DNA of 64,000 bases, taken from NCBI GenBank assembly GCA_026003755.1, contig BPHV01000005.1, positions 248,001 to 312,000 on the forward strand, given 5' to 3'. The DNA is from Candidatus Roseilinea sp. Lineage in GTDB: Bacteria; Chloroflexota; Anaerolineae; J036; Brachytrichaceae. A program made the position numbers and the translations under genes. The stretch's first letter is position 1. Each line of letters opens with the position of its first letter. The notes beneath the pieces were generated by a model. It made no database searches. It worked only from the letters and a program-made list of their open reading frames with translations, and was not told the origin of the DNA. Positions 1 through 64,000 of this stretch are shown piece by piece.

Positions 1-597
1 GTAGCCGTCCACGGCGAACAGCGCCTTGGGTTCGATCTGCTTGAAGCGGTCTAAAGCTGCCGACGCGCCGATGTCCGGCGAACAACTCGACCAGATCGCG
101 CCCAGGCTGGCGCAGGCCAGAAAGGCGATGACGGCCTCGGGCATATTGGGGATGTAGGCGACGACGCGGTCGCCGGCCCCGACGCCCTGTTCGCGCAGCG
201 CCGCCGCCACCGCCGCCACGGCGCGGCGCAGTTCGTCCCACGAGAGCGCGCTGGTCTCAGGCCGCAGGCGCGTCGTCTCGGTGCGGAAGATCACCGCCGG
301 CCGGTCGCCGGCGGCGTTGCGGAAGGCGTGCTCGGCATAGTTCAGCTTGGCGCCGGGGAACCACTGCGCGCCGGGCATGTCGCGCCGGGCGAGGACTTGG
401 CCGGCCGGCTGCGACGCGCGGATGCTAAAGTAATCCCACAGCGTGCCCCAGAACGACTCCAAATCGTTCACCGACCAGCGCCACAAGTCGTCGTAGCCCG
501 CAAAGGTCAGCGCGCGCTGCTGCGCCAGCCAGTCCATGTAATGCCGCAGGTTGCTGTCGCGTCGAAGCGCATCCGAGGGCTGCCAGAGCACGGTCAT
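1..597 (-). CDS. Acetoacetyl-CoA synthetase, N-terminal part (cut by window edge)
   Basis: Reverse-strand frame open from the ATG at 597 to the window edge, giving the first 199 residues. It would activate acetoacetate (or a similar short acid) to its CoA thioester through an acyl-adenylate in the cytoplasm. The N-terminal acetyl-CoA-synthetase-like segment is visible (WFPGAKLNYAEH near residue 70), followed by the start of the AMP-binding domain (DRVVAYIPNMPEAVIAF, then IWSSCSPDIG and RFKQIEPKALFAVDGY). The SSCSPD...DRFxQIEPK stretch is what I know from acetoacetyl-CoA synthetases rather than acetyl-CoA synthetases. The catalytic core and C-terminal lid lie outside the window, so substrate choice cannot be confirmed. 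It diverges from the isochorismatase-like gene across about 140 bp. Confidence 0.85.
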   Translation of the reverse strand, partial: MTVLWQPSDALRRDSNLRHYMDWLAQQRALTFAGYDDLWRWSVNDLESFWGTLWDYFSIRASQPAGQVLARRDMPGAQWFPGAKLNYAEHAFRNAAGDRPAVIFRTETTRLRPETSALSWDELRRAVAAVAAALREQGVGAGDRVVAYIPNMPEAVIAFLACASLGAIWSSCSPDIGASAALDRFKQIEPKALFAVDGY

Positions 598-735
598 TGC
601 AACGAGATTGTACGCGCGGCGAGGCGATTGCATGCGGAGACGACAGCGTAAGATACAGGCGAGCTTTGCATACACCCCCCTGCGCGCAACGTAGAATTGC
701 GCATGTAGAACGCTCTCGAACTCCGGAGGGGAACC

Positions 736-1443
736 ATGTCTCTGGCGACGAAATCTCGACCGTTCATCGCCTACGTCGAGGATTGGCTGAACCGGCTGCC
801 GACGGCGAAGCTGTCGAAGTTAATCGGCGATCCAGCGCGGGTCGCTGTGGCCTCGGTGGACATCATCAATGGCTTCTGCACCGTCGGCCCGCTGGCCAGC
901 CCGCGCGTGCAAGGCATCGTCAAACCCATCGTCAAGCTCTTTCGCGACTGCTACGACGCCGGCGTGCGCCATTTCATCCTGACGCAGGACGCGCACGAGC
1001 CGGACGCCGTGGAGTTCAAGCAGTATCCGCCGCACTGCGTGCGCGGCCACATCGAAGCACAAACTGCGCCGGAGTTGCGCAAACTGCCTTTCGCCGGCGA
1101 ATTCGTCGTATTCGAGAAGAACTCGATTTCTTCGGCGGAGAATACCGGCCTCGATCGCTGGCTGGACGCGCATCCCGACGTGACGACGTTCATCGTCGTC
1201 GGCGACTGCACCGACCTGTGCACGTATCAGCTCGCCATGCATCTGCGCCTGCGCGCCAACGCGTATCAGCAGCGGGAGACGCGCGTGATCGTGCCGGAGA
1301 ACTGCGTACAGACCTACGACACGCCGGTGAAGACGGCGCAGAAGCTCGGCGTTCCGGCGCACGATGGCGATCTGCTGCATGCGATCTTCCTCTACACCAT
1401 GTGGACGAACGGCGTGGAGGTGGTGAAGAAGATCACGCGATAA
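736..1443 (+). CDS. Isochorismatase-family cysteine hydrolase (nicotinamidase-like)
   Basis: 235-residue cytoplasmic hydrolase of the isochorismatase/nicotinamidase fold. The expected Asp-Lys-Cys triad is visible: Asp in VASVDIINGFC near residue 43, Lys in VVFEKNSISS near 130, and Cys in VVGDCTDLCTYQLA near 160. HFILTQDAHEPDAVEF and QYPPHCVRGH resemble the nicotinamidase metal/substrate region (D-x-H and YPPHCxxGT). It probably deamidates nicotinamide or a related amide; the exact substrate is not fixed by sequence. Start chosen at ATG 736 because GGAGGGG lies just upstream. It converges on the 2-hydroxyacid dehydrogenase with only 3 bp between the stop codons. Confidence 0.85.
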   Translation: MSLATKSRPFIAYVEDWLNRLPTAKLSKLIGDPARVAVASVDIINGFCTVGPLASPRVQGIVKPIVKLFRDCYDAGVRHFILTQDAHEPDAVEFKQYPPHCVRGHIEAQTAPELRKLPFAGEFVVFEKNSISSAENTGLDRWLDAHPDVTTFIVVGDCTDLCTYQLAMHLRLRANAYQQRETRVIVPENCVQTYDTPVKTAQKLGVPAHDGDLLHAIFLYTMWTNGVEVVKKITR

Positions 1444-1446
1444 ACT

Positions 1447-2427
1447 TCAAACCCGATTCGGCAGCGCGTTGATGGGCGTGAGCGGCGGCTTGCCGGTGAG
1501 CACGTTGACCAGGTTCTGCGCGGCCAACATGGCCATCGCCGTGCGCGTGCGTAATGTGGCGCTGCCGATGTGCGGCGTGCCGACGAAGTTGGGCAACCCG
1601 AAGAGCGGGTTGTCCTTGGGCGTCGGCTCTACCTCGAACACGTCCAGGCCGGCCGCCCACGGCCGGCCGCGCTTCAGCGCCTCCACCAAATCGGCTTCCT
1701 TCACCACGCCGCCGCGCGCGACGTTGACGAACACGGCGGTGTCCTTCATCAACGCAAACTCGCGCGCGCCGAACAGGCCGCGCGTCTCGTCGGTGAGCGG
1801 CGCCGTCATGACTACGAAGTCGCTCTCTCGCAACAGGTCGTCGAAGGCGCGGTACTCGGCGCCCAGCGCCACTTCCAAATGGGGCGCGCGCCGGCGGTTG
1901 TGATACAGCACGCGCATGTTGAACGCCTTCGCCCGCCGAGCTACGGCTGCGCCGATCCGTCCTGCGCCGACGATGCCGAGGGTCGCGCCGTATACGTCTT
2001 GGCCGAGCATGTAGAAGGGATGCCACGCGCCCCATTGGCCGGCCTCCATCGTCTTGTGTCCCTCGACCACGCGACGCGCAGCGGCCATGAGCAGCGCCCA
2101 CGCGATGTCGGCAGTGGTCTCGGTCAGCACGTCGGGCGTGTTCGTCGCCAGCACGCCGCGCCGGGTGAGCGCCGGCACGTCAATGTTGTCGTAGCCGACG
2201 GCCATGTTGGCGACGATCTTGACGCGCGGCGCTGCGTCGAGGAACGCCTCGTTGATCTGCTCGCTCGGCATCACCAGCACGCCGTCCGACTGCGCGGCCT
2301 CGCGCAGGAAGACATCGCGTGGAGCGGCCCTCAAGTCGTCCCAGATGCCGTAGTCGCAGGCGGCGGCGATGAGGTCAATCGCAGGCTGGGGAATGCGCCT
2401 GGAGATGAACGCACGGGGTTTGGACAT
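1447..2427 (-). CDS. D-isomer 2-hydroxyacid dehydrogenase (glyoxylate/hydroxypyruvate reductase-like)
   Basis: 326 residues from the ATG at 2427 (MSKPRAFISRRIP). The frame stays open upstream to 2583, but that extension has no family character and the usual length is about 320-330. It should reduce a 2-keto acid such as glyoxylate or hydroxypyruvate with NAD(P)H in the cytoplasm. Seen: substrate-domain motif NMAVGYDNIDVPALTRRG, Rossmann motif GIVGAGRIGAAVARRA, ARGGVVKEADLVEAL containing the catalytic Arg region, the Glu in DVFEVEPTP, and the catalytic His in GTPHIGSAT. Gene stands alone on the minus strand, divergent from the DUF2207 gene. Confidence 0.9.
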   Translation of the reverse strand: MSKPRAFISRRIPQPAIDLIAAACDYGIWDDLRAAPRDVFLREAAQSDGVLVMPSEQINEAFLDAAPRVKIVANMAVGYDNIDVPALTRRGVLATNTPDVLTETTADIAWALLMAAARRVVEGHKTMEAGQWGAWHPFYMLGQDVYGATLGIVGAGRIGAAVARRAKAFNMRVLYHNRRRAPHLEVALGAEYRAFDDLLRESDFVVMTAPLTDETRGLFGAREFALMKDTAVFVNVARGGVVKEADLVEALKRGRPWAAGLDVFEVEPTPKDNPLFGLPNFVGTPHIGSATLRTRTAMAMLAAQNLVNVLTGKPPLTPINALPNRV

Positions 2428-2629
2428 AGCGGATGACTCAAAGCGAGATTCCCGTTCGAGTGTAGCCGCGACGCGGGGGGTGTCAAGAATCACCTCGTCA
2501 TCGTCGCCTGAAGAATCACGAGGAGGCTCGGCGGGATGCCGGAGATCGCGCATCGCGCGCTGCCACGCCGTCGGGAAGAACATTTTGCGCTAAACTAGGC
2601 TATGCTGACGCGGCAGCCGCGCAAGCCAA

Positions 2630-3721
2630 GTGGCGACCTTTCGTCAGTGCATCATCCTATGCCATCCTCCCCGTTCCCGCCCCGCGCTGCGCTTCGCCCT
2701 GGCCGGCCTCCTCGGCATGGCTGTAGTGCTCACCCCCATCGCCGTCCATGCTGAGACCAAATCGCTGGTGTGGACGCGGCTGGACACCGAGATAGCGGTG
2801 CAGCTCAACGGCGATCTGAAGATCACCGAGACCAACGTCATTGATTTCACCAGCGGCGTCTTCTCGTGGGGCTTTCGCGATATTGAGTTGACGCGCCTCA
2901 CCGAGGTGCGCGACATCGTCGTAACCGAGCGTGGCCAACCGCTGGAGACGGAAATTGTCTATACCGACGACAACAAACTGCGCATCAAATACTACTTCCT
3001 GACGCCGGCGCGTGGTGAGCAGCGCACGTTCGTGCTGAACTACACCGTCGTCGGCGCAACGCGCTACTACAACGAGGGCGATCAGGTGTTCTGGGCCGCG
3101 GTATATCCGGATCGCGGCGGCTTCGCTGTGCAAAACGCGCGGGCGGTCGTCCGGCTACCTGCCGGCGCGACGGCGACCAACGCCGAGGTGTACGGCGTGC
3201 GCGCCAACGTCAAAGGCCTGGGCGAAAGTGTGGTGGTGGCCGAGGCGCTGGAGCCGATCCCCAGCGGCGACCAGATGGAGGTGCGGGTGCAATTTCCGCA
3301 TGGCATCCTCACCGGCGAGCCGGCGCCATGGCAACAGGCCTACGATGCGCGTCGGCGTTTTGAGGAGGCCGAGAAGCCGCGCTACGACTTCTTCACCTTG
3401 CTTGCTTCGCTGCTGATCTTCCTGGGCGGGCCGGCGCTGGCCGCCGTCTTATACTACACCCGGGGGCGAGATCCCGACGTCGGCCTTGTGGCGCAGTATC
3501 TGACCGAGCCGCCCGACGCCCCCCCCGGTGTGCTCGGCGCATTGATTGACGAGACGGCCGACATACGGGATCTCGTCGCCACGCTTGTGGATTCTGGCGC
3601 GGCGCGGCGTGCTGACGATGAAGGAGAAACCGGTAGAGGCGCTGGGCGGTGCGCTCACCATCACGGACTGGATATTCGAGCCGGGGGAGAACTTCGGCAA
3701 GCTGGCGCTGAGGCCGTTTGA
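2630..3721 (+). CDS. DUF2207 membrane protein, N-terminal part (frameshifted)
   Basis: Begins at GTG 2630 with a signal peptide (LRFALAGLLGMAVVLTPIAVHAE) followed by a DUF2207 extracytoplasmic domain of about 230 residues (DTEIAVQLNGDLKITETN; YYNEGDQVFWAAVYPD). Then come a membrane segment (LLASLLIFLGGPALAAVLYY) and the family motif TRGRDPDVGLVAQYLTEPPD. After DLVATLVD (near 3592) this frame turns into nonsense and stops at 3721, while the family sequence resumes in the +1 frame as LARRGVLTMKEK. One extra T in the run GATTCTGG (3592/3593) explains it exactly; removing it gives a 656-residue protein to 4601. DUF2207 proteins are predicted membrane proteins of unknown function. First gene of a cassette with the next three. 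Confidence 0.85.
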   Translation: MATFRQCIILCHPPRSRPALRFALAGLLGMAVVLTPIAVHAETKSLVWTRLDTEIAVQLNGDLKITETNVIDFTSGVFSWGFRDIELTRLTEVRDIVVTERGQPLETEIVYTDDNKLRIKYYFLTPARGEQRTFVLNYTVVGATRYYNEGDQVFWAAVYPDRGGFAVQNARAVVRLPAGATATNAEVYGVRANVKGLGESVVVAEALEPIPSGDQMEVRVQFPHGILTGEPAPWQQAYDARRRFEEAEKPRYDFFTLLASLLIFLGGPALAAVLYYTRGRDPDVGLVAQYLTEPPDAPPGVLGALIDETADIRDLVATLVDSGAARRADDEGETGRGAGRCAHHHGLDIRAGGELRQAGAEAV

Positions 3722-4601
3722 GCAGAAGCTGGTGGACGCGCTCCAACTCAACCAAGGCGGGCGCGCGCTCTCCAGCTTGCGCAACCGGTTCTACGCCAAG
3801 CTGCCCGCCCTGCAACACGCGCTGTATGAGGAGATGGTGCGTGAGGGCTATTACACCCATGCGCCGAACACCACGCGCGCCGCGTATCAGTCGCTGGCGA
3901 CAGCGCTTGCGCTGATCGCGGCGTTGGCTTTGTGCGCCTCAATTGCTTTGCTGGGCGAGCTGACGGATTATGCGATCTGCCTGCCGATGGCGTTCGGCGT
4001 CACAGCGCTGGCCTTCTTCCTCATCGCCAAGAACATGCCGGTGCGAACACGCAAAGGCGCGGATATGCGCATGCGCGCCGAGGCCTTCAAGCGCTATTTG
4101 CAGAACATCGAGAAATACACCGATGTTAAAGAGTCCAAGGACTTGTTCGAGAAGTATCTGCCCTACGCCATCGCCTTCGGCCTAGAGCACAGTTGGACGA
4201 AGAAGTTCGCCGCGGTGGATGCGCCGATGCCGCCCTGGTATGTGCCGATGTGGCCGCGGCCATACGACGATCCCACCTATGGCGGCCGGCGCGGGCCGGT
4301 GGCCGGCGCGCCGGCTACCGGCGAGGCGCTTGGCCGATCGGCGCCGCGCGGCGACATCAGCGGCCGGGCGCGCGCCGGCGGCGGCCTCGAGGGCTTGGAG
4401 CAAGCGATGGGGCGCAGCATCGCCTCGATCGAGGGTGGGTTGGCCTCGATGTTCGAATCCATGTCCGCCACGTTCGGCAGTCGGCCGGTTTCCAGCCCAA
4501 GCACGGGCGGATGGAGCCGCGGTCGCTCCGGCGGCGGCTGGAGCGGTGGCGGCGGCTTCGGTGGCGGAAGCTCAGGCAGGGGAGGCGGCGGCTTTGGCTA
4601 G
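3546..4601 (+). CDS. DUF2207 membrane protein, C-terminal part (frameshifted)
   Basis: Continuation of the DUF2207 protein in the +1 frame. The frame opens at 3546, but homologous sequence starts at about 3594 (LARRGVLTMKEK). It contains a cytoplasmic-looking region (EPGENFGKLALRPFEQKLVDAL), two adjacent membrane segments (SLATALALIAALALCASIALL and ICLPMAFGVTALAFFLIAK), the helix FKRYLQNIEKYTDVKESK, LPYAIAFGLEHSWTKKF with a Tyr/Trp/Pro-rich WYVPMWP stretch, and a Gly/Ser-rich tail (GGGWSGGGGFGGGSSGRG). That Gly/Ser/Trp tail is usual for the family. If the frameshift is real the two pieces are probably non-functional; if it is a sequencing indel the gene is intact. A Shine-Dalgarno AAGGAGG for the next gene follows 76 bp downstream of the stop. 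Confidence 0.8.
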   Translation: MTRRPTYGISSPRLWILARRGVLTMKEKPVEALGGALTITDWIFEPGENFGKLALRPFEQKLVDALQLNQGGRALSSLRNRFYAKLPALQHALYEEMVREGYYTHAPNTTRAAYQSLATALALIAALALCASIALLGELTDYAICLPMAFGVTALAFFLIAKNMPVRTRKGADMRMRAEAFKRYLQNIEKYTDVKESKDLFEKYLPYAIAFGLEHSWTKKFAAVDAPMPPWYVPMWPRPYDDPTYGGRRGPVAGAPATGEALGRSAPRGDISGRARAGGGLEGLEQAMGRSIASIEGGLASMFESMSATFGSRPVSSPSTGGWSRGRSGGGWSGGGGFGGGSSGRGGGGFG

Positions 4602-4677
4602 GCGGCGCAAGGTTTGCAGAGAAAGAATCGGTCGCGCCTATCCTTCGGGTCGTTGATCAAGGAGGCAAATAGGCATC

Positions 4678-5187
4678 ATGAATCAAGGCAAAATGCTCGG
4701 CTACGTCCTGCTCGGCATCGGCGCGGGCATCTTTCTCCTTGGCGCGTTGTGGGCGCTGGGCGGCTCGATCGAGACGCAGGGCGCGCGCATCCTGGCGATC
4801 GCCTTCGCGTTCATCATCGCCGCGCCGCTGGTTGGGCTGGGCATTTACACATTGAACAAAGGCCGGCTCGAAGCGGTTGAGATGGCGCAGATCAGGCAGC
4901 AGCAGAAGCTGCTCGGCCTGGTGCAAACGCAAGGCAAAGTGAACATTTCGATGGCAGCGATCGAGTTGGGCCTCAACCGCGATCAGATGAAGCAGCTCAT
5001 CTACGACTTGATCGGCAAGCAATTGTTCAGCGGCTATGTGGACTGGGACGACGGCGTGTTGTATTCGTCCGATGCGTCGAAGCTGAAGAGCGGCACCTGC
5101 CCGAAGTGCGGCGGTCAGTTGACCCTCGCCGGCAAGGGGCTGGTGAAGTGTCCCTATTGTGGCAGCGAGATCTTCTCGACTTCGTAA
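4678..5187 (+). CDS. Two-TM membrane protein with winged-helix-like segment and zinc ribbon
   Basis: 169 residues; start supported by AAGGAGG upstream. Two membrane helices at the N-terminus (residues about 8-30 and 38-58), then a short helical linker rich in Gln (MAQIRQQQKLLGLVQ). Next is an approximately 45-residue helix-turn-helix/PCI-like segment (VNISMAAIELGLNRDQMKQL, then LFSGYVDWDDGVLYS), and finally a rubredoxin-type zinc ribbon with CPKCGG and CPYCGSEIF. The soluble part should face the cytoplasm. I know similar proteins only as hypothetical zinc-ribbon membrane proteins. It sits between the DUF2207 and helical/SPFH genes on the same strand, so a shared membrane role is inferred rather than shown. 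Confidence 0.75.
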   Translation: MNQGKMLGYVLLGIGAGIFLLGALWALGGSIETQGARILAIAFAFIIAAPLVGLGIYTLNKGRLEAVEMAQIRQQQKLLGLVQTQGKVNISMAAIELGLNRDQMKQLIYDLIGKQLFSGYVDWDDGVLYSSDASKLKSGTCPKCGGQLTLAGKGLVKCPYCGSEIFSTS

Positions 5188-5296
5188 TAGGGAGGTGGGA
5201 GCAAATCGCGGCCAAGTCGCACGTGGCGAATGGCGAGTCGAGCGCGGGCGCGGGGCGCCGGAAGGCTGCCGACTGCCTACCGCAAGAGGAGGAATA

Positions 5297-5815
5297 ATGA
5301 GCGCGAATTACGAAAACATCCGCAGGGAGAGGGGAACGCTGGAGAGCATGATAGGTAGGCTTCCCGGCTACATGGGCTACAAGGAGAAGGAGATGCGTCG
5401 TGAGGCCGATCGGCTCTTGCGCGAATCGTTGGTGCGTGACTTCACGATACAACTGGACCGCATCACGCCGATTCAGACTGCCGTGCTGGATCACATCGGC
5501 GTCGAGTGGATGGACGACATCGGCGCGTTGAAAACTGCGCTGCAAACGCTGATTGATCGCATCCGTCATGCGCCGCAGGGTTACGCCGGCTTCTTTGACG
5601 CCGTGCGCGTGAAAGAGGACGACCTCGATCGGCTTGAGGAATTCGACCGTCAGCTCCTCGACGAGCTGGACAAAATTCGGGTGGTGATTGACGAATTGGA
5701 GCGTGCGACGGATGATGCGACATCACTCAAGACGGCGCTGACGCGCGCGAGCAGGGCGGTGAAGGCAGCCGCCGATTTGTTCGCGCAGCGCAGCAAGGTG
5801 ATCACAGGGATTTAA
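5297..5815 (+). CDS. Hypothetical helical protein in the DUF2207-SPFH cassette
   Basis: 172 residues from ATG 5297, with GAGGAGG nine bases upstream (AAGAGGAGGAATA). The frame is open further upstream but that part reads as intergenic sequence. No signal peptide or membrane segment. The protein is highly charged and predicted helical throughout, with heptad-like stretches (DDLDRLEEFDRQLLDELDKI; VVIDELERATDDATSLKTAL), so it probably forms a coiled-coil bundle. I do not recognise a family. Position between the zinc-ribbon membrane protein and the SPFH protein suggests a cytoplasmic scaffold or adaptor, an inference from context only. Confidence 0.7.
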   Translation: MSANYENIRRERGTLESMIGRLPGYMGYKEKEMRREADRLLRESLVRDFTIQLDRITPIQTAVLDHIGVEWMDDIGALKTALQTLIDRIRHAPQGYAGFFDAVRVKEDDLDRLEEFDRQLLDELDKIRVVIDELERATDDATSLKTALTRASRAVKAAADLFAQRSKVITGI

Positions 5816-5894
5816 GGATGACCATCGCTCACCTTCCGCTTTTGTTTAGCTGAGGTCAGCCGGAAGTGGCAAGGTCGGGAGCAAAAGGAGAGAA

Positions 5895-6941
5895 ATGGCT
5901 CGAATCATTGATGTGATTGAATGGCCGGATCAAGGGCCCAACGACATCGTCAAGCGCGTGCCGGAGCAGGGCAGCGGCGACATTCGCCTAGGCTCGCAGG
6001 TGATTGTGCGCGGGGCGCAGGTCGCTGTCTTCTACCGCGATGGCAAAGCGCTGGACATGTTCACCGAAGGGCGTCACACGCTGACGACGATGAACTTGCC
6101 GCTGTTGTCCGGCCTGATCGGCCTGGCGACGAATTCGCGCACGCCCTTCCCGGCCGAGGTGTACTTCGTCACCACGAAGGAATTCGTGGACATGAAGTGG
6201 GGCACCCCCGGGGAGATTACGACGCCGGATGCGGTGCTCGGCATGGTGCAGTTGCGCGCTTTTGGCACCTATTCCATGCAGATCCAGGATCCGCAGCGCT
6301 TCGTCAATCAGATCGTCGGCGTGCAGGGCATCTACACCACCTCGCAAATCCAGGATTATCTGCGCAGCATCCTGGTCAGCGAGATCGCCAGCGTGATGGG
6401 CGCGACGATGAAGACCAAGTCGCTGCTGGACTTAGCGGCGCTCCAGGCCGACCTTGGGGCAGCCATCCAGGCCAAGGCAGCGGACGACTTCGCAGCCATC
6501 GGCATTGCGCTGAAGAAGGTGTATGTCGTCAGCATTCAGCCTGGAGAGGAGACGGCGAAGGCCATTGCCACCCGCAGCGCGATGGGCGCGGTCGGCGCGA
6601 CCTATACGCAGTATCAAGCCGGCCAGGCGATGCGCGAAGCGGCGCAGAATCCGGGCGGCGGCGCGGGGGTGGGCGTCGGCCTGGGCGCCGGCATCGGCAT
6701 CGGCCAGGCCATGGCCGATGCCATCCGGCAAGGGATGCAACAGCCGCCGCAGCCACCCGCACAGCCAGCGGGGCAGCCGCCCCCCGCCGGCGGCACGGCG
6801 GCTGCCCCGGCCACGAAGGCTCAAATCGAGCAGGCGTTGATTCAACTCGACTTGCGCCTGGCGAACGGCGAGATCAGCGAAGCAACCTACCACAAACTGC
6901 GCGAGAATCTAGAGCAAGCCCTGCAGAATGCGATGCGCTAA
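5895..6941 (+). CDS. SPFH-domain protein with C-terminal SHOCT-like motif
   Basis: 348 residues; strong Shine-Dalgarno AAAGGAGAG precedes ATG 5895. An SPFH/band-7-like domain fills residues about 25-225 (IRLGSQVIVRGAQVAVFYRD near the start; YVVSIQPGEETAKAIATRSA at its end). A Gly-rich hinge (GGGAGVGVGLGAGIGIG) and a Pro/Gln-rich linker follow. The last 35 residues match the SHOCT pattern (LDLRLANGEISEATYHKLRE), a short motif common at the C-termini of membrane-associated oligomeric proteins. No transmembrane segment is obvious, so peripheral membrane scaffolding is likely. The family is the bacterial SPFH group sometimes labelled virion-core-like. Last gene of the cassette; an 8-bp inverted repeat without a T-run lies just downstream. 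Confidence 0.85.
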   Translation: MARIIDVIEWPDQGPNDIVKRVPEQGSGDIRLGSQVIVRGAQVAVFYRDGKALDMFTEGRHTLTTMNLPLLSGLIGLATNSRTPFPAEVYFVTTKEFVDMKWGTPGEITTPDAVLGMVQLRAFGTYSMQIQDPQRFVNQIVGVQGIYTTSQIQDYLRSILVSEIASVMGATMKTKSLLDLAALQADLGAAIQAKAADDFAAIGIALKKVYVVSIQPGEETAKAIATRSAMGAVGATYTQYQAGQAMREAAQNPGGGAGVGVGLGAGIGIGQAMADAIRQGMQQPPQPPAQPAGQPPPAGGTAAAPATKAQIEQALIQLDLRLANGEISEATYHKLRENLEQALQNAMR

Positions 6942-6954
6942 GTGGGCAATCCGA

Positions 6955-6982
6955 ATCCAGGCGCCCCGCCGGAAGCCTGGAT
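6955..6982 (+). terminator. Weak hairpin between the SPFH gene and ilvE
   Basis: Inverted repeat ATCCAGGC / GCCTGGAT (6955-6962 and 6975-6982) with a 12-nt loop, 14 bp after the SPFH stop. There is no T-run after it, so it is at best a weak or Rho-assisted terminator. Confidence 0.3.
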
Positions 6983-7016
6983 GTCGTCGAGGAGTCTGAT
7001 CAGGTGTGGAATGGTC

Positions 7017-8093
7017 ATGAACATCACGATTGAGCCGTTGGGGCCGAACGCGCGGCCGCCGCTTGTCGAGAAGCCGGTTTTCGGCAAGACGTTCACCAAT
7101 CGCATGTTCAGCCAGTGGTGGACCGAGGAGAAAGGCTGGCACGATGCCAAGATCGGCCCCTATCAGCCGCTGTCGCTCGATCCGGCCACGGCCGTGCTGC
7201 ACTACGCCCAGGAGATCTTCGAAGGCACAAAAGCCTATCGCCGTCCTGACGGGCATATCAACCTGTTCCGTCCCTGGGAGAACGTCGCGCGCTTCAACCG
7301 CTCCGCCGATCGCATGGCGATGCCGCAAATAGATCCCGAAGCGCATCTGGAAGCGATCGTCGAGTTGGTGCGGCTGGAGCACGCGTGGGTGCCCAGCGGC
7401 GAGGGTGAGTCGCTCTACATCCGCCCGGTGATGATAGCCATGGACGTGGGCCTGGGCGTATATGCCAGCAAGAGCTACCTGCATTACATCATCGTCGGCC
7501 CCGCCGGGGCCTACTTCTCCACGGGCTTCAAGCCGGTTTCTGTGTTCGTGTCGGATCAGTATGTGCGCGCTGTGCGCGGCGGCACCGGCGCGGCCAAGAC
7601 CGGCGGCAACTACGCCGCCAGCCTGCGCGAGAGCGAACGGGTGAAGCGCCTGGGCTATCAGCAAGTGCTGTGGCTGGATGCGATCGAGCGCAAATATATC
7701 GAGGAAGTGGGCGCGATGAACATCGCGTTCGTCTACGGCGGCAAACACATCGTCACGCCTGAGCTGTCGGGCAGCATCCTCGAAGGCGTGACGCGCGATT
7801 CGGTGCTCAAGCTGGCGCCCGATCTGGGCTATACGGCGTCGGAAGCGCGCCTGGCGTTGAGTGATGTGCTGCGCGACATCGAATCCGGCGAGATCACCGA
7901 GGTGTTCGGCATGGGCACGGCCGCGGTGATTGCGCCGGTGGACAAGATGGGCTACTGCGGCAAGGATTACCGGGTGCGCCATGCGCCGGGCCCGGTCGCC
8001 GATCATCTCTTCAAAAGCCTGACCGACATCCAGTACGGTCGCGTCCCCGATCCCTATCGCTGGACGCACAAGATCGAAGTGGATGGTCGGTGA
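7017..8093 (+). CDS. ilvE: Branched-chain amino acid aminotransferase
   Basis: PLP enzyme that interconverts Val/Leu/Ile and their 2-keto acids. From ATG 7017 (MNITIEPLGPN) it is 358 residues, the usual length of the eukaryote-like (type II) BCAT subfamily; ATG 7011 would add two residues. Signature segments are visible: LHYAQEIFEGTKAYR, the PLP lysine K194 in GAAKTGGNYAAS, QQVLWLDAIERKYIEEVGAM, GVTRDSVLKLA, and the phosphate-binding loop EVFGMGTAAVIAPV. The C-terminus SLTDIQYGR is also typical. The gene is followed 27 bp later by coaE on the same strand. Confidence 0.95.
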   Translation: MNITIEPLGPNARPPLVEKPVFGKTFTNRMFSQWWTEEKGWHDAKIGPYQPLSLDPATAVLHYAQEIFEGTKAYRRPDGHINLFRPWENVARFNRSADRMAMPQIDPEAHLEAIVELVRLEHAWVPSGEGESLYIRPVMIAMDVGLGVYASKSYLHYIIVGPAGAYFSTGFKPVSVFVSDQYVRAVRGGTGAAKTGGNYAASLRESERVKRLGYQQVLWLDAIERKYIEEVGAMNIAFVYGGKHIVTPELSGSILEGVTRDSVLKLAPDLGYTASEARLALSDVLRDIESGEITEVFGMGTAAVIAPVDKMGYCGKDYRVRHAPGPVADHLFKSLTDIQYGRVPDPYRWTHKIEVDGR

Positions 8094-8120
8094 GGGCCGG
8101 CCGGGCCTGCCGCTCGCGCT

Positions 8121-8714
8121 ATGCCGCGCCTGCTCATCGGCCTCACCGGCAACATCGCAACGGGCAAAAGCACCGTCGCCCGCATGCTGCGCGAACTCGG
8201 CGCGGTCGTCATTGACGCCGATCAGGTTGCGCGCGAGGTCGTGCGCCCGGGGCAGCCGGCGTTGGATCAGATCGTGCGCGCCTTTGGGTCGGGCGTGCTC
8301 CTGCCCAACGGCGAGCTTGACCGCCCCAAGATGGCGCGCCTTGTGTTCGGCGATGCGGATCGGCTCAAACAGCTAGAGGCGATCATCCACCCAGCCGTGC
8401 GTGAAGCGATGTGGCGCGCCATCCGCGCGCAGCCGGACGATGCGGTGGTGGTCATTGAAGTCATCAAACTCTTCGAGAGTGGCTGGGCGCGCGAGTGCGA
8501 TCAGGTGTGGGTAACGCATTGTCCGCCGGAGATGCAAGTGGCGCGGCTGGTGAGCGACCGCGGCCTTTCCCTCACGGAGGCGCGCATGCGCATCGAGGCG
8601 CAAAATCCACAAGCCGATAAGCTCGCGCGAGCCGATGTGGTGATTGACACGTCGGGCAGCTTGGAAGACACTCGTCGGCAGGTGGAGACCGCTTGGATGG
8701 CCGCGCGATGCTAG
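8121..8714 (+). CDS. coaE: Dephospho-CoA kinase
   Basis: 197-residue P-loop kinase that phosphorylates the 3'-hydroxyl of dephospho-CoA, the last step of coenzyme A synthesis. Seen: Walker A GLTGNIATGKSTVARML at the N-terminus, VVIDADQVAREVV (conserved DADxxxxxxx motif), LEAIIHPAVREAM, the substrate-region segment IEVIKLFESGW (other CoaE proteins usually have DxPLLFE), and the C-terminal ADVVIDTSGSLEDTRRQVE. The absence of DVPLL in favour of EVIKLFE is a small departure. Probably co-transcribed with ilvE. Confidence 0.92.
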   Translation: MPRLLIGLTGNIATGKSTVARMLRELGAVVIDADQVAREVVRPGQPALDQIVRAFGSGVLLPNGELDRPKMARLVFGDADRLKQLEAIIHPAVREAMWRAIRAQPDDAVVVIEVIKLFESGWARECDQVWVTHCPPEMQVARLVSDRGLSLTEARMRIEAQNPQADKLARADVVIDTSGSLEDTRRQVETAWMAARC

Positions 8715-8726
8715 AATCGTCGGCGT

Positions 8727-9959
8727 ATGGACTCGCTCAGCCGGTCGAGCGTGACGGCTGCATCCGCTGAGGGTGAGCGGACGCAGTTGGCCGGATCTTT
8801 GGCAGGAAGTCTCACCGTTCTGGAATGGGGCATCCGGGCGGCCTTGTGTGCGTCGCTCATCGGCGTCTTGATTCGGCAGCTTAACGCGCTGTCGCTTGAC
8901 CAGGCGCTGTACCCGTTGATGCTCTACGGTTCGCCGGCAGCAGCCTATTTGTTAGCCAGCGTGCCGACTGTTGCGGCAGCCATCCGCCGTCAAGCCGAAA
9001 GCCAGCCGTTGGGCATGGCGCTATTGGCGCTGGCCCCGTTCGCCCCCGTGATGTTATACGCGCGCGTGGCGCTCAACGTTGAGCTGACGGGATTGTTGCT
9101 TATCGGCGCGCTCGTCTTTCTGCCGGTCGCATGCGCCATCCTGAATGTGCCGCGGTTACGTCGCGCCGATATATCGCTCGGTCTGGTTACTGTGGCATTG
9201 CCCTTGCTGCTGCCGTATGCGCCGGACTCGGGCATCGGCGCTACGCCTGAGCCTCTTACGACGTTCGATATCGCCGCGCGCATCGGCGCCTTCTTGTTGC
9301 CGCTGGCGTTGCTACTGTTCACCACGCGTAAGCAGAAGCAGCAGCTCAACTTCCTCTTCGTATGTTCCGTGCTGTCGTTGTGGTACGCCTGGCAATTCGG
9401 GGCGTTCCCCGCTTTCCCCATCGCCCACGACGTGGGGGCGACTTACTTCCAGCTCGCGGTCATTCCGCTCTTTTTATATGTGCTTGCGGTAGCCGGTCGC
9501 TTCGACCGGCTGGGGATGCTGTTTAAGCCCTCGCCACGCAGCGTGAGCGTCGCGGCTGCGAACCTCGCCCTTTTGGCGGCGCTCGGCGTGCCGACCGGGT
9601 TGGCGACGGGCGCGCTCGTGCCCGCGTTTCAAGGCCCTCCGCCGCTTGAAGCGGCGACGCAAGCGCTGAACATCTTCTTGCTGGTGGCGTTGCCGCAGGA
9701 GATCCTCTTTCGCGGTACGCTGCTGACCTATCTTCAAGATGCGTTGCGCCTGGATGCCGGCGTGGCTGCCGTCATCAGCAGTGTCCTTTTTGGCGTAACA
9801 CACGCACACAACTCCGCCAGCGTCGGTTGGACGTTCATCCTGGCGACCTTCGCAGGCATCTTTTGCGCACGCGTATTCCTGGCCACGCGGAACATTGTGG
9901 CTGCCGGCGTCGTCCATGCTTTTGCGCGTTGGGCGAGATGGTTATTGTTCAGCGGCTGA
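8727..9959 (+). CDS. CPBP-family intramembrane metalloprotease-like membrane protein
   Basis: 410 residues with about ten hydrophobic segments from residue 35 onward. The C-terminal third carries the CPBP/CAAX-protease (Abi) pattern: motif 1 as PQEILFRG with Glu325 and Arg329 (one of the two usual Glu is Gln), motif 2 His359 in LFGVTHAHN, and motif 3 His397 in [11 protein letters not shown]. These proteases cleave or process membrane-embedded substrates; no substrate can be named. Start ATG 8727 lies 12 bp after coaE, suggesting one transcript with coaE. The Gln-Glu change in motif 1 could reduce activity; that is inference. Confidence 0.75.
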
Positions 9960-10080
9960 ACGTTCAAGCGCTTCGATCCCGGCCGGCTTGAGAGGTCTCG
10001 TGGAGGCGCCTCTCTACCGGCCCATGGCGGGCGCTCGGAGTGAGGTAAGCATAGAGGGCAACGGGAAAGCGCGCCGGGTT

Positions 10081-11874
10081 ATGAAGCTGCGGAATATCGG
10101 TCGCTACCAGATCAAAGCTGAGCTGAACTGCGGCGGCATGTCGGTCGTCTATCTCGCCTATGACCCGAACATCGGTCGGGATGTCGCCGTCAAAGTGCTG
10201 CCGCGCAGCCTGGCCGACCAGGTTGTGGCGCGCGCGCGCTTCGTGCGCGAAGTGCGCGCCGTCGCGCAGCTCGACCATCCGGCCATCGTGCCGATCTACG
10301 ATTTCGGCGAGGAAGACGGCCAACCTTACATTGTGATGCGCTATATGCCCGGCGGCTCGCTGGCCGACCTGCTGACCTACGGCCGGCTGAACCTGGCCGA
10401 TGCCAAACGCATCCTGGAGCGCGTTGCGCATGCGCTTGACGCTGCGCATGCACAGCGCATCATCCATCGCGATCTGAAGCCGGGCAACATCCTGTTCGAT
10501 AACTACGGCGAAGCCTTTCTCAGCGATTTCGGCATCGTCAAGAAAGTGCACGAAGGCAGCGCGGAGGCGCCGACGTTGACCGGCAGCGTGGTGTTGGGCA
10601 CGCCGGCCTACATGAGCCCAGAGCAGGCCTTGGGCAGGCCGCTCGATGAGCGCAGCGATGTGTACTCGCTCGGCGCGGTGCTGTATGAGATGTTGACCGG
10701 TGCGCCGCCTTATAAGGGGCCAACGGGCATCAGCGTGGCGATGAAGCACGTGACGGAGCCGGTGCCGGATCTGCGCCAGCATCGCCCTGATCTGCCAGAC
10801 GCATGTATTGCCGTTGTGGAGAAGGCGATGGCGAAGGAGCCGGGCGCCCGCTTTGCCACTGCCGGCGAGATGGCGACCGCGTTCGCCGAGGCGGTGACAG
10901 GGGCGCTGTCCGCAGAGCGGATGATGCCCCCATTGATCGTGCGCAAGAAGCCCCACACAACCTCGCGCGCTGCAGCGCTCCAACTGAGCGATTCCGCCCT
11001 TGAGCCGGCGGTAACTACCGAATGGATGCCGCGCGTGGCGCCTGAGCCGGAAGGCGGCTTCCAGCGCGTCCTGATCGCCGGCGCAGCAGCCGTGGCTATG
11101 CTCTTTGTCGTCGGGTTGGGGGTGTTCCTGTTCGCTCTGGTTCAGCGCAGCGGTGGCGCGGCGCAGTCGCCGGGGGGTGTGATGCCCAGCCCAACCGCTT
11201 CTGCGACCAAGTCGCCCCTGCCGACGCGGGTTGCGCCGGCGCCGGTTGTGCCGACGCCCACCCAAAGCCCTGCGCCCACCACGGAACCGGCTCCGAAGCT
11301 GACCGATACATCCGCGCCCAAACTCGTGCGCCTGCGCGTCATTCAGTTCGCCAACGTGCGCGCCGGCCCGAGCACTCAGTTTCCCATCCTGGCTCAGTTG
11401 CCAGCGGACACGGAAATCATCCCAAGCGCCGTCTCTGTTCAACGCGATGGGGATTGGTATCTGATGCGACTAGCGGATGACCGCGTCGGTTACATCTTTG
11501 CCGGAGTCGTGCAGGTCCTCAACCCGGATGGGCTGTCGGCTTTGCCGACGGTGATCGTAATCGTGCCGCCCACGGCTACCCCCGAACCGACGCCGACCCC
11601 AGCACCCACTGAGACGCCGACACCCACATCCACGCCCACCAGAACGCCAACGCCGACCGCCACGGCAACACCAACCCCGACCCGAACGCCGACGCCCACA
11701 TCCACGCCCACCAGAACGCCAACGCCGACCGCCACGGCAACGCCAACCCCGACCCGAACGCCGACGCCCACTGAGACGCCGACACCCACGCCGACCCCGA
11801 CGCCGACAGACACAGCGACGCCAACCCCGACGCCGACAGACACAGCGACGCCGACAGAGACGCCCACCCCTTAG
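10081..11874 (+). CDS. Membrane Ser/Thr protein kinase with extracellular SH3 domain and Thr/Pro tail
   Basis: 597 residues from ATG 10081; the frame is open to 9895 but kinase homology begins at [11 protein letters not shown] Hanks-type kinase domain occupies residues about 7-270: glycine loop [16 protein letters not shown] lysine, HRDLKPGN with Asp131, DFG Asp149, and [10 protein letters not shown] single membrane helix follows at about 329-354 ([20 protein letters not shown]). Outside the membrane lie a Pro/Thr linker, a bacterial SH3 domain ([20 protein letters not shown] ... GDWYLMRL), and a 90-residue Thr-Pro tail. Instead of the PASTA sensor usual in Firmicutes/Actinobacteria kinases it has SH3, suggesting cell-wall sensing (inference). 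The tail is encoded by 72-bp tandem repeats. Upstream ribosome binding site is weak. Confidence 0.9.
11623..11766 (+). repeat. 72-bp tandem repeat in the kinase Thr/Pro tail
   Basis: Two nearly identical 72-bp units (11623-11694 and 11695-11766), each encoding 24 residues of Thr-Pro dipeptides. Simpler TP-coding sequence continues to the stop. The units differ by one or a few bases (for example ACAACACC versus GCAACGCC), suggesting recent duplication and scope for length variation. Confidence 0.85.
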
Positions 11875-11944
11875 ATGATGGCTACGGCTCGCCCGCGGGA
11901 CGCCATACGGCGCTGCTGGGGAAAGCCCGTGAGAAAATCGCGCT

Positions 11945-14089
11945 ATGGTTTCGATCCTCGATGGCCTGAATCCGCAGCAGCGCAGGGCGGTTGAAGCGCC
12001 GGATGGGCCGACGCTCATCTTGGCCGGGCCCGGCAGCGGCAAGACGCGCGTGTTGACCAGCCGTGTGGCCTATCTCATCGGCGCGCGGAAGGTCTCCCCT
12101 TATCGCATCATGGCGGTGACGTTCACCAACAAGGCCGCGCGCGAGATGCGCGACCGGTTGACCCGTATGGCCGGCGTGGGCCAGACGGCTGACCTCACGC
12201 TCGGCACTTTCCACAGCATCTGCGCGCGCCTGCTGCGACGCGAGGCGCAACAGGCCGGCCTCGATCGCGATTTCACCATCTACGACAGCGACGACCAGAT
12301 CAATGTGGTCAAGGCGGCGTTGGCCGAGCTCAATCTGGACGAGAAGAAGTACAAGCCCGCGTCCATCCACGCCGCCATCAGCGCAGCCAAGAATGAGCTG
12401 GTGACGCCGGAGCGCTACCAGCCGGATTCCTACTTTGGCGAGATCGTCGGTCGCGTCTATGCGCGCTACAACGCCATTCTGCGCGCCAACAACGCGCTGG
12501 ATTTCGATGACCTGCTGATGGAGGCCGTGTTGCTGTTGCAGCGCAGCGCGGCCGTTCGCGACAAGGTGCAGGATCGCTACCTGCACGTGTTGGTGGATGA
12601 GTTTCAGGATACCAACATCGCGCAATACGAGCTGATCAAGCTGATCGCCGGCCAACATCGCAGCGTGTTCTGCGTGGGCGATGCGGATCAGAGCATCTAT
12701 GCCTGGCGCGGCGCCGACCATCGCAACGTGCTGCGCTTGCGTGAGGATTATCCCGATCTCAACATCATCGCGCTGGAGCAGAACTATCGCTCAACGCAGA
12801 CGATCCTAGATGCGGCCATGGCCGTGATCAAGAAGAACCCGAACCGCTTGCACGTCAACCTGTTTACGCAGCGGGGCTATGGGCCGAAGATCGCCGTGCG
12901 CGAGATGTTCAACGAAGAGGACGAGGCACAGTATGTGGTGGACACCATCGCCGAGCTGGTGCGGCTCAAGGCGGCTGAGCCGGGTGAGATCGCGGTGATG
13001 TATCGCACCAACGCGCAGTCGCGCGCCATTGAAGATGCCTTCGTGCGCGCCGGCATGCCCTATCGCCTGGTCGGCGCGACGCGCTTCTACGCGCGCAAAG
13101 AGGTCAAGGACGTGCTGGCTTATCTGCGCATTGTGAATAACCCATCCGATTGGGTAAGCCTCAAGCGCATCATCAACGTGCCCCCGCGCGGCATAGGCGA
13201 TAAGACCTTCGCGCAACTCGAAGCTGCGTCCCGCGCCGCCGGCCTGACGTGCCTGGACGTCATCCAGCAGGGGAGCGGGTCGGGCCGCGGCGCGCGCGCG
13301 CTCGGGGAATTCGGCGCGCTGTGGGCGCAGTGGGTGCGTCTGCGCGGCGAGCTGAGCGTCGGCCAGTTGTTCGACCACATCCTCCAGACCAGCGGTTATA
13401 AGGACTATCTGAAAGATGGGACGGCGGAGGGCGAGGAACGCTGGGCCAACGTGATGGAGTTGCGCAATGTGGCTGCCGAAGCCGGCGACCTGCCGCTGAG
13501 CGAATTCCTCAGCGACATCGCCCTGGTGAGCGATGTGGATAACTACGATGAGAACGCGAACGCCCCCACGCTGCTGACGCTCCACGCCGCCAAGGGCCTG
13601 GAGTTCAAGGTGGTGTTCATCGTCGGCCTGGTGGAAGGGGTGTTGCCGCACAGCCGCAACATGGACAACCCCGAACACCTGGCCGAGGAGCGTCGGCTGC
13701 TGTATGTCGGCATCACGCGGGCGAAAGAGCGTCTGTACTTGCTGCGGCCCTTTCGCCGCTCGCAGTGGGGCGCGAGTGATGTTGCCGAGCCATCGCGTTT
13801 TCTTGCCGACCTGCCCGATGAAGTGGTGGACGGCAAGCCGCGCGCGAATAGCGAGATCCTGCGTGATGCGACGACGTGGCGCAGCGATCGGCCGCCCCAG
13901 CCACGGGCCGCGCTTGCCGATACGCAATTCAAGCCCGGCGACCGCGTGGTACATCCGCGCTTTGGCCATGGCCTGGTGCTGCGTAGCACCCGCGTGCGCG
14001 ACGATGAAGAGGTGGAGGTGTTCTTCGAGCATGCCGGCGGCAAGCGGCTTTCGGCAGCGCTGAGCGGGCTGAAGAAGCGGCGACACTGA
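11945..14089 (+). CDS. pcrA: ATP-dependent 3'-5' DNA helicase PcrA/UvrD
   Basis: 714-residue SF1A helicase, typical PcrA length. Motifs in order: Q-motif LNPQQRRAVEA, Walker A LAGPGSGKTRVL, Ia VTFTNKAAREMRDRL, Ib LGTFHSICARLLRR, II VDEFQDTN, III VGDADQSIYAWRGAD, IV EQNYRSTQTIL, V LLTLHAAKGLEFKVVFIVG, VI LLYVGITRAKERLYLL. The C-terminus (FKPGDRVVHPRFGHGLVL) is the Tudor-like RNA-polymerase-binding segment of PcrA/UvrD. It unwinds DNA in excision repair and replication restart, consistent with uvrC elsewhere in the window. No strong Shine-Dalgarno before ATG 11945. Confidence 0.96.
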   Translation: MVSILDGLNPQQRRAVEAPDGPTLILAGPGSGKTRVLTSRVAYLIGARKVSPYRIMAVTFTNKAAREMRDRLTRMAGVGQTADLTLGTFHSICARLLRREAQQAGLDRDFTIYDSDDQINVVKAALAELNLDEKKYKPASIHAAISAAKNELVTPERYQPDSYFGEIVGRVYARYNAILRANNALDFDDLLMEAVLLLQRSAAVRDKVQDRYLHVLVDEFQDTNIAQYELIKLIAGQHRSVFCVGDADQSIYAWRGADHRNVLRLREDYPDLNIIALEQNYRSTQTILDAAMAVIKKNPNRLHVNLFTQRGYGPKIAVREMFNEEDEAQYVVDTIAELVRLKAAEPGEIAVMYRTNAQSRAIEDAFVRAGMPYRLVGATRFYARKEVKDVLAYLRIVNNPSDWVSLKRIINVPPRGIGDKTFAQLEAASRAAGLTCLDVIQQGSGSGRGARALGEFGALWAQWVRLRGELSVGQLFDHILQTSGYKDYLKDGTAEGEERWANVMELRNVAAEAGDLPLSEFLSDIALVSDVDNYDENANAPTLLTLHAAKGLEFKVVFIVGLVEGVLPHSRNMDNPEHLAEERRLLYVGITRAKERLYLLRPFRRSQWGASDVAEPSRFLADLPDEVVDGKPRANSEILRDATTWRSDRPPQPRAALADTQFKPGDRVVHPRFGHGLVLRSTRVRDDEEVEVFFEHAGGKRLSAALSGLKKRRH

Positions 14090-14217
14090 CCGGTCGCGCA
14101 GCCCCGCACTGGCCGGATAGCTATACCCAGCATCGGCGATTTCGCCTAAAACCGAGCAGCGATGCTTCCGAGGGTGCTGGGCGATATCCAGCCTAAGGTT
14201 GGGCAGATGACAAAACG

Positions 14218-16617
14218 ATGACTACGACAGACCCCGCGCCGATGGCGCAAACTCCTACCGGAAAAGTCATCACCTCAATTGAGGCGCTACAACGCGAGCG
14301 CGAGTCGTTTGACGCGTTGTTCAAGCCCAGGACGATTGCCGTGATCGGCGCAACGGACAAAGCCGGCAGCGTCGGCCTGGCGATCATGCAGAATTTGAAA
14401 ACCTTCCGCGGTCCGGTCTTCCCCGTCAATCCCAAACGCGAGGCGGTGCTCGACCTGCTGGCCTATCCCCACATTGCCGCAGTGCCGACCAAGGTGGATT
14501 TAGCCGTGATCGTCACGCCGGCGACGACCGTGCCCGCCATCATCGGCGAGTGCGTGGCCGCCGGCGTGAAATCGGCGCTGATCATCTCGGCCGGCTTCAG
14601 GGAGGTTGGCCCGCAAGGTGCGGCGCTGGAGCAGCAAATCCTCGCCCAGGCGCGCAAGGCGCACATGCGCATCGTCGGCCCGAACTGCCTGGGCATCATG
14701 AACACCGGCATCGGCCTCAACGCCACCTTCGCTAACGCCATCGCCAACCCTGGCCGCGTGGCCTTCATCAGCCAGAGCGGCGCGTTGTGCACGGCCGTGC
14801 TCGACTGGAGCTTCCGCGAGAAGGTTGGCTTCAGCTACTTCATCTCAGTAGGTTCGATGCTGGATGTGGGGTGGGGCGATTTGATTGATTATCTGGGCGA
14901 TGACCCCGACACGGACAGCATCGTGATGTACATGGAGACGATCGGCGATGCGCGCTCGTTCATCTCGGCCGCGCGTGAGGTGGCCCTGAACAAGCCGATC
15001 ATCGTTATCAAGGCGGGGCGCACGGCGGCGGCGGCGCAGGCGGCCGCATCCCACACCGGCTCGCTGGCTGGCAGCGACGACGCGCTCGACGCCGCCTTTC
15101 GGCGCTGCGGCGTGTTGCGCGTGAATACCATTGCCGACCTTTTCTACATGGCCGAGGTGCTGGCCAAGCAGCCGCGCCCCAAAGGCCCGCGCTTGACCGT
15201 GGTGACGAACGCCGGCGGCCCTGGGGTGTTGACGACCGACGCCCTGATACAAAACGGCGGTGAGCTGGCGCCGCTCTCGCCGGAGACGATGGAGCAACTG
15301 AACGCCCTGCTGCCGCCGGCGTGGAGCCACAACAACCCGATTGATGTGCTGGGCGACGCCACGCCGGAGCGCTACGCCAAGACGCTTGAAATTGCTGCTG
15401 CCGATCCGAACAGTGATGGCCTGCTGGTCATCCTCACGCCGCAGGCGATGACCGATCCGACGGCGACGGCGGAATTACTGCGCCCGTATGCGCGGCTGCG
15501 CGGCAAGCCGGTGCTGGCCAGTTGGATGGGCGGCGATTCGGTCGAGCCCGGCGAGCGCATCTTGAACGAGGCCGGCATCCCGACGTTCGGCTATCCCGAC
15601 ACGGCTGCCCGCATGTTCACCTACATGTGGCGCTACAGCGACAACCTGCGCGCGCTCTACGAGACGCCCGTTCCGGGCGACGATCGCGCGATACACCGCG
15701 ATGAAGCGGCGGCGATCGTCGCGCAGGCGCGCGCTGCCGGGCGCACGCTGTTGACCGAGCATGAGTCCAAGCGGTTGCTGGCGGCTTACGGCATCCCTAC
15801 CGTGCCGACGTTCATCGCCGAGGACGAGGATCAGGCCGTCGCGCAGGCCGAGCGAATCGGCTATCCGGTCGTGCTCAAGCTGCACTCGGAGACGGTGACG
15901 CACAAGACCGATGTGGGCGGCGTGTATCTGAACCTGCACAGCGCATCCGATGTGCGCGATGCGTACCGGCGGATCAAAGCGTCGGTATCGGCGCGGGCGA
16001 AGGCGGCGGATTTCCTCGGCGTGACCGTGCAGCCGATGATCAAACTGGACGGCTATGAGCTGATCCTCGGCAGCGCCACCGATGTTCAGCTCGGGCCGGT
16101 GCTGCTGTTCGGCGCCGGCGGCCAGTTGGTGGAAGTATTCAAGGATCGCACGCTCGGGTTGCCGCCGTTGAACACGACGCTAGCGCGGCGCATGATGGAG
16201 CAGACGAAGATCTACACTGCATTGAAGGGCGTGCGCGGACGTGATCCAGTGCCGCTGGACGAGTTGGAGCAACTGATGGTGCGCTTCAGCTACCTGGTGG
16301 CGGAACAGCGCTGGATCAAGGAGATTGACATCAACTCGTTGCTGGCGTCGAAGGAGCGTTTGATCGCGTTGGACGCGCGCGTGGTGTTGCACGATCCGAA
16401 GCTGACCGAGGCCGATCTGCCGCGCGCGGCGATTCAAACCCTATCCGGTGCAGTACGTCGGTCCGTGGACGTTACACGACGGCACGCCGGTGACGATCCG
16501 GCCGATCCGCCCGGAGGACGAGCCGTTGTTGGTCGAATTCCACTGCACGCTTTCAGAGCAGACCGTCTATCAGCGTTACTTCCACTTGATCCCGCTGAGC
16601 GAGCGCATCGCCCATGA
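14218..16617 (+). CDS. Acyl-CoA synthetase (NDP-forming) part of a synthetase-GNAT fusion (frameshifted)
   Basis: Residues about 40-135 form the CoA-binding domain ([20 protein letters not shown]). It is followed by the succinyl-CoA-synthetase-like flavodoxin domains, including the phospho-His segment [20 protein letters not shown]-like region ([12 protein letters not shown]). An ATP-grasp domain follows from about residue 510 ([32 protein letters not shown]). Enzymes of this build make acyl-CoA from acid plus CoA with ADP formation, or act with a fused GNAT domain as protein acetyltransferases (Pat-like). Family homology in this frame ends at RAAIQ (16435). One extra A in CAAACCC (16436-16438) shifts the GNAT half into another frame; without it the product would be 917 residues to 16972, the normal size. 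Confidence 0.85.
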
Positions 16618-16972
16618 GCGGCTGACGCGCATCGCGTTTATCAGCTATGAGCGTGAGATGGCGCTGGTGGCGGAGGTGCGCGATGCGGCGCTGAAACCGC
16701 ACATCATCGGCGTGGGGCGGTTGATCAAACTGCGCGGCGGCGAGGAGGCCGAGTTCGCCATCCTGATTAGCGATGAGTATCAGCATCAAGGCCTGGGTCG
16801 CGAGTTGCTCCGGCGGCTGGTGGAGATCGGCCGGCAGGAGGGCGTGAAGCGCATCGTCGCCGAGATTTTGCCGGACAACGTCGGCATGATTCGCGTGAGC
16901 GAGCAGGTGGGTTTCACGTGCAAGTATCAGCCCGATGAGGGTGTGGTGAAAGCCGCACTGGTGCTGACGTAG
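16448..16972 (+). CDS. GNAT acetyltransferase half of the synthetase-GNAT fusion (frameshifted)
   Basis: 174-residue frame starting [25 protein letters not shown] domain follows: [20 protein letters not shown], then the acetyl-CoA loop as [17 protein letters not shown] (Q/RxxGxG/A type), and the conserved end VSEQVGFTC. In the common 900-residue family the text [16 protein letters not shown] directly continues the ATP-grasp domain. Here the same words are encoded across the +1 frame break (CCCTATCCGGTGCAGTAC at 16439). Acetyltransferases of this class modify lysines of acyl-CoA synthetases and other proteins. Translation alone from 16448 has no clear ribosome binding site, so this is probably the displaced C-terminus of one gene. 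Confidence 0.85.
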
Positions 16973-17053
16973 TCGGGCAGCCGGTGGCGCGGCGATCGGC
17001 TTGGCCTGGGCGACGCGCCTCGTCCTGCGCACCGCGCCTATAATTCTCGCATC

Positions 17054-17410
17054 GTGTCTAGAGAAGCCGAGGTCGGGCGAACCGTGCATCTTGATCGGCT
17101 GCGCCGCCTGGTGAGCGCGTTTTTGCAGCCTAATCGGGTGCGCGTGTATCTGTTCGGGTCGTATGCACGTGGAGACCAACGACCCACCTCAGATGTGGAC
17201 ATCGCCCTTGAGCCACTTGATGCGCTGCCGACCGGTTTGGTCAGCCGGTTGCGCGAAGCGATCGAGGAAAGCGACATCCCCTATATGGTGGAGATCGTAG
17301 ACTTAAGCGAGGCGGATGATCGCTTTCGGGCGCGCGTGCTCAGCGAAGGGATTTTATGGAACGCCATCGAGAACGACTCACCGTCGCCAGACGAGCCCTC
17401 GACACTCTAG
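17054..17410 (+). CDS. MNT-type nucleotidyltransferase (antitoxin-like) of an MNT/HEPN pair
   Basis: 118 residues from GTG 17054. Minimal nucleotidyltransferase fold with the diagnostic GSYARGDQRPTSDVDIAL (Gly35-Ser36, metal Asp47 and Asp49). In MntA-type systems such enzymes add AMP to a tyrosine of a partner HEPN RNase and so silence it. The gene overlaps the downstream HEPN gene by 55 bp in another frame, the usual tight arrangement. It also resembles the HI0073 nucleotidyltransferase that pairs with HI0074-like proteins. Whether this pair is a toxin-antitoxin module or a metabolic NTase is open, particularly because the HEPN motif of the partner is degenerate. Confidence 0.8.
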   Translation: MSREAEVGRTVHLDRLRRLVSAFLQPNRVRVYLFGSYARGDQRPTSDVDIALEPLDALPTGLVSRLREAIEESDIPYMVEIVDLSEADDRFRARVLSEGILWNAIENDSPSPDEPSTL

Positions 17411-17748
17411 ATGAAGTGATGGCGGTCACTGCGCCGTCTCGGATTGTGCGCGATGCCGGGATTCAGCGCTTCGAATACGCGCTTGAGGCTGTTTGGAAAG
17501 CAGCACAAGGATACCTTCGTGAATTCGAGGGGATAGACGTCGGGTCGCCGAAAGGCGTAGTCAGAGCTTGCAGACAGTCTGGGCTGCTGGGCGAGGCAGA
17601 TGCTTCACTGGCGCTTCAGATGATTGATGATCGGAATCGAACTGCCCAGACGTGCAACGAATCCGTGGCGCAAATGATCTTCGACCGGCTGCCGAAGTAT
17701 GCGCGCCTGATGCGCACCTGGCTGAATGCGATGAGTTCCGTCGAGTAG
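17356..17748 (+). CDS. HI0074-like HEPN substrate-binding protein with degenerate RNase motif
   Basis: 130 residues, all-helical, of the HI0074/NTase-substrate-binding family (QRFEYALEAVWKAAQGYLRE; SPKGVVRACRQSGLL; IFDRLPKYARLMR). In active members the HEPN motif reads RNxxxHxY, with Arg and His for RNA cleavage and Tyr as the AMPylation site. Here the segment is R93-N-R-T-A-Q98-T-C100-N: His is replaced by Gln and Tyr by Cys. The fold appears complete otherwise. This suggests the protein is not a working RNase toxin and cannot be AMPylated at that position. Start ATG 17356 lies inside the NTase gene. Confidence 0.8.
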   Translation: MERHRERLTVARRALDTLDEVMAVTAPSRIVRDAGIQRFEYALEAVWKAAQGYLREFEGIDVGSPKGVVRACRQSGLLGEADASLALQMIDDRNRTAQTCNESVAQMIFDRLPKYARLMRTWLNAMSSVE

Positions 17749-17753
17749 GCGGA

Positions 17754-18008
17754 TTACCGACTGCCGCCGTTGAACAGCCGCGCAATGAGGTTGAGGAGAA
17801 TCGAGAGCGCGATGCTGAGCAGGATCATCGTGCCGAGCGGGATGTAGAGCTTGAAGTTGTCGCGCTCGATGACGATATCGCCGGGCAGCCGGCCGATGCC
17901 GGGCAGCAGGCTTGTGGCCAGTTGCACGAGCAACCCCAACGCGATCAAGCCGACCCCGCCGAAGATCAGCAGCCGAGCCAGGGGATGAAGTTCGGGCATG
18001 GAAGGCAT
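17754..18008 (-). CDS. DUF2905 small membrane protein
   Basis: 84 residues from ATG 18008 (an internal ATG at 17999 is an alternative). Two hydrophobic helices (LARLLIFGGVGLIALGLLVQ and LGTMILLSIALSILLNLIARLF) flank the family motif GRLPGDIVIERDNFKLYIPL. DUF2905 proteins are short inner-membrane proteins of unknown function. Converges on the HEPN gene and is divergent from glk, so it is probably monocistronic. The open frame extends to 18092, but family proteins start near the first helix. Confidence 0.85.
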   Translation of the reverse strand: MPSMPELHPLARLLIFGGVGLIALGLLVQLATSLLPGIGRLPGDIVIERDNFKLYIPLGTMILLSIALSILLNLIARLFNGGSR

Positions 18009-18095
18009 TGTAACGGAGATTGAATTGCGCGTTCTGCTCATGGGCGATAAGCTACGACGTTGTGGCGGTGAAGCCCGACACATGGAGCGCAAACG

Positions 18096-19085
18096 ATGAA
18101 TATCCTAGCGGGTGACGTTGGCGGCACCAAGACGATCCTGGCGGTCTTTTCGTCCGCGCAGGGGATGCACGCCCCGCTCTTTGAGGCGACGTTCGTGAGC
18201 GCGAACTATCCCAATCTTGAATCCATCGTCGGGGAGTTCTTGAGCAAAACCGATTTGCGGGTTGAGCGGGCCGCCTTTGGCGTGGCCGGCCCGGTCTTGA
18301 ACGGCGTGGCGCGCATCACCAACTTGCCCTGGGTGATGGAAGAAGCGAAGCTGGCCGAGGCCTTCGGGCTATCCAGCGTGAAGCTGATCAACGATCTGGA
18401 GGCCATCGCCAACGCAGTGCCTGTGTTGGAAGCGGACGATCTTGTGTTATTGAACGACGTGCAGCCGGCGGCCGGGGGCGCCATCGGCGTGATTGCGCCG
18501 GGCACCGGCCTGGGCGAGGCATTCCTGTTGCAGGTGGACGGCCGTTACCGCGCCTTCCCTTCCGAAGGGGGCCACAACGACTTTGCGCCCAGCAATGAAC
18601 TTGAAAACGAACTGCTGCGCTACCTGCAACGCAAATTCGGCCGGGCCAGCTACGAGCGCGTATGCTCCGGCATCGGCATTCCCAACGTGTACCAATTCCT
18701 GCGCGATTGCGCGTATATCCAGGAATCGCCGTGGGTCGCCGAGCAACTGGCCGCGGCCAAGGATCCCACACCAGTGATCGTGGCCAACGCGCTGACCGAG
18801 CCGCCCGATCCATTGTGCGCGCGCGTGATGGACATCTTCACCTCCGTGCTGGCGGCCAAGGCCGGCAACCTGGCGCTGACGGTGATCGCCACCGGCGGCA
18901 TCTATCTGGGCGGCGGCATCCCCCCGCGCATCCTGCCGTTGCTGCAGCGCGAGTCGTTCATGAACACCTTCCGCTATAAAGGGCGCCTGTCGGGGCTGAT
19001 GGAGCGCATCCCGGTGCGCGTGATCATGAACAGCAAGGCCGGCTTGCTGGGTGCGGCGCGCGTGGCCGCCGGCATTGATCATTGA
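18096..19085 (+). CDS. glk: Glucokinase
   Basis: 329-residue hexokinase-fold enzyme phosphorylating glucose with ATP to glucose 6-phosphate. Seen: phosphate-1 motif LAGDVGGTKTILAVF at the N-terminus, FGVAGPVLNGVARITNLPW, catalytic region LINDLEAIANAV, phosphate-2 motif VIAPGTGLGEAFL, sugar-binding FPSEGGHNDFAP, and adenosine motif ATGGIYLGGGIPPRI. The SEGGH signature places it in the bacterial Glk (PF02685) group rather than ROK kinases. Ends 10 bp before the convergent rpe stop. No strong Shine-Dalgarno is visible before ATG 18096. Confidence 0.94.
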   Translation: MNILAGDVGGTKTILAVFSSAQGMHAPLFEATFVSANYPNLESIVGEFLSKTDLRVERAAFGVAGPVLNGVARITNLPWVMEEAKLAEAFGLSSVKLINDLEAIANAVPVLEADDLVLLNDVQPAAGGAIGVIAPGTGLGEAFLLQVDGRYRAFPSEGGHNDFAPSNELENELLRYLQRKFGRASYERVCSGIGIPNVYQFLRDCAYIQESPWVAEQLAAAKDPTPVIVANALTEPPDPLCARVMDIFTSVLAAKAGNLALTVIATGGIYLGGGIPPRILPLLQRESFMNTFRYKGRLSGLMERIPVRVIMNSKAGLLGAARVAAGIDH

Positions 19086-19095
19086 GGGGTCAGAG

Positions 19096-19764
19096 TCAAC
19101 GCTCAGAGTTGCGGCTCAGCGCCCTGCGCAGCGCAGCGATGCCTTCGGCCACGCTGTGGTTGGGCGAATACACTGCCGAGCCGACCACGGCGATGCTGGC
19201 GCCAGCATCACGCACATCGCGAATGGTGTGCACGTTCACGCCGCCGTCCACTTCCAGTTCGGCGTTTGGGTTGACCGCGTTCAGCATCTCGCGCATGCGC
19301 CGGATGCGCTGGGTCGAGCTAGGGATGTAGGCCTGTCCGCCGAAGCCGGGCTCAACCGACATGACCAGCACCAGGTCCACCAGCGGCAGTGCATCCTCGA
19401 TTGCGCTGAGCGGGGTGAGCGGGTTGAGGGCGACGCCAACTTGTAGATCGAACTTGCGCAACGCGTGGATGGTCGAGTATAGGTGCGGGCAAGCCTCCAC
19501 GTGCACGATGATGCGCTGCATGCCGGCCGATTTGTAGTCTTGAAAGAAGCGTTCCGGCGCTTGCACCATCAGGTGGGCCTCGCAAGGCAGCGATGTGCTC
19601 CGTCTCACGGCTTCGCAGATGGCCGGGCCAAACGTGATGTTAGGCACCAGGGCGCCGTCCATCACGTCGAGATGCATCCAATCGGCGCCAGCCTCCTCGG
19701 CCGCTCGAACTTGTTCGCCCAGCCGAGCGAAGTCTGCTGTGTAGATCGAGGGGGCAAGTTTCAT
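19096..19764 (-). CDS. rpe: Ribulose-phosphate 3-epimerase
   Basis: 222-residue TIM-barrel metalloenzyme that interconverts D-ribulose 5-phosphate and D-xylulose 5-phosphate in the pentose phosphate pathway. Seen: PSIYTADFARLGEQV, metal/catalytic DWMHLDVMDGALVPNITFG, EAHLMVQAPERF, LVMSVEPGFGGQAYIPS, and the phosphate-binding LEVDGGVNVHT. Metal His/Asp residues of the family are present. Its 5' flank runs directly into an IS5-type transposase remnant. Confidence 0.95.
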   Translation of the reverse strand: MKLAPSIYTADFARLGEQVRAAEEAGADWMHLDVMDGALVPNITFGPAICEAVRRSTSLPCEAHLMVQAPERFFQDYKSAGMQRIIVHVEACPHLYSTIHALRKFDLQVGVALNPLTPLSAIEDALPLVDLVLVMSVEPGFGGQAYIPSSTQRIRRMREMLNAVNPNAELEVDGGVNVHTIRDVRDAGASIAVVGSAVYSPNHSVAEGIAALRRALSRNSER

Positions 19765-19814
19765 CGGCGCGAATTGTAGGCAAAAGCCGTACTGCCTCTT
19801 TCAATGTAGGCGCG

Positions 19815-20275
19815 TTTGAAAGGTTACCATGTTGCCAAATGTGCGCATCCTTGCGCGGCGGGATGAGCGGCTTTGCCCCCGGCGAATGTTGCTGCAGGCG
19901 ATCATAGCCATCACGCCAGTCATCACTGTCATTGCCCGCCAGATGGTCAATTGGCTGCTCAATCTGGTCCAGCAACGGTTCGATCGCCTCTGTATCATGA
20001 ACATCGTCTTCGGTCAAGAGAACGGCTTCAATCTCACCGCTCTGCACGTCTACCCCCAGATGGAGTTTGCACCAGGTACGCCGCTTCGTCTGTCCATGTA
20101 TTCTGACCTTCCACTCCCCTTCACCATACACTTTCAGCCCGCTGCTGTCGATGACGATATCAAGCGCCGGCGCGCCGGCTGCGCTTCTTGACGGTCATGC
20201 GCCACTCACTATAATCCGCAAAATTGCTGAGCAGGTGGGTTGGATAGGTATAAGGCATCTTGCCGGCCGCCCGGC
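19815..20275 (-). mobile_element. IS5-family transposase remnant (internally deleted, frameshifted)
   Basis: Read on the minus strand, 20270-20175 gives an N-terminal fragment (PYTYPTHLLSNFADYSEW). From 20164 down to about 19824 the frame gives IVIDSSGLKVYGEGEWKVR, then HGQTKRRTWCKLHLGVDV, AVLLTEDDVHDTEAIEPLLD and PLIPPRKDAHIWQHGN. These are the DDE-core segments of IS5-group transposases: first Asp in IDSSG, degenerate second Asp region (DGYDRLQQ), PPRKNA box. About 100 residues are missing between the fragments, the frame is broken near 20165, and the C-terminal third with the catalytic Glu is absent. Non-functional. I see no clean terminal inverted repeats or target duplication. Confidence 0.8.
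20188..20215 (+). promoter_or_regulatory. Sigma-70-type promoter inside the IS5 remnant, facing the surface-protein gene
   Basis: TTGACG at 20188-20193 and TATAAT at 20210-20215, with a 16-bp spacer. Transcription would start near 20222 and give a leader of about 90 nt before the TTG start at 20313. It lies antisense within the transposase N-terminal fragment. Confidence 0.6.
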
Positions 20276-20312
20276 CCTTCAAGACGCCTTCTTAAGGTGA
20301 GGAGGAACCACG

Positions 20313-23300
20313 TTGTTTACCACATCCCTACTTCGTCGGCTTGCTTGCATTGCCACAGCGCTCGGCGCGTCGGCGTTGTTCGCCGGCGCTGCGCATGCCG
20401 GGACAATCACCGTTACGCTTCCCTTCGACCGCTTCGATAGCACCGCGACAACCGATTGCTCATTGCGCGAAGCGGTCCAGACGGCGAACACAAACGCAGC
20501 TTTCGCCGGCTGTACTTGGTCTGGTCCGCTGGGCGACGATACGATTGTGTTCGACTCGTCGCTGACCACCGTGACCATCTCCCAGACCGTTTCAGGCGGC
20601 AACAACGACAATGTTGACGGCGACCTGGACGTGTTCGTGGGCAACGTCAGCGGCACGCTGACGATTCGCGGGCCGATCACCCTTCAGGTGCAAGGCATAC
20701 TTGACCGCGCCGTTGATGTGCATCCCGACACCGGCGGGAGCAACGCGTCGTTTGCGCTGGAGAGTGTGGACATCACCGGCGGTGACGTGCGGCCGTGGGT
20801 GACGGCCGATAACCTGCCCCATTCCAACGCGCAATTGGCTTGCGTCAACGGCGGCGGGGCAGTGCGCGTGATTTCCGGGGTGCAGGCGGTGCTGGACGGC
20901 GTGGTGCTGCGCCAGAACGCGGCGGGCTACGCGGGCGGCGGCTTATGCGCACAGGAGAACACTAGCGTGGGCATCACCGGCTCGCAGTTGATCTCGAATG
21001 CAGTCGGGCTGAGCGGCACGCAGCAGGTAGATTACGCGCTGGGCGGCGGCGGCGTTTGGAGCGGCGGAGCGTTGGCGCTGACCAGCACCAGTGTGCTGGC
21101 CAACCGCGTGGTGTTGAGCAACGGCTTCAGCTTGGCGGACTTTGGCTTTGCCGGCGGCGGTGGTGTGGGGGTGATCACCGGCAGCTTGTCGGTGTTCGGC
21201 GGCGTCATCGCCGACAATGTGGTCACACAGACGCAGGTTGGCGAGCACGAAGCGCACGGCGGCGGTGTGCTCTTCATCCGCCTGGGTGCTCCGAAGAGCA
21301 GCGCGTTGCTGCGCGGCGTGACCATCCGAGAGAATCGGCTCGTGGGGGGGAAGGCATCCGCCGGCGCCGGCGCAGCGATCTTCAGCGGCGCCGACGTGCA
21401 AATCGCGGGAACGACAATCGTCAGGAACACTGCGAACACCGTCCAATTGGTGTCCGGCGGTGGCCTTGCGATCGGCTGGCCTGGCACCTTCAGCGGCTAC
21501 ACACCGCCCGTCGTGACGCTCAGTAATGCAGATGTGCTCACCAACAGCGCGGAGGTCAGCGCGACTTCGGTATCCGGCCAGATCACCCCGACGGTGCTGG
21601 GTGCCGGCGCGTTCTTCGGCGAGGGTGTGGTGTTCGCTGTATCGAGCGCGAACGTGAACGACAACGTCGGGCGCTACGTGGGCGGCTCCGTCACCAATAC
21701 GAACGGCGTTGGCGGTGGCCTGAGCGCGCTTCACAACGGCTCAATCACAAACAGCCAATTTCTGGCCAACCAACTGCGCAACTTTTACTTCGTCGGCGGC
21801 GTAGGCGCGCATCTGAAAGGGACAGCAAATGTAGTGCGCATGAATGCGAGCGACAACATCGGCGCGTCCTCGTTAGCGACGGGTGCCGGCAGCCTCGGCG
21901 GCGGCATTTATGTGGACGGCGGAGCGCTGGTGACGTTGTCCGATTCGTTGTTCAGCTCCAACGTGGTGACCGGCCAGCGTTACAGCAGCGCTCTGTTCGG
22001 CTTCGCAGCGGGTGGCGGCCTTGGGGTGGATGGCGCGCTCTTCATCACCGACACCATAGTAACGTCCAACACAGCCCGGAGCGGCGGCGGCTTTGCAAGC
22101 GCAGGTCTGGTGCGCGCTAAGCAAATCACTGTGACAAACAACGTGGCCACAGACCCTGACTGGACGAATGAGTTCGCTCAGGGCGGCGCCTGGGCAAACA
22201 GCGGGACGGTGTTTGTGGAGGACAGCCTGATCGCCAGCAATGTGGTCTCTCGACCACAAGATAGCGGCCAAGGCGGCGCAATTGTCAACTACGGCGGCGC
22301 GTTCCATGTGCTGAGCAGCACCATCCGGGATAACGGGGTGTTCGCTCAGTGGTTTGCCAGCGGCGGAGCAGCGGCCGTGACGGGCGGCACGATGTGGCTC
22401 ACCAACACGCGAGTGCTTTCCAATACCTCCCAGGCATCTTCAAACCCAGCCTACGTGGGCGGCATCAACGTTGGGGGATCAGCGCTGCTGTATGCGACGG
22501 ATGCCGAGATAGCCTTCAACGAAGCGCGGGGTAATAGCAATTCTGGCGGCGGCGGGATCGGTAACAGCGGCGACGCGCGCATCACCCGTGCGAACATCCA
22601 CAACAACCGAGTGATTGACTACACTACGCTGCAGCCCACAGGCGCCGGCGCAGGTGTGAGCAATGGCGGCGACCTGCAAATCAGCCACTCGTCTATTTAC
22701 AACAACGCCGCCGGCTATGCGTCGGGCGTCAATAACTACGGGACGCCGACGGTGCACATCGTCAACACCACAATAAGCAGCAACGGGCCGAGCAGCTCGA
22801 CGACCGCACAGGGGATCGCGGTCACCGGCACGGCCTATCTCACCCACACCACAGTTGCGTCGAACACCGGCATCGGGCTGGTGAATCAGGGCACAGCCGG
22901 CTTCTTTGCCGTGCTGGCGGCTTACAACACCGCCGGCGACTGCGCGAACTGGGGTGGGTCTGCCACGTCGCAGTTCTCCTCGATGTCCAGCGACGCCTCG
23001 TGTGCAGCATTCGGCTTCACCTACACAAGCACCGATCCGCTGCTGCAGCCGCTTGCGCTGAATGGTGGCAGCACGTGGAACCATGAGCTGCCAATCGGCA
23101 GCCCGGCGCTGAGCAAGGTGAGCCCCTGCGGCGTGGGCGACGACCAGCGCAGCGTGAGCCGTCCGGCGCTGTGCGACATCGGCGCGTTCGAGCGCTTGGA
23201 GACGGTGAGCCTGGACCTGGGCAAGATAGGCGCTGGGAGCATAGCAACGGCGGGTGTGCCGTTCACCTATACGCTGATCATCACAAACTCTGGCCCCGAC

Positions 23301-24350
23301 TTCGCCACGAACGTAGTGGTGACGGATACGCTGAGCGGCGGGGCGACCTTCGGCGGCGTGATCGGCTCGAGCAACCCGGCTAGCTTGACGTCCAGCTTGT
23401 CCGGCGCGAGCGCGACGTTCACAGTGAGCGTGCTCCCAGCGAACAGTGTGTTCGTGATCACTTATACGGTGCAGCCGCCGGTGAACGGTGGGGTGTTCAG
23501 CAACACGGCCAGCATCGCGGCTGTGGACCAGAACAGCAGCGGCAGCCCGACGGCGGGCGGCGGAGATGTGACGGCAAGCGCGAATGCGGACTTGGAGATC
23601 AGCAAGGTGGCCGATCCAGCGACTGTGTTGCCGGGCGGGGTGATCACCTACACGCTGGTGGTGACGAACAACGGGCCGAGCACGGCGCAGGCTGTGACGG
23701 TAACGGACCAGATCAGCGGCGGCACGCTGGGTGGCCTGGTGGCGACGAGCAGCGGCGTGAACTTCGTCATCAGCGGGAACATGCTGACTTTCACAGTGCC
23801 GACCCTCAACGCGGGCGAGGTGGTGACGATGGTGTACACAGCGACAGCTCCGGCGGCAGGCGTGGTGACGAACACGGCGACTGTGGCGTCGGCGACGTAT
23901 GATGACAACCCCGGCAACAACACACCGCCCGGCGGTGGGACCAGCACACTGGTCGGTCAAGCCGTGCTGGATGTCTCTAAGGTGCAGACCTACACGCTGG
24001 GCGTGGGTGGGCGCGTGCAATACTACGGCCTGGTGACCTACACGATTACTATCACCAACAGCGGGAACGTGACGGCAACCAACGTTGTGCTGACCGACGC
24101 GCTGAGCGCCCACCTGAGCTACGTCTCTGGCTGCTCGTTCACGGCGCCAAACGTGCTGTGCAGCCTCGGCAATCTGGCGCCTGGGGGCACGACCCAGGTG
24201 ACCATTGTCGCGCGGGCTACGAAGCCCGGGGCGGTGATCACCAACAGCGCCGTGGCAAGCGCGGATAATGCAACGCCAGCCACCAGCAACACCGTGTCCG
24301 CGCAGGTAGAGTATCGCGTCTGGATGCCGATCGTGCGCAAACAACCGTGA
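20313..24350 (+). CDS. Giant secreted surface protein: beta-helix, choice-of-anchor Q and three DUF11 repeats
   Basis: 1345 residues. Start is TTG 20313, supported by GAGGAGGAACC just upstream and an immediate signal peptide (LRRLACIATALGASALFAG, cleavage after AHA29). The N-terminus has the DCSLREAVQTANTN motif of CSLREA-type surface proteins. Residues about 60-960 are a long right-handed beta-helix (many GGG and S/N/T-rich rungs). A choice-of-anchor Q segment (LALNGGSTWNHELPIGSPAL) lies near 915-935. Three DUF11 domains start near 968, 1093 and 1216 (VPFTYTLIITNSGPDFATNV; VITYTLVVTNNGPSTAQAV; VTYTITITNSGNVTATNVV). It ends in YRVWMPIVRKQP, a tail often seen on Chloroflexota exported proteins, possibly an anchoring or sorting signal. 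Likely adhesin or sheath protein; function not shown. Confidence 0.88.
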   Translation: MFTTSLLRRLACIATALGASALFAGAAHAGTITVTLPFDRFDSTATTDCSLREAVQTANTNAAFAGCTWSGPLGDDTIVFDSSLTTVTISQTVSGGNNDNVDGDLDVFVGNVSGTLTIRGPITLQVQGILDRAVDVHPDTGGSNASFALESVDITGGDVRPWVTADNLPHSNAQLACVNGGGAVRVISGVQAVLDGVVLRQNAAGYAGGGLCAQENTSVGITGSQLISNAVGLSGTQQVDYALGGGGVWSGGALALTSTSVLANRVVLSNGFSLADFGFAGGGGVGVITGSLSVFGGVIADNVVTQTQVGEHEAHGGGVLFIRLGAPKSSALLRGVTIRENRLVGGKASAGAGAAIFSGADVQIAGTTIVRNTANTVQLVSGGGLAIGWPGTFSGYTPPVVTLSNADVLTNSAEVSATSVSGQITPTVLGAGAFFGEGVVFAVSSANVNDNVGRYVGGSVTNTNGVGGGLSALHNGSITNSQFLANQLRNFYFVGGVGAHLKGTANVVRMNASDNIGASSLATGAGSLGGGIYVDGGALVTLSDSLFSSNVVTGQRYSSALFGFAAGGGLGVDGALFITDTIVTSNTARSGGGFASAGLVRAKQITVTNNVATDPDWTNEFAQGGAWANSGTVFVEDSLIASNVVSRPQDSGQGGAIVNYGGAFHVLSSTIRDNGVFAQWFASGGAAAVTGGTMWLTNTRVLSNTSQASSNPAYVGGINVGGSALLYATDAEIAFNEARGNSNSGGGGIGNSGDARITRANIHNNRVIDYTTLQPTGAGAGVSNGGDLQISHSSIYNNAAGYASGVNNYGTPTVHIVNTTISSNGPSSSTTAQGIAVTGTAYLTHTTVASNTGIGLVNQGTAGFFAVLAAYNTAGDCANWGGSATSQFSSMSSDASCAAFGFTYTSTDPLLQPLALNGGSTWNHELPIGSPALSKVSPCGVGDDQRSVSRPALCDIGAFERLETVSLDLGKIGAGSIATAGVPFTYTLIITNSGPDFATNVVVTDTLSGGATFGGVIGSSNPASLTSSLSGASATFTVSVLPANSVFVITYTVQPPVNGGVFSNTASIAAVDQNSSGSPTAGGGDVTASANADLEISKVADPATVLPGGVITYTLVVTNNGPSTAQAVTVTDQISGGTLGGLVATSSGVNFVISGNMLTFTVPTLNAGEVVTMVYTATAPAAGVVTNTATVASATYDDNPGNNTPPGGGTSTLVGQAVLDVSKVQTYTLGVGGRVQYYGLVTYTITITNSGNVTATNVVLTDALSAHLSYVSGCSFTAPNVLCSLGNLAPGGTTQVTIVARATKPGAVITNSAVASADNATPATSNTVSAQVEYRVWMPIVRKQP

Positions 24351-24375
24351 TGTGGTGCGCCGGGTTGAGGTAGAG

Positions 24376-24416
24376 AAGGGTTGTGCTTGGCCTCTGGCCA
24401 GGCACAGCCCTTTTGT
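24376..24416 (+). terminator. Strong Rho-independent terminator after the surface-protein gene
   Basis: Seventeen-base arms at 24376-24392 and 24396-24412 pair fully (two G-U wobbles) around a TCT loop and run into TTTTGTGCTT. It lies 25 bp after the surface-protein stop and just upstream of the GH5 gene, so the two are separate transcripts. Confidence 0.85.
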
Positions 24417-24431
24417 GCTTGAGGTGTTTCT

Positions 24432-25592
24432 ATGGTAAAAACAAATGCGATGATGAAGCGTTGGTGGGCTTTGTTCTGCGTCGTTGCGCTTAGCGCGTGC
24501 AACCCGTCGTCGCCGACGCCGTCCCCTTCCCCCTCCCCGTCCCCGCGAGCAGCGACGCCGACCCCGGCGCCCATTAGGACAGCGCCGACCGCAATTCCTA
24601 CGGTGCCCGACGACCAGTTTCCTGCGTTTGTTGTGCCAGGCCGCAAGTTTGCGCCCATAGACCCTTTTGAACAGGCTAAGCGCCTAGGTCGTGGCGTGAA
24701 CTTCGCCAACGCGCTGGAAGCCCCTAACGAAGGCGACTGGGGCGTCGTGTTGCGCGAAGAATACTTTGCTTTTGTTCGCGAGCTCGGCTTCGACACGGTG
24801 CGCGTGCCCATCCGCTGGTCGGCGCACGCCCTGCGCGAGCCGCCCTATTCCATCTCTCCCAAATTTTTTGAGCGCGTGGACTGGGTGATCAAAAATGCAT
24901 TGGCGCAAGACCTGAATGTGGTCATCAACGTCCATCACTACGAAGAGCTTTTCGAGGACGTACAAGGGGAGCGCGAGCGATTTCTAGCCTTGTGGAACCA
25001 GATCGCGCGGCGCTATCGCAAGTTGCCGGCGGAAGTGGTGTTTGAGGTGTTGAACGAGCCTCATGGCAAACTGACCCCCGGACTGTGGCAACGCCTCTTT
25101 GAAGAAGCGTTGACCGTCATCCGCAGCACGAACCCACAGCGCAACGTCGTCTTCACCGGCGCCAATTGGGGCACCCTCAACGCCTTGCTCGGTTCGAAGC
25201 CGCCGGCTGACCCGCACCTGATCGCCACATTCCATTATTACGAGCCGATAGCATTCACCCACCAGGGCGCAGAGTGGACGGAGGGCAGCAACGCCTGGAT
25301 CGGCACGAAGTGGCTTGGCACCGGGACCCAAAGAGCCCAGGTCGAGTTCGACTTCGACCGCGTGGTGCGCTGGGCCGAAGCCAACAAGGTTCCCCTCTGG
25401 ATGGGCGAGTTTGGCGCCTATGGTCGCTATGCCGACCTCGAGTCGCGCGTCCGCTGGACGGAGCACGTCGCCCGCACGGCCGAGGCGCGCGGCATTAGCT
25501 GGGCATATTGGGAATTCGGCAGCGGTTTCGGCTTTTACGACATTGCCAATCGACAATGGTCGGAACCGCTGATCAAGGCGCTGCTCCCTTAA
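24432..25592 (+). CDS. Glycoside hydrolase family 5 lipoprotein (endoglucanase-like)
   Basis: 386 residues; GAGGTG lies 6 bp before ATG 24432. Lipoprotein signal peptide with lipobox ALSAC (Cys near 23), then a Ser/Pro-Thr/Pro linker to about residue 60. The GH5 (beta/alpha)8 domain follows: GRGVNFANALEAP, FDTVRVPIRWSAH, VVINVHHYEELF, acid/base Glu209 in EVLNEPHGKL, IATFHYYEP, nucleophile Glu326 in LWMGEFGAYGR, and SWAYWEFGSGFGFYD. It should cleave beta-1,4 (or related) glucans/mannans at the cell surface. Exact substrate is not readable. Preceded by a strong terminator, so independently transcribed. Confidence 0.92.
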   Translation: MVKTNAMMKRWWALFCVVALSACNPSSPTPSPSPSPSPRAATPTPAPIRTAPTAIPTVPDDQFPAFVVPGRKFAPIDPFEQAKRLGRGVNFANALEAPNEGDWGVVLREEYFAFVRELGFDTVRVPIRWSAHALREPPYSISPKFFERVDWVIKNALAQDLNVVINVHHYEELFEDVQGERERFLALWNQIARRYRKLPAEVVFEVLNEPHGKLTPGLWQRLFEEALTVIRSTNPQRNVVFTGANWGTLNALLGSKPPADPHLIATFHYYEPIAFTHQGAEWTEGSNAWIGTKWLGTGTQRAQVEFDFDRVVRWAEANKVPLWMGEFGAYGRYADLESRVRWTEHVARTAEARGISWAYWEFGSGFGFYDIANRQWSEPLIKALLP

Positions 25593-25671
25593 AAAGCCTG
25601 TGTCTGCTGCGCTCAGCGAGCCTGTGCGCGTCATACTTCCTTTTGCTTGCGCTAAACCAGAAGGGAAGTGC

Positions 25672-25704
25672 ACCCGCCTGTAGGCCATGCGCCTACAGGC
25701 GGGT
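25672..25704. terminator. Perfect 14-bp hairpin between the GH5 and amt genes
   Basis: ACCCGCCTGTAGGC (25672-25685) and its exact complement GCCTACAGGCGGGT (25691-25704) around a 5-nt loop. It sits between the convergent GH5 and amt genes, so it is a likely bidirectional terminator, although neither side has a clean T-run. Confidence 0.55.
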
Positions 25705-25731
25705 ATATGTTTCTGGAGCTGGGCGCCGTGT

Positions 25732-27228
25732 TCACTTGCCCGCCGTAGCCGGGGCTGTGCCCGAACGGTAAATGCTCGTGGCCGGGCTGGGCGCGCCAGG
25801 CGTGAAGTCCACATCCTGTGGATAGGCAATGGCGCCGTGCTCCATCGCGTCTAGGCCTTGGATCTCCTCCTCGGCGCTGACGCGCAGGCCGATGGTCTTC
25901 TTGATGGCGAAGAACAGCACGCCGGCCGTCGCAGCCGTCCAGACGCCACAGGCGATCACGCCGATGAGCTGAATGATGAGCTGGCCCAGCCCGCCGCCGT
26001 GGAACAGGCCAGTCACACCGCCAAGCGAGGCGAATAGCCCGATCGCCAGCGTGCCCCATGCGCCGCACACGAGGTGCACAGGGATGGCACCCACGGGGTC
26101 ATCAATCTTCAGCGTCTCCAGCACGCGGCCGAAGACCATCACCAGGACGCCGCCCACCGCGCCGATGATGATCGCGTCGAGTGGGGTGACGAAGGCGCAC
26201 GGCGCGGTAATGGCCACCAGGCCGGCCAATACGCCGTTGAACGCCGCGCCCACGTTAGCCTTCTTCGAGGTGATGTAGCCGTAAATCACCGCCGCTGCTG
26301 CGCCGGCTGCCGCAGCCAGGTTGGTGTTCGCGGCTACCAGGGCGACCGCGTCCGCGTTGCTGCCGGCTATGGCGAGCTGGCTGCCGGGGTTGAAGCCGAA
26401 CCAGCCAAGCCAGAGGATGAACACGCCCAGGCCGAACAGCGTGACCGAGTGGCCGGGGATGGCGTTGGGTGAACCATCGCGGTTGAAGCGGCCCAGCCGT
26501 GGCCCCAGCGCCAACGTGCCCATCAGGGCCGCCCAACCGCCCACGCTGTGCACCACCGTCGAGCCAGCAAAGTCGCGGAAGCCGCCGCCTGGCACCAGGC
26601 CGGTTGTATCACCCAGCGTCCACAGCCAACCGGTGCCCCATACCCAATGGCCGAAGATCGGATAGATGATGGCCGAGATCACGATGCTATAGATCAGGTA
26701 GGCGCTGAACTTGGTGCGCTCGGCCATCGCGCCGGAGACGATGGTGGCCGCCGTCCCGGCGAAGACAAGCTGAAATAGCCAGAAAGCGAGCATCGGCACG
26801 TTGCCAATGTCGTCGCCGGTCGCGCCCAGGAAGAAATTGCTCGTGCCGAAGAGGCCACTGCTTACCGCGCCGAACATCAGGCCGTAGCCGATGGCCCAAT
26901 AAGCCAAGCTGCCCATCACGAAGTCCATTAAGTTTTTCATCATGATGTTGCTAGCATTCTTGGCGCGGGTGAGGCCAGCCTCGACCAAAGCAAAGCCCGT
27001 CTGCATGAAGAAGACGAGGAACGCCGCGACAAGCACCCACATTGTGTCCACACCGCGCAGCACTTCGGCGGTGGGGTCGGCATCCTGCGCCCAGACAAGT
27101 CGGCTGCCGACGAGAAAGGTGAGCGCAGCCGCCACAGAGCCGATCATGCGCAGGCCCCAATACTTTAGCCGACTGTTCATAGGTCGCATCGAAAGCTGCT
27201 TGGTCGTTGCGGTCATCGTATGCATCAT
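25732..27228 (-). CDS. amt: Ammonium transporter, Amt family
   Basis: 498-residue inner-membrane channel for ammonium/ammonia. AAGGAGG precedes the ATG by 9 bases. An N-terminal signal-like helix ending VWAQDADP is followed by 11 membrane segments with family signatures: FMQTGFALVEAGLTRAKNAS, FQLVFAGTAATIVSGAMAER, DFAGSTVVHSVGGWAALMG, GWFGFNPGSQLA, and ITAPCAFVTPLDAIIIGAVG. The C-terminal tail (LRVSAEEEIQGLDAMEHG) is the regulatory helix that contacts GlnK in other bacteria. No glnK neighbour is present here. Longer than most Amt (400-460) because of the N-terminal extension and tail. Upstream DNA is rich in hairpins. Confidence 0.95.
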   Translation of the reverse strand: MMHTMTATTKQLSMRPMNSRLKYWGLRMIGSVAAALTFLVGSRLVWAQDADPTAEVLRGVDTMWVLVAAFLVFFMQTGFALVEAGLTRAKNASNIMMKNLMDFVMGSLAYWAIGYGLMFGAVSSGLFGTSNFFLGATGDDIGNVPMLAFWLFQLVFAGTAATIVSGAMAERTKFSAYLIYSIVISAIIYPIFGHWVWGTGWLWTLGDTTGLVPGGGFRDFAGSTVVHSVGGWAALMGTLALGPRLGRFNRDGSPNAIPGHSVTLFGLGVFILWLGWFGFNPGSQLAIAGSNADAVALVAANTNLAAAAGAAAAVIYGYITSKKANVGAAFNGVLAGLVAITAPCAFVTPLDAIIIGAVGGVLVMVFGRVLETLKIDDPVGAIPVHLVCGAWGTLAIGLFASLGGVTGLFHGGGLGQLIIQLIGVIACGVWTAATAGVLFFAIKKTIGLRVSAEEEIQGLDAMEHGAIAYPQDVDFTPGAPSPATSIYRSGTAPATAGK

Positions 27229-27726
27229 TGCAAAGTCCCTCCTTTCAGTAAATGAACGATTGAGTTTGGTGGATGGAAATCGTGACCGACGACGGGGTAG
27301 GTCAAAATTCGCCCAGTATGGGCGGGCGGATGGGGGTTGCCATCCTGCTCAGGATGGCCGCGCGTCAAGGCGCTGTTCAAATGGCTAGATTGCGCTGCGA
27401 ACCTCACCTCCCGTGATTCACGTATCGCTCATGGATCAAAGCAATCCACCAGCGCCGAAAACGGCAAAGCCCTCGACCGTTGTTTAACCTGCGGTCGAGG
27501 GCTTCGCGGACCTCGTTGAAATGAAGCCCACGCTTGATCCAGGCGAGGGCTTCACGGCGCTGTGTTCGATTGACGAATCGGGATTCTACCGGTTGCTTGC
27601 GCGGTGTCAAGGGGGCGTGGGACAAAAACGGGTTGGCGTCGTTGCGGGATTGGCAACGATGCTCAAAAGCACTTGAGCATCTTTCCCGGCGATCGTGCGT
27701 GCCTTATTCCAACTCATATCCGAACT
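27229..27726. other. About 500-bp hairpin-rich region upstream of amt
   Basis: No convincing gene. Contains three perfect inverted repeats: CGCCCA/TGGGCG (27310-27324), GCCATCCT/AGGATGGC (27339-27358), and a 13-bp pair AAGCCCTCGACCG/CGGTCGAGGGCTT (27467-27479 and 27492-27504, 12-nt loop). A further GAAGCCC...GGGCTTC pair lies nearby. A 73-codon minus-strand frame (27404-27625) covers the 13-bp repeat but has no recognisable domain. Read in the amt direction, the 27310 hairpin is followed by AATTTTG, resembling an attenuator. Confidence 0.5.
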
Positions 27727-28965
27727 TCAATATGTGAAGCGAGCATATTCGACATTCTCTGGGTTGAACAGCGATGCCCGCGCGCCGCCGTTATCCGGCC
27801 AAATAGGCTCGGCGCTGGCAAACCCGCCGGAGAAGCCGCAATTATCAGGCGCGACGAGCTCGTTGGTATAAATGAGGCAGATCTGCCCGGCGGCGATAAT
27901 TGCGCCGTTGCCGAATTGAAAGGTAGCTATGATGGTGTTGTCGGCTGTGCGGATGGCTTTCAGCGTCCAGCCACTCAAGTCCACCTGCTGCGTTCCTTCG
28001 TTATATAACGCGACATGTTCATCTGCCTGATTAGGCCCGCTACCCACTGCCCGAATGGACAGGATGCGCACCGTGCCCCTGAAGACGAACGACCCCTTCT
28101 CAAGCGGAGTGGGCGTAGGCTGGGGCGCCGGGTCAACCGGCGTAACGGTAGGCGCTGACGCCGCAGGAGGCGCCGAGGGTGACGGCGTAAGTGTTGCCGC
28201 GACCTCCGGCGCGGGCTGTAACGCATTCAGCACGGGTTGGGGGGATGGGAGCGGCGTAAAAGTGGGCGGAGGCGTCAATTCAGGCCTCGGCAACGGTGAT
28301 TCCAGCGCCGGCGCCGGCATTGGCGGCAGTGCGGGAACCGGATCGAGCCGTGGCGGCTCGGGTATTGCCTCGGCCGTAGGCGTTGGAACCGCTGGGCCGT
28401 TCTCTTGGCTGAGGGCTGTTGGTCCGCTGGCATCCTCTATCGCCTCTTCGATTGGCCCCGTCGGCGGAGGCGGAGGGGATTCCGATGCGCTTGTGGGCGC
28501 CGGCGTGAACAGGCCGCTGGTCGCCGTCAAGACCGGCGCAGCGATCGGCGCCGGCGTCGCCTGGTAGGCCGCCGAGATTGCCCTGCGCGTGCGCGCCAGG
28601 CTGGGGCTGAGGATGAGCGCTGCCGCAATCGCAGCCAAGATGACACAAGCCGCCATCAGCGCCGAGGCGACGACAACGGTCAGGCCGAGCAAACGCGTTG
28701 TAGCGGGCTGCTCCGCCGCGCGCTGCGCTCGGCGCGCTTCTTCGGCCCGCTCGAACATTTCGCGTCGGCTGAGCCAGGTCGGCCCTATCACGCTCTCAAA
28801 GGCTGCATACTCGTCCGGGAAATACACGATGCGCGAGCATCGCGTCCGAGGGTCAAACTCCAGTTTGCACCCGCACGCGCGACACTGCCAGAGCGTGCCG
28901 GAGCGCCGCAGGGCGACGCATCCACACAGCGGGCATGTATCTTTCGGAATGCCGCTCAGATCCAC
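27727..28965 (-). CDS. Zinc-ribbon membrane protein with Pro-rich stalk and lamin-tail domain
   Basis: 412 residues from GTG 28965. An N-terminal zinc ribbon (CPLCG at 11-15 and CRACG) is followed by a charged helix with many Arg/Ala. One membrane helix comes next (LLGLTVVVASALMAACVILA region, about 93-120). A 170-residue Pro/Ala/Thr-rich stalk then leads to a C-terminal lamin-tail (LTD) domain of about 110 residues (RILSIRAVGSGPNQADEHVA; VDLSGWTLKAI; IIAAGQICLIYTNE). The topology would be ribbon inside, LTD outside. Bacterial LTD domains occur on surface nucleases and envelope proteins; here it stands alone, so a binding role at the surface is the best guess. Shares the stalk style of the LysM and kinase proteins nearby. 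Confidence 0.8.
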   Translation of the reverse strand: MDLSGIPKDTCPLCGCVALRRSGTLWQCRACGCKLEFDPRTRCSRIVYFPDEYAAFESVIGPTWLSRREMFERAEEARRAQRAAEQPATTRLLGLTVVVASALMAACVILAAIAAALILSPSLARTRRAISAAYQATPAPIAAPVLTATSGLFTPAPTSASESPPPPPTGPIEEAIEDASGPTALSQENGPAVPTPTAEAIPEPPRLDPVPALPPMPAPALESPLPRPELTPPPTFTPLPSPQPVLNALQPAPEVAATLTPSPSAPPAASAPTVTPVDPAPQPTPTPLEKGSFVFRGTVRILSIRAVGSGPNQADEHVALYNEGTQQVDLSGWTLKAIRTADNTIIATFQFGNGAIIAAGQICLIYTNELVAPDNCGFSGGFASAEPIWPDNGGARASLFNPENVEYARFTY

Positions 28966-29052
28966 GATTCACTCTATTGAGACGCTGTGGCCGAAAGCCA
29001 CGCCTCCCTTTCCATAGCTACGCGACCTGCGTTTCGACCGGCCGGATTCATC

Positions 29053-29565
29053 CTAGGCGGGCGCCATCATGCGCGAGGGACGCAGGCGCCGGTCAATCTC
29101 CCAGGGGTAAACAATGTAGGCATCCGTGACGGCCGCGAAGTAAGTCGGCTTGTGATGCGGGAAGAGGGACGCCGTCGGCTTATAGTGCAACACCGCCGTT
29201 TCGACTCGCGCGCCGCTCGCCTCCACGCGCCCTCGCACCGTCATGATGTGGCGGCCATGCGTCCACACATCGTCCACGACCAACACGCGTCGCCCACGCG
29301 TCAATTCTTCTTCTGGGAACTGTAAAAAGGTCGGCCACGCCAACAAACGCGGCGCGTCTTCGGCCGGAAATTCAACAGCCGCCGTCAAGATATGTTTGAT
29401 GTCTAGCGCTTCAGCGATTAATCCACCTGGTATGATCCCCCCACGGGTGATCATGACCAACGAATCAAACGCCCCGACCATTTGTGGTAGCAGTTGGTCA
29501 ATGAGCGCGTCCACATCTGCCCATGTCAAGACTTCCTGGCGCGGTGACTCTGCTCTGCGCATCAT
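29053..29565 (-). CDS. Phosphoribosyltransferase-family protein
   Basis: 170 residues from ATG 29565, chosen because AAAGGA lies 6 bases upstream; a TTG-initiated extension to 29580 would include that site. PRTase fold with the PRPP-binding motif RRVLVVDDVWTHGRHI near residue 100, the N-terminal MITRGGIIPGGLIAEAL loop, and a C-terminal IVYPWEID segment. The last two resemble hypoxanthine/xanthine-type or archaeal PRTases. It should transfer phosphoribose between PRPP and a base; the base is unknown. Divergent from the LysM gene with only 44 bp between start codons, so the promoters overlap. Confidence 0.85.
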   Translation of the reverse strand: MMRRAESPRQEVLTWADVDALIDQLLPQMVGAFDSLVMITRGGIIPGGLIAEALDIKHILTAAVEFPAEDAPRLLAWPTFLQFPEEELTRGRRVLVVDDVWTHGRHIMTVRGRVEASGARVETAVLHYKPTASLFPHHKPTYFAAVTDAYIVYPWEIDRRLRPSRMMAPA

Positions 29566-29609
29566 GACAATCCTTTGCAATTTCCGTCCGTATAGTGTAC
29601 CTTAGCCCC

Positions 29610-30275
29610 ATGAGCAGAGGAAAGGCAGGCAGCGCGCCGCTGAATGTTGTCATCATCGCAAGCGTCGCGGCTTCGCTGTTGCTCGTGCTTGCGCTATTGA
29701 TAGCGTTGCTCATCAGGAGCGGCCGGGGGTTTAGCCCACTAACCGCCAGTGTGGGGTTGCCCGAGGCGTTCCCGGTCGAATCGCGACTGGTCCCCACCGC
29801 GGCGCCGCCCGAACCGGCTCAACCCCAACCGCCCGCCGAGCCTGAAACACAACCGCCGGCTGCGCCCGAAACGCCGCAGCCGCCTGCCGAGCCTGAAACA
29901 CAACCGCCGGCCGCGCCCGAAACGCTGCAGCCGCCCGCTCAGCCCACACCTCAACCGACTGCAATCCCGGCTCCGATCAGCCCGCCGGTCTTCCCCAGCG
30001 ACGTCGAACCGGTGCCGGCGGAAGAAGAAGCGGATGACGGCAGCGATGCGCCGCCGCCTGCGCAGACCGGCTCAGGCGCGAGCCGAGGAAGCAGCGGTGG
30101 GGCGCGCGTGGCTTGTGGCGTGCGCGTCGTCCACGTCGTCCAGCCGGGTGAAAATCTCTTTCGTATCGCCTTGCGTTACCGCACTACCATCATGTCCATC
30201 GCGCGGCGCAACGGCATCGCCGACGCGCGCACAATCCGCGCGGGCCAGAGGCTGACGATCATCACCTGTCGCTGA
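29610..30275 (+). CDS. LysM-domain membrane-anchored protein with Pro-rich stalk
   Basis: 221 residues from ATG 29610. One N-terminal membrane helix (VVIIASVAASLLLVLALLIA) acts as signal anchor. A 120-residue Pro/Glu/Ala stalk follows, containing a 17-residue tandem repeat. A single LysM domain sits at the extreme C-terminus (VVHVVQPGENLFRIALRYRT; IARRNGIADARTIRAGQRL), ending TIITCR. LysM binds peptidoglycan or related GlcNAc polymers, so the protein probably tethers membrane and wall. Two Cys (GVACGVR-like CGVRVV and the terminal Cys) could form a disulphide clamping the LysM domain; inference. TATAGT at 29591 may be its -10 element. Confidence 0.85.
   Translation: MSRGKAGSAPLNVVIIASVAASLLLVLALLIALLIRSGRGFSPLTASVGLPEAFPVESRLVPTAAPPEPAQPQPPAEPETQPPAAPETPQPPAEPETQPPAAPETLQPPAQPTPQPTAIPAPISPPVFPSDVEPVPAEEEADDGSDAPPPAQTGSGASRGSSGGARVACGVRVVHVVQPGENLFRIALRYRTTIMSIARRNGIADARTIRAGQRLTIITCR
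29829..29930 (+). repeat. 51-bp tandem repeat in the LysM protein stalk
   Basis: Two 51-bp units (29829-29879, 29880-29930) encode PPAEPETQPPAAPETPQ and PPAEPETQPPAAPETLQ. Near-identical DNA implies recent duplication. Confidence 0.85.
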
Positions 30276-30299
30276 ACCGGCCGGTCGCATCGTTTGGGC

Positions 30300-31487
30300 T
30301 TACTGCGTGTTGACAGCGATGTCGCTCATCGGCACAAGCTGAATCCAAGTGTTGCCGGGCTTTAGCGGGATCTTGTTGCCGTTCACATCGAGCAGATCGA
30401 ACATGCCGATTTCCGGCCCGCGCCGCCAGCGACCGCCGATCTCAATACCGTCGCGGAACACGCGCAACGGGCCTTCACCCCACAGTTGAATCTCGATGGA
30501 ACGTGCGCCGCTGACATCCTCCTGGATCAACGTCGTCACATGGGGCGCATGCACCACTAATACGTTCGCTGCGAAGAGCTGCTCGCGCGTGAGCGCATCA
30601 ATCTGCTTCTCCTTCCTCAGCGACTTGAGCCATCGGCCGGATGGCGGATCGTAGGTCCAGATCACGCTGCCGGACTTATAGCCGACCTCAACCAACGTAG
30701 TTGGCTTGCCCTGAGGCGGATTCGGATCAAACGTCCAGGCGCGGAAACTGGAGGGAGTATTGTTGCCACGCCTGTCCAGCTCTTCCCACGCGCGGACCGT
30801 GTTGGCGAACAGATTGTGGGGGGGCAGACGATCTGAGGTGCGGAAGGCCGGGCATGTAGCGCATTCCGCGCCCCCCATGTCGCTAATCATCGTTAGGTTG
30901 TTGCGATACGCCCACGAGGCGCGCATCAGCGGCTTGACGCCGGGGCTGGTGCCGGAGCACAGCAGGGCCGCGTCGAAGATCATCGGCAACTCGATGTCAA
31001 TGAGGCGACAACTGCGCACCGAGCCGACTTTGGTGGGCGCGTTTGTAAGAAACAATGCCGTGAAGCGTGTGATGCTGCCTTCGGAGTAGTGCTCGACGAC
31101 GATGTCGGCGCTGTTCAGGCCGGACTGCGGCCGCACATCGGAGGTGTTGGCTACTTTGACGAGCAACGGCCGGCGCCGCAGGACAGCCGGGTCGGCCACA
31201 ACGAGTCCGGTGAAGGGATTGACGTTCTCGCCGATTGGGCTGGACGCCGAGGTCGCCGCGTCGGTCACTGCGCCGGCGGCTTCTAACGCTGCCGTTGCCT
31301 TAGGCTGAGGCAGCGGCGTGGTTGGCTCGGGCGTCGGCGAAGGCGCGGCAGTCGGCGCATAAATGGTCACAATGGGTTGAAAGTTCTCCGGCGTCGGGGC
31401 CGGCTCGCCCGAGCCGCAAGCAGCCAGGAGGAAGGCGAAGAGCGGCCCGAGCGCTGCAGTGGCGCGATAACCGTGAACCATACTCAT
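30300..31487 (-). CDS. DUF3048 lipoprotein (YerB-like)
   Basis: 395 residues from ATG 31487. An in-frame ATG at 31505 would lie only 3 nt from the predicted transcription start, so the later ATG is preferred. Lipobox FLLAACGSG near residue 25, then a Thr/Pro linker. The DUF3048 domain follows in two parts: NPFTGLVVADPAVLRRRPLL, VRPQSGLNSADIVVEHYSEG, TRFTALFLTNAPTKVGSVRS, and C-terminal GRWRRGPEIGMFDLLDVNGN with LKPGNTWIQLVP. B. subtilis YerB belongs to this family; its role is poorly defined but it is a surface lipoprotein. Convergent with the LysM gene. Confidence 0.88.
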   Translation of the reverse strand: MSMVHGYRATAALGPLFAFLLAACGSGEPAPTPENFQPIVTIYAPTAAPSPTPEPTTPLPQPKATAALEAAGAVTDAATSASSPIGENVNPFTGLVVADPAVLRRRPLLVKVANTSDVRPQSGLNSADIVVEHYSEGSITRFTALFLTNAPTKVGSVRSCRLIDIELPMIFDAALLCSGTSPGVKPLMRASWAYRNNLTMISDMGGAECATCPAFRTSDRLPPHNLFANTVRAWEELDRRGNNTPSSFRAWTFDPNPPQGKPTTLVEVGYKSGSVIWTYDPPSGRWLKSLRKEKQIDALTREQLFAANVLVVHAPHVTTLIQEDVSGARSIEIQLWGEGPLRVFRDGIEIGGRWRRGPEIGMFDLLDVNGNKIPLKPGNTWIQLVPMSDIAVNTQ

Positions 31488-31514
31488 GGCGATTTTGTCA
31501 AGCAACGCAAAGCG

Positions 31515-31545
31515 ATTATAGAGACAACGAACCGTATGTTACAAT
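31515..31545. promoter_or_regulatory. Overlapping divergent promoters for tRNA-Glu and the DUF3048 gene
   Basis: Minus strand: TTGTAA (31539-31544) and TATAAT (31515-31520), 18-bp spacer, predicted start near 31508, facing the DUF3048 gene. Plus strand: extended -10 TG-T-TACAAT (31537-31545) facing the tRNA, which begins 17 bp later. The plus -10 and the minus -35 share the same bases. Confidence 0.6.
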
Positions 31546-31561
31546 GACTCTCGCTATGTGC

Positions 31562-31634
31562 GCCCCCATCGTCTAGTGGTCCAGGACGCGGCCCTTTCAA
31601 GGCCGAAACACGGGTTCGAGTCCCGTTGGGGGCA
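31562..31634 (+). tRNA. tRNA-Glu (TTC)
   Basis: 73-nt cloverleaf. Acceptor GCCCCCA pairs with TGGGGGC (discriminator A); anticodon arm CGGCC-CTTTCAA-GGCCG with anticodon TTC; T-arm ACGGG-TTCGAGT-CCCGT. CCA is not encoded. Lies between the DUF3048 and pentapeptide genes. Confidence 0.96.
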
Positions 31635-31685
31635 TGCGCCAACACAGCAGCGCTCGCCAATAGCCCTGCGCCTCATACCGCGCCC

Positions 31686-32549
31686 TCAAGGCGCCAAAGT
31701 GCCATCCGGCAAAACCGTCTGATTGACGATCGCGGTCTTTAACGCATCGCCCGACAGTTGCGCGCCGCGCAAGGTCGCGCCGCTCAAATTCGCACGATCG
31801 AGGCGGGCGCTGTTCAAATTTGCGCCGCGGAATATCGTTCGGCTGCAATCCGCTTCGGTAAGATCGGCGCGCAACAGCAAAGCATCGCTCAGATTGGCGC
31901 CGCGTAGATCGGCGAAGCACAACCGCGACTCGATCAAGCTGGCGCGATGCAGGTAAGCATGGCGCAAGACGACCCGCTCGCACAATGCCTCATCCAGATT
32001 GGCCTCGTTCAGCTCCGCCTCTTGCAAGACGGCGGCAGTCAAGTCGGCATGGCACAGATGCGCGCCGGCCATACGCGCGCGGCTGAGGTCGGCGCGCGTC
32101 AGGTCGGCGGAACGCAGGTCTGCCGTGGGCAGCCGCGCGCGGTGGAGTTGGGCGCCGCGCATATCTGCGCCGATGCAGTTGGCCGCCTCGAGGTTGGCCT
32201 CGGTCAGATTCGCATCGCTCAGGCGCGCTTGGGTGAGCTGCGCCGAGGTCAGGTCGGCGCCGGCAAAGTCGCAACATGCGGCATCCACATCGGTCAGTTG
32301 TGCTCCGGCCAGCCACGCGCGCACCAGGATTGCGCGGCTCAGCGATGCGCCGGTCAGGTTCGCGCCGCGCAAGTCGGCAAAGGTGAAGTTCAGGCCGCGC
32401 AAGTCTAGCCCGCTCAGGTCTACACCGGTCAATCGCGCGCCCGATTCGCCCTCCTTCAATCGAGGCACAGCCGCCAGAATCTGGATCACTTCTTTGCGTG
32501 TCAGTTCAGCCACGGGGCCAGAGGTGGGGCGCAAGCGCTGCGCGCTCAC
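31686..32549 (-). CDS. Pentapeptide-repeat protein
   Basis: 287 residues; after a 45-residue N-terminal helix region (LTRKEVIQILAAVPRL), the protein is nearly all A(D/N)LxX pentapeptide repeats (LRGLNFTFADLRGANLTGAS and so on) to the C-terminus. These form a right-handed quadrilateral beta-helix. Some members mimic DNA and protect gyrase (Qnr/MfpA), but most have no known partner; I see no Qnr-specific features. Its ATG overlaps the acyl-CoA dehydrogenase stop by 4 bp (ATGA), so the two are translationally coupled. Confidence 0.92.
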   Translation of the reverse strand: MSAQRLRPTSGPVAELTRKEVIQILAAVPRLKEGESGARLTGVDLSGLDLRGLNFTFADLRGANLTGASLSRAILVRAWLAGAQLTDVDAACCDFAGADLTSAQLTQARLSDANLTEANLEAANCIGADMRGAQLHRARLPTADLRSADLTRADLSRARMAGAHLCHADLTAAVLQEAELNEANLDEALCERVVLRHAYLHRASLIESRLCFADLRGANLSDALLLRADLTEADCSRTIFRGANLNSARLDRANLSGATLRGAQLSGDALKTAIVNQTVLPDGTLAP

Positions 32550-33697
32550 GCCCGGATGCCTGCCATCACTGCCTTGCCGATCAACTCCAGGGCGCGATCA
32601 TCCTGCGGTGGGTGCATCAAGCCGGCGCGGGCGTCGCGAAAGTGACGTTCGAGGGGCAAGCGACGGTCCAACCCCCCGGCGCCGGCGATGCGCAGCGCCG
32701 TGTCGGTCGCCGCGATGGCCGCGTTGGTGCATAGATACTTGGCCGCTGCCAGGTCGGCTTCCATCTCGGCGCGCCGCGCCGGCTGTTCCGCCCATGTCTG
32801 CGCCGCTGTGTATAGCGCCGCGCGCGCGGCGCGCAGCGCAACATCCATCTGGCCGATGCCGCGCTGGACGTGGGGCAATTCGGCAATCGGCTTGCCCAGC
32901 GCCGTCGGCACGCGCTGCTGCGCATAGCGCGCCAAGGCGTATAGCGCCCCCTCGCCTACCCCCAGATACACCGCTGCAAATGCGCACATGGCCCAACCCG
33001 CCGGCAGGCCGCCGCGCCGCGCCTGGCCCGGCGCGCGCTGTTCGACATGCCAACACTCCGGCACAAACACATCGTCCAGGACGACGTCGAACGAACCGCT
33101 GGCGCGCAGGCTGAGGCTCGTCCCCCAGTTGTCTATCAGCGTCAAGCCGGGCGAATCGCCCGCCACGGCGAACACGCCGATCGCATCATCGAGCGTCGCC
33201 GTGACGAGGAAGTAGCGCAAAGCCGGCGCGTAAGTCACCCAACTTTTGCGCCCGTTCAGCCGGTAACCGCCGGCGACGCGCGTCGCGCGGGTAGCGGGCA
33301 AGCCGCCGCGCGATGGGCTACCCATCTCCGGCTCGCTTGCTGCGCTGTTGACCAGCGCGCCGTCGCGCACGATCTCCTCGCACAATCGCGCATAGGTGGC
33401 TTCGGGCCAAGTGCAGCGTTCGGCCAGCGAGCCTACCACGTGGAAGTGCATGGCCAGGCCGAGCGCTGTGCTGGCGTCGGCACGGGCGAGGCGCTGCAAT
33501 ACGCAGACGCATTGAAATAGGTTGAAGCCGTCCCCGCCCAGCGTCGCCGGCACCGGCAAACGCGGCAAGCCGGCGGCGCGCATGTCAGCCACGTTTTCAA
33601 AGGCAAACGAGCCTTCGCGGTCGTGCTGATCGGCGCGCGCAGCGAAAGCCTCCGCCAACCGGTCCACACAGGCCAGCACCTCGTCGAATGAACGCAT
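32546..33697 (-). CDS. Acyl-CoA dehydrogenase-family flavoprotein
   Basis: 383 residues with the three-part ACAD fold. N-terminal helical domain (FAFENVADMRAAGLPRLPVP; GGDGFNLFQCVCVLQRLARA); beta domain with NSAASEPEMGSPSRGG and GYRLNGRKSWVTYAP; C-terminal helical domain ending AGAGGLDRRLPLERHFRDAR. The beta-domain loop has E-PEMG where classical enzymes have TEPxxGSD, and the C-terminal RHFRDARAG fits the DszC/hydroxylase-like subgroup as well as dehydrogenases. An FAD-dependent dehydrogenase or monooxygenase on an acyl or hydrophobic substrate is likely. First gene of a pair with the pentapeptide-repeat gene. Confidence 0.85.
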   Translation of the reverse strand: MRSFDEVLACVDRLAEAFAARADQHDREGSFAFENVADMRAAGLPRLPVPATLGGDGFNLFQCVCVLQRLARADASTALGLAMHFHVVGSLAERCTWPEATYARLCEEIVRDGALVNSAASEPEMGSPSRGGLPATRATRVAGGYRLNGRKSWVTYAPALRYFLVTATLDDAIGVFAVAGDSPGLTLIDNWGTSLSLRASGSFDVVLDDVFVPECWHVEQRAPGQARRGGLPAGWAMCAFAAVYLGVGEGALYALARYAQQRVPTALGKPIAELPHVQRGIGQMDVALRAARAALYTAAQTWAEQPARRAEMEADLAAAKYLCTNAAIAATDTALRIAGAGGLDRRLPLERHFRDARAGLMHPPQDDRALELIGKAVMAGIRA

Positions 33698-33767
33698 GCG
33701 CCCATTGTAAGGGAGGGGGCGGGGGCGGACCGGTTGCGCTGCGCGGGCATGCGCAAGCGTCGGTTTG

Positions 33768-34838
33768 TCACAACAGACCCGCTTGGCTGTAATCGCCCAA
33801 CAGCAGGCGATACCCGCTGGGCTTGGCCGCCGCGTGGGTGATCACCGAACGCCGGCCGATTAAGCTGTCGTGAATGCGTGCGGGGATGTGCTCGATGCGG
33901 CATCCTTCCAGCACAATGCTGCGCTCGATTTCGGCGTTCTCAATCACGCAATCGCGATCAATGCTGGTGAACGGGCCGATGTAGCTGTTGATGATTTGCG
34001 CGTTTTCGCCGATGATCGTCGGGCCGCGGACGACGCTGTTGACGATGCGCGCGCCGCGCTCCAGGGTCACCCGCGAATCCACCACCGAGCGCGCGTCCAC
34101 GTCGCCCTCGCAGCGTGGCACCAGCTCTTCCAGCACCAGCGCGTTCGCTTCGAGCATATCTTCGCGCTTGCCGGTGTCCACCCACCAGCCGGTATGCACG
34201 TAGGGATACACGCGATAGCCATGCGTCACCAGCCACTGGATCGCATCGGTGATCTCCAGCTCATTGCGCCACGAGGGCTGAATAGCCTCCACCGCCTCGA
34301 ACACGTGCCGGTCGAACATATAGATGCCGACGAGAGCCAGATCGCTGGGTGGGTCTTTGGGCTTTTCGACCAGGCGATCGATGCTGCCGTCGGGACGCAA
34401 CACGGCGACGCCGTACTGTCGCGGATCGGCCACGCGCTTCAGCACGATCTGGCTGTTGTAGTCCGAGGCGGCATATTGCTCGATGAGGCGATGGATGCCC
34501 CCCTCAATGCAATTGTCGCCGAGGAACATGACGAAGCGCGAGTCGCCGAGGAAGTCCCGGCTGATCTTCACCGCATGCGCCAGGCCGCGAGGTTCGTCTT
34601 GAAGGATGTAGGTGATTCGGGCATCCCAGCGCGCCCCATCGCCGACGACGCTTTTGATTTCTGCCCCGGTCTCCGGCGCAATCACGATGCCGATCTCCTC
34701 GATGCCGGCATCGCGGATCGCCTGAATGACCCGAAAGAGAACTGGCTTGTTGGCGAGAGGGATGAGCTGTTTGGCACTGGTGAAGGTGAGTGGGCGCAGG
34801 CGCGTGCCTTTGCCGCCGCTCAGAATAAGGCCTTTCAT
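33768..34838 (-). CDS. Glucose-1-phosphate thymidylyltransferase, long form (RmlA-like)
   Basis: 356 residues from ATG 34838 (MKGLILSGGKGTRLRPLTF); the frame opens further upstream but homology starts here. Nucleotidyltransferase domain: GGKGTRLRP loop, SAKQLIPLANKPVLFRVIQ, FLGDNCIEGG (catalytic metal Asp), VEKPKDPPSDLALVGIYMF, HTGWWVDTGKREDMLEAN. A C-terminal left-handed beta-helix of about 100 residues (IVNSVVRGPTIIGENAQIIN) follows, as in the long RmlA subfamily of Archaea, Actinobacteria and Chloroflexota. It makes dTDP-glucose (or another NDP-glucose) for deoxysugars. No other rml genes are in the window. Confidence 0.9.
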   Translation of the reverse strand: MKGLILSGGKGTRLRPLTFTSAKQLIPLANKPVLFRVIQAIRDAGIEEIGIVIAPETGAEIKSVVGDGARWDARITYILQDEPRGLAHAVKISRDFLGDSRFVMFLGDNCIEGGIHRLIEQYAASDYNSQIVLKRVADPRQYGVAVLRPDGSIDRLVEKPKDPPSDLALVGIYMFDRHVFEAVEAIQPSWRNELEITDAIQWLVTHGYRVYPYVHTGWWVDTGKREDMLEANALVLEELVPRCEGDVDARSVVDSRVTLERGARIVNSVVRGPTIIGENAQIINSYIGPFTSIDRDCVIENAEIERSIVLEGCRIEHIPARIHDSLIGRRSVITHAAAKPSGYRLLLGDYSQAGLL

Positions 34839-34924
34839 GATGTTCGCGTTCGATTGCCAGATGGACTGTTGTGCGGTTGGCGCGGGGCAACTGGCCGGCC
34901 GGGCCACGCGCGCACCCGAGTAGT

Positions 34925-37150
34925 CTACCCCGCCTGGCGCAACACCTCGCGCACAGCCAATGCAGCGCTATTATCGCGCTCCATACGCCGGCGACTATAG
35001 CTGATGAACAGATCGGTCCGCGCCCGCGTGACGCCGACATACAGCAAGCGCAGCCGCTCCGCGACATATTCGATGCGCGCCCGGCGCACCAGGTCGGTGT
35101 CGGCCAGATTCGCCGCGCCGTTGGCAAGCGCCTCTAATTGGAGGCGCGCCTCCAGGGCCGGATCGCACCCGGCGAGGTACCAAGCCTGCCCGCGAAACTC
35201 GCCCGACGCATCATGCGGAAACTCGACCGCGTCCACGCAGGTGAGATACACGCGATCCCACTCCAACCCTTTGGCTTTGTGCATGGTCGTCACCGTGATC
35301 TGACCGGCCACCGGCTGGAATCCGGCCTCGATGAGTGAGCTGCTGAGGTATCGCTGGCGATTGCCGGCGATCTCATCGAGTTCGCGGGCGACATCCGCCA
35401 AGGGCGCGTCGGGGTGGAGCATCATGTAACGGCGCAGGCTCAACGCCAAGCTGTGCGCGATTGCCAGGTCGTTCTCTCGCGTGAAAAGCTGTTGAGCGAT
35501 GGCGAGGATGAGTTGATCCACCGGCAGCACACTGGCCCGCAGCCAGCGCGCCGTGAGCGCCGCCAGCGCATAGACCTCGCGCGCCTCGTCTTCGCGCAGG
35601 GCAAGGCCGACCGGCAACGCCGGCGCTGCGTCGGACAGCGGGAAGAGCAGTCGCTCGGGCCGCGCGCTGCGCAGCAGCGCTTTTACGCGAGGGTCGCGCG
35701 CGTCGCCGGTCGGCCCGACGCCGGCCTCGATCATCGCCGCGCGCAAGTCCACCAGCGCGTTCATGTTGGTGGGCTGGCTACAAAAGCGCACCGCCTGGGC
35801 CAATACGCGCGCCACGTCGCGCACGGGTTGCGGATTGCGCAGTTGGTCCTGATACAGCTTGCGCTGTGGGTAGCGCGCTTGTATCTCTTCCAGCGCCTGC
35901 ACGATGCGCTGGCCGAAGTGATGGGTCGGCGAAAGGATGGCGCAGGTGCGGTCGTGTGCGTCCAGGACAAACCGAGCGGCGCTCTGGGCTACCTTCTGCG
36001 CCTCGGCATCTTCATCGTCGAAGGGCTGGAACCGAATGCGCCCTGTGGGTGGATTCGGCTGGGGATCGCCGGTGGGCGTGGGCTGAATGATCCCATCAGC
36101 GCTCAGCGCCGTGCGCCGCACGTCCGGATCCGGATGGTTGCGGGTCGCCCAATCCACCAAGCGGTTCGCCAGGGCGATGATCTCCGGCGCACTGCGGCCG
36201 CTCACCGTCAACGGCATCGCCCGCACATCTGGGCGCTCCTTGAACGCGCGGAAGAAGCGCGCGTCTGACGCTGTGAAGGTGGTCATGATGGCCTGGTTGG
36301 GATCGCCGACGCGCACCCAGTTCCCATGCTCGCGCGAGAGCAGCGCGAGGATCTCTTCTTGCAGTGGCGTGCTGTCCTGTGCCTCATCCTCCAAAATGAA
36401 CGGCCAGCGCCGGCCCAGCCGGCGGCGAAAGTCGTCGTCGTTGTGCAGAGCGCGAATAGCCGCCCAGATCAGATCATCGAAATCCAGCCGGCCGCCGGCG
36501 CGCAGCATCTGGTCGTAGCGCTCGTAGATCGCTGCGCCGATGCGCAGGAACGGCGATACAGCCTCCTGCTCCCGCGCTTGGGCTTCGCGCGCCGTAATGA
36601 GCGCGCGCACCGCCGCCGGCGTTAACCGCAGGTGCTTGGCCAGCTTGGTCACCTCCGCGCCAAGGCGTGCGGTGTCATCGGACCAAGTGCTCTCCAGGCG
36701 GCAGCGCTGCTGCGGCGTTAAATCAGCGGGCAGAAAGCTGAGCCAGTAGTCGCGTTCTTGTTGCATAAACCAGCGCGCAGCTTCGGTCATCGTGCGGCTG
36801 TGGCTCAGCTCGTCGTCAATGCGATAGTCGGAGGTCACGCCGGCGAGATCAGGACGTTCGCGCACGATCGCGTTGGCCAGGCTGTGCAGGGTGAACACGC
36901 GAAAGCCGCCATCGCTCAAGCCCAGGTTGCGCAAAGCCAGACGAATGCGCGCCTGGATATTCTCCACCGCTGAGTTGGTAAAGGTGACCACCAACACCTC
37001 GGCGTCTGGGCCAACCATCCCGCGCGTCAGCAAGCGCACCGCCAGAGCAGCCAGCGTGTGCGTCTTACCGCTGCCGGGCACGGCCACAACGGCCAGCTTG
37101 CCGCCGGCATATTCATTGACGATGTGCGCTTGCTGGGGTCGCAGGTTCAT
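34925..37150 (-). CDS. UvrD/Rep-type DNA helicase, subunit A of a two-gene helicase system
   Basis: 741 residues from ATG 37150 (MNLRPQQAHIVNEYAGGKLA). Complete SF1A motif set: Walker A VVAVPGSGKTHTL (24-31), Ia VTFTNSAVENIQARI, II FILEDEAQDSTPLQ, III RVGDPNQAIMTTF, V VTTMHKAKGLEWDRVYLT, VI LRLLYVGVTRARTDLFISYS. The protein stops about 25 residues after motif VI, so no RecB/AddA-type nuclease domain is present. The ATG overlaps the stop of the upstream partner (ATGA), giving translational coupling. Likely works as a heterodimer with that partner in DNA end processing or recombination (inference from AddAB/AdnAB-like layout). Confidence 0.88.
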   Translation of the reverse strand: MNLRPQQAHIVNEYAGGKLAVVAVPGSGKTHTLAALAVRLLTRGMVGPDAEVLVVTFTNSAVENIQARIRLALRNLGLSDGGFRVFTLHSLANAIVRERPDLAGVTSDYRIDDELSHSRTMTEAARWFMQQERDYWLSFLPADLTPQQRCRLESTWSDDTARLGAEVTKLAKHLRLTPAAVRALITAREAQAREQEAVSPFLRIGAAIYERYDQMLRAGGRLDFDDLIWAAIRALHNDDDFRRRLGRRWPFILEDEAQDSTPLQEEILALLSREHGNWVRVGDPNQAIMTTFTASDARFFRAFKERPDVRAMPLTVSGRSAPEIIALANRLVDWATRNHPDPDVRRTALSADGIIQPTPTGDPQPNPPTGRIRFQPFDDEDAEAQKVAQSAARFVLDAHDRTCAILSPTHHFGQRIVQALEEIQARYPQRKLYQDQLRNPQPVRDVARVLAQAVRFCSQPTNMNALVDLRAAMIEAGVGPTGDARDPRVKALLRSARPERLLFPLSDAAPALPVGLALREDEAREVYALAALTARWLRASVLPVDQLILAIAQQLFTRENDLAIAHSLALSLRRYMMLHPDAPLADVARELDEIAGNRQRYLSSSLIEAGFQPVAGQITVTTMHKAKGLEWDRVYLTCVDAVEFPHDASGEFRGQAWYLAGCDPALEARLQLEALANGAANLADTDLVRRARIEYVAERLRLLYVGVTRARTDLFISYSRRRMERDNSAALAVREVLRQAG

Positions 37151-39297
37151 AAGCCTCGCAGCGCCTGGGCGAGCATGCCGCTCTCCTCCTGTCCGGCCAT
37201 AGTCAGCCTGCTGGCCGCCAGGTAGATTTTGTCGCAACAGCGAAACGCCAACCCACCGACCACGCGCGCCAGCAGATCGCGGCTGGCGCGCTGCTCATCG
37301 TCGTCGGTCCAGCGCATGCCCGGCGACCACTCGCGTGAGAGGACATAGGGATGGGTGAGCGGCTGGTAGAAGCGCTCGTGCCAATTCAAGGCATTAACGT
37401 CGAGCCAGAATTGATAGCGTGAGCGATAGTTGCCGGTGAGATACGTGTAAACCGGGGCCAGCAGGATGCTGCCTGCGGGCACATCCGGCGTCCGCTCGGG
37501 GGCGTATTCGGCAGCTAAGACGTTCTGCATGAGCGCAATCACGTAGGCTTGACCCGCCTCCACCCGCTGGGCCACCTCTGACAGACCCAACGCCGACATC
37601 TCCGGCGGATGGCACGATTCACCGGTCGGCCACGACTGGAGATCGGCCTGCTCGAAAGTTTCGCGGAAGGCGCGCGCCGAAGCGATCAGCTTGTCGCATA
37701 CCTCCCTGGCCGCCGCATCCTCGCCGAACACGAATCCCGGCTGGGACATCGGACCAGCAGCCAGCTCGTGCCAGAATAGGTCGAGCGGCGCCCCTTGAGC
37801 CGGGCGCCCGCCAGCCCAGGTCGCCAGCCAACCTCGCAGCGCGACATAGCGCTCGTGAAACGGCTGCCCCACGCGATCCCACAGGCTCGGCTCGTCGAGC
37901 GACGGCAGCGCGACGATGCCGCCGGGTCCACATGCGCGGCGCGCCGCGTCGGCAATGAGCTGCGCCCGCACAACGTCCAGCCCGGAGATCACCAGCGCCA
38001 GGGCGCGCGCCAGCTCCGATGACGAAACCGGCTGCGCCCATTCGGGATGTCCTAACCGCGCGAAGGTAACCAGGGCGCGGACGAGCGGTTGGTCATGAAG
38101 CGGCCGCGAGGGACGCACAGCGTGCGCGCCGACGCCGTACCGCCTTAAGCGCTCTTCCAACTCGAAGCACAGCACATCCTCCACCACGGGAGCCACGACG
38201 GCGATTTCGTGCGCTGCCGCGCCGGAGCGCACGAGCGCGCCGATGCGGTCGGCAACAGCTTGCACCATGGTTGCCCAGTAACGCGCCGGGGCCTCGCCGT
38301 CGTATAGCTTCTCAACGGCCGAACTGCGCAGCGCAACGCGCGATGCACGCTCGTTAATCGCGCGCATCAGGGCCTGGCCAAAGCGCGCCGGCGAATCCGG
38401 CGCGTCCGGTTGCAGCCGCGGGTCGGGGATCGGCGTCACTTCGCACATCAACCGGAGTGCGTGCGCCGACTGCGGCGCTGCGCCCAGGTTGACCCGGAAA
38501 CCTCCCGGGGCGTCCTCGGCGAGCATCGCGGTCTCAGACGTTTCCAGGAGCAGTCGCAAAAAGTCATGGATGATCGGCGCGCCTTCCTCGATGTTATCGG
38601 CCAGCACATGGCGATAGCGCGCCGCGACATACTCGCGGTAGAAGTCGGCGGCCAGGAGATGCGCTCTGAACAGCTCCATGCCGAGCGAAAAGTCCACCAG
38701 CGCATGTTGCAGGCAAAACCGGCGAAAAGCGAGCGCGATGTCTTGCACGGCGCGATAGGCCTGCTGGCGTGGCTCGGCGCCATGCCAGGCCGATGCCAGC
38801 CGATCGGCCAGCTCCTCCAGTGGGAAGCCCATCGTCGCAGCGCGGTTGAGATCGTCCAGGATTTGGATGAGCAGCCGGTTGCGCGGCATACGCAGATGCT
38901 CAAACTCGCCGATGCGGGGCGCAACAATGCGATCAAGGAGGTACTGCGCTGCCTCGACGTTCATCCAGACCGGCTCGCGGTAAGGATCGGCAAAGCCAGC
39001 GCGCAGCGCGATGCGTGGAAAGAACAAGCTCACGTGCTGCTGAGCCAACCCAAAGAACGTGTGGATCTCCGGCGGGCCAAGGCGTGCGCGCCGCGCCCGG
39101 CGCCCTTCGCGCGATGCCGGTGCAGCCTCTCGCGCGCGGGCCAGCGCAGCCTTGAAACGCTGCGCGTGCGATTCCTGAGGGACGAGGATGAGGATGCGAT
39201 CCGGTCGAACGCCGCCGCCGAGCAGCTCGACGAGTCGCTCGGTCAGCCGCGCCGTTTTGCCGACGCCCGGATGACCGACGAGGTACCGCTTGCTCAT
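37147..39297 (-). CDS. Divergent AddB-like helicase partner protein
   Basis: 716 residues. Starts with Walker A YLVGHPGVGKTARLTERL and LILVPQESHAQRFKAALA, which resembles motif Ia, then EIHTFFGLAQQHVSLFFPRI (motif Ib-like). The expected Walker B is replaced by HVLADNIEEGAPIIHDF; AHEIAVVAPVVEDVLCFELE resembles the motif IV area, and FRCCDKIYLAASRL resembles motif VI. There is no C-terminal four-Cys Fe-S nuclease as in AddB/Cas4. Thus an AddB-like, probably weak or inactive helicase subunit without nuclease. Upstream partner of the UvrD-like gene with a 4-bp overlap. A terminator separates the pair from greA. Confidence 0.75.
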   Translation of the reverse strand: MSKRYLVGHPGVGKTARLTERLVELLGGGVRPDRILILVPQESHAQRFKAALARAREAAPASREGRRARRARLGPPEIHTFFGLAQQHVSLFFPRIALRAGFADPYREPVWMNVEAAQYLLDRIVAPRIGEFEHLRMPRNRLLIQILDDLNRAATMGFPLEELADRLASAWHGAEPRQQAYRAVQDIALAFRRFCLQHALVDFSLGMELFRAHLLAADFYREYVAARYRHVLADNIEEGAPIIHDFLRLLLETSETAMLAEDAPGGFRVNLGAAPQSAHALRLMCEVTPIPDPRLQPDAPDSPARFGQALMRAINERASRVALRSSAVEKLYDGEAPARYWATMVQAVADRIGALVRSGAAAHEIAVVAPVVEDVLCFELEERLRRYGVGAHAVRPSRPLHDQPLVRALVTFARLGHPEWAQPVSSSELARALALVISGLDVVRAQLIADAARRACGPGGIVALPSLDEPSLWDRVGQPFHERYVALRGWLATWAGGRPAQGAPLDLFWHELAAGPMSQPGFVFGEDAAAREVCDKLIASARAFRETFEQADLQSWPTGESCHPPEMSALGLSEVAQRVEAGQAYVIALMQNVLAAEYAPERTPDVPAGSILLAPVYTYLTGNYRSRYQFWLDVNALNWHERFYQPLTHPYVLSREWSPGMRWTDDDEQRASRDLLARVVGGLAFRCCDKIYLAASRLTMAGQEESGMLAQALRGL

Positions 39298-39321
39298 GCC
39301 AGGCCAACACTCTAGTCAGAC

Positions 39322-39353
39322 AGAAATACAAAAGCCACCGCGGTTGCGATGGC
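39322..39353 (-). terminator. Rho-independent terminator after greA
   Basis: On the minus strand GCCATCGC-AACC-GCGGTGGC (39353-39334; one G-U pair) is followed by TTTTGTATTT. It ends the greA transcript before the helicase pair. Confidence 0.8.
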
Positions 39354-39401
39354 TCCTCTCCCGTCCGATCCGCACAGCCGGAATGCCATTTCAGATTCGG
39401 A

Positions 39402-39875
39402 TCATTTGTTCGCGATGTGAGTGACTTTGAACTTGATCTCGCCCTCGGGCGCTTGCACGGAGACGATGTCGTTCACCTTGTGGCCTAGCAAGGCGCGGCC
39501 CAACGGCGATTCGTTGCTGATTCGCCCGCGGGCCGGATCGGCCTCGGCTGAACCAACGATGATGTAGTGCTCTTTGTGGCCGGAGCCGACTTCGGTGATG
39601 GTGACCTTGCTCCCCAGGCGCACCTCATTCGCTGGACCCTTGTTCTCAATCAGCACGGCATTGGCAAGGATGGTCTCGATCTCCAGAATGCGCCCCTCAA
39701 CAAAGGCCTGCTCATTCTTGGCATCCTCATACTCGGGATTCTCCTCGACCTCACCCTCGGCCATCGCGTCATGCAATCGCTGAGCGACCTCGGCCCGGCG
39801 AACGGTCTTCAGGTACTCCAGCTCTTCTTCGAGCCGCTTCAAACCCTCTGGAGTGAGATATTCCTGTTCGATCAT
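39402..39875 (-). CDS. greA: Transcription elongation factor GreA
   Basis: 157 residues, standard length. N-terminal antiparallel coiled coil (LTPEGLKRLEEELEYLKTVR) with tip AEGEVEENPEYEDAKNEQ, and C-terminal FKBP-like domain (LGSKVTITEVGSGHKEHYII; ISNESPLGRALLGHKVND). It binds the RNA polymerase secondary channel and stimulates cleavage of backtracked RNA. The tip usually reads GDLxEN; here GEVEEN keeps an acidic pair with Glu in place of Asp. GreA is expressed from a promoter at 40047-40075 with a 165-nt leader that contains an early terminator. Confidence 0.96.
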   Translation of the reverse strand: MIEQEYLTPEGLKRLEEELEYLKTVRRAEVAQRLHDAMAEGEVEENPEYEDAKNEQAFVEGRILEIETILANAVLIENKGPANEVRLGSKVTITEVGSGHKEHYIIVGSAEADPARGRISNESPLGRALLGHKVNDIVSVQAPEGEIKFKVTHIANK

Positions 39876-39984
39876 CGTATATCCCTACCTTATGGACGAT
39901 CTGCGTCAGCGCGGTTGATACCAGCTACGACTCACAAGCATCGAGTCGCATCTTGGGACGTTCAGTGTCACGCAGCAACGTCAG

Positions 39985-40017
39985 AATTAAAATAGAGGCG
40001 CCGAATGAACGCCTCTA
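39985..40017 (-). terminator. Early terminator (attenuator) in the greA leader
   Basis: Minus strand: TAGAGGCG (40017-40010), 9-nt loop, CGCCTCTA (40000-39993), then TTTTAATTC. It begins about 23 nt after the predicted start site, so a transcript of roughly 55 nt would be released unless read-through occurs. There is no other minus-strand gene between it and the promoter. Confidence 0.75.
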
Positions 40018-40046
40018 CCTTCGTAGTGCAAACGTAGTGCGGCCGG

Positions 40047-40075
40047 AGTATACCCGATCCACTTGGAGTTGACAA
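40047..40075 (-). promoter_or_regulatory. Consensus-like sigma-70 promoter of greA
   Basis: On the minus strand TTGTCA (40075-40070), 17-bp spacer, TATACT (40052-40047). Predicted start near 40040, giving a 165-nt greA leader. It is the best promoter match seen in the window. Confidence 0.75.
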
Positions 40076-40137
40076 GAAGGGGATTCACATAAATAATAGA
40101 GGTTCGGATTCAACTGGCTTCATAAACGATTTATATT

Positions 40138-41103
40138 ATGTATAGAGTGATTGTCACTGACCACGCATTTCCCTCACTCGATCCAGAACGCGGTGTGCTG
40201 GCCGGCCTGGCAGAAGTGATAGACTGCAGCCCACTGCGCACCGAGGACGATGTGATCTGCGCCGCGCGCGACGCCGATGCGCTGATCATCGGCTTCGCGC
40301 CTATCACGGCGCGCGTGATGGATGCCTTGCCCCGGCTGCGTTGCGTCGTGCGCTACGGCGTCGGCTACGAGACGATTGACGTGCCGGCCGCCGCCGCGCG
40401 CGGCATCCAGGTCGCCAACGTGCCGGATTATTGCATTCCCGAAGTGGCCGATCACACCATGGCTCTGCTGCTGGCGCTGGCGCGCAGGGTGATCCCGCTC
40501 GATGCAAGCGTGCGGCGCGGCGAATGGGCGACGCTAAAAATAGCTCAGCCGGCGCATCGCATCGAGGGCCAGACGCTCGGTTTGATCGGCATAGGGCGCA
40601 TCGGCAGCGCAGTCGCCCAGCGTGCACTCGGCTTTGGGATGCGCGTGATCGCGTATGACAAGTATCTGCCGCCGGAGCGCGCGCAGGCGGCTGGCGCGAC
40701 ACGGGTGGACCTCGACACGCTGCTCCGCGAGGCGGACTTTATCTCCATCCATGCGCCGCTCACGCCGGAGACGCGCCACCTCATCAACGCCGAAGCGATC
40801 GGCAAGCTGAAGCCCAGCGCCTATCTCATCAACGTAGCGCGCGGGGCGATCGTAGACACGCTGGCGCTGGCGGACGCATTGCAAATGGGCAAACTTGCCG
40901 GCGCAGCGCTCGACGTGTTCGAGCAGGAGCCGCTGCCCGCCGACCACCCCATCCGCAACGCGCCGAACGTCATCCTTCATCCGCACGCTGCCTGGTATTC
41001 CGAAGAGGCGCTAACCCAACTGCAGGTCAACGCTGCCGAGGAGGTGGCCCGCGCCCTGCGCGGCGAGCCGCTGAAGAACCTGCTCACGCCGGCGAAGCTA
41101 TGA
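40138..41103 (+). CDS. CtBP-type D-2-hydroxyacid dehydrogenase
   Basis: 321 residues from ATG 40138; no Shine-Dalgarno is visible, so a near-leaderless start or the GTG at 40147 is possible. NAD-dependent 2-hydroxyacid dehydrogenase fold: VVRYGVGYETIDVPAAAARG, PDYCIPEVADHTMALLLALA (the DYCxxEVADH signature of the C-terminal-binding-protein subgroup), Rossmann LGLIGIGRIGSAVAQRA, INVARGAIVDTLALADAL, DVFEQEPLP and HPHAAWYSEEA with the catalytic His. Substrate unknown; probably a sugar-acid or hydroxy-acid. Followed 67 bp later by the MenC/NSAR enolase on the same strand, so a small acid-catabolism operon is plausible. Confidence 0.88.
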   Translation: MYRVIVTDHAFPSLDPERGVLAGLAEVIDCSPLRTEDDVICAARDADALIIGFAPITARVMDALPRLRCVVRYGVGYETIDVPAAAARGIQVANVPDYCIPEVADHTMALLLALARRVIPLDASVRRGEWATLKIAQPAHRIEGQTLGLIGIGRIGSAVAQRALGFGMRVIAYDKYLPPERAQAAGATRVDLDTLLREADFISIHAPLTPETRHLINAEAIGKLKPSAYLINVARGAIVDTLALADALQMGKLAGAALDVFEQEPLPADHPIRNAPNVILHPHAAWYSEEALTQLQVNAAEEVARALRGEPLKNLLTPAKL

Positions 41104-41170
41104 TTAAGGCTGGATTGATCGTTGACGGGCAACAACGCGCCACAGACACGACTCGCGTCACCCACTCAGC

Positions 41171-42295
41171 ATGCACATCGAACGCATCGAACTCTTCCAC
41201 ATTCGCATTCCACTCGTCGCCCCGTTCGAGACCAGTTTCGGCGTGACCACCGACCGCGAGAGCATCCTGGTGCGCATCACGGCCGATGGCGTGACCGGTT
41301 GGGGCGAGAGCGTGGCCGACGCCGACCCCGGCTACTCCTACGAGACCGTCACGACCAACTGGCACGTGATGACCGGCTATCTCATCCCAGCGCTGTTCAA
41401 CGCGCCCATCGGCGACCCACGCGAGGCGCCCGTGCGCTTTCGCCGGGTGCGCGGCCACAACATGGCCAAAGCCGCGCTGGAAGCGGCGCTGTGGGACATC
41501 GCCGCGCAACAGGCCGGCTTGAGCCTGCGCGACTACATCGGCCGGTTGACCGGCCGACGGATGAAAGACCGCATCATCGTCGGCGTGAGCATCGGCATCC
41601 AGCCGACGACCGAGAAGCTGCTCGAGCGGATCGAGAGCTTCCTGCAGTATGGCTATCTGCGCATCAAGATGAAGATCAAGCCGGGACGCGACCTACACGA
41701 CGTGCGCGCGGCCCGCGCCGCCTTCCCCGATCAGATGCTGATGGTAGACGCCAACAGCGCCTATACGCTGCAGGATGCCGAGCTGTTCAAGCAGATGGAC
41801 GACTTGAACCTGCTGATGATCGAGCAGCCGCTGGGCTACGACGATATCTACGAGCATAGCAAGTTGCAGCCTCAGCTCAAAACGCCGATCTGCCTGGATG
41901 AGAGCATCCACACGCCCGACCACGCCCGCATGGCCATCGAGCTGGGCGCGTGCAAGATCATCAACATCAAGCAGGGGCGCGTGGGCGGGCTGACGCACGC
42001 GATCGCCGTGCACGACATCTGCGAAGCGCACAACGTCCCGGTGTGGTGCGGCGGCATGCTCGAGACCGGCGTCGGCCGCGCGTTGAACCTAGCGCTGGCC
42101 GCACTGCCCAACTTCACGCTCCCCAGCGACCTGAGCGCGAGCAATCGCTACTACAACCCGGATGTGATCGAGCCACCCTTCGAGATCAACAGCGATGGGA
42201 CGCTCAGCGTGCCGACCGGCCTAGGCCTTGGCGTTAGCGTTGTGCCGGAGCGCCTGCGCAGGATCACCCTGCGTCACGAGGTCTTCGAGCGGTAG
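41171..42295 (+). CDS. Enolase-superfamily o-succinylbenzoate synthase / N-acylamino-acid racemase-like
   Basis: 374 residues. Muconate-lactonizing subgroup: N-terminal capping domain (IRIPLVAPFETSFGVTTDRE; GWGESVADADPGYSYET), catalytic Lys in YLRIKMKIKPGRD, metal ligands Asp in MLMVDANSAY, Glu in MIEQPLGYDD and Asp in CLDESIHTPD. The second catalytic Lys lies in IINIKQGRVGG, and the substrate loop in WCGGMLETGVGRALN. The last motif fits the OSBS/N-succinylamino-acid racemase group. No other menaquinone genes are nearby and the partner is a CtBP-type dehydrogenase, which leans to racemase or acid metabolism; MenC activity cannot be excluded. Confidence 0.88.
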   Translation: MHIERIELFHIRIPLVAPFETSFGVTTDRESILVRITADGVTGWGESVADADPGYSYETVTTNWHVMTGYLIPALFNAPIGDPREAPVRFRRVRGHNMAKAALEAALWDIAAQQAGLSLRDYIGRLTGRRMKDRIIVGVSIGIQPTTEKLLERIESFLQYGYLRIKMKIKPGRDLHDVRAARAAFPDQMLMVDANSAYTLQDAELFKQMDDLNLLMIEQPLGYDDIYEHSKLQPQLKTPICLDESIHTPDHARMAIELGACKIINIKQGRVGGLTHAIAVHDICEAHNVPVWCGGMLETGVGRALNLALAALPNFTLPSDLSASNRYYNPDVIEPPFEINSDGTLSVPTGLGLGVSVVPERLRRITLRHEVFER

Positions 42296-42373
42296 AGCGC
42301 AAACGCGGGACGCAAGGCGAGGGAGACGCAGGCCGCGCGTTTCGTGCGCAGCGGGGATGCGCGATTGGCCGCC

Positions 42374-42790
42374 TTACTCTGGCTTGGCTGCGCTGGCGCC
42401 GACCGGCTCGCCGTTAGCCGTCTGCCGGGCCGATGCTTCATCCGGCTTCACCTCTTGGGCCGGTTGGGCGCGCTTGGCAATCTCCTCATTCAGCTTGTGA
42501 AGCACATCAGCCAGCCCGGCCTGTAGCTCGTTGAGGATCTGCGGACCGTGCGCAGTCTCCCAGGCCTCCTTCACGCCCTGCTTAAGGTGGGTCGCCACCT
42601 TATCGGCGCGCACCTTCTCGACCATCTCGTTCATGCGCGCGTTCAGCCGCTCCAAATTGGCCGTGATCTCGCGCTCGATGCTCTTGCGCTCGTCCGACTC
42701 CCACACCGCGCGGAAGAGATTGCTCAAATTCTCGCCCAGCTTGTTGAGTTCGTGCTCGATTGAAGACCGTGGCGCATTCTGCTCAGACAT
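42374..42790 (-). CDS. Small amphipathic helical protein, unknown function
   Basis: 138 residues, no signal peptide. Preceded by GGGAGGTGATTTGA, a near-perfect Shine-Dalgarno. Predicted to be almost wholly helical with amphipathic repeats (LGENLSNLFRAVWESDERKS; ITANLERLNARMNEMVEKVR; AGLADVLHKLNEEIAKRAQP) and a disordered Glu/Ala/Pro tail. The pattern recalls apolipoprotein-like or phasin-like membrane/granule surface proteins, though I recognise no family. It stands alone between the enolase and hydrolase genes. Confidence 0.75.
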   Translation of the reverse strand: MSEQNAPRSSIEHELNKLGENLSNLFRAVWESDERKSIEREITANLERLNARMNEMVEKVRADKVATHLKQGVKEAWETAHGPQILNELQAGLADVLHKLNEEIAKRAQPAQEVKPDEASARQTANGEPVGASAAKPE

Positions 42791-42903
42791 TCAAATCACC
42801 TCCCGATCAAAAGCGTGCTTACGGTAAGGCAATCATGCCTGATGTTTATTTGATTTTTGCAAGCGCCGATTCGAGTTGGGGCATAGGGCCGATTTGTATC
42901 ATG

Positions 42904-42952
42904 GGCAGGTGCAGACCTTGCCTGCGCCTGCCGTGTCTCGCCTCCGCGGAGG
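42904..42952. repeat. Inverted repeats upstream of the small helical protein
   Basis: GGCAGGTGCAG/CTGCGCCTGCC (42904-42914, 42922-42932, one G-U pair on one strand) plus the perfect palindrome CCTCCGCGGAGG (42941-42952), between the hydrolase stop and the helical-protein gene. It may terminate the hydrolase transcript, but no T-run is present. Confidence 0.4.
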
Positions 42953-42963
42953 AATACACCCGT

Positions 42964-43908
42964 TCATGGCGGGGGAGTGTGCGCGAGTTTGGCCGCCAGC
43001 CAGTTGGCCATCTGCGTCACTTCCTTGTCGAAGAGGATGACGCTGAGATGGGTGGCTTGCGCAATGAGGAGCAACTCGCGCTCCGGCTCAGACGCCTCGT
43101 ACAGCCACTTGGCATTGATGGGCGGCACGGCCACATCACACTTGCCATGAACGAACATTTTGGGACGCCGACCGATTGCGCGGACGGCTTGCAGGGCGTC
43201 GAAGCGCGCGATCATGTCATACAAGCTCTCGCCAAACCACGCGCCTGTTACGCTCCGCCATTCGGCCCACATCTTGCGCAGCGACTGGTAGCGCAGCAAC
43301 GCAAGATTACGCGGCAGGCACACCAACCCGAGCAACTCACGGGCGATGGTCACGGGCGTCACCGGCGGCAGCTTCACCGGCGTAGAGACCGTGACCAACG
43401 CCATCACGCGCGCATCATGCGCTGCGAGGTCCAGCGCTTGATTGCCGCCGAAGCTGATGCCGATAGCGCCGACGCGCTGCACGCCGGGCTGGGCGCACAG
43501 CCAGTCCAGCGCGGCGCGCGCCGCGCGACGGGCGTTGTCCACCGTGCAAGGCACGGACGCAAATTCGCCGTGTCCCGGTGGGTCCACAGTAAGCACGGCG
43601 ATGTTGCGCTCGAGCAACCGACGAAAGAGCAGCCACTTGAACGCATGGCGGTTGTCACCGGCACCACAGATGAGCAGGGCGACGGCGCCGCTCCATGTAT
43701 GCGGCTGCAGCCATGTGCCCGGCTGACGCGCATTCGCCGCCTGACGACACAACTGCCCAGCCCGCTCAGGCGGCACGCCGAACTGCCGGATGAGCGTTTG
43801 TGGCACTTCGAGCCGAGCCGGTGGAATCTCAACCGTGCGAACTGAATAGGACGCTTCTTTCGGCGGCGCGAGAAAGCGCTGTGTGAGCGTAACAACCGGC
43901 ATGGACAC
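42964..43908 (-). CDS. Alpha/beta hydrolase (S9/DLH-like)
   Basis: 314 residues. Alpha/beta-hydrolase core from about residue 75: GAVALLICGAGDNRHAFKWL (oxyanion region), VLTVDPPGHGEFASVPC (DxPGHG), nucleophile elbow GAIGISFGGNQALDLAA with Ser near 167, acid in MFVHGKCDVAVP, and His in IAQATHLSVILF. Probably an esterase or peptidase-like hydrolase acting in the cytoplasm; substrate unknown. Lies just downstream of the CAU tRNA on the same strand. Confidence 0.82.
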   Translation of the reverse strand: MSMPVVTLTQRFLAPPKEASYSVRTVEIPPARLEVPQTLIRQFGVPPERAGQLCRQAANARQPGTWLQPHTWSGAVALLICGAGDNRHAFKWLLFRRLLERNIAVLTVDPPGHGEFASVPCTVDNARRAARAALDWLCAQPGVQRVGAIGISFGGNQALDLAAHDARVMALVTVSTPVKLPPVTPVTIARELLGLVCLPRNLALLRYQSLRKMWAEWRSVTGAWFGESLYDMIARFDALQAVRAIGRRPKMFVHGKCDVAVPPINAKWLYEASEPERELLLIAQATHLSVILFDKEVTQMANWLAAKLAHTPPP

Positions 43909-43956
43909 GCCGGGGCGAGCGGTATGGCTTCAAAGGCCACAGCGACTCGCCCCGCA

Positions 43957-44029
43957 TGGGCCCGGCTGGATTCGAACCAGCGACCAATCGGTTATGAGCC
44001 GACTGCTCTCACCGCTGAGCTACAGGCCC
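43957..44029 (-). tRNA. tRNA with CAT anticodon, probably tRNA-Ile2 (lysidine type)
   Basis: 73 nt. Acceptor GGGCCTG pairs with CGGGCCC (one T-G), discriminator A, D-arm GCTCAGCGGTGAGAGC, anticodon arm GTCGG-CTCATAA-CCGAT, T-arm GCTGG-TTCGAAT-CCAGC. The anticodon CAT normally means Met, but the acceptor pairs C4-G69 and C5-G68 and the run TTGGTCGCTGGTTC match bacterial tRNA-Ile2, whose C34 is converted to lysidine by TilS. It follows uvrC by 37 bp on the same strand. Confidence 0.85.
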
Positions 44030-44066
44030 TGCGTCAGCATGATACCAGACCGTGGGCTTCCGCGGG

Positions 44067-45992
44067 TTAACCGCCCAGCCCGTCCTTGATCGCCTCGGCC
44101 ACGGGTCGGGGCACTACTTTGGCCAGCTCTTCCACGCTCGCCGCTCGGATCGCCTCGATTGAGCCAAAGGTCGTGAGCAGCTTCTTGCGACGCGCCGGGC
44201 CAACGCCCGCCAGCGCGTCGAGCTGCGAGGCCAGGCCGACCTTCTCGCGCTGCCGACGGTGGCCGGTGATGCCGAAGCGATGCGCCTCGTCGCGGATGCG
44301 CTGCACGAGGAAGAAGCTCTGGGCGTTGCGCGGCAACAAGATCGGGTCGGCCCTGCCGGGCCGGAAGATTTCCTCCTTCTGCTTGGCCAGTGATGCGACG
44401 GGCACAATATGAGCCAGATCAAACTCACGCAGCACTTCGACGGCGACGCCGAGCTGCCCTTTGCCGCCGTCAATGATGACCAGGTCGGGCAGCAAGGCCC
44501 AGCTCGCGTCATCCCCTTTCCTCGGCCCTGGGGACGGCGAGGCCAGGGGGACGCGAGGCCGTCCATCTTGCTGATGCGCCCCATCCCCTTGCCCTGGTTT
44601 GCCGCTGTGAGCGTCCTGCCATCGCTGAAACCGTCGCCGCAGCATCTGCCGCAGGCTCTCGAAGTCGTTCGGGCCGGCGATGTCCCTAATGTTGAAGCGG
44701 CGATAGTCGCTCTTCTTCGGCACGCCGTGCACGAACACCACCATGCTGCCGACGATAGCCGCGCCCTGGGTGTTGCTGATGTCATAGCACTCGATGCGCA
44801 CCGGCAAGCGAGGCAAGTCAAGCGCTTCCTGCAGCTCCTTTAACACTGCTTCCTGGCGCACGCTGTCCTCGCGCCATTGCGCCTTCAACGTCGCGAGCTG
44901 TTCCTGGGCGTTCTGCCGCGCCAGCTCCACCAAGCTGGCGTCGGCGCCGGCCTGCGGAGCGCGAATCTTCACCGCTGCGCCGCGCTTTTGCTTCAACCAG
45001 TTTTCGATGATGTTGGCCTCTTCGACCATCGTCGGCAACAGCACCTCCGGCGGCACATAAGCCGCCTCATCGTAGAAGCGCTTGATGAACGCGTCGAGCA
45101 CGCTTTGATCGTCTTCGCCTTCCGCGCCGTCGAGCACGAAGTATTCTTGGCCCAGCAGCTTGCCGCCACGGATGAAGAGCACCTGCACACAGGTCTCGCC
45201 TTCATCGCGCGCAAAGGCAATCACATCTTGATCGGTGCCGGCGCTGCTGACGATGCGTTGCTTCTCGACCACGTGCTCCAGCGCTTTGAGCTGGTCACGG
45301 TATTCGGCTGCTTTCTCGAACTGATAAGCGCTGGATGCGCGCTCCATGCGCGCGCGCACGTCGGCGATCACTTGTTCGCTCTTGCCCTCGAGGAAGTCGC
45401 ACAGGCGCTGAATGTTGGCGCGGTATTCGGCCCGGCTGATGGCGCCGATGCATGGGCCGCTGCACAGTTTGATGTCGTAATACAAGCAGGCGCGCGCGTC
45501 GTGACCGGTGATCACGCGGTCACAGTTCAAGAAGGGGAACATCTTGCGCAGCGCGTCGCGCGTGGCATATACCGCTTTGGCGCTGGAATACGGCCCGTAA
45601 TAGCGCGCTCCGTCGCGTTCAATCCGCCGCGTGACCGTCACAGTCGGGAAGTCATCCTGCCATGTCACCTTGAGATATGGATAGCGCTTGTCGTCCTTCA
45701 GGCGGATGTTGTAGCGCGGGCGATGTTTCTTGATCAGCTCGGCTTCCTGAATCAGCGCCTCCAGCTCACTGCCGCGCACGACGAATTCAATGCGCGCGAT
45801 TTCCTTCACCAGCCGCGCCGTCTTTGGGTTGAACGCCCAGGTGTGGGGGTTGAAATAGGAGCGCACGCGGCTGCGCAAGTTCACCGCCTTGCCGACGTAG
45901 ATGACCTCGCCCCGGCTGTCGTAGAAAAGATAGCAGCCCGGCAGCGCCGGCAGATTCCTGACAGTCGCCTCCAGATGCTCAGGTATAGCCAT
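44067..45992 (-). CDS. uvrC: Excinuclease ABC subunit C
   Basis: 641 residues. GIY-YIG nuclease (GCYLFYDSRGEVIYVGKAVN) makes the 3' incision; a UVR motif (ERASSAYQFEKAAEYRDQLK) contacts UvrB. The RNase-H-like UvrC domain (RIECYDISNTQGAAIVGSMV; DYRRFNIRDIAGPNDF; LPDLVIIDGGKGQL) makes the 5' incision, and a helix-hairpin-helix pair (LDALAGVGPARRKKLLTTFG) ends the protein. Between the RNase-H motifs there is an extra 35-residue Gly/Pro/Gln-rich loop (residues about 475-510) absent in the usual 600-residue form. Divergent from trpF. Confidence 0.95.
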   Translation of the reverse strand: MAIPEHLEATVRNLPALPGCYLFYDSRGEVIYVGKAVNLRSRVRSYFNPHTWAFNPKTARLVKEIARIEFVVRGSELEALIQEAELIKKHRPRYNIRLKDDKRYPYLKVTWQDDFPTVTVTRRIERDGARYYGPYSSAKAVYATRDALRKMFPFLNCDRVITGHDARACLYYDIKLCSGPCIGAISRAEYRANIQRLCDFLEGKSEQVIADVRARMERASSAYQFEKAAEYRDQLKALEHVVEKQRIVSSAGTDQDVIAFARDEGETCVQVLFIRGGKLLGQEYFVLDGAEGEDDQSVLDAFIKRFYDEAAYVPPEVLLPTMVEEANIIENWLKQKRGAAVKIRAPQAGADASLVELARQNAQEQLATLKAQWREDSVRQEAVLKELQEALDLPRLPVRIECYDISNTQGAAIVGSMVVFVHGVPKKSDYRRFNIRDIAGPNDFESLRQMLRRRFQRWQDAHSGKPGQGDGAHQQDGRPRVPLASPSPGPRKGDDASWALLPDLVIIDGGKGQLGVAVEVLREFDLAHIVPVASLAKQKEEIFRPGRADPILLPRNAQSFFLVQRIRDEAHRFGITGHRRQREKVGLASQLDALAGVGPARRKKLLTTFGSIEAIRAASVEELAKVVPRPVAEAIKDGLGG

Positions 45993-46055
45993 ACGCGCAA
46001 ATTTTAGCCATCGCCTGCCGGCGTTGCCCCGGCCCTTGCGCTATAGTCGTCGGGG

Positions 46056-46706
46056 ATGACGGTCGTCAAAATCTGCGGCATCACCAATCTGGACGACGCG
46101 CTGTGCGCCATGGATGCAGGCGCAGACCTGCTCGGCTTCGTCTTCTACTCCAAGAGTCCACGCGCAGTGACGCTCGATCTGGCGCGCGCGATCATCGCCG
46201 ACATCCAGGCGCGCGCGCCCCAGGCATCGCGCGCGCGATACGTGGGCGTGTTCGTCAACGAGTCGCCGGCCCGCATATCGCAGGTGATGGAGGTCGCCGG
46301 CCTGGACTACGCGCAACTCAGCGGGGATGAATCGCCCACCGATCTTGCCGCGATTGGCCGCCGCGCGTATAAGGCCGTTCGCGGGTGGGACGCGAGTAGC
46401 GCCGCGTTTATCCCGACGGGCGCCACTGATGGCTTTCTGCCCGATCTCTTGCTCGATGCTCACCATCCCACGCACTACGGCGGCACCGGTCAGCGCGCCG
46501 ATGCATCGCTGGCGCTGAGCCTGGCCCAACGCTACCGTTTGCTGCTCGCCGGCGGCCTCACGCCCGACAACGTAGCCGAGGTCATTCGTACGGTTCGACC
46601 ATGGGGCGTGGACGTCGCCAGCGGCGTCGAGGCATCCCCCGGTAAGAAGGACCACGCCAAGGTGCGCGCCTTTGTCGCTGCGGCGAAGGCGGCATGTCGT
46701 CGCTGA
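46056..46706 (+). CDS. trpF: Phosphoribosylanthranilate isomerase
   Basis: 216-residue TIM barrel that performs the Amadori rearrangement of phosphoribosylanthranilate in tryptophan synthesis. Seen: catalytic Cys in VKICGITNLDDAL, GFVFYSKSPRAV, YVGVFVNESP, catalytic Asp in LLLDAHHPTHYGGTGQ, and phosphate-binding LLAGGLTPDNV and VDVASGVEASPGKKD. No other trp genes lie beside it. Confidence 0.94.
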   Translation: MTVVKICGITNLDDALCAMDAGADLLGFVFYSKSPRAVTLDLARAIIADIQARAPQASRARYVGVFVNESPARISQVMEVAGLDYAQLSGDESPTDLAAIGRRAYKAVRGWDASSAAFIPTGATDGFLPDLLLDAHHPTHYGGTGQRADASLALSLAQRYRLLLAGGLTPDNVAEVIRTVRPWGVDVASGVEASPGKKDHAKVRAFVAAAKAACRR

Positions 46707-46917
46707 GCACGGCGCAGCAGCACACAAGCACTAGGCGCAGGCTGCGTGCCGGCGCAGCGGCGAGCTACTTCGGGATGAGCGTGTTCAAGATCGGCCCGTT
46801 CCATAGGTGGTCGGTGTGTCCATCGGGATCGGTCTTACGCATCACCGTTCTACGTGCGCCCGGCGATCTTCAACTGAACGCCAGCCCTTTTGCAGCCATA
46901 CCATGTAGAATGTACGC
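46707..46917. other. Non-coding stretch after trpF
   Basis: No intact gene. A minus-strand frame near 46785-46860 reads RKTDPDGHTDHLWNGPIL followed by a stop, which could be the C-terminal scrap of a lost gene; I do not recognise it. Confidence 0.3.
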
Positions 46918-47745
46918 GTGCAGTTGGAATCACGGCGCGAATTGACCGAGCGTCAACTCAAGCCTTACTTTTCAGCAGAGCAAGCGTCGGTGCTGGCTCA
47001 GGTCATCACCGACGCCTACCAAGACCTGGTCAAGACCAGCGACTTCAACGAACTGAAGGCGATCGTGCGTGAACTAGCCGAGGCGCAGAAGCGCACCGAG
47101 CAGCAAGTCGAAGAGCTGGCCGAGGCGCAGAAGCGCACCGAGCAGCAAGTCGAAGAGCTGGCCGAGGCGCAGAAGCGCACCGAGCAGCGGGTAGATGTGC
47201 TGGCCTTGCGCATGGAAGAGCTGGCCGAGGCGCAGAAGCGCACCGAGCAGCGGGTAGATATGCTGGCCTTGCGCATGGAAGAGCTGGCCGAGGCACAAAG
47301 GCAAACGGCCGACGAAATCCGCATCCTGGCCCGCGGCCTGAACGATACCCGCGCCGAACTAGGCGGGCTGTCGCGCAGCTTCGGCTACGCGCTGGAGAAT
47401 GAAGCGTATCGCATGTTGCCGGCGTTTCTGGCAGATAAATATGGCTTGAGCGTGAGCGAACGCCTGATACGCACCGAGATCGGGGGTGAGGAGATTAACC
47501 TGTTCGGCCGAGCAAAGCGCGACGGCCAAGAGGTGCTGATCGTGGGGGAAGCCAAGCTGCAACTGGCGAATCCGCAGCGGGAGGAGGAAGCGCTGGCGCA
47601 ACTGGCAGACAAAGTGGCGATTGTCAGGAAGGCTATGCCGCAAACGGAGGTGGTGCCGCTGCTGATCACCCACTACGCGCGGCCGGCGTTTTTGGCGCGT
47701 GCCAAAGCCCAGGGCATCATCGTCGCACAGAGCTATGAGTGGTAG
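46918..47745 (+). CDS. Coiled-coil protein with PD-(D/E)XK-like C-terminal domain (DUF3782-like)
   Basis: 275 residues from GTG 46918; no strong Shine-Dalgarno. The N-terminus is helical ([20 protein letters not shown]). Residues 52-125 are a heptad coiled coil made of near-identical [11 protein letters not shown] units. The C-terminal 140 residues look like a restriction-endonuclease-like fold: [20 protein letters not shown], then [17 protein letters not shown] (E-x-K after a preceding acidic strand), and a strand ending AQSYEW. Such coiled-coil/nuclease-like proteins are frequent in cyanobacteria and Chloroflexota with no proven role. Downstream, the same frame continues after the stop into a hydrolase remnant. 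Confidence 0.8.
47071..47310 (+). repeat. 42-bp and 63-bp tandem repeats encoding a heptad coiled coil
   Basis: Units: 47071-47112 and 47113-47154 (42 bp each), 47155-47217 and 47218-47280 (63 bp each), then a partial unit. The 63-bp form adds one heptad (VLALRME). All steps are multiples of 21 bp, keeping the coiled-coil register. Confidence 0.9.
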
Positions 47746-47931
47746 AGTGATGCGCGCGGGCACGGCCTCTCCGACGCGCCGGAGCGCAGCTATGCCGCCG
47801 CCGATCACGCCGCCGACGTGGCTGCGCTCATCCGCGCGCTCGGATTGAACCGGCCTATCGTGATGGGGCACTCGATGGGTGGCGTGGTCGCCACACCGGT
47901 CGCTGCGCAACACTCTCTACGCTGGCTCTAG
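47746..47931 (+). pseudogene. Alpha/beta-hydrolase remnant
   Basis: About 61 codons in the same frame as the preceding gene, immediately after its stop: DARGHGLSDAPERSYAAAD, then VAALIRALGLNRPIVMGHSM with GG (nucleophile elbow GHSMGG), ending at TAG 47929-47931. It lacks the N-terminal strands and everything after the nucleophile helix, so it is a broken internal fragment of a hydrolase gene. It overlaps the convergent DUF362 gene end by 15 bp. Confidence 0.7.
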
Positions 47932-49167
47932 CGCGCGGACCTCGTCGAGTGTGCGCTCGTACACCTCGAAGTGTTCGCCTTCGGCCTCGTCGGGGTCCAC
48001 GTATTTCATCCACATCGCCTGCTCGGGATGATCGCCGCTCAGGATCCGGCGCGAGGCGCGCACTGTGCCGCTGGGGTCATGCCACTTCACCTCACCCATT
48101 TGCAGCAGGACGTACTCGCCGGCGTAGCGTCGGATGAAATCCTCGCGGTGGTCGCGGTAATACAATCCTTGTTCGGCGGTAGTCTTGCGCCAACTGTGCA
48201 CACGCTGCGGCGAATCGGTGATCTTGGCGAAGAACGGCTTGTCGCCCACCGGCGCAGTCACCTCGCTGGCGAAGTCCATCTCGTCGAGGTTCACCGTGCC
48301 GAAGCCGCTCTGAGCGGCGACGCGCAGCGCGTTGCGGTCGCGGTGAAACGGCTCGGTCTTCCAGTCGCCACGCGCAGGATCGTGCCCCATGAGGTATGCG
48401 CCGACGGCGTCGGTCGCCACGACGTGGTCGCCGGCAACAAGCGTGTTGGCGATGCGCATCTCTTCACCGCGGCCCCACTCTTCGCCCGCCTGGCCTATCA
48501 GACCGTCAATGATGTTGAGCGCCGGGTTGTAGAGCCGGCCCAGGTCGGCCAAGACGTAGGGCATACGCACCAAGTGATGGTAATACGTGCGCGGCCGTCC
48601 CAACGGCTCGGTCGGCATTAAACCAAAGAGGTTCTTCATGCACAGCGTCACGCCCATGAAGGCGTGGTTCTTCAGTTTCTGCACGCTCACCCAGGCGTCC
48701 ATGTCGGCGAACGCGCGGGCCACCGGGTAGCGCTCGAACATCAAGCCGCCGCCGGGCACGGCCACCCAGACCACATCTACGTTGCCGTCAACGTACGTCA
48801 CGTCGAACTCGCGCAGCACATGGCGCAGTTGCGTGGTGTCCTCATCCTTCGCTTGTGGCACGTACTTGCGGTAGAAGCTCACGTCCACGCAGTACAACTG
48901 GGCAGAGGTGTTCTCGCGCAGCAGGCGCAACGTCGCCCGCGCTACGCAGTCGCTCACGAGTTGCACGCGATGGTGGTGGAAGGTGATGTGATGGCGCGCC
49001 TCTTTGTCTTGGTTGAACTTGATGGCGATGCGCCGGGCATTGCGCAGCCGATCCCAAGCACGCGTCAACGGCTGCGTGGCGCGCTTCAGTGCTTGATAAA
49101 CCGTCTCGTCATCGGCGCGCCAGTCGCAATGCACCGCGCGGACGATAGGCGGGGTTGAGCTTGTCAT
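47917..49167 (-). CDS. DUF362 domain protein
   Basis: 416 residues from ATG 49167, chosen because GTGAGG lies five bases upstream and the SDR gene ends 7 bp before. DUF362 region: IAIKFNQDKEARHHITFHHH, VSVQKLKNHAFMGVTLCMKN, LFGLMPTEPLGRPRTYYHHL, NIIDGLIGQAGEEWGRGEEM, VAGDHVVATDAVGAYLMGHD. Some DUF362 proteins carry ferredoxin clusters, but here no CxxCxxC is present. Function unknown; the conserved KxKNHxxxGVTLxxKN segment suggests a catalytic or cofactor site. Last gene of the minus-strand run beginning with the sugar isomerase. Confidence 0.85.
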   Translation of the reverse strand: MTSSTPPIVRAVHCDWRADDETVYQALKRATQPLTRAWDRLRNARRIAIKFNQDKEARHHITFHHHRVQLVSDCVARATLRLLRENTSAQLYCVDVSFYRKYVPQAKDEDTTQLRHVLREFDVTYVDGNVDVVWVAVPGGGLMFERYPVARAFADMDAWVSVQKLKNHAFMGVTLCMKNLFGLMPTEPLGRPRTYYHHLVRMPYVLADLGRLYNPALNIIDGLIGQAGEEWGRGEEMRIANTLVAGDHVVATDAVGAYLMGHDPARGDWKTEPFHRDRNALRVAAQSGFGTVNLDEMDFASEVTAPVGDKPFFAKITDSPQRVHSWRKTTAEQGLYYRDHREDFIRRYAGEYVLLQMGEVKWHDPSGTVRASRRILSGDHPEQAMWMKYVDPDEAEGEHFEVYERTLDEVRALEPA

Positions 49168-49174
49168 GGTTGCC

Positions 49175-49960
49175 TCACTCATCCAGGCGCGTCTCGTAGA
49201 GCGCGCTGATGCCGCCGTCAATCACGATCGGCGCACCGTTCAAGAAGCCGTTCTCGCCGCTCAGGATGTGGACGATCGTAGCGGCGATCTCCTCGGGCCG
49301 GCCGCCGCGCTTGAGCGGATACACACCCTCGCTGCGATAGCGCGCCGCCGCCGGGTCGGGGAACTTGTTGAAGTATTCAATCGCCAGGTTGGTCAAGATC
49401 AGGCCGGGCTGGATGGCCACCGACCGGATGTTGTCCTTGCCCCATTCCAACGCGATGGACTTGGTGAGCGCGACGAGCATGGCTTTGGCGACGTTGTAGG
49501 GGAACACGCCCGGCAGCGTGCGCTCGGCGTTGATCGAGGAGAGGTTGACGATGACGCCGCCGCCGGCTGCCTTGAGATGCGGATACACCTCCTGACTCAA
49601 CGCCCAGGCGTGATAGAAGTTAACCCGGAAGCAGTTGTCCAGGTCCTCGAACGTCGAAGTCAGTACGCCGTGCCAGGTGTTTGCGCCGGCGTTGTTGACC
49701 AGGCCGTCCAGCCCTCCGAGGAAGGCAATCGCCTCGCGGGCGAACTGCCGCGCGGCGTCCAGATCGCGCAGGTCCACCGCCTTGAAAAAGGCGCGCTGCC
49801 CGGCGGCCTCGACGGCGCGAATCGTCTCATCGGCGCCCTGCTCGGTCAACCCACAGAACGCTACGTCGGCGCCTTCTTCAGCCGCGCGCACGGCGACGGC
49901 TTGTCCGATGCCCATCGTCGCGCCGGTGACGATGATGCGTTTGTTCGTTAGCATTCCCAT
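49175..49960 (-). CDS. Short-chain dehydrogenase/reductase
   Basis: 261 residues; AAGGA eight bases upstream of ATG 49960. Classical SDR: cofactor loop TGATMGIGQAVAVRA, NNAGA near 90, catalytic Ser in NLSSINAERT, Tyr-Lys in YNVAKAMLVALT, and C-terminal LSGENGFLNGAPIVIDGGIS. It probably interconverts an alcohol and ketone with NAD(P)H. Neighbours (isomerase, MDR dehydrogenases, DUF362) suggest sugar or polyol oxidation. Stop codon lies 7 bp before the DUF362 start. Confidence 0.92.
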   Translation of the reverse strand: MGMLTNKRIIVTGATMGIGQAVAVRAAEEGADVAFCGLTEQGADETIRAVEAAGQRAFFKAVDLRDLDAARQFAREAIAFLGGLDGLVNNAGANTWHGVLTSTFEDLDNCFRVNFYHAWALSQEVYPHLKAAGGGVIVNLSSINAERTLPGVFPYNVAKAMLVALTKSIALEWGKDNIRSVAIQPGLILTNLAIEYFNKFPDPAAARYRSEGVYPLKRGGRPEEIAATIVHILSGENGFLNGAPIVIDGGISALYETRLDE

Positions 49961-49975
49961 GATGTCGTCCTTCGT

Positions 49976-50422
49976 TCAAGCTGCGCTGGCCGACCCGAGT
50001 GACAAGCGGTCGAGCAGAGCGCGAATATAGTCTTCAATGTCGCTCAACGACGTGTGAATCGCTTCATACACCCGCGAGTTATCTACGCGCCAGTAGAGAT
50101 GGACGAGCAAATTGCGGAAGCGCGCCATCCGACGCAATCGCAACGACAAGTCGTCGTCAATCAACCCAAGATCGGCCAGGGCGGTGAAGCAATCGGCGTA
50201 ACTTTCGGGCGCACGGCCACCTTGTCGCGACACGATGTGATTGCACAAATCAATGGCCGCCTCCGTCGCAACGATGAACAGATACTTAGCACTTTCCGTA
50301 TTGCGAAAGTCGGCTAGGAACTCTGCCTCTGGCATGGCACCCAGTTCGCGCAGCCGATGGATGGCATCGGTTATTACACCCACCAGTTCGCGCACACGGA
50401 TGGGATCAACCTTGATCGGCAT
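49976..50422 (-). CDS. hepT: HepT-like HEPN RNase toxin
   Basis: 148 residues, DUF86/HepT family. Helical protein with the complete motif RFRNLLVHLYWRVD: Arg103, His108 and Tyr110 (R-x4-H-x-Y). Arg/His are the RNA-cleaving residues and Tyr the site AMPylated by MntA in the characterised system. Other family segments: YLFIVATEAAIDLCNHIVSR and ESYADCFTALADLGLI. Start overlaps the upstream nucleotidyltransferase by 17 bp. It should degrade or cleave RNA when freed from MntA. Confidence 0.9.
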   Translation of the reverse strand: MPIKVDPIRVRELVGVITDAIHRLRELGAMPEAEFLADFRNTESAKYLFIVATEAAIDLCNHIVSRQGGRAPESYADCFTALADLGLIDDDLSLRLRRMARFRNLLVHLYWRVDNSRVYEAIHTSLSDIEDYIRALLDRLSLGSASAA

Positions 50423-50852
50423 AGCGTGGGGCAGTGCGAAGATACTCCAGATACTTCATCGCGACCGGTTGGAAGTCGAGATACTCATCCCAGGTCCGGC
50501 TGAGAAAGTCGGCAAGCGCTGCTGGATCTCGTGCGAAGATCGGCTGCCCCCGACTGATGTTGTAACGAAAAGGCAGCGGCGCGTCATTGATCAATCGCAC
50601 GTCCACTGGATAAGGGATGCACTGCTCTAGCACATCTGCCAGCATGAAAATATACGCATAGCGATCCCGGCCGGCCAGTTGTGATTCGTCCACATACACG
50701 GCCACATCCACGTCGCGAAAAGGCCGACCTTCGGCAGCCGAGCCGTAGAGCATCGCGAACACGATCTCAGGCCGGCTGGCGAGATGATCAGCCAGCGCGC
50801 ACTTCAGATCGTCCAGCGCTGAATCGGATGCGGCACGCGCCCGTGGAGGCAT
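50406..50852 (-). CDS. mntA: MntA-like nucleotidyltransferase antitoxin
   Basis: 148 residues. Minimal nucleotidyltransferase with LYGSAAEGRPFRDVDVAVYV (Gly37-Ser38, metal Asp47 and Asp49), followed by helices typical of MntA (YIFMLADVLEQCIPYPVDVR; LINDAPLPFRYNISRGQPIF). It would AMPylate the HepT Tyr110 to neutralise the toxin. Gene order antitoxin-toxin with overlap matches known MntA/HepT operons. The pair lies inside a run of metabolic genes. Confidence 0.9.
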   Translation of the reverse strand: MPPRARAASDSALDDLKCALADHLASRPEIVFAMLYGSAAEGRPFRDVDVAVYVDESQLAGRDRYAYIFMLADVLEQCIPYPVDVRLINDAPLPFRYNISRGQPIFARDPAALADFLSRTWDEYLDFQPVAMKYLEYLRTAPRYADQG

Positions 50853-50885
50853 ACGAGGATTTTATCGGCTTCGCCAAGCCGTCGC

Positions 50886-51911
50886 TCACGGCTTGATGAT
50901 TGCCTTGATGTCGTTGCCTTGGGCGGCCAGCATGCGCCGAAAGGCCTCAACGCCACGCTCAAGCGGGAAGACTTCCAGCCAACTGCTCACCTCCACCTTT
51001 CCGGCGGCCATCAGCTCCAGCGCGGTTTGTATCTCCGTCAGCCTGGCTGCATAGGTGCCGAATACCCGCTTCTCCGGCAGCGTCACGTCATAGGTATCGA
51101 ATGCAGCGATTGTATTCTCGTGCAGGCCAATCCACACTGCCGCACCGCCTGGCCGGGCGGCTTGCACCGCCTGCTTCTTGGTCACGCCGGCGCCAACCGC
51201 GTCAATCACCACATCCACGCCTTCGCCATCGGTCAGGTCGCGCACCGCCTGCACCACATCCACCTCGCGCGGGTTGAAGACCTGCGCCGCACCGACGCGA
51301 CGCGCCACGGCCAGGCGCTCGGCGCTCAAATCGGCGGCATACGTCGTGACGCCCAGCAGCGCTTGAAACGCCTGCTGCGCCAACAGGCCGATCGGCCCTG
51401 CGCCGATGACGAGCACCGCGCTCGGTCGGAGATCTTTAACCAAATTGACCATGTGCACGCCGTTGCCCAGCGGCTCGGCAAGCGCAGCATGTTCTGCCGG
51501 CATACCGTCGGGCCACGGGATCAGCACGCGCAGCGGCACGTTGACGTATTCGGCGAAAGCGCCTGGACGGTGCATGCCGAAGATCTGGCGCCGGGCGCAA
51601 AGATGCGGATCGCCGCGCTGGCAGCGGACGCATTCGCCGCATGGCACGAGCGCGTTGCAGACGACCCGATCGCCAACGCGCCAGCCAGCGTTTGACGCGC
51701 TCGGATGAAGCGCGACGATTTCGCCGCAGAATTCGTGCCCCATGACGAGCGGCGGTGTGCGGCGTGGGTTGCGATAGCGAAAAGCCTCCAGCTCGCTACC
51801 ACACACGCCCACCGCAGCGACTTTGACCAGCGCTTCGCCCTCAGCCAGAACCGGCATCGGTTGCTCGGCGATCTCCAGTTTATCCCAGGCAGGGTAGAGC
51901 AGACATTTCAT
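50886..51911 (-). CDS. Zinc-dependent alcohol/polyol dehydrogenase (MDR)
   Basis: 341 residues from ATG 51911 (MKCLLYPAWDKLEIAEQP). Medium-chain dehydrogenase with both zinc sites: catalytic Cys in VGVCGSELEAF, His-Glu in MGHEFCGEIV, and the structural four-Cys lobe PCGECVRCQRGDPHLC. Rossmann motif VLVIGAGPIGLLAQQAF. Resembles sorbitol/galactitol-phosphate or threonine dehydrogenases. Probably oxidises a polyol or sugar derivative with NAD+. Between the MntA/HepT pair and the zinc-less MDR gene, same strand. Confidence 0.92.
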   Translation of the reverse strand: MKCLLYPAWDKLEIAEQPMPVLAEGEALVKVAAVGVCGSELEAFRYRNPRRTPPLVMGHEFCGEIVALHPSASNAGWRVGDRVVCNALVPCGECVRCQRGDPHLCARRQIFGMHRPGAFAEYVNVPLRVLIPWPDGMPAEHAALAEPLGNGVHMVNLVKDLRPSAVLVIGAGPIGLLAQQAFQALLGVTTYAADLSAERLAVARRVGAAQVFNPREVDVVQAVRDLTDGEGVDVVIDAVGAGVTKKQAVQAARPGGAAVWIGLHENTIAAFDTYDVTLPEKRVFGTYAARLTEIQTALELMAAGKVEVSSWLEVFPLERGVEAFRRMLAAQGNDIKAIIKP

Positions 51912-51964
51912 GTTCGGCCACTTGAAAGCCTGTGAGATTGGGGGCTGCTCCCCCAACCCGACAC

Positions 51965-52999
51965 CTACCAGTGCAACGCGACAGCGTGATATCGCTCCTT
52001 GTCGTTGAGCAGACCGTCATACATCGCCTTGGCCTCGCGCGCATGCGCAAAATGTGAGAGGATCTCATCGAGCTTCAGCCGCCCATCTTCCAACAGCGCG
52101 ATCAGCAGACGCATGGCGCGCGGCACAGTGTAAGAGAATCGCTCGCGTGGCTCCCAGCCGATGGCGCTGCCGTGCGCGCCGATCAACGTGATCGAGCGGC
52201 CATGCAGGTCCCAGTAGAAGTCCACTTCGCTGGCGATGCCACGCGGGCTCCCCACCATCACCACCCGCCCGCCGTCGGTCACGATGTTCATCGCCGTCTT
52301 CACCGCGTTCGGAAAGCCGGTCGCATCCACCACGATATCCGGCAACTGACCGAAGTTGGACGCCCGCAGCTTATCCTTGAGTTGGGGATCCTCGGGCGCA
52401 AAGGTCACGACGCCTTGCACCTGCTCTGCCAGCGCGCGTCGCCCCCCGACGCCGTCTATGCCGATGAGCGGGTAAGCGCCGGCAGCAGCGTAGAGTCGCA
52501 GCGCGATCTGGCCGATCGTGCCCAGGCCCATGACGGCGACGCATCGTCCGATGATCTGGTCGCTCTGCACGAGCGCCGACAGCGGAAAGCGCGCCAGCAC
52601 GGCGAAGGCGGCAACCTGTGCCGGCACACGCTCGGCGATGGGAAAGATCAACGCATCCGGCTGCTCGACATCCACAACCGCGTGCGTCTCATGACGGCTG
52701 GGCCAGACGACGCGGTCGCCGACCTTGAAACGCTTCACGCCGTCGCCAACGGCGATGATCCGTCCCACCCCGCTGTAACCGGGCGTGAAGGGCCACTTCG
52801 GCCAGGCCCGGGTGGGGTCGTTCAGCCACTGATGCACGCCGGTGTACACGGCCAGCTCCGTGCCGGCGCTGATGGCACTCGCCTCGCATTCGATCAGGGC
52901 CTGACCGGGCGCCGGCGCCGGCACATCGTACGTCTCGATGGTAATCACATGGGGCGCAGGCATCACAACCCGCGTCCCCTGGGTTGAAGTGAATGACAT
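51965..52999 (-). CDS. Zinc-less MDR dehydrogenase (BchC/TdhB-like)
   Basis: 344 residues. Medium-chain dehydrogenase fold (TPGYSGVGRIIAVGDGVKRF, VGDRVVWPSRHETHAVV, AVMGLGTIGQIALRLYAAAG, DIVVDATGFPNAVKTAMNIV). The usual catalytic zinc Cys (CGTD type) is replaced by SAGTELAVYTG, and the GHE motif by GYSG, and there is no structural Cys lobe, so it is not a classical zinc enzyme. The build is like bacteriochlorophyllide-dehydrogenase-type and sugar-dehydrogenase-like proteins. Neighbouring isomerase and polyol dehydrogenase suggest a role in an unusual sugar pathway. Confidence 0.85.
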   Translation of the reverse strand: MSFTSTQGTRVVMPAPHVITIETYDVPAPAPGQALIECEASAISAGTELAVYTGVHQWLNDPTRAWPKWPFTPGYSGVGRIIAVGDGVKRFKVGDRVVWPSRHETHAVVDVEQPDALIFPIAERVPAQVAAFAVLARFPLSALVQSDQIIGRCVAVMGLGTIGQIALRLYAAAGAYPLIGIDGVGGRRALAEQVQGVVTFAPEDPQLKDKLRASNFGQLPDIVVDATGFPNAVKTAMNIVTDGGRVVMVGSPRGIASEVDFYWDLHGRSITLIGAHGSAIGWEPRERFSYTVPRAMRLLIALLEDGRLKLDEILSHFAHAREAKAMYDGLLNDKERYHAVALHW

Positions 53000-53073
53000 G
53001 GCAGCGACATTCGTTAAGCACTCACGGGCACTTGCGTGGACAAAGGCGATGCCTTCCCCTATCTAGTCGTCAA

Positions 53074-54087
53074 TCATGAGTTGACAGCCACCAGGTCGGC
53101 AAGCTCCGACTTGAGGTAACGCACCGTGCGTTCGAGCTGGTCGCGTTCGTAACGTTCGCATTCGTCGGCCGATGCGCCGCGCTCCCATGGCGTCTGCCAC
53201 GGCGCATTGGCCGGTTGCATGTGCCGGGCAAGAAAGCGGAACAACGGCAGCATAGCGCGAATATCCCGCGGCGGATAGCCCCGCCACCACTGATCCTCAT
53301 ACAGCCGGATATGCCGCGCATCCAAAGCAGCTAACTCGATGTGCCATATCGCCCCTGGGGCGATTTCGCGCAGCAGCGTCAACATGGCGCGCCAATCGAT
53401 GCACCCTTCGCCGATGCTGGCCCGCGCCAGGTTGTAACCACTCGGGGTCGGATGGATGGTGTAATCCTTGATGTGGACGTTGAAGATGCGTGTGCCCAAT
53501 CGGCGCGCGAACTCGTACGGCTCCTCGGCCACTGCCAGCGGGTTCACTACATCGAGCGTGACACCCACGCGCGGCCCACCGGCCTGGCACAGCACCAGCA
53601 GATCGTCTGAGTTGACGTCTTGATGATTCTCGATGGCCAGCACCATGTCCAACTCATCAAGCAGCGGGCGCACGGCGAGCAGTTTCGCAATCATCTCGCG
53701 CATGTGCCTGTTCCAGTCCGGCGCATACACCGCGCGCGCGCCCTCAAGAAAGCTGCTGACCACGCAGCGCGCAACGCGCGCGCCGGCGCGCTTGGCGAGC
53801 GGCAACCAGGCGCGCGCCTGCTCCACGTCCAACACAGGCAGATCGAGCACATAGGTCATGCCCTTCGCCCGCAACAGCGCGCCAAAGCGATCCATGCCGG
53901 CCTCCGTATGATCCGGGAGGATGCTGAGTGGGAACTCGACGCCGGTCATGCCGTGCTGCGCCGCCAGCTCGACCAGGTCGAGGCCGTTCATCGGGTGCGG
54001 GCAGGCAGGATGACCGTCGCGTCTCAAAAATCCACACGTGAATGGGAAGGTGTAACAAGAGAGTCCGAAAGCGACCCGGGGGTTCAC
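53074..54087 (-). CDS. Sugar phosphate isomerase/epimerase (xylose-isomerase-like TIM barrel)
   Basis: 337 residues from GTG 54087 (VNPRVAFGLSCYTFPF); an in-frame ATG at 54129 would add 14 residues, and neither has a clear Shine-Dalgarno. AP-endonuclease-2-like TIM barrel with metal ligands Glu in MVLAIENHQDVNS, Asp in GVTLDVVNPLAV, His in FNVHIKDYTIHP and Glu in IWHIELAALD. Such proteins isomerise or epimerise sugars or inositol derivatives (IolE/IolI-like). First gene of a minus-strand run with two MDR dehydrogenases, SDR and DUF362, which looks like a catabolic operon for a polyol or sugar acid. Confidence 0.88.
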   Translation of the reverse strand: MNPRVAFGLSCYTFPFTCGFLRRDGHPACPHPMNGLDLVELAAQHGMTGVEFPLSILPDHTEAGMDRFGALLRAKGMTYVLDLPVLDVEQARAWLPLAKRAGARVARCVVSSFLEGARAVYAPDWNRHMREMIAKLLAVRPLLDELDMVLAIENHQDVNSDDLLVLCQAGGPRVGVTLDVVNPLAVAEEPYEFARRLGTRIFNVHIKDYTIHPTPSGYNLARASIGEGCIDWRAMLTLLREIAPGAIWHIELAALDARHIRLYEDQWWRGYPPRDIRAMLPLFRFLARHMQPANAPWQTPWERGASADECERYERDQLERTVRYLKSELADLVAVNS

Positions 54088-54748
54088 AACTACTATTATC
54101 TTTGACTTGCTCAGTTGAAAACCTCGCATCGCGCGAAGCGATGCATGGCAACACACAAGGTGGACGGCTGCGCGAGCGTCGGCATGCAAAAGACGCGCGC
54201 ATAATCTGCGCGCCAGGTGCGGTCGGCGACGCGCGGGCCGCCGAGCTTCTGCTTTCGCGACTTTGAAGGGTTGCCGTTGAACTCCGCGACGCCTTGGAGC
54301 TGAATACTGCATCGGATTATAGCTCAAGCGGATGCATCGCCGCTTTGAGCCGGTCGTTTGGACGAGATGGAAGGAGGCGTCGCCGGGTGACCGCGGTCGG
54401 GGCCAGGAAGACGCGCTCAGGCTAAACGCAGCCCGCTTGGGCCAGACGGATGATGGCGCGACTTTACAGCAAGCCGTTCAAACGACGGCTGAACGGACGA
54501 AAGGGCTTTGAGGTCGCCGCCGTCGGCCGCGCACGACATCCGCCCGCCGATTCGGCGTGGCGGCAATCCAACGCCAAAGGTTTAACTTTTATGCGGGGAT
54601 GACCATAGCAAGGTCAGATGCTCAACAGCGTGTGGTTCGACCGCGATATGGTCATCCCCATCCATACATGACATCCAACCCGGCGGATATGCTGCCTGCC
54701 GGCCGACGCCTCATCCGCCGAGGTTCGCCCTTCCCGCGTCCGCCCAAT
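54088..54748. other. Intergenic region with a 13-bp inverted repeat
   Basis: No gene seen. The minus-strand -10-like TATAAT (54316-54321) may serve the isomerase operon, without a good -35. GGGGATGACCATA (54595-54607) and its exact complement TATGGTCATCCCC (54647-54659) flank a 39-nt spacer. The rest is unremarkable GC-rich sequence. Confidence 0.5.
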
Positions 54749-56968
54749 TCACGGCATCGGGGGGACGAAGTCGCTGTCATCCGGCCGATACAGATAATAT
54801 CGCAACTCGATCAACGTCCCGCTGACAGCATCCCCGCTCCGGGCATCCAGCAAACGCCATGGGCTCACATACACATCATAAGGGCGGGTGTTGTCAACGA
54901 CATATATCCTGCCGTTTTGGGCATACTGACCCGAGACGCCCCCCGCCTTCATCTGGTCGATCACGTCCTGATACGGCGACGGGACGAACCACGCGATTTG
55001 GTGGCCCTTATAGTGCATCAAACGCGCATTCTCCGGCCCCCATCCCATGACAAACCGGGTGAAGTCCAGCGCCGACGCCACGCCCTCGCGCTCGGCTTGA
55101 GCGCATTTATCCATCACCTCGTCGCTTGAGACGGGCGGCGCTGCGTTGAAGGCGTGATTCGCCTGATACTTCACAATGCCGCTCAATTCCCACGGCCTGC
55201 TATTCCCCGGCAGCCGGATATCAAAGGTGCCGCTCACCCGCCGTCCGCTGAGGTCCAAGGAAGATTCCGCGCGCTCCGGGCCCTTGTCCCATTGCGTGAG
55301 GCCGGTAATGTAACTCAGGAACAGGCCTCGAGAGTTTCTCGATGCGCGGATCAGCCCGCCGCGCAGCCCTTCTATTGTGACAAAATCGGGATAGTAGCTG
55401 AGGCTTTGCGGCTGCACCATCCAGGCGTCGCGCTGATAAAAGTGGCAGGCATCGACGCGCCCGTCCTTCACATCAAGCCGATACAAGGTGCGCGTGCGGT
55501 AATCGTTCACCCAGTTCAAGCTCAACCTCGCCCCGTTGCCCTCGATCGCCTGTTCAATGAACATATAGCGCGACCCCATGGTGCGGGTTTGCTCAAGCTG
55601 ATACTGGGGCGAGTAGCTCAGCCGCTCTCGAACCTGCGCCCCGACTTCTGCGACGATCTCTGGGTTAGATAAGGCCTTCTGAATCCTATCATTAATGTGG
55701 TGGACATAGAGGTTATGAATTTGGTTCTCGTCAAATTCTATATTTTTTAGCTCAAAGAGCTTCACATCGACCTTGAAATCGTTCGAGAGCACGTTGCTGA
55801 ATGTGGGCGCATACAACGTCTCCGGGATAAACTCGAGCGCGCTCCTCACCCCAAATAAGGGCGGAAGCGGCTTGACCGGTCGGCCTTCAGCGCGCGCCTT
55901 GACCATCTCGTCCACCCACAACCGAAACGGGGGGTAGTATGTGCTGAGCATATGGACGTTGTCGTTCAGCCCATATAAAGATGGTTTGGGGAGTTCTGAA
56001 TAAAAGAAGGTTTGCACATTTTCATAATACTGCGTAGCTTCCCAGCGGCCCTTGCTAAAATTAAACGACACCCACACCGGGAACGACGAAATAAAAGGCC
56101 GAGAATTGCCGCAGCCGACGCCTCTCATCGTCATGATGCAGGCGTCGTCAATAGACGCCGAGACGACGTAGAATACGAACACCGCCTTGTCCCTGGGGGG
56201 ATAATAAAAGCCGAGGTGATTCGCATATTGGTAGTACAAAGGGTGATGGAACGGCGTGAGCCAATTCATGCCGCGATGGGCGCTCACGATCATATACAGC
56301 GGGTAGAGATAATTTTTGCTGAAGGGATAGTGCGCTTCTCGTTCGGGCAACCACTTGTATCCGGTGTTGAGCGCTTCTGCGTTGAGTCGCTTGGCCAGAG
56401 CGGGTTCTTTGCGGATCAGGGCCCTGGCCTCATTGATGGGCTGGATGTTCCATGAAAAGCGCACGGCGGCCACCGCCGCGTCCAACGCCTGCTGCACATA
56501 ACACGGATTCTCATATTCCCAGGCCGGCAGGCCGTGATACGGGTCCCGGATCGGCCTTGCTCCACCCGGGCCGTGCAGGCCCGTGCAAGGGTATCCTGCG
56601 ATCAAAGTGGTCGTGTAGTTTAAGATCGGGATAATCCCGCCGGCCACCTTCCCGTACACATCGAGCGTGGCATTCCCGAGCGGCGGCACCGGGCGCGGCA
56701 TGACGAGGACATCGGCGACGTAGTAATCCGCCAAGCTCTTGATCTCTTCCCAGGGCTTCTGCGGCTGCTCCACCCGATAGCTCACCACTTTAGAGCCCGG
56801 CGAAGGGCGATGCATTTTGTCCTTGTTGCCGAAGATTTTCGGCTTGTCGATCAGCCCATAGCACAAGGCGATGCCTACAGAGTTGGTGCAAGCCCAGGCG
56901 TGCCGAGTAACCGGCGAGAAGAACACCGCGCACAAGGCGACAAAAACGATGAGAAGTCGCTTTATCAT
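54749..56968 (-). CDS. Large secreted protein of unknown function
   Basis: 739 residues from ATG 56968; GAGGTG lies four bases upstream. Signal peptide LLIVFVALCAVFFSP with cleavage near HAWA. No domain recognised. The mature protein is rich in Tyr, Pro, Trp and Asn (YYPPRDKAVFVFYVVSASID; GCGNSRPFISSFPVWVSFNF), with a few Cys that could form disulphides, and ends in a Pro-rich YRPDDSDFVPPMP. Its DNA is less GC-rich than the flanks (for example 55650-56350), suggesting transfer. Follows the 229-residue secreted-protein gene by 12 bp on the same strand, so they are an operon. Confidence 0.75.
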   Translation of the reverse strand: MIKRLLIVFVALCAVFFSPVTRHAWACTNSVGIALCYGLIDKPKIFGNKDKMHRPSPGSKVVSYRVEQPQKPWEEIKSLADYYVADVLVMPRPVPPLGNATLDVYGKVAGGIIPILNYTTTLIAGYPCTGLHGPGGARPIRDPYHGLPAWEYENPCYVQQALDAAVAAVRFSWNIQPINEARALIRKEPALAKRLNAEALNTGYKWLPEREAHYPFSKNYLYPLYMIVSAHRGMNWLTPFHHPLYYQYANHLGFYYPPRDKAVFVFYVVSASIDDACIMTMRGVGCGNSRPFISSFPVWVSFNFSKGRWEATQYYENVQTFFYSELPKPSLYGLNDNVHMLSTYYPPFRLWVDEMVKARAEGRPVKPLPPLFGVRSALEFIPETLYAPTFSNVLSNDFKVDVKLFELKNIEFDENQIHNLYVHHINDRIQKALSNPEIVAEVGAQVRERLSYSPQYQLEQTRTMGSRYMFIEQAIEGNGARLSLNWVNDYRTRTLYRLDVKDGRVDACHFYQRDAWMVQPQSLSYYPDFVTIEGLRGGLIRASRNSRGLFLSYITGLTQWDKGPERAESSLDLSGRRVSGTFDIRLPGNSRPWELSGIVKYQANHAFNAAPPVSSDEVMDKCAQAEREGVASALDFTRFVMGWGPENARLMHYKGHQIAWFVPSPYQDVIDQMKAGGVSGQYAQNGRIYVVDNTRPYDVYVSPWRLLDARSGDAVSGTLIELRYYLYRPDDSDFVPPMP

Positions 56969-56980
56969 GTTACACCTCAT

Positions 56981-57670
56981 TTATTTTACATTCAAGCTGA
57001 TTGAAAGGTTATCCGGTCGAATTGAGCCTTTATAGAATTTAATCGAACGGCCGCCGTCTTCGTGTACGACGTAATACGTATTAAACGATCCCTTCCACTC
57101 CAGGACCAGCTTCTTGCCGTCGTATTCTTTGACCGTGACGGTCATTTTGCCCGGCCCGAGGAGATGTCCCGGCATCTCGCGGCCGTATACCGGGTTTACG
57201 TATATCTCGGCGGTGTGGCTGATGACCTGCGTCAGGCTGAACTGTTTGTTGCGTGATTTGGCGTCGGCGATGTCGGAGGGCGAGGGCAACCAGAGCAGGA
57301 GGCCTGCTTGAGGGTTGACGGACAAGGGGTGGGTGAGCAGGTCAGAAGTGTGCCAATAGTAAACCCGTCCGCCCTGACACAAGAAGTTGGCGTCACTCAG
57401 GAACGGGAGGTAGAACCCCGAGCGTTGCGCCGTGGTGTATAACCCGCCGCCGACTCGGAATACGCCAAACAGCTTCTCCCCACTTGCGCGTAGGTCGGTC
57501 TCGACGCGATAAACCGTGGACAGGCGGCTGCCCGGATAGAAATACGGCGGGCAGGCCTTATCCGCATTTACGGGCGGCGCGCCCGGGTCGCGGGTTTGCG
57601 CTTGCAGCGGAGCGGCCGAGACGAACAGCATGGCCGCCATCAGGGGGATGAGTTTAAGGATATTTGTCAT
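56981..57670 (-). CDS. Secreted protein of unknown function (partner of the 739-residue protein)
   Basis: 229 residues from ATG 57670, preceded by AGGGG. Signal peptide LIPLMAAMLFVSAAPLQAQ. No family recognised. Body is beta-rich with aromatic residues (RVYYWHTSDLLTHPLSVNPQ; MTVTVKEYDGKKLVLEWKGS; FNTYYVVHEDGGRSIKFYKG) and two Cys (ACPPYFYP and FLCQGGR). First gene of a two-gene operon with the 739-residue secreted protein. DNA is moderately AT-rich compared with neighbours. Confidence 0.75.
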   Translation of the reverse strand: MTNILKLIPLMAAMLFVSAAPLQAQTRDPGAPPVNADKACPPYFYPGSRLSTVYRVETDLRASGEKLFGVFRVGGGLYTTAQRSGFYLPFLSDANFLCQGGRVYYWHTSDLLTHPLSVNPQAGLLLWLPSPSDIADAKSRNKQFSLTQVISHTAEIYVNPVYGREMPGHLLGPGKMTVTVKEYDGKKLVLEWKGSFNTYYVVHEDGGRSIKFYKGSIRPDNLSISLNVK

Positions 57671-58031
57671 TTTCAGCCCCTTTTGAATTATTGATGCTCA
57701 GATGTCAAATCTCGTATCGTAACGAGCAGTAGTTATTCGGTAAAAGTGTTCATAACGAGTCTCCTGCGCTGAGATTGTGAACAGCAACGTAAGCGTGTTG
57801 GTGTGTTGGAACGGATTAAGACGCCCAACTGGTAATTATACGGACATCCGCCTAATTCTCCTTAGATTACCGGATCCGTCTAATCCCCCGTCGTTTGGGA
57901 TTTTAGACAGAATGAGTTAAAATCCGATGAACATATTGTAAATACTCGTCTCCCAAAAGTCAATACACCCAAAGGGGGTGTAGCGCAGAAATGTGGGCGA
58001 CTTTTTCTGCAGCGGGAGCAAAATAGGGGAC
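57671..58031. other. AT-rich intergenic region with 28-bp-spaced direct repeats
   Basis: Upstream of the secreted-protein operon and downstream of the regulator gene. Contains ATCCGCCTAATTCTCC (57846-57861) and ATCCGTCTAATCCCCC (57874-57889), 28 bp apart, possible operators, and a TACACCC/GGGTGTA hairpin (57964-57982). Clearly more AT-rich than the rest of the window. Confidence 0.5.
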
Positions 58032-58163
58032 ATGAAACCATCAACCGTATCCAGCCACGCGCAGCGGCGCGAACAGTTCCCGGCTGCGGCCATGCTCGCC
58101 GCCTGGTGTGAACTGCACAGCAATCGGCTAGACGCCGCAATCCGTCAGTGCCGCCGGCGGTGA
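58032..58163 (+). CDS. Small ORF, 43 residues, unknown
   Basis: ATG 58032 preceded by AGGGGAC; reads MKPSTVSSHAQRREQF to a C-terminus QCRRR, stop at 58161-58163. Basic, with a possible helix. The REQF...AA...W...H pattern faintly recalls N-termini of some transposase-associated proteins, but this is weak. Ends convergent on and overlapping the regulator stop by 19 bp. It may be a real small gene or chance. Confidence 0.35.
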   Translation: MKPSTVSSHAQRREQFPAAAMLAAWCELHSNRLDAAIRQCRRR

Positions 58164-60544
58164 CTGTCACAAATCTGCGCTACACCCTTGGACGCTTCCT
58201 CCTGGTTCAACCAGGCCTCGCCGTGCGCCAGCGCCTCTTGCGCCGTCCACCCGCGCGCGGCGCGCCAGAGCGCTGGCCATACCGGCGCGTCTACCAGACT
58301 GCGCGCGGTTTGCAGGCGTTGGGCAATCAGCGCGCGGTACAGGGGGGAGAGAGGACCGCCGCGCTCGCCCAGGCCCTCCTCCACGGCCAGACACTGCACA
58401 CCCAGAGCGGCTTTTTCCGGCGACCCGTCAGCCAGCAGCCAACCGGCCAGGCTGACCAGCCAGAAGCGCACCCGGCGCACATGCTGGCGGACGTGGGGCA
58501 GCGCCAGCAGCAGTTCCCGCCGCGCCACCCCCGCATCCCCGCACACCAGGGCGATCTCGGCCCGGTCGGTGTGCAGGATGGCACGCGCCAGATCCGGCCT
58601 AGCAGCGGGCAACAGTGCATCGGCCTCGTCGAACAGCGCAGCGGCCGCGGCCAGGTCACCGCGCGCCCAAGCGACCTCACCCAATTGCAGCATGGGGAAG
58701 CCGGGGTTGAGCGCCTCCGGTCGCTGTTGCGCCAGTTCCAGGCTGCGCTGCAGTGCTGTTTCCGCCCGGACGAGCTCCCCGCGTTCAATGTTAATGCGCC
58801 CCAACAGGTTGAACAGCGAAGCCAGCCATTGGGGCTGTTCCGCCTCAGCGAGGGCGACGGCCTGCCGGGCGAAGTCGTCGGCGTTGGTGAAATCGTGACA
58901 CTGCCAGGACAGGTTCGACGCCTTGAACAGGAGGCCGATGCGTTGGTTGGCATCGACCTGCCCGCCCAGCGCCAGGCTGCGGCAAATCAACGCCTGGCCC
59001 TCGCGCACGTAGCCGTGCGTCTCCCAAAACCACGCCAAAGCGGAGCACATCTGCAGCGCTCGGGACGCGTCGCCCTGGTCGAGCAACCGTCGCAGCGCCG
59101 CCAGATAGTTGTCGTGATCGCTCTCGACGGCTTCCAGGTCGTCGGCGGACTGCGCTAGCAAGCCGCAAAAGTAATGCGCGTGCTGCTCACACGCCTGGCT
59201 GCACTCTTCCTCTGTCATCCGACTCCACGCGAAATCACGGATCATCTCTAGCAACCGCCAGCGGCCAGGCTCAGGCGTCACCAGGCTGTGGTCGCTCAGG
59301 GTCGTCAGCCAGGACTGTACCAGCGCGCGGCCATGTGGATCGGCCGGCCCCACGCAGACCGCAGTCGCGACGTCCAGGGTGAAGGAACCGGTGAAGACGG
59401 CGAGGCGCCTCAAGCAAGCGCGGGTGTCCGCGTCGAGCAGATCGTAGCTCCGGGCGATGGCGCCGGCCAGGGTGCGCTGGCGCGGCGGCAGGTCGCGCGC
59501 AGCGGTGTGGATTGTTTCCACCCAGCCTGTCTCGCTGCGCAGGGTAGCGGCCAAGTCCGCTGCCGACATATGCCGCAGGGTCGCCGCTGCCAGCTCGATG
59601 GCCAGGGGAATGCCCTCCAGCTTGCGCAGGATGTCGGCCACGTCCCCGGCGTTGGCTGCGTCCACAGCGAAGGCCGGCTGATGCTGCCGTGTGCGGGCCA
59701 CGAACAACTGCACCGCCTCGAACTCCATCATCTGATCGGGCGACGCGCCCGGCGGCGGCAGCGACAGCGGCGGGGCTGCGTATTCGTGCTCGCCGTAGAC
59801 GTGCAGCGGCACGCGGCTGGTGGCCAGGATCTTCAGCCCCTGGCAGGCCCGCAGCAGCTCGCTCAACTCTGGCGCGGCCCCCACCACCTGCTCGCAGTTG
59901 TCCAGCACCAGCAGCACCCGCTTTCCGCCCAACACGGCGCGAAAACGCTCAGACCACGGCACATTGGCCAGTTCACGCACTCCGGCCTGACGCGCAATGG
60001 CCGCGAGCGCCAGCGCCGGGTCGCTGATGGGCGCCAGATCGACAAACCACACCCCATCCGCGAAATCGGGCAGCAGCCTTTCGGCTGCGTGGATGCTCAG
60101 CCGCGTCTTGCCCATGCCGGGCGGGCCGACGAGGGTCAGCAGACGCACATCGTTGTGGCGCAGCAGAGCCGTCACCACGGCGCTGTCCTGCGTGCGGTTG
60201 ACGAAGGAGGTTAGCGGCGCGGGCAGGTTGTGCGGGGTCGGCGCCGCGATCGGCCGGGGAGGAGGGGGCGCAGCGGCCAACTCTCCAGCGGCTGGCAGGC
60301 GCTCGACCGACGCGAGGCCGCGCGCCGCGGCCAGAAACGCGGCGCGTTCCTCATCGGGCACGCCCAAAGCCGACGCCAGCAGCTCAGCCAGCTCGCGCGA
60401 GGGCCGCCGCTCGTCCGCCTCGATCTTGCGGATGGCGGCCGCGCTGGCGCCGGCGCGGCGGCCCAGCTCGGCCTGGGTCAGGTCAAGCGCCAGCCGCCGT
60501 CGGCGCACCCAGTACCCGAAAGAGGATCTCGCGAGTTCGTCCAT
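58145..60544 (-). CDS. XRE-HTH / NB-ARC ATPase / TPR transcriptional regulator
   Basis: 799 residues from ATG 60544 (MDELARSSFGYWVRRRRL); the open frame extends 16 residues further. N-terminal XRE helix-turn-helix (LTQAELGRRAGASAAAIRKI, residues about 10-65), Pro/Ala linker, then an NB-ARC ATPase domain: P-loop LVGPPGMGKTRLS (139-150), Walker B VLLVLDNCEQV, sensor KILATSRVPLH, GIPLAIELAAATLRHM. The last 300 residues are helical TPR-like repeats (LFNLLGRINIERGELVRAET). Such STAND proteins switch on ATP exchange after ligand binding by the repeats. Lies upstream of the secreted operon on the same strand; regulation of that operon is plausible but unproved. Confidence 0.9.
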   Translation of the reverse strand: MDELARSSFGYWVRRRRLALDLTQAELGRRAGASAAAIRKIEADERRPSRELAELLASALGVPDEERAAFLAAARGLASVERLPAAGELAAAPPPPRPIAAPTPHNLPAPLTSFVNRTQDSAVVTALLRHNDVRLLTLVGPPGMGKTRLSIHAAERLLPDFADGVWFVDLAPISDPALALAAIARQAGVRELANVPWSERFRAVLGGKRVLLVLDNCEQVVGAAPELSELLRACQGLKILATSRVPLHVYGEHEYAAPPLSLPPPGASPDQMMEFEAVQLFVARTRQHQPAFAVDAANAGDVADILRKLEGIPLAIELAAATLRHMSAADLAATLRSETGWVETIHTAARDLPPRQRTLAGAIARSYDLLDADTRACLRRLAVFTGSFTLDVATAVCVGPADPHGRALVQSWLTTLSDHSLVTPEPGRWRLLEMIRDFAWSRMTEEECSQACEQHAHYFCGLLAQSADDLEAVESDHDNYLAALRRLLDQGDASRALQMCSALAWFWETHGYVREGQALICRSLALGGQVDANQRIGLLFKASNLSWQCHDFTNADDFARQAVALAEAEQPQWLASLFNLLGRINIERGELVRAETALQRSLELAQQRPEALNPGFPMLQLGEVAWARGDLAAAAALFDEADALLPAARPDLARAILHTDRAEIALVCGDAGVARRELLLALPHVRQHVRRVRFWLVSLAGWLLADGSPEKAALGVQCLAVEEGLGERGGPLSPLYRALIAQRLQTARSLVDAPVWPALWRAARGWTAQEALAHGEAWLNQEEASKGVAQICDSHRRRH

Positions 60545-60644
60545 GATCTTGTCACGCGGATTGTAACGCTGCGCGTGACCCTTTGCAAACAAAGTTCGAT
60601 CAAGATGCGCACAGATACACTCAGCAGATCACGATTTGCCGTCT

Positions 60645-60678
60645 ACGTGCCTGGCACTTCCGAAGGTGCCAGGCACGT
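60645..60678. repeat. REP-like perfect palindrome
   Basis: ACGTGCCTGGCAC (60645-60657) and its complement GTGCCAGGCACGT (60666-60678) around TTCCGAAG. This GTGCCTGGCAC core is a widespread intergenic palindrome type. Here it lies in the gap between the divergent regulator and lipoprotein genes. It is not followed by a T-run. Confidence 0.65.
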
Positions 60679-60779
60679 GCAAGCAACATCTGAGATCAAC
60701 TGAAACTCAGCTCACAGAGCAGATTCCATGACAAGACCCAGATGGCGTCTGTCGGGCACATTGCTGTCAGGAGATGAAG

Positions 60780-61415
60780 ATGAGACACAGAACTGAGATC
60801 GCGTTGGCCTTGCTCACACTGTTTGTCGCCCTTGCCCTGGCTGCGTGCGGGGGCGGCCAATCGTCCCCACAGGTCAAGCCGGCATCCACAGCGGTTCTGC
60901 CGGCGCCGACGACCGCGCCCGCCGTCGAGCCGGCGGCTGCGCAGCCCGCGGCCGACCAACCGGCCGCTGCATCAACTGCATTGAAAATCCCCTGCGCCGA
61001 GCTGGTGCCCGCCGACGAGTTGCAGCGCATGATCGGCGTCAAGCCCGACAACTTGATGGAGACGGTCATGCCGGGCTGGACCGCCTGCATGTGGTTCTAC
61101 ACCCCCACCGGCGCGAGCCAACAGTCCGAGTTCACCGTGCAAGCCTACACCGGCGAGGAGACCCTGGTCAAGTGGCGTATGGACACCGACCCGGCCAATC
61201 GGCTGGCGGGAGTGACCGTGAACAGCCTGGCCGACTACGTGCAGGAGGGCTACACCTGGGTCATCCCGGAGAGCAAGCTGCGCGCGGTGCAGGCCTTGCA
61301 GGACAGCCGCTACGTCTTCCTGCGCTTCCCGGCCGACAACCTGGCCCTGAGCACTGAGTCGCAGATCGCCGATTACCTGGCCGTGCTGTTCCGACGGTTG
61401 AAAGAGAAAGGATGA
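60780..61415 (+). CDS. Lipoprotein of unknown function
   Basis: 211 residues from ATG 60780, with AGGAG six bases upstream. Lipobox ALALAACGGG (Cys near 21), then an Ala/Pro linker of about 40 residues. The globular domain starts KIPCAELVPADELQRMIGV and contains WTACMWFYTP, with two Cys that may form a disulphide. The layout resembles DUF3558-type lipoproteins, but I cannot confirm the family. The downstream LamG/C25 gene begins 5 bp after the stop, so the two are probably one operon and may work together at the surface. Confidence 0.75.
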   Translation: MRHRTEIALALLTLFVALALAACGGGQSSPQVKPASTAVLPAPTTAPAVEPAAAQPAADQPAAASTALKIPCAELVPADELQRMIGVKPDNLMETVMPGWTACMWFYTPTGASQQSEFTVQAYTGEETLVKWRMDTDPANRLAGVTVNSLADYVQEGYTWVIPESKLRAVQALQDSRYVFLRFPADNLALSTESQIADYLAVLFRRLKEKG

Positions 61416-61420
61416 GGCCG

Positions 61421-64000
61421 ATGAAACCACAACGCCTTCCCCAGAGGACCTTGCGCTGGCTGTTGCTCCTGGTGGTGGTGATTTCGGCCGTTCCGATCTA
61501 TGCCCAGGATGGACAGCCGGAGGGCCAAGCGGAGCTGGCCGCCCTGGCCGTGGCGGGACAAAACTCATTCAGCCTGCTCGGCGCCCGCCCCGGCGACCCG
61601 TTCCCGCTCAACTACATTGAGGTGCCCTATTCGTCAACCCTGAATAACTTCCCGAACGGCATCACGATCGAGGCGTGGGTGAAGCGCAACGACGCCAGCC
61701 GGAACGAGTCCGTTCTGTGCAACGATTGGGACCGCTCCTACTGCCTGATGTTTCTCGGCGGCCGCGTGCGGTTCTTGAGCAACGGCTTCGGTAGCCGCAT
61801 GGACAGCGTGGGTACGGTGCCAAGCGGCGTGTGGATGCACATCGCCGTCACCTACAGCACGATCTCATCGCAGCGCGCCATCTACATCAACGGCATCTTG
61901 GACAGCACCAGCCCCTACGCTGGCGGCGTGGGCCAGGCCAGCGGCACACCGCTCGGCATCGGCGCCGACCTGGCTCGCGATTACGTCCACAACTACTTCT
62001 CCGGCCTGCTCGACAACGTGCGCCTGTGGCGGCGGGCATTGTCCGGCAACGAGATCCGGGCGAACATGTTTCGAGAACTCGATCCAGCTACCGCAGGCTC
62101 TACACTGTTGGCGGAGTGGCGGCTGAACGGCGACGCCGCTGACGCCACCAACCGCTTCAACGGCGTGGTGCGCGGCGGGTTCTTCGTGGCCGACGGCGCC
62201 ATCCCGCGCGACATCCGCATCCCCCAGCGCAACGTCGCCCCTGGCCTCGACGGCTACTGCACCCCCAGCGAATATGGGGGCGCCACGCAGGTGATCGTAT
62301 CGAACGGCTCGCCGGAGGGAACGCCTCGCACCACGGCGCACCTGCTGCGCACGGCCAGCGACCTGTGGATCTGTTTCGAGGGCCTGACCGTGCCCACCTG
62401 GTTCGGCGACAACTGGGTTGCCGTCTACCTCGATCCCGATCTGAGCCGCAGCCTGCTTGCCCAGCCCAACGATTACACGCTGGAGCTGCGCAGCGACGGC
62501 TCGAAGATCGCCCGCGCCGGCGATGGCAACGGCGGGTACACGCTCACGTCGGCCATCAACACCCAGTGGGATGGGCAGTACCGCATTTTCGATGCCGGTC
62601 TCGGCCAGACCCGTAACGCCGAGTATCGCATCAGCCTCAGCCTGCTCAACAACAAGGGCGGCGTCTTCGGCCTGCGGCTGGCGCAGAACTGGATCGGCGG
62701 GATCGGCGACGACCGCATCTGGCCGGTGATCTCCGGGTGGAACCAGCCCTTCACCTGGAGCGCCGCCACGCTGGGCAGCCTCGGTGCGCCCCGCACCCTC
62801 ACCGGCCGCGTCCTCTACCAGCCGCGCAGTGATTTGGTCCAGCCGATCGGCGTAGGGGGCGTGAAGGTACGGTTGATCGGCAGCGATCCGGGCGGCAGCA
62901 GCGCCATCGTCGGCGTGGCCACAAGCCAGCCGAACGGCAGCTTCACCGTGGTCAGCGAGGACGACTTCACCCAGCACGTGCTCGAACTCGACCCGCTGAC
63001 CCTGCCCAAGGGCTACATCCCGTTCAAGGCAGAGTCGTATTCGCTCGGCACAGTCATTGACGCGCGCACCATCACGCTCGGCGCCGCTGGAGCCGGCGCC
63101 TACAGCGGCTTCACCTTCGTGCTCAAAGACGCGCTCCCGTCGCCGACCGATTACACAGCCGGGTCCTACTTCCTCATCATTGCGCCCCAGTCGGTCATCC
63201 AGGCCGGCGCGCTCGACGACTTCGTGGATTTCAAGCGCCGGTTGGGTTTCGAGGTCGAGGTGGTCAGCATCGAGCAGGCGGGCCAGGGCGCCAGCCCGAA
63301 CGACATCGCGCTGGTCAAGAACATCCGCAACTTTGAGATCGGCCGGTATCAGACGTATGGCAGCCGCTTTCGGTATCTGATGCTGATCGGCACCAATCAA
63401 GTCTTGCCCTACGCCCAGGTCGAAGCTGGCGCGGACAAAGACTACTCTCAGGCGCCGTGGAACAGCAACTGCCGCAACCCCCAGGGCACGGAGCCGGGCT
63501 CCGGCTGGCGCACCGACTGGTACTACGCCGACCTGACCAGCAACTGGGACACCAACGGCAACGGGTGTCTGGGCGACGGCATCTTCGGCGATCCGGCGGC
63601 GCAGCAGCGGAACGGGTATACGCCCGACAGCCGCAACGTCTTCAGCCTGACCGTGGCCGTCGGCCGCATCCCGCTGACCGACCCGCAGGCCGTGCGCCGG
63701 ACGCTGGCCAACAGCATGGAATTCGAGCGCCGGGCCGCGACATTCAAAAACCGCACCCTTTCGGCCATGAGCATGATGGACATGCGCGGGCAGTGCTGGA
63801 AGAAGAACGAAAACGGCCAGGGCGGCAGCTATCAGGCGCCCTGCGGCACCGGCACCGACGGCGCTTATGTCGGCGAAACGATGCGCACCGGCTTTCAAAC
63901 CGCCACAGGCTACAGCGTTGATCGCCTCTATGAAAACGAGCCGGTGAACCTCGGCGGCATCCCCACCGGCGCGTCGGGCGTGATGGCGCCGTATGAGGTC
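61421..64000 (+). CDS. Secreted LamG / gingipain-like (C25) protein, N-terminal part (cut by window edge)
   Basis: Open to the window end: 860 residues. Start ATG 61421 with AAGGA eight bases upstream; ATG 61412 is an alternative. Signal peptide LLLLVVVISAVPIYAQ. Residues about 50-215 are a LamG/concanavalin-like domain (NGITIEAWVKRNDASRNES; MHIAVTYSTISSQRAIYING; FSGLLDNVRLWRRAL). A beta-sandwich region follows (GYCTPSEYGGATQVIVSNGS onward), then a carboxypeptidase-regulatory-like fold (GVGGVKVRLIGSDPGGSSA). From about residue 580 it has gingipain/C25-type sequence (YFLIIAPQSVIQAGALDDFV; DFKRRLGFEVEVVSIE; RFRYLMLIGTNQVLPYA). The catalytic His-Cys region would be beyond the edge or near the end. 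Likely a secreted or surface cysteine protease. Confidence 0.82.
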   Translation, partial: MKPQRLPQRTLRWLLLLVVVISAVPIYAQDGQPEGQAELAALAVAGQNSFSLLGARPGDPFPLNYIEVPYSSTLNNFPNGITIEAWVKRNDASRNESVLCNDWDRSYCLMFLGGRVRFLSNGFGSRMDSVGTVPSGVWMHIAVTYSTISSQRAIYINGILDSTSPYAGGVGQASGTPLGIGADLARDYVHNYFSGLLDNVRLWRRALSGNEIRANMFRELDPATAGSTLLAEWRLNGDAADATNRFNGVVRGGFFVADGAIPRDIRIPQRNVAPGLDGYCTPSEYGGATQVIVSNGSPEGTPRTTAHLLRTASDLWICFEGLTVPTWFGDNWVAVYLDPDLSRSLLAQPNDYTLELRSDGSKIARAGDGNGGYTLTSAINTQWDGQYRIFDAGLGQTRNAEYRISLSLLNNKGGVFGLRLAQNWIGGIGDDRIWPVISGWNQPFTWSAATLGSLGAPRTLTGRVLYQPRSDLVQPIGVGGVKVRLIGSDPGGSSAIVGVATSQPNGSFTVVSEDDFTQHVLELDPLTLPKGYIPFKAESYSLGTVIDARTITLGAAGAGAYSGFTFVLKDALPSPTDYTAGSYFLIIAPQSVIQAGALDDFVDFKRRLGFEVEVVSIEQAGQGASPNDIALVKNIRNFEIGRYQTYGSRFRYLMLIGTNQVLPYAQVEAGADKDYSQAPWNSNCRNPQGTEPGSGWRTDWYYADLTSNWDTNGNGCLGDGIFGDPAAQQRNGYTPDSRNVFSLTVAVGRIPLTDPQAVRRTLANSMEFERRAATFKNRTLSAMSMMDMRGQCWKKNENGQGGSYQAPCGTGTDGAYVGETMRTGFQTATGYSVDRLYENEPVNLGGIPTGASGVMAPYEV

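Follow-up and report, generated by a model that had tools for sequence, protein, structure and literature searches.

A promoter-proximal, terminator-like hairpin in greA leaders of Thermoflexales and other Chloroflexota

GreA controls backtracked RNA polymerase. Escherichia coli seems to set its GreA level through a terminator in the leader of greA itself; the greA locus described here is from the phylum Chloroflexota. In E. coli, the GraL RNAs extend 49–59 nt from the P1 promoter, and about one third of transcripts pass the leader terminator (PMC6829880). Catalytically active GreA raises termination in cis, with an effect that lies in the leader and not at the promoter; this effect, seen in vivo but not in vitro, depends on a further factor, and GraL also acts in trans (PMC6829880).

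The window (the whole stretch of DNA that was analyzed, 64,000 nt) belongs to a genome placed by its nearest named relatives in the order Thermoflexales (class Anaerolineae, Chloroflexota), and its GreA shares 40% identity with E. coli GreA (features in Table 1). A sequence-only reading had reported a near-consensus promoter followed about 23 nt later by an 8-bp hairpin and a T-run, and had likened the arrangement to GraL; each of these features was recovered. The promoter TTGTCA-17-TATACT (40075..40047, minus strand) matches the consensus at 10 of 12 positions, and the presumed start, a consensus prediction, was set 7 nt past the −10 element. The hairpin TAGAGGCGTTCATTCGGCGCCTCTA, followed by TTTTAATTCT, begins 29 nt past the −10 element; its stem has eight Watson-Crick pairs plus two G-U pairs, and its loop is 9 nt. 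The stem lies 23 nt and the T-run about 55 nt from the presumed start, and 117 nt separate the end of the hairpin from the ATG, giving the GraL-like order of promoter, leader of roughly 50 nt ending in a predicted intrinsic terminator, and greA. The minimum-energy fold (z = −2.9 for a 71-nt segment) is built around this hairpin, which is still dominant in the full leader. The T-run of the window is interrupted and is moderate, not strong; a TTTTAATTCTGA T-run is common to most members of the genus, and TTGTCA, TTGCCA or TTGTCG stands at the matching −35 position in six other members.

Table 1. Features of the greA locus in the window
Feature	Position	Strand	Basis or remark
greA copy 1	39402..39875	(-)	157 aa; GreA_GreB_N and GreA_GreB Pfam domains
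−35 element TTGTCA, greA promoter	40070..40075	(-)	consensus-based prediction
−10 element TATACT, greA promoter, 17-nt spacer	40047..40052	(-)	consensus-based prediction
Presumed short leader RNA, ~55 nt	39984..40040	(-)	inferred from promoter and T-run positions
Terminator hairpin TAGAGGCG-TTCATTCGG-CGCCTCTA	39993..40017	(-)	fold, score, order-wide conservation
T-run TTTTAATTCT, presumed release site	39983..39992	(-)	adjoins hairpin
Read-through portion of greA 5′ leader	39876..39982	(-)	likely ribosome-binding site AAGGTAGGG near 39890
Terminator-like hairpin 3′ of greA, 12 pairs, then GTATTTCTGT	39330..39357	(-)	scan
2-hydroxyacid dehydrogenase gene, divergent from greA	40138-41103	(+)	upstream neighbor

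Because the upstream neighbor runs divergently, a terminator facing greA cannot belong to it, and this origin was ruled out; the terminator-like hairpin 3′ of greA suggests a single-gene transcription unit. The −35 boxes of two divergent promoter-like sites, at 40069-40097 (+; TTGACA) and 40047-40075 (−; TTGTCA), overlap almost fully, and competition for RNA polymerase between greA and the 2-hydroxyacid dehydrogenase gene may result.

Hairpins were scored with the d value of d'Aubenton-Carafa, and σ70 promoters were sought with a purpose-written scan. The window hairpin scored d = +2.5 and the experimentally known GraL hairpin of E. coli +8.5 with the same script; a simple hairpin scanner missed the former because its 9-nt loop exceeds the scanner limit of 8. 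When the 262-nt intergenic region was shuffled 2000 times with its dinucleotide content kept, a hairpin with d ≥ 2.4 arose in 3 shuffles, a promoter matching at least 10 of 12 positions in 18, and promoter and hairpin jointly, at looser thresholds, in 1. Of 78 divergent leaders taken from 464 kb of the same genome with a crude ORF caller, none but that of greA reached d ≥ 0, and none but it held a promoter-hairpin pair. Terminators with d ≥ 0 occurred in 4 of 43 convergent intergenic regions of the same 464 kb (d from +0.5 to +31.9), which places the window's value in the genome's own range, at its lower end. The shuffles and the genome's other leaders reject a chance match, and a dispersed repeat was rejected since the element is present in a single copy.

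Conservation of the stem, on which the sequence-only reading had staked its comparison, holds across the order. From 28 Thermoflexales genomes, 26 leaders of greA copy 1 were obtained, and 24 of these carry a terminator-like hairpin with d ≥ −15, one further leader having a weak hairpin; the counts refer to sampled genomes, many of them incomplete, and related genomes are not independent observations. Different genera carry different stems: TAGAGGCG in g1, CAGAGGCG in g3, GTGACTGAG in g7 and g8, a CTGAG-type stem in g5, CGAGAGGC in g6 and CCCGCTTT in g2. When the eight basal positions were compared over 22 distinct hairpins, pairing was kept at 173 of 176 stem positions and each level showed three to six letter combinations, so that the stem sequence has evidently been replaced between genera with pairing retained. 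It is on this replacement between genera, not on covariation within g1 and g3, that the case for conservation rests: in those two genera taken by themselves 99% of cells pair, vs. 32–66% with slid partners, and formal covariation is weak because six of the nine pairs are invariant. One genus member has a second copy of this greA type (L153/L032, G008 contig 168, 252-722) that contains an in-frame TAG but retains an intact leader hairpin TAGAGGCG..CGCCTCTA.

For the promoter-hairpin spacing proposed as a check, it is the distance to the T-run that stays steady: of 21 Thermoflexales leaders measured, 19 would give an RNA of 43–58 nt between presumed start and T-run, with hairpins of 21–42 nt and a pre-stem part that varies from 3 to 26 nt in all measured relatives but genus g2; in several genera the stem begins only 3–6 nt from the presumed start. 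A strict distance ruler is not claimed, as the distance from start to T-run ranges more widely in other families than in Thermoflexales. A scored promoter lies at most 75 nt upstream in 19 copy-1 leaders, and others show TATACT or TATAAT but no good −35 element. In the full leaders of 21 relatives, the terminator stem has a probability of at least 0.92 in the predicted fold, and the predictions show no fold that competes with it. In g7 and g8, which have a weak T-run (TTCTGTT), d falls to about −13 and the hairpin may be poor at termination. A start of greA transcription downstream of the hairpin had been named as an outcome that would refute the comparison; a scan of the window leader turned up no promoter-like site from the hairpin to the ATG, and in some relatives only 22–34 nt (22–27 nt in g8) lie between the two.

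The element belongs to greA leaders and extends beyond the order. A genome-wide search of the 28 Thermoflexales genomes with the g1/g3-type stem plus T-run gave matches solely in greA leaders, and the reversed control pattern gave none in the same genomes. In 201 Chloroflexota genomes, CTGAGAG-loop-CTCTCAG-TTTT had four matches, all four at 26–44 nt before greA. A scan of 199 class members with a looser pattern gave eight matches with the full CTGAGAG/CTCTCAG stem, all preceding greA (five read directly; those in G032, G052 and G058 matched via known greA coordinates), and matches with other, looser stems in that scan lay before greA in none of seven cases; the looser CTGAG/CTCAG pattern was rejected as a marker, being noisy and not greA-specific. 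Altogether, the 12 sites found elsewhere in Chloroflexota with CTGAGAG/CTCTCAG and a T-run all precede greA. In a blind comparison of loci from Chloroflexota, Armatimonadota and Bacillota, with crude control gene calls, the promoter-hairpin pair occurred in 35 of 66 greA leaders vs. 8 of 308 other genes, and at least four of these eight (L056, L084, L088, L100) are apparently greA genes missed by the filter. In a phylum-wide set it was found in 28 of 64 greA leaders vs. 0 of 640 shuffles. The element is not indispensable, since it is missing from one relative (L026) and from most sampled greA leaders of family f27 of the same class. The element is old within Chloroflexota but shares no detectable sequence with the E. 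coli leader (no RF01769 match); either of the two origins that the sequence-only reading had offered, independent or ancient, may apply. Six greA leaders (L039, L053, L056, L063, L140, L223), from some Anaerolineae, Armatimonadota and other Chloroflexota, carry a pair of terminator-like hairpins in tandem behind a single promoter.

Where Thermoflexales have two greA copies, the early terminator is confined to the first. The genome of the window encodes two GreA proteins; the window copy has the tip GEVEENPEYE and the other (L112, G000:C1:49852-50304) the canonical GDLSENADY; aligned to E. coli GDLKENAEY, copy-1 GEVEENPEY has E in place of the catalytic D41 and keeps E44. Copy 2, with the canonical tip, lacks the early terminator in all of 20 Thermoflexales genomes. 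A leader from another family (L146 in G036, upstream of greA at 583) has a very strong hairpin (d = 45) before a greA encoding the tip GDLSENADYH; the element hence occurs with more than one tip type.

The leader's anatomy, its conservation and its restriction to greA are observed; the reading that we prefer, with a probability of roughly 0.6, is that the hairpin is a partial, promoter-proximal intrinsic terminator and that greA mRNA arises only by read-through of it, GreA being the most likely factor to set the read-through fraction. From the sequences, we infer that termination occurs in vivo and is only partial. RNA polymerase would start near 40040 and synthesize about 55 nt; at the hairpin and T-run some complexes would release a short, GraL-like RNA and the remainder would read on into greA mRNA, in a proportion governed by factors that act on the polymerase there. 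By analogy with E. coli, the factor would most likely be GreA, enough active GreA giving more termination and less GreA synthesis. That greA is transcribed through the hairpin follows from the empty promoter scan 3′ of it and from its closeness to the ATG in g8. The short pre-stem RNA suggests that read-through is probably set on RNA polymerase and not by a leader peptide, an aptamer or an upstream antiterminator; a leader peptide, T-box or aptamer was rejected because there is little room 5′ of the stem. Against this preferred reading stand the moderate T-run of the window and the weak ones of g7 and g8, a GreA dependence borrowed from E. coli and there seen in vivo only, the E at the position of catalytic D41 in copy-1 GreA, and the leaders without the element in L026 and most of f27.

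The main rival is a fixed terminator that cuts greA output by a constant factor, perhaps setting noise, with no feedback or signal. We consider it possible if on balance unlikely: the same anatomy would be enough, no sensor element is visible, and a strong promoter with an early terminator would yield a steady low level, but the link to greA over other genes across phyla and the presence at copy 1 with absence at copy 2 fit a factor acting on RNA polymerase better than generic damping, and GreA dependence has been shown in E. coli (PMC6829880).

A 5′ stem-loop that shields the mRNA end or affects translation would agree with stems lying 3–6 nt from the presumed start in several genera, and with g7 and g8, where the T-run is weak and, in g8, the hairpin approaches the ATG; it is nevertheless improbable, given a T-rich stretch 3′ of the stem in nearly all relatives, 117 nt between hairpin and ATG in the window, and an RNA length to the T-run that stays steady in most of the order. 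We give very little credence to an independent small-RNA gene upstream of a greA with its own downstream promoter. It would yield the RNA of about 55 nt, and E. coli GraL is also trans-acting (PMC6829880), but no promoter-like site lies between hairpin and ATG, the gap in g8 is only 22–27 nt, and the stem sequence is unconserved between genera, unlike that of a base-pairing RNA. Least credible of all is a DNA palindrome serving as operator for a greA repressor, for which a perfect 8-bp dyad directly 3′ of the promoter would be apt: arm spacing is highly variable with the arms intact, stem sequence is replaced with pairing kept, and the T-run is on the greA strand only.

Beyond the window, a wider proposal is put forward tentatively and at less than even odds: Chloroflexota and some Armatimonadota would share an old, greA-specific leader element through which GreA senses its own activity via termination in the first ~50 nt, whose stem is CTGAGAG/CTCTCAG over much of the phylum and has been replaced in Thermoflexales. 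If GreA does sense itself through its leader, early-terminator feedback would be general to greA among bacteria, having been rebuilt repeatedly. The present work extends the known cases to Chloroflexota and a few Armatimonadota; it also describes a stem common to the phylum, stem replacement within one order, and an element confined to one of the two greA copies there. A similar promoter distance kept in another phylum, with the sequence replaced, suggests that placement and terminator matter and not a particular RNA sequence; this bears on a question from the E. coli work, whether the terminator has to lie close to the promoter, for which Chloroflexota leaders offer natural variants.

Among known greA leaders, E. 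coli GraL is matched in layout: its hairpin begins ~24 nt after the −10 element (29 nt in the window), its T-run lies ~50 nt from the start (~55 nt predicted), its hairpin lies ~103 nt from the ATG (117 nt), and both hairpins score as terminators with the same script. In the window, too, a predicted intrinsic terminator stands in the greA 5′ UTR within ~60 nt of the predicted start. The window stem is unrelated in sequence to GraL and its T-run is weaker; the short RNA, GreA dependence and trans action are features of GraL. At E ≤ 10, window positions 39800-40200 match nothing in Rfam, RF01769 (the enterobacterial greA leader) included, whereas the E. coli leader, as positive control, scores 127.5 bits. 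Ten related loci likewise gave no match to any Rfam leader family, and a place in a known Rfam family was therefore rejected. No published work on greA leaders of Chloroflexota was found in the literature searched, and the main text of Naville and Gautheret (2010; PMC2965389), searched for "Chloroflex", does not mention the phylum. For Proteobacteria, bacilli and Clostridia, these authors predicted attenuators in greA and rnk leaders (PMC2965389). Early termination before greA is therefore already a known kind, and the parallel in a distant phylum drawn by the sequence-only reading holds as one phylum more and not as a lone case. Their leader groups share no common features, and each attenuator has a clear antiterminator, whereas the window leader and those of its relatives have little room 5′ of the stem and no predicted competing structure, a mutually exclusive antiterminator being absent from their predicted folds. 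Common to those attenuators and to the window is an early intrinsic terminator upstream of greA, predicted from sequence here and conserved within lineages.
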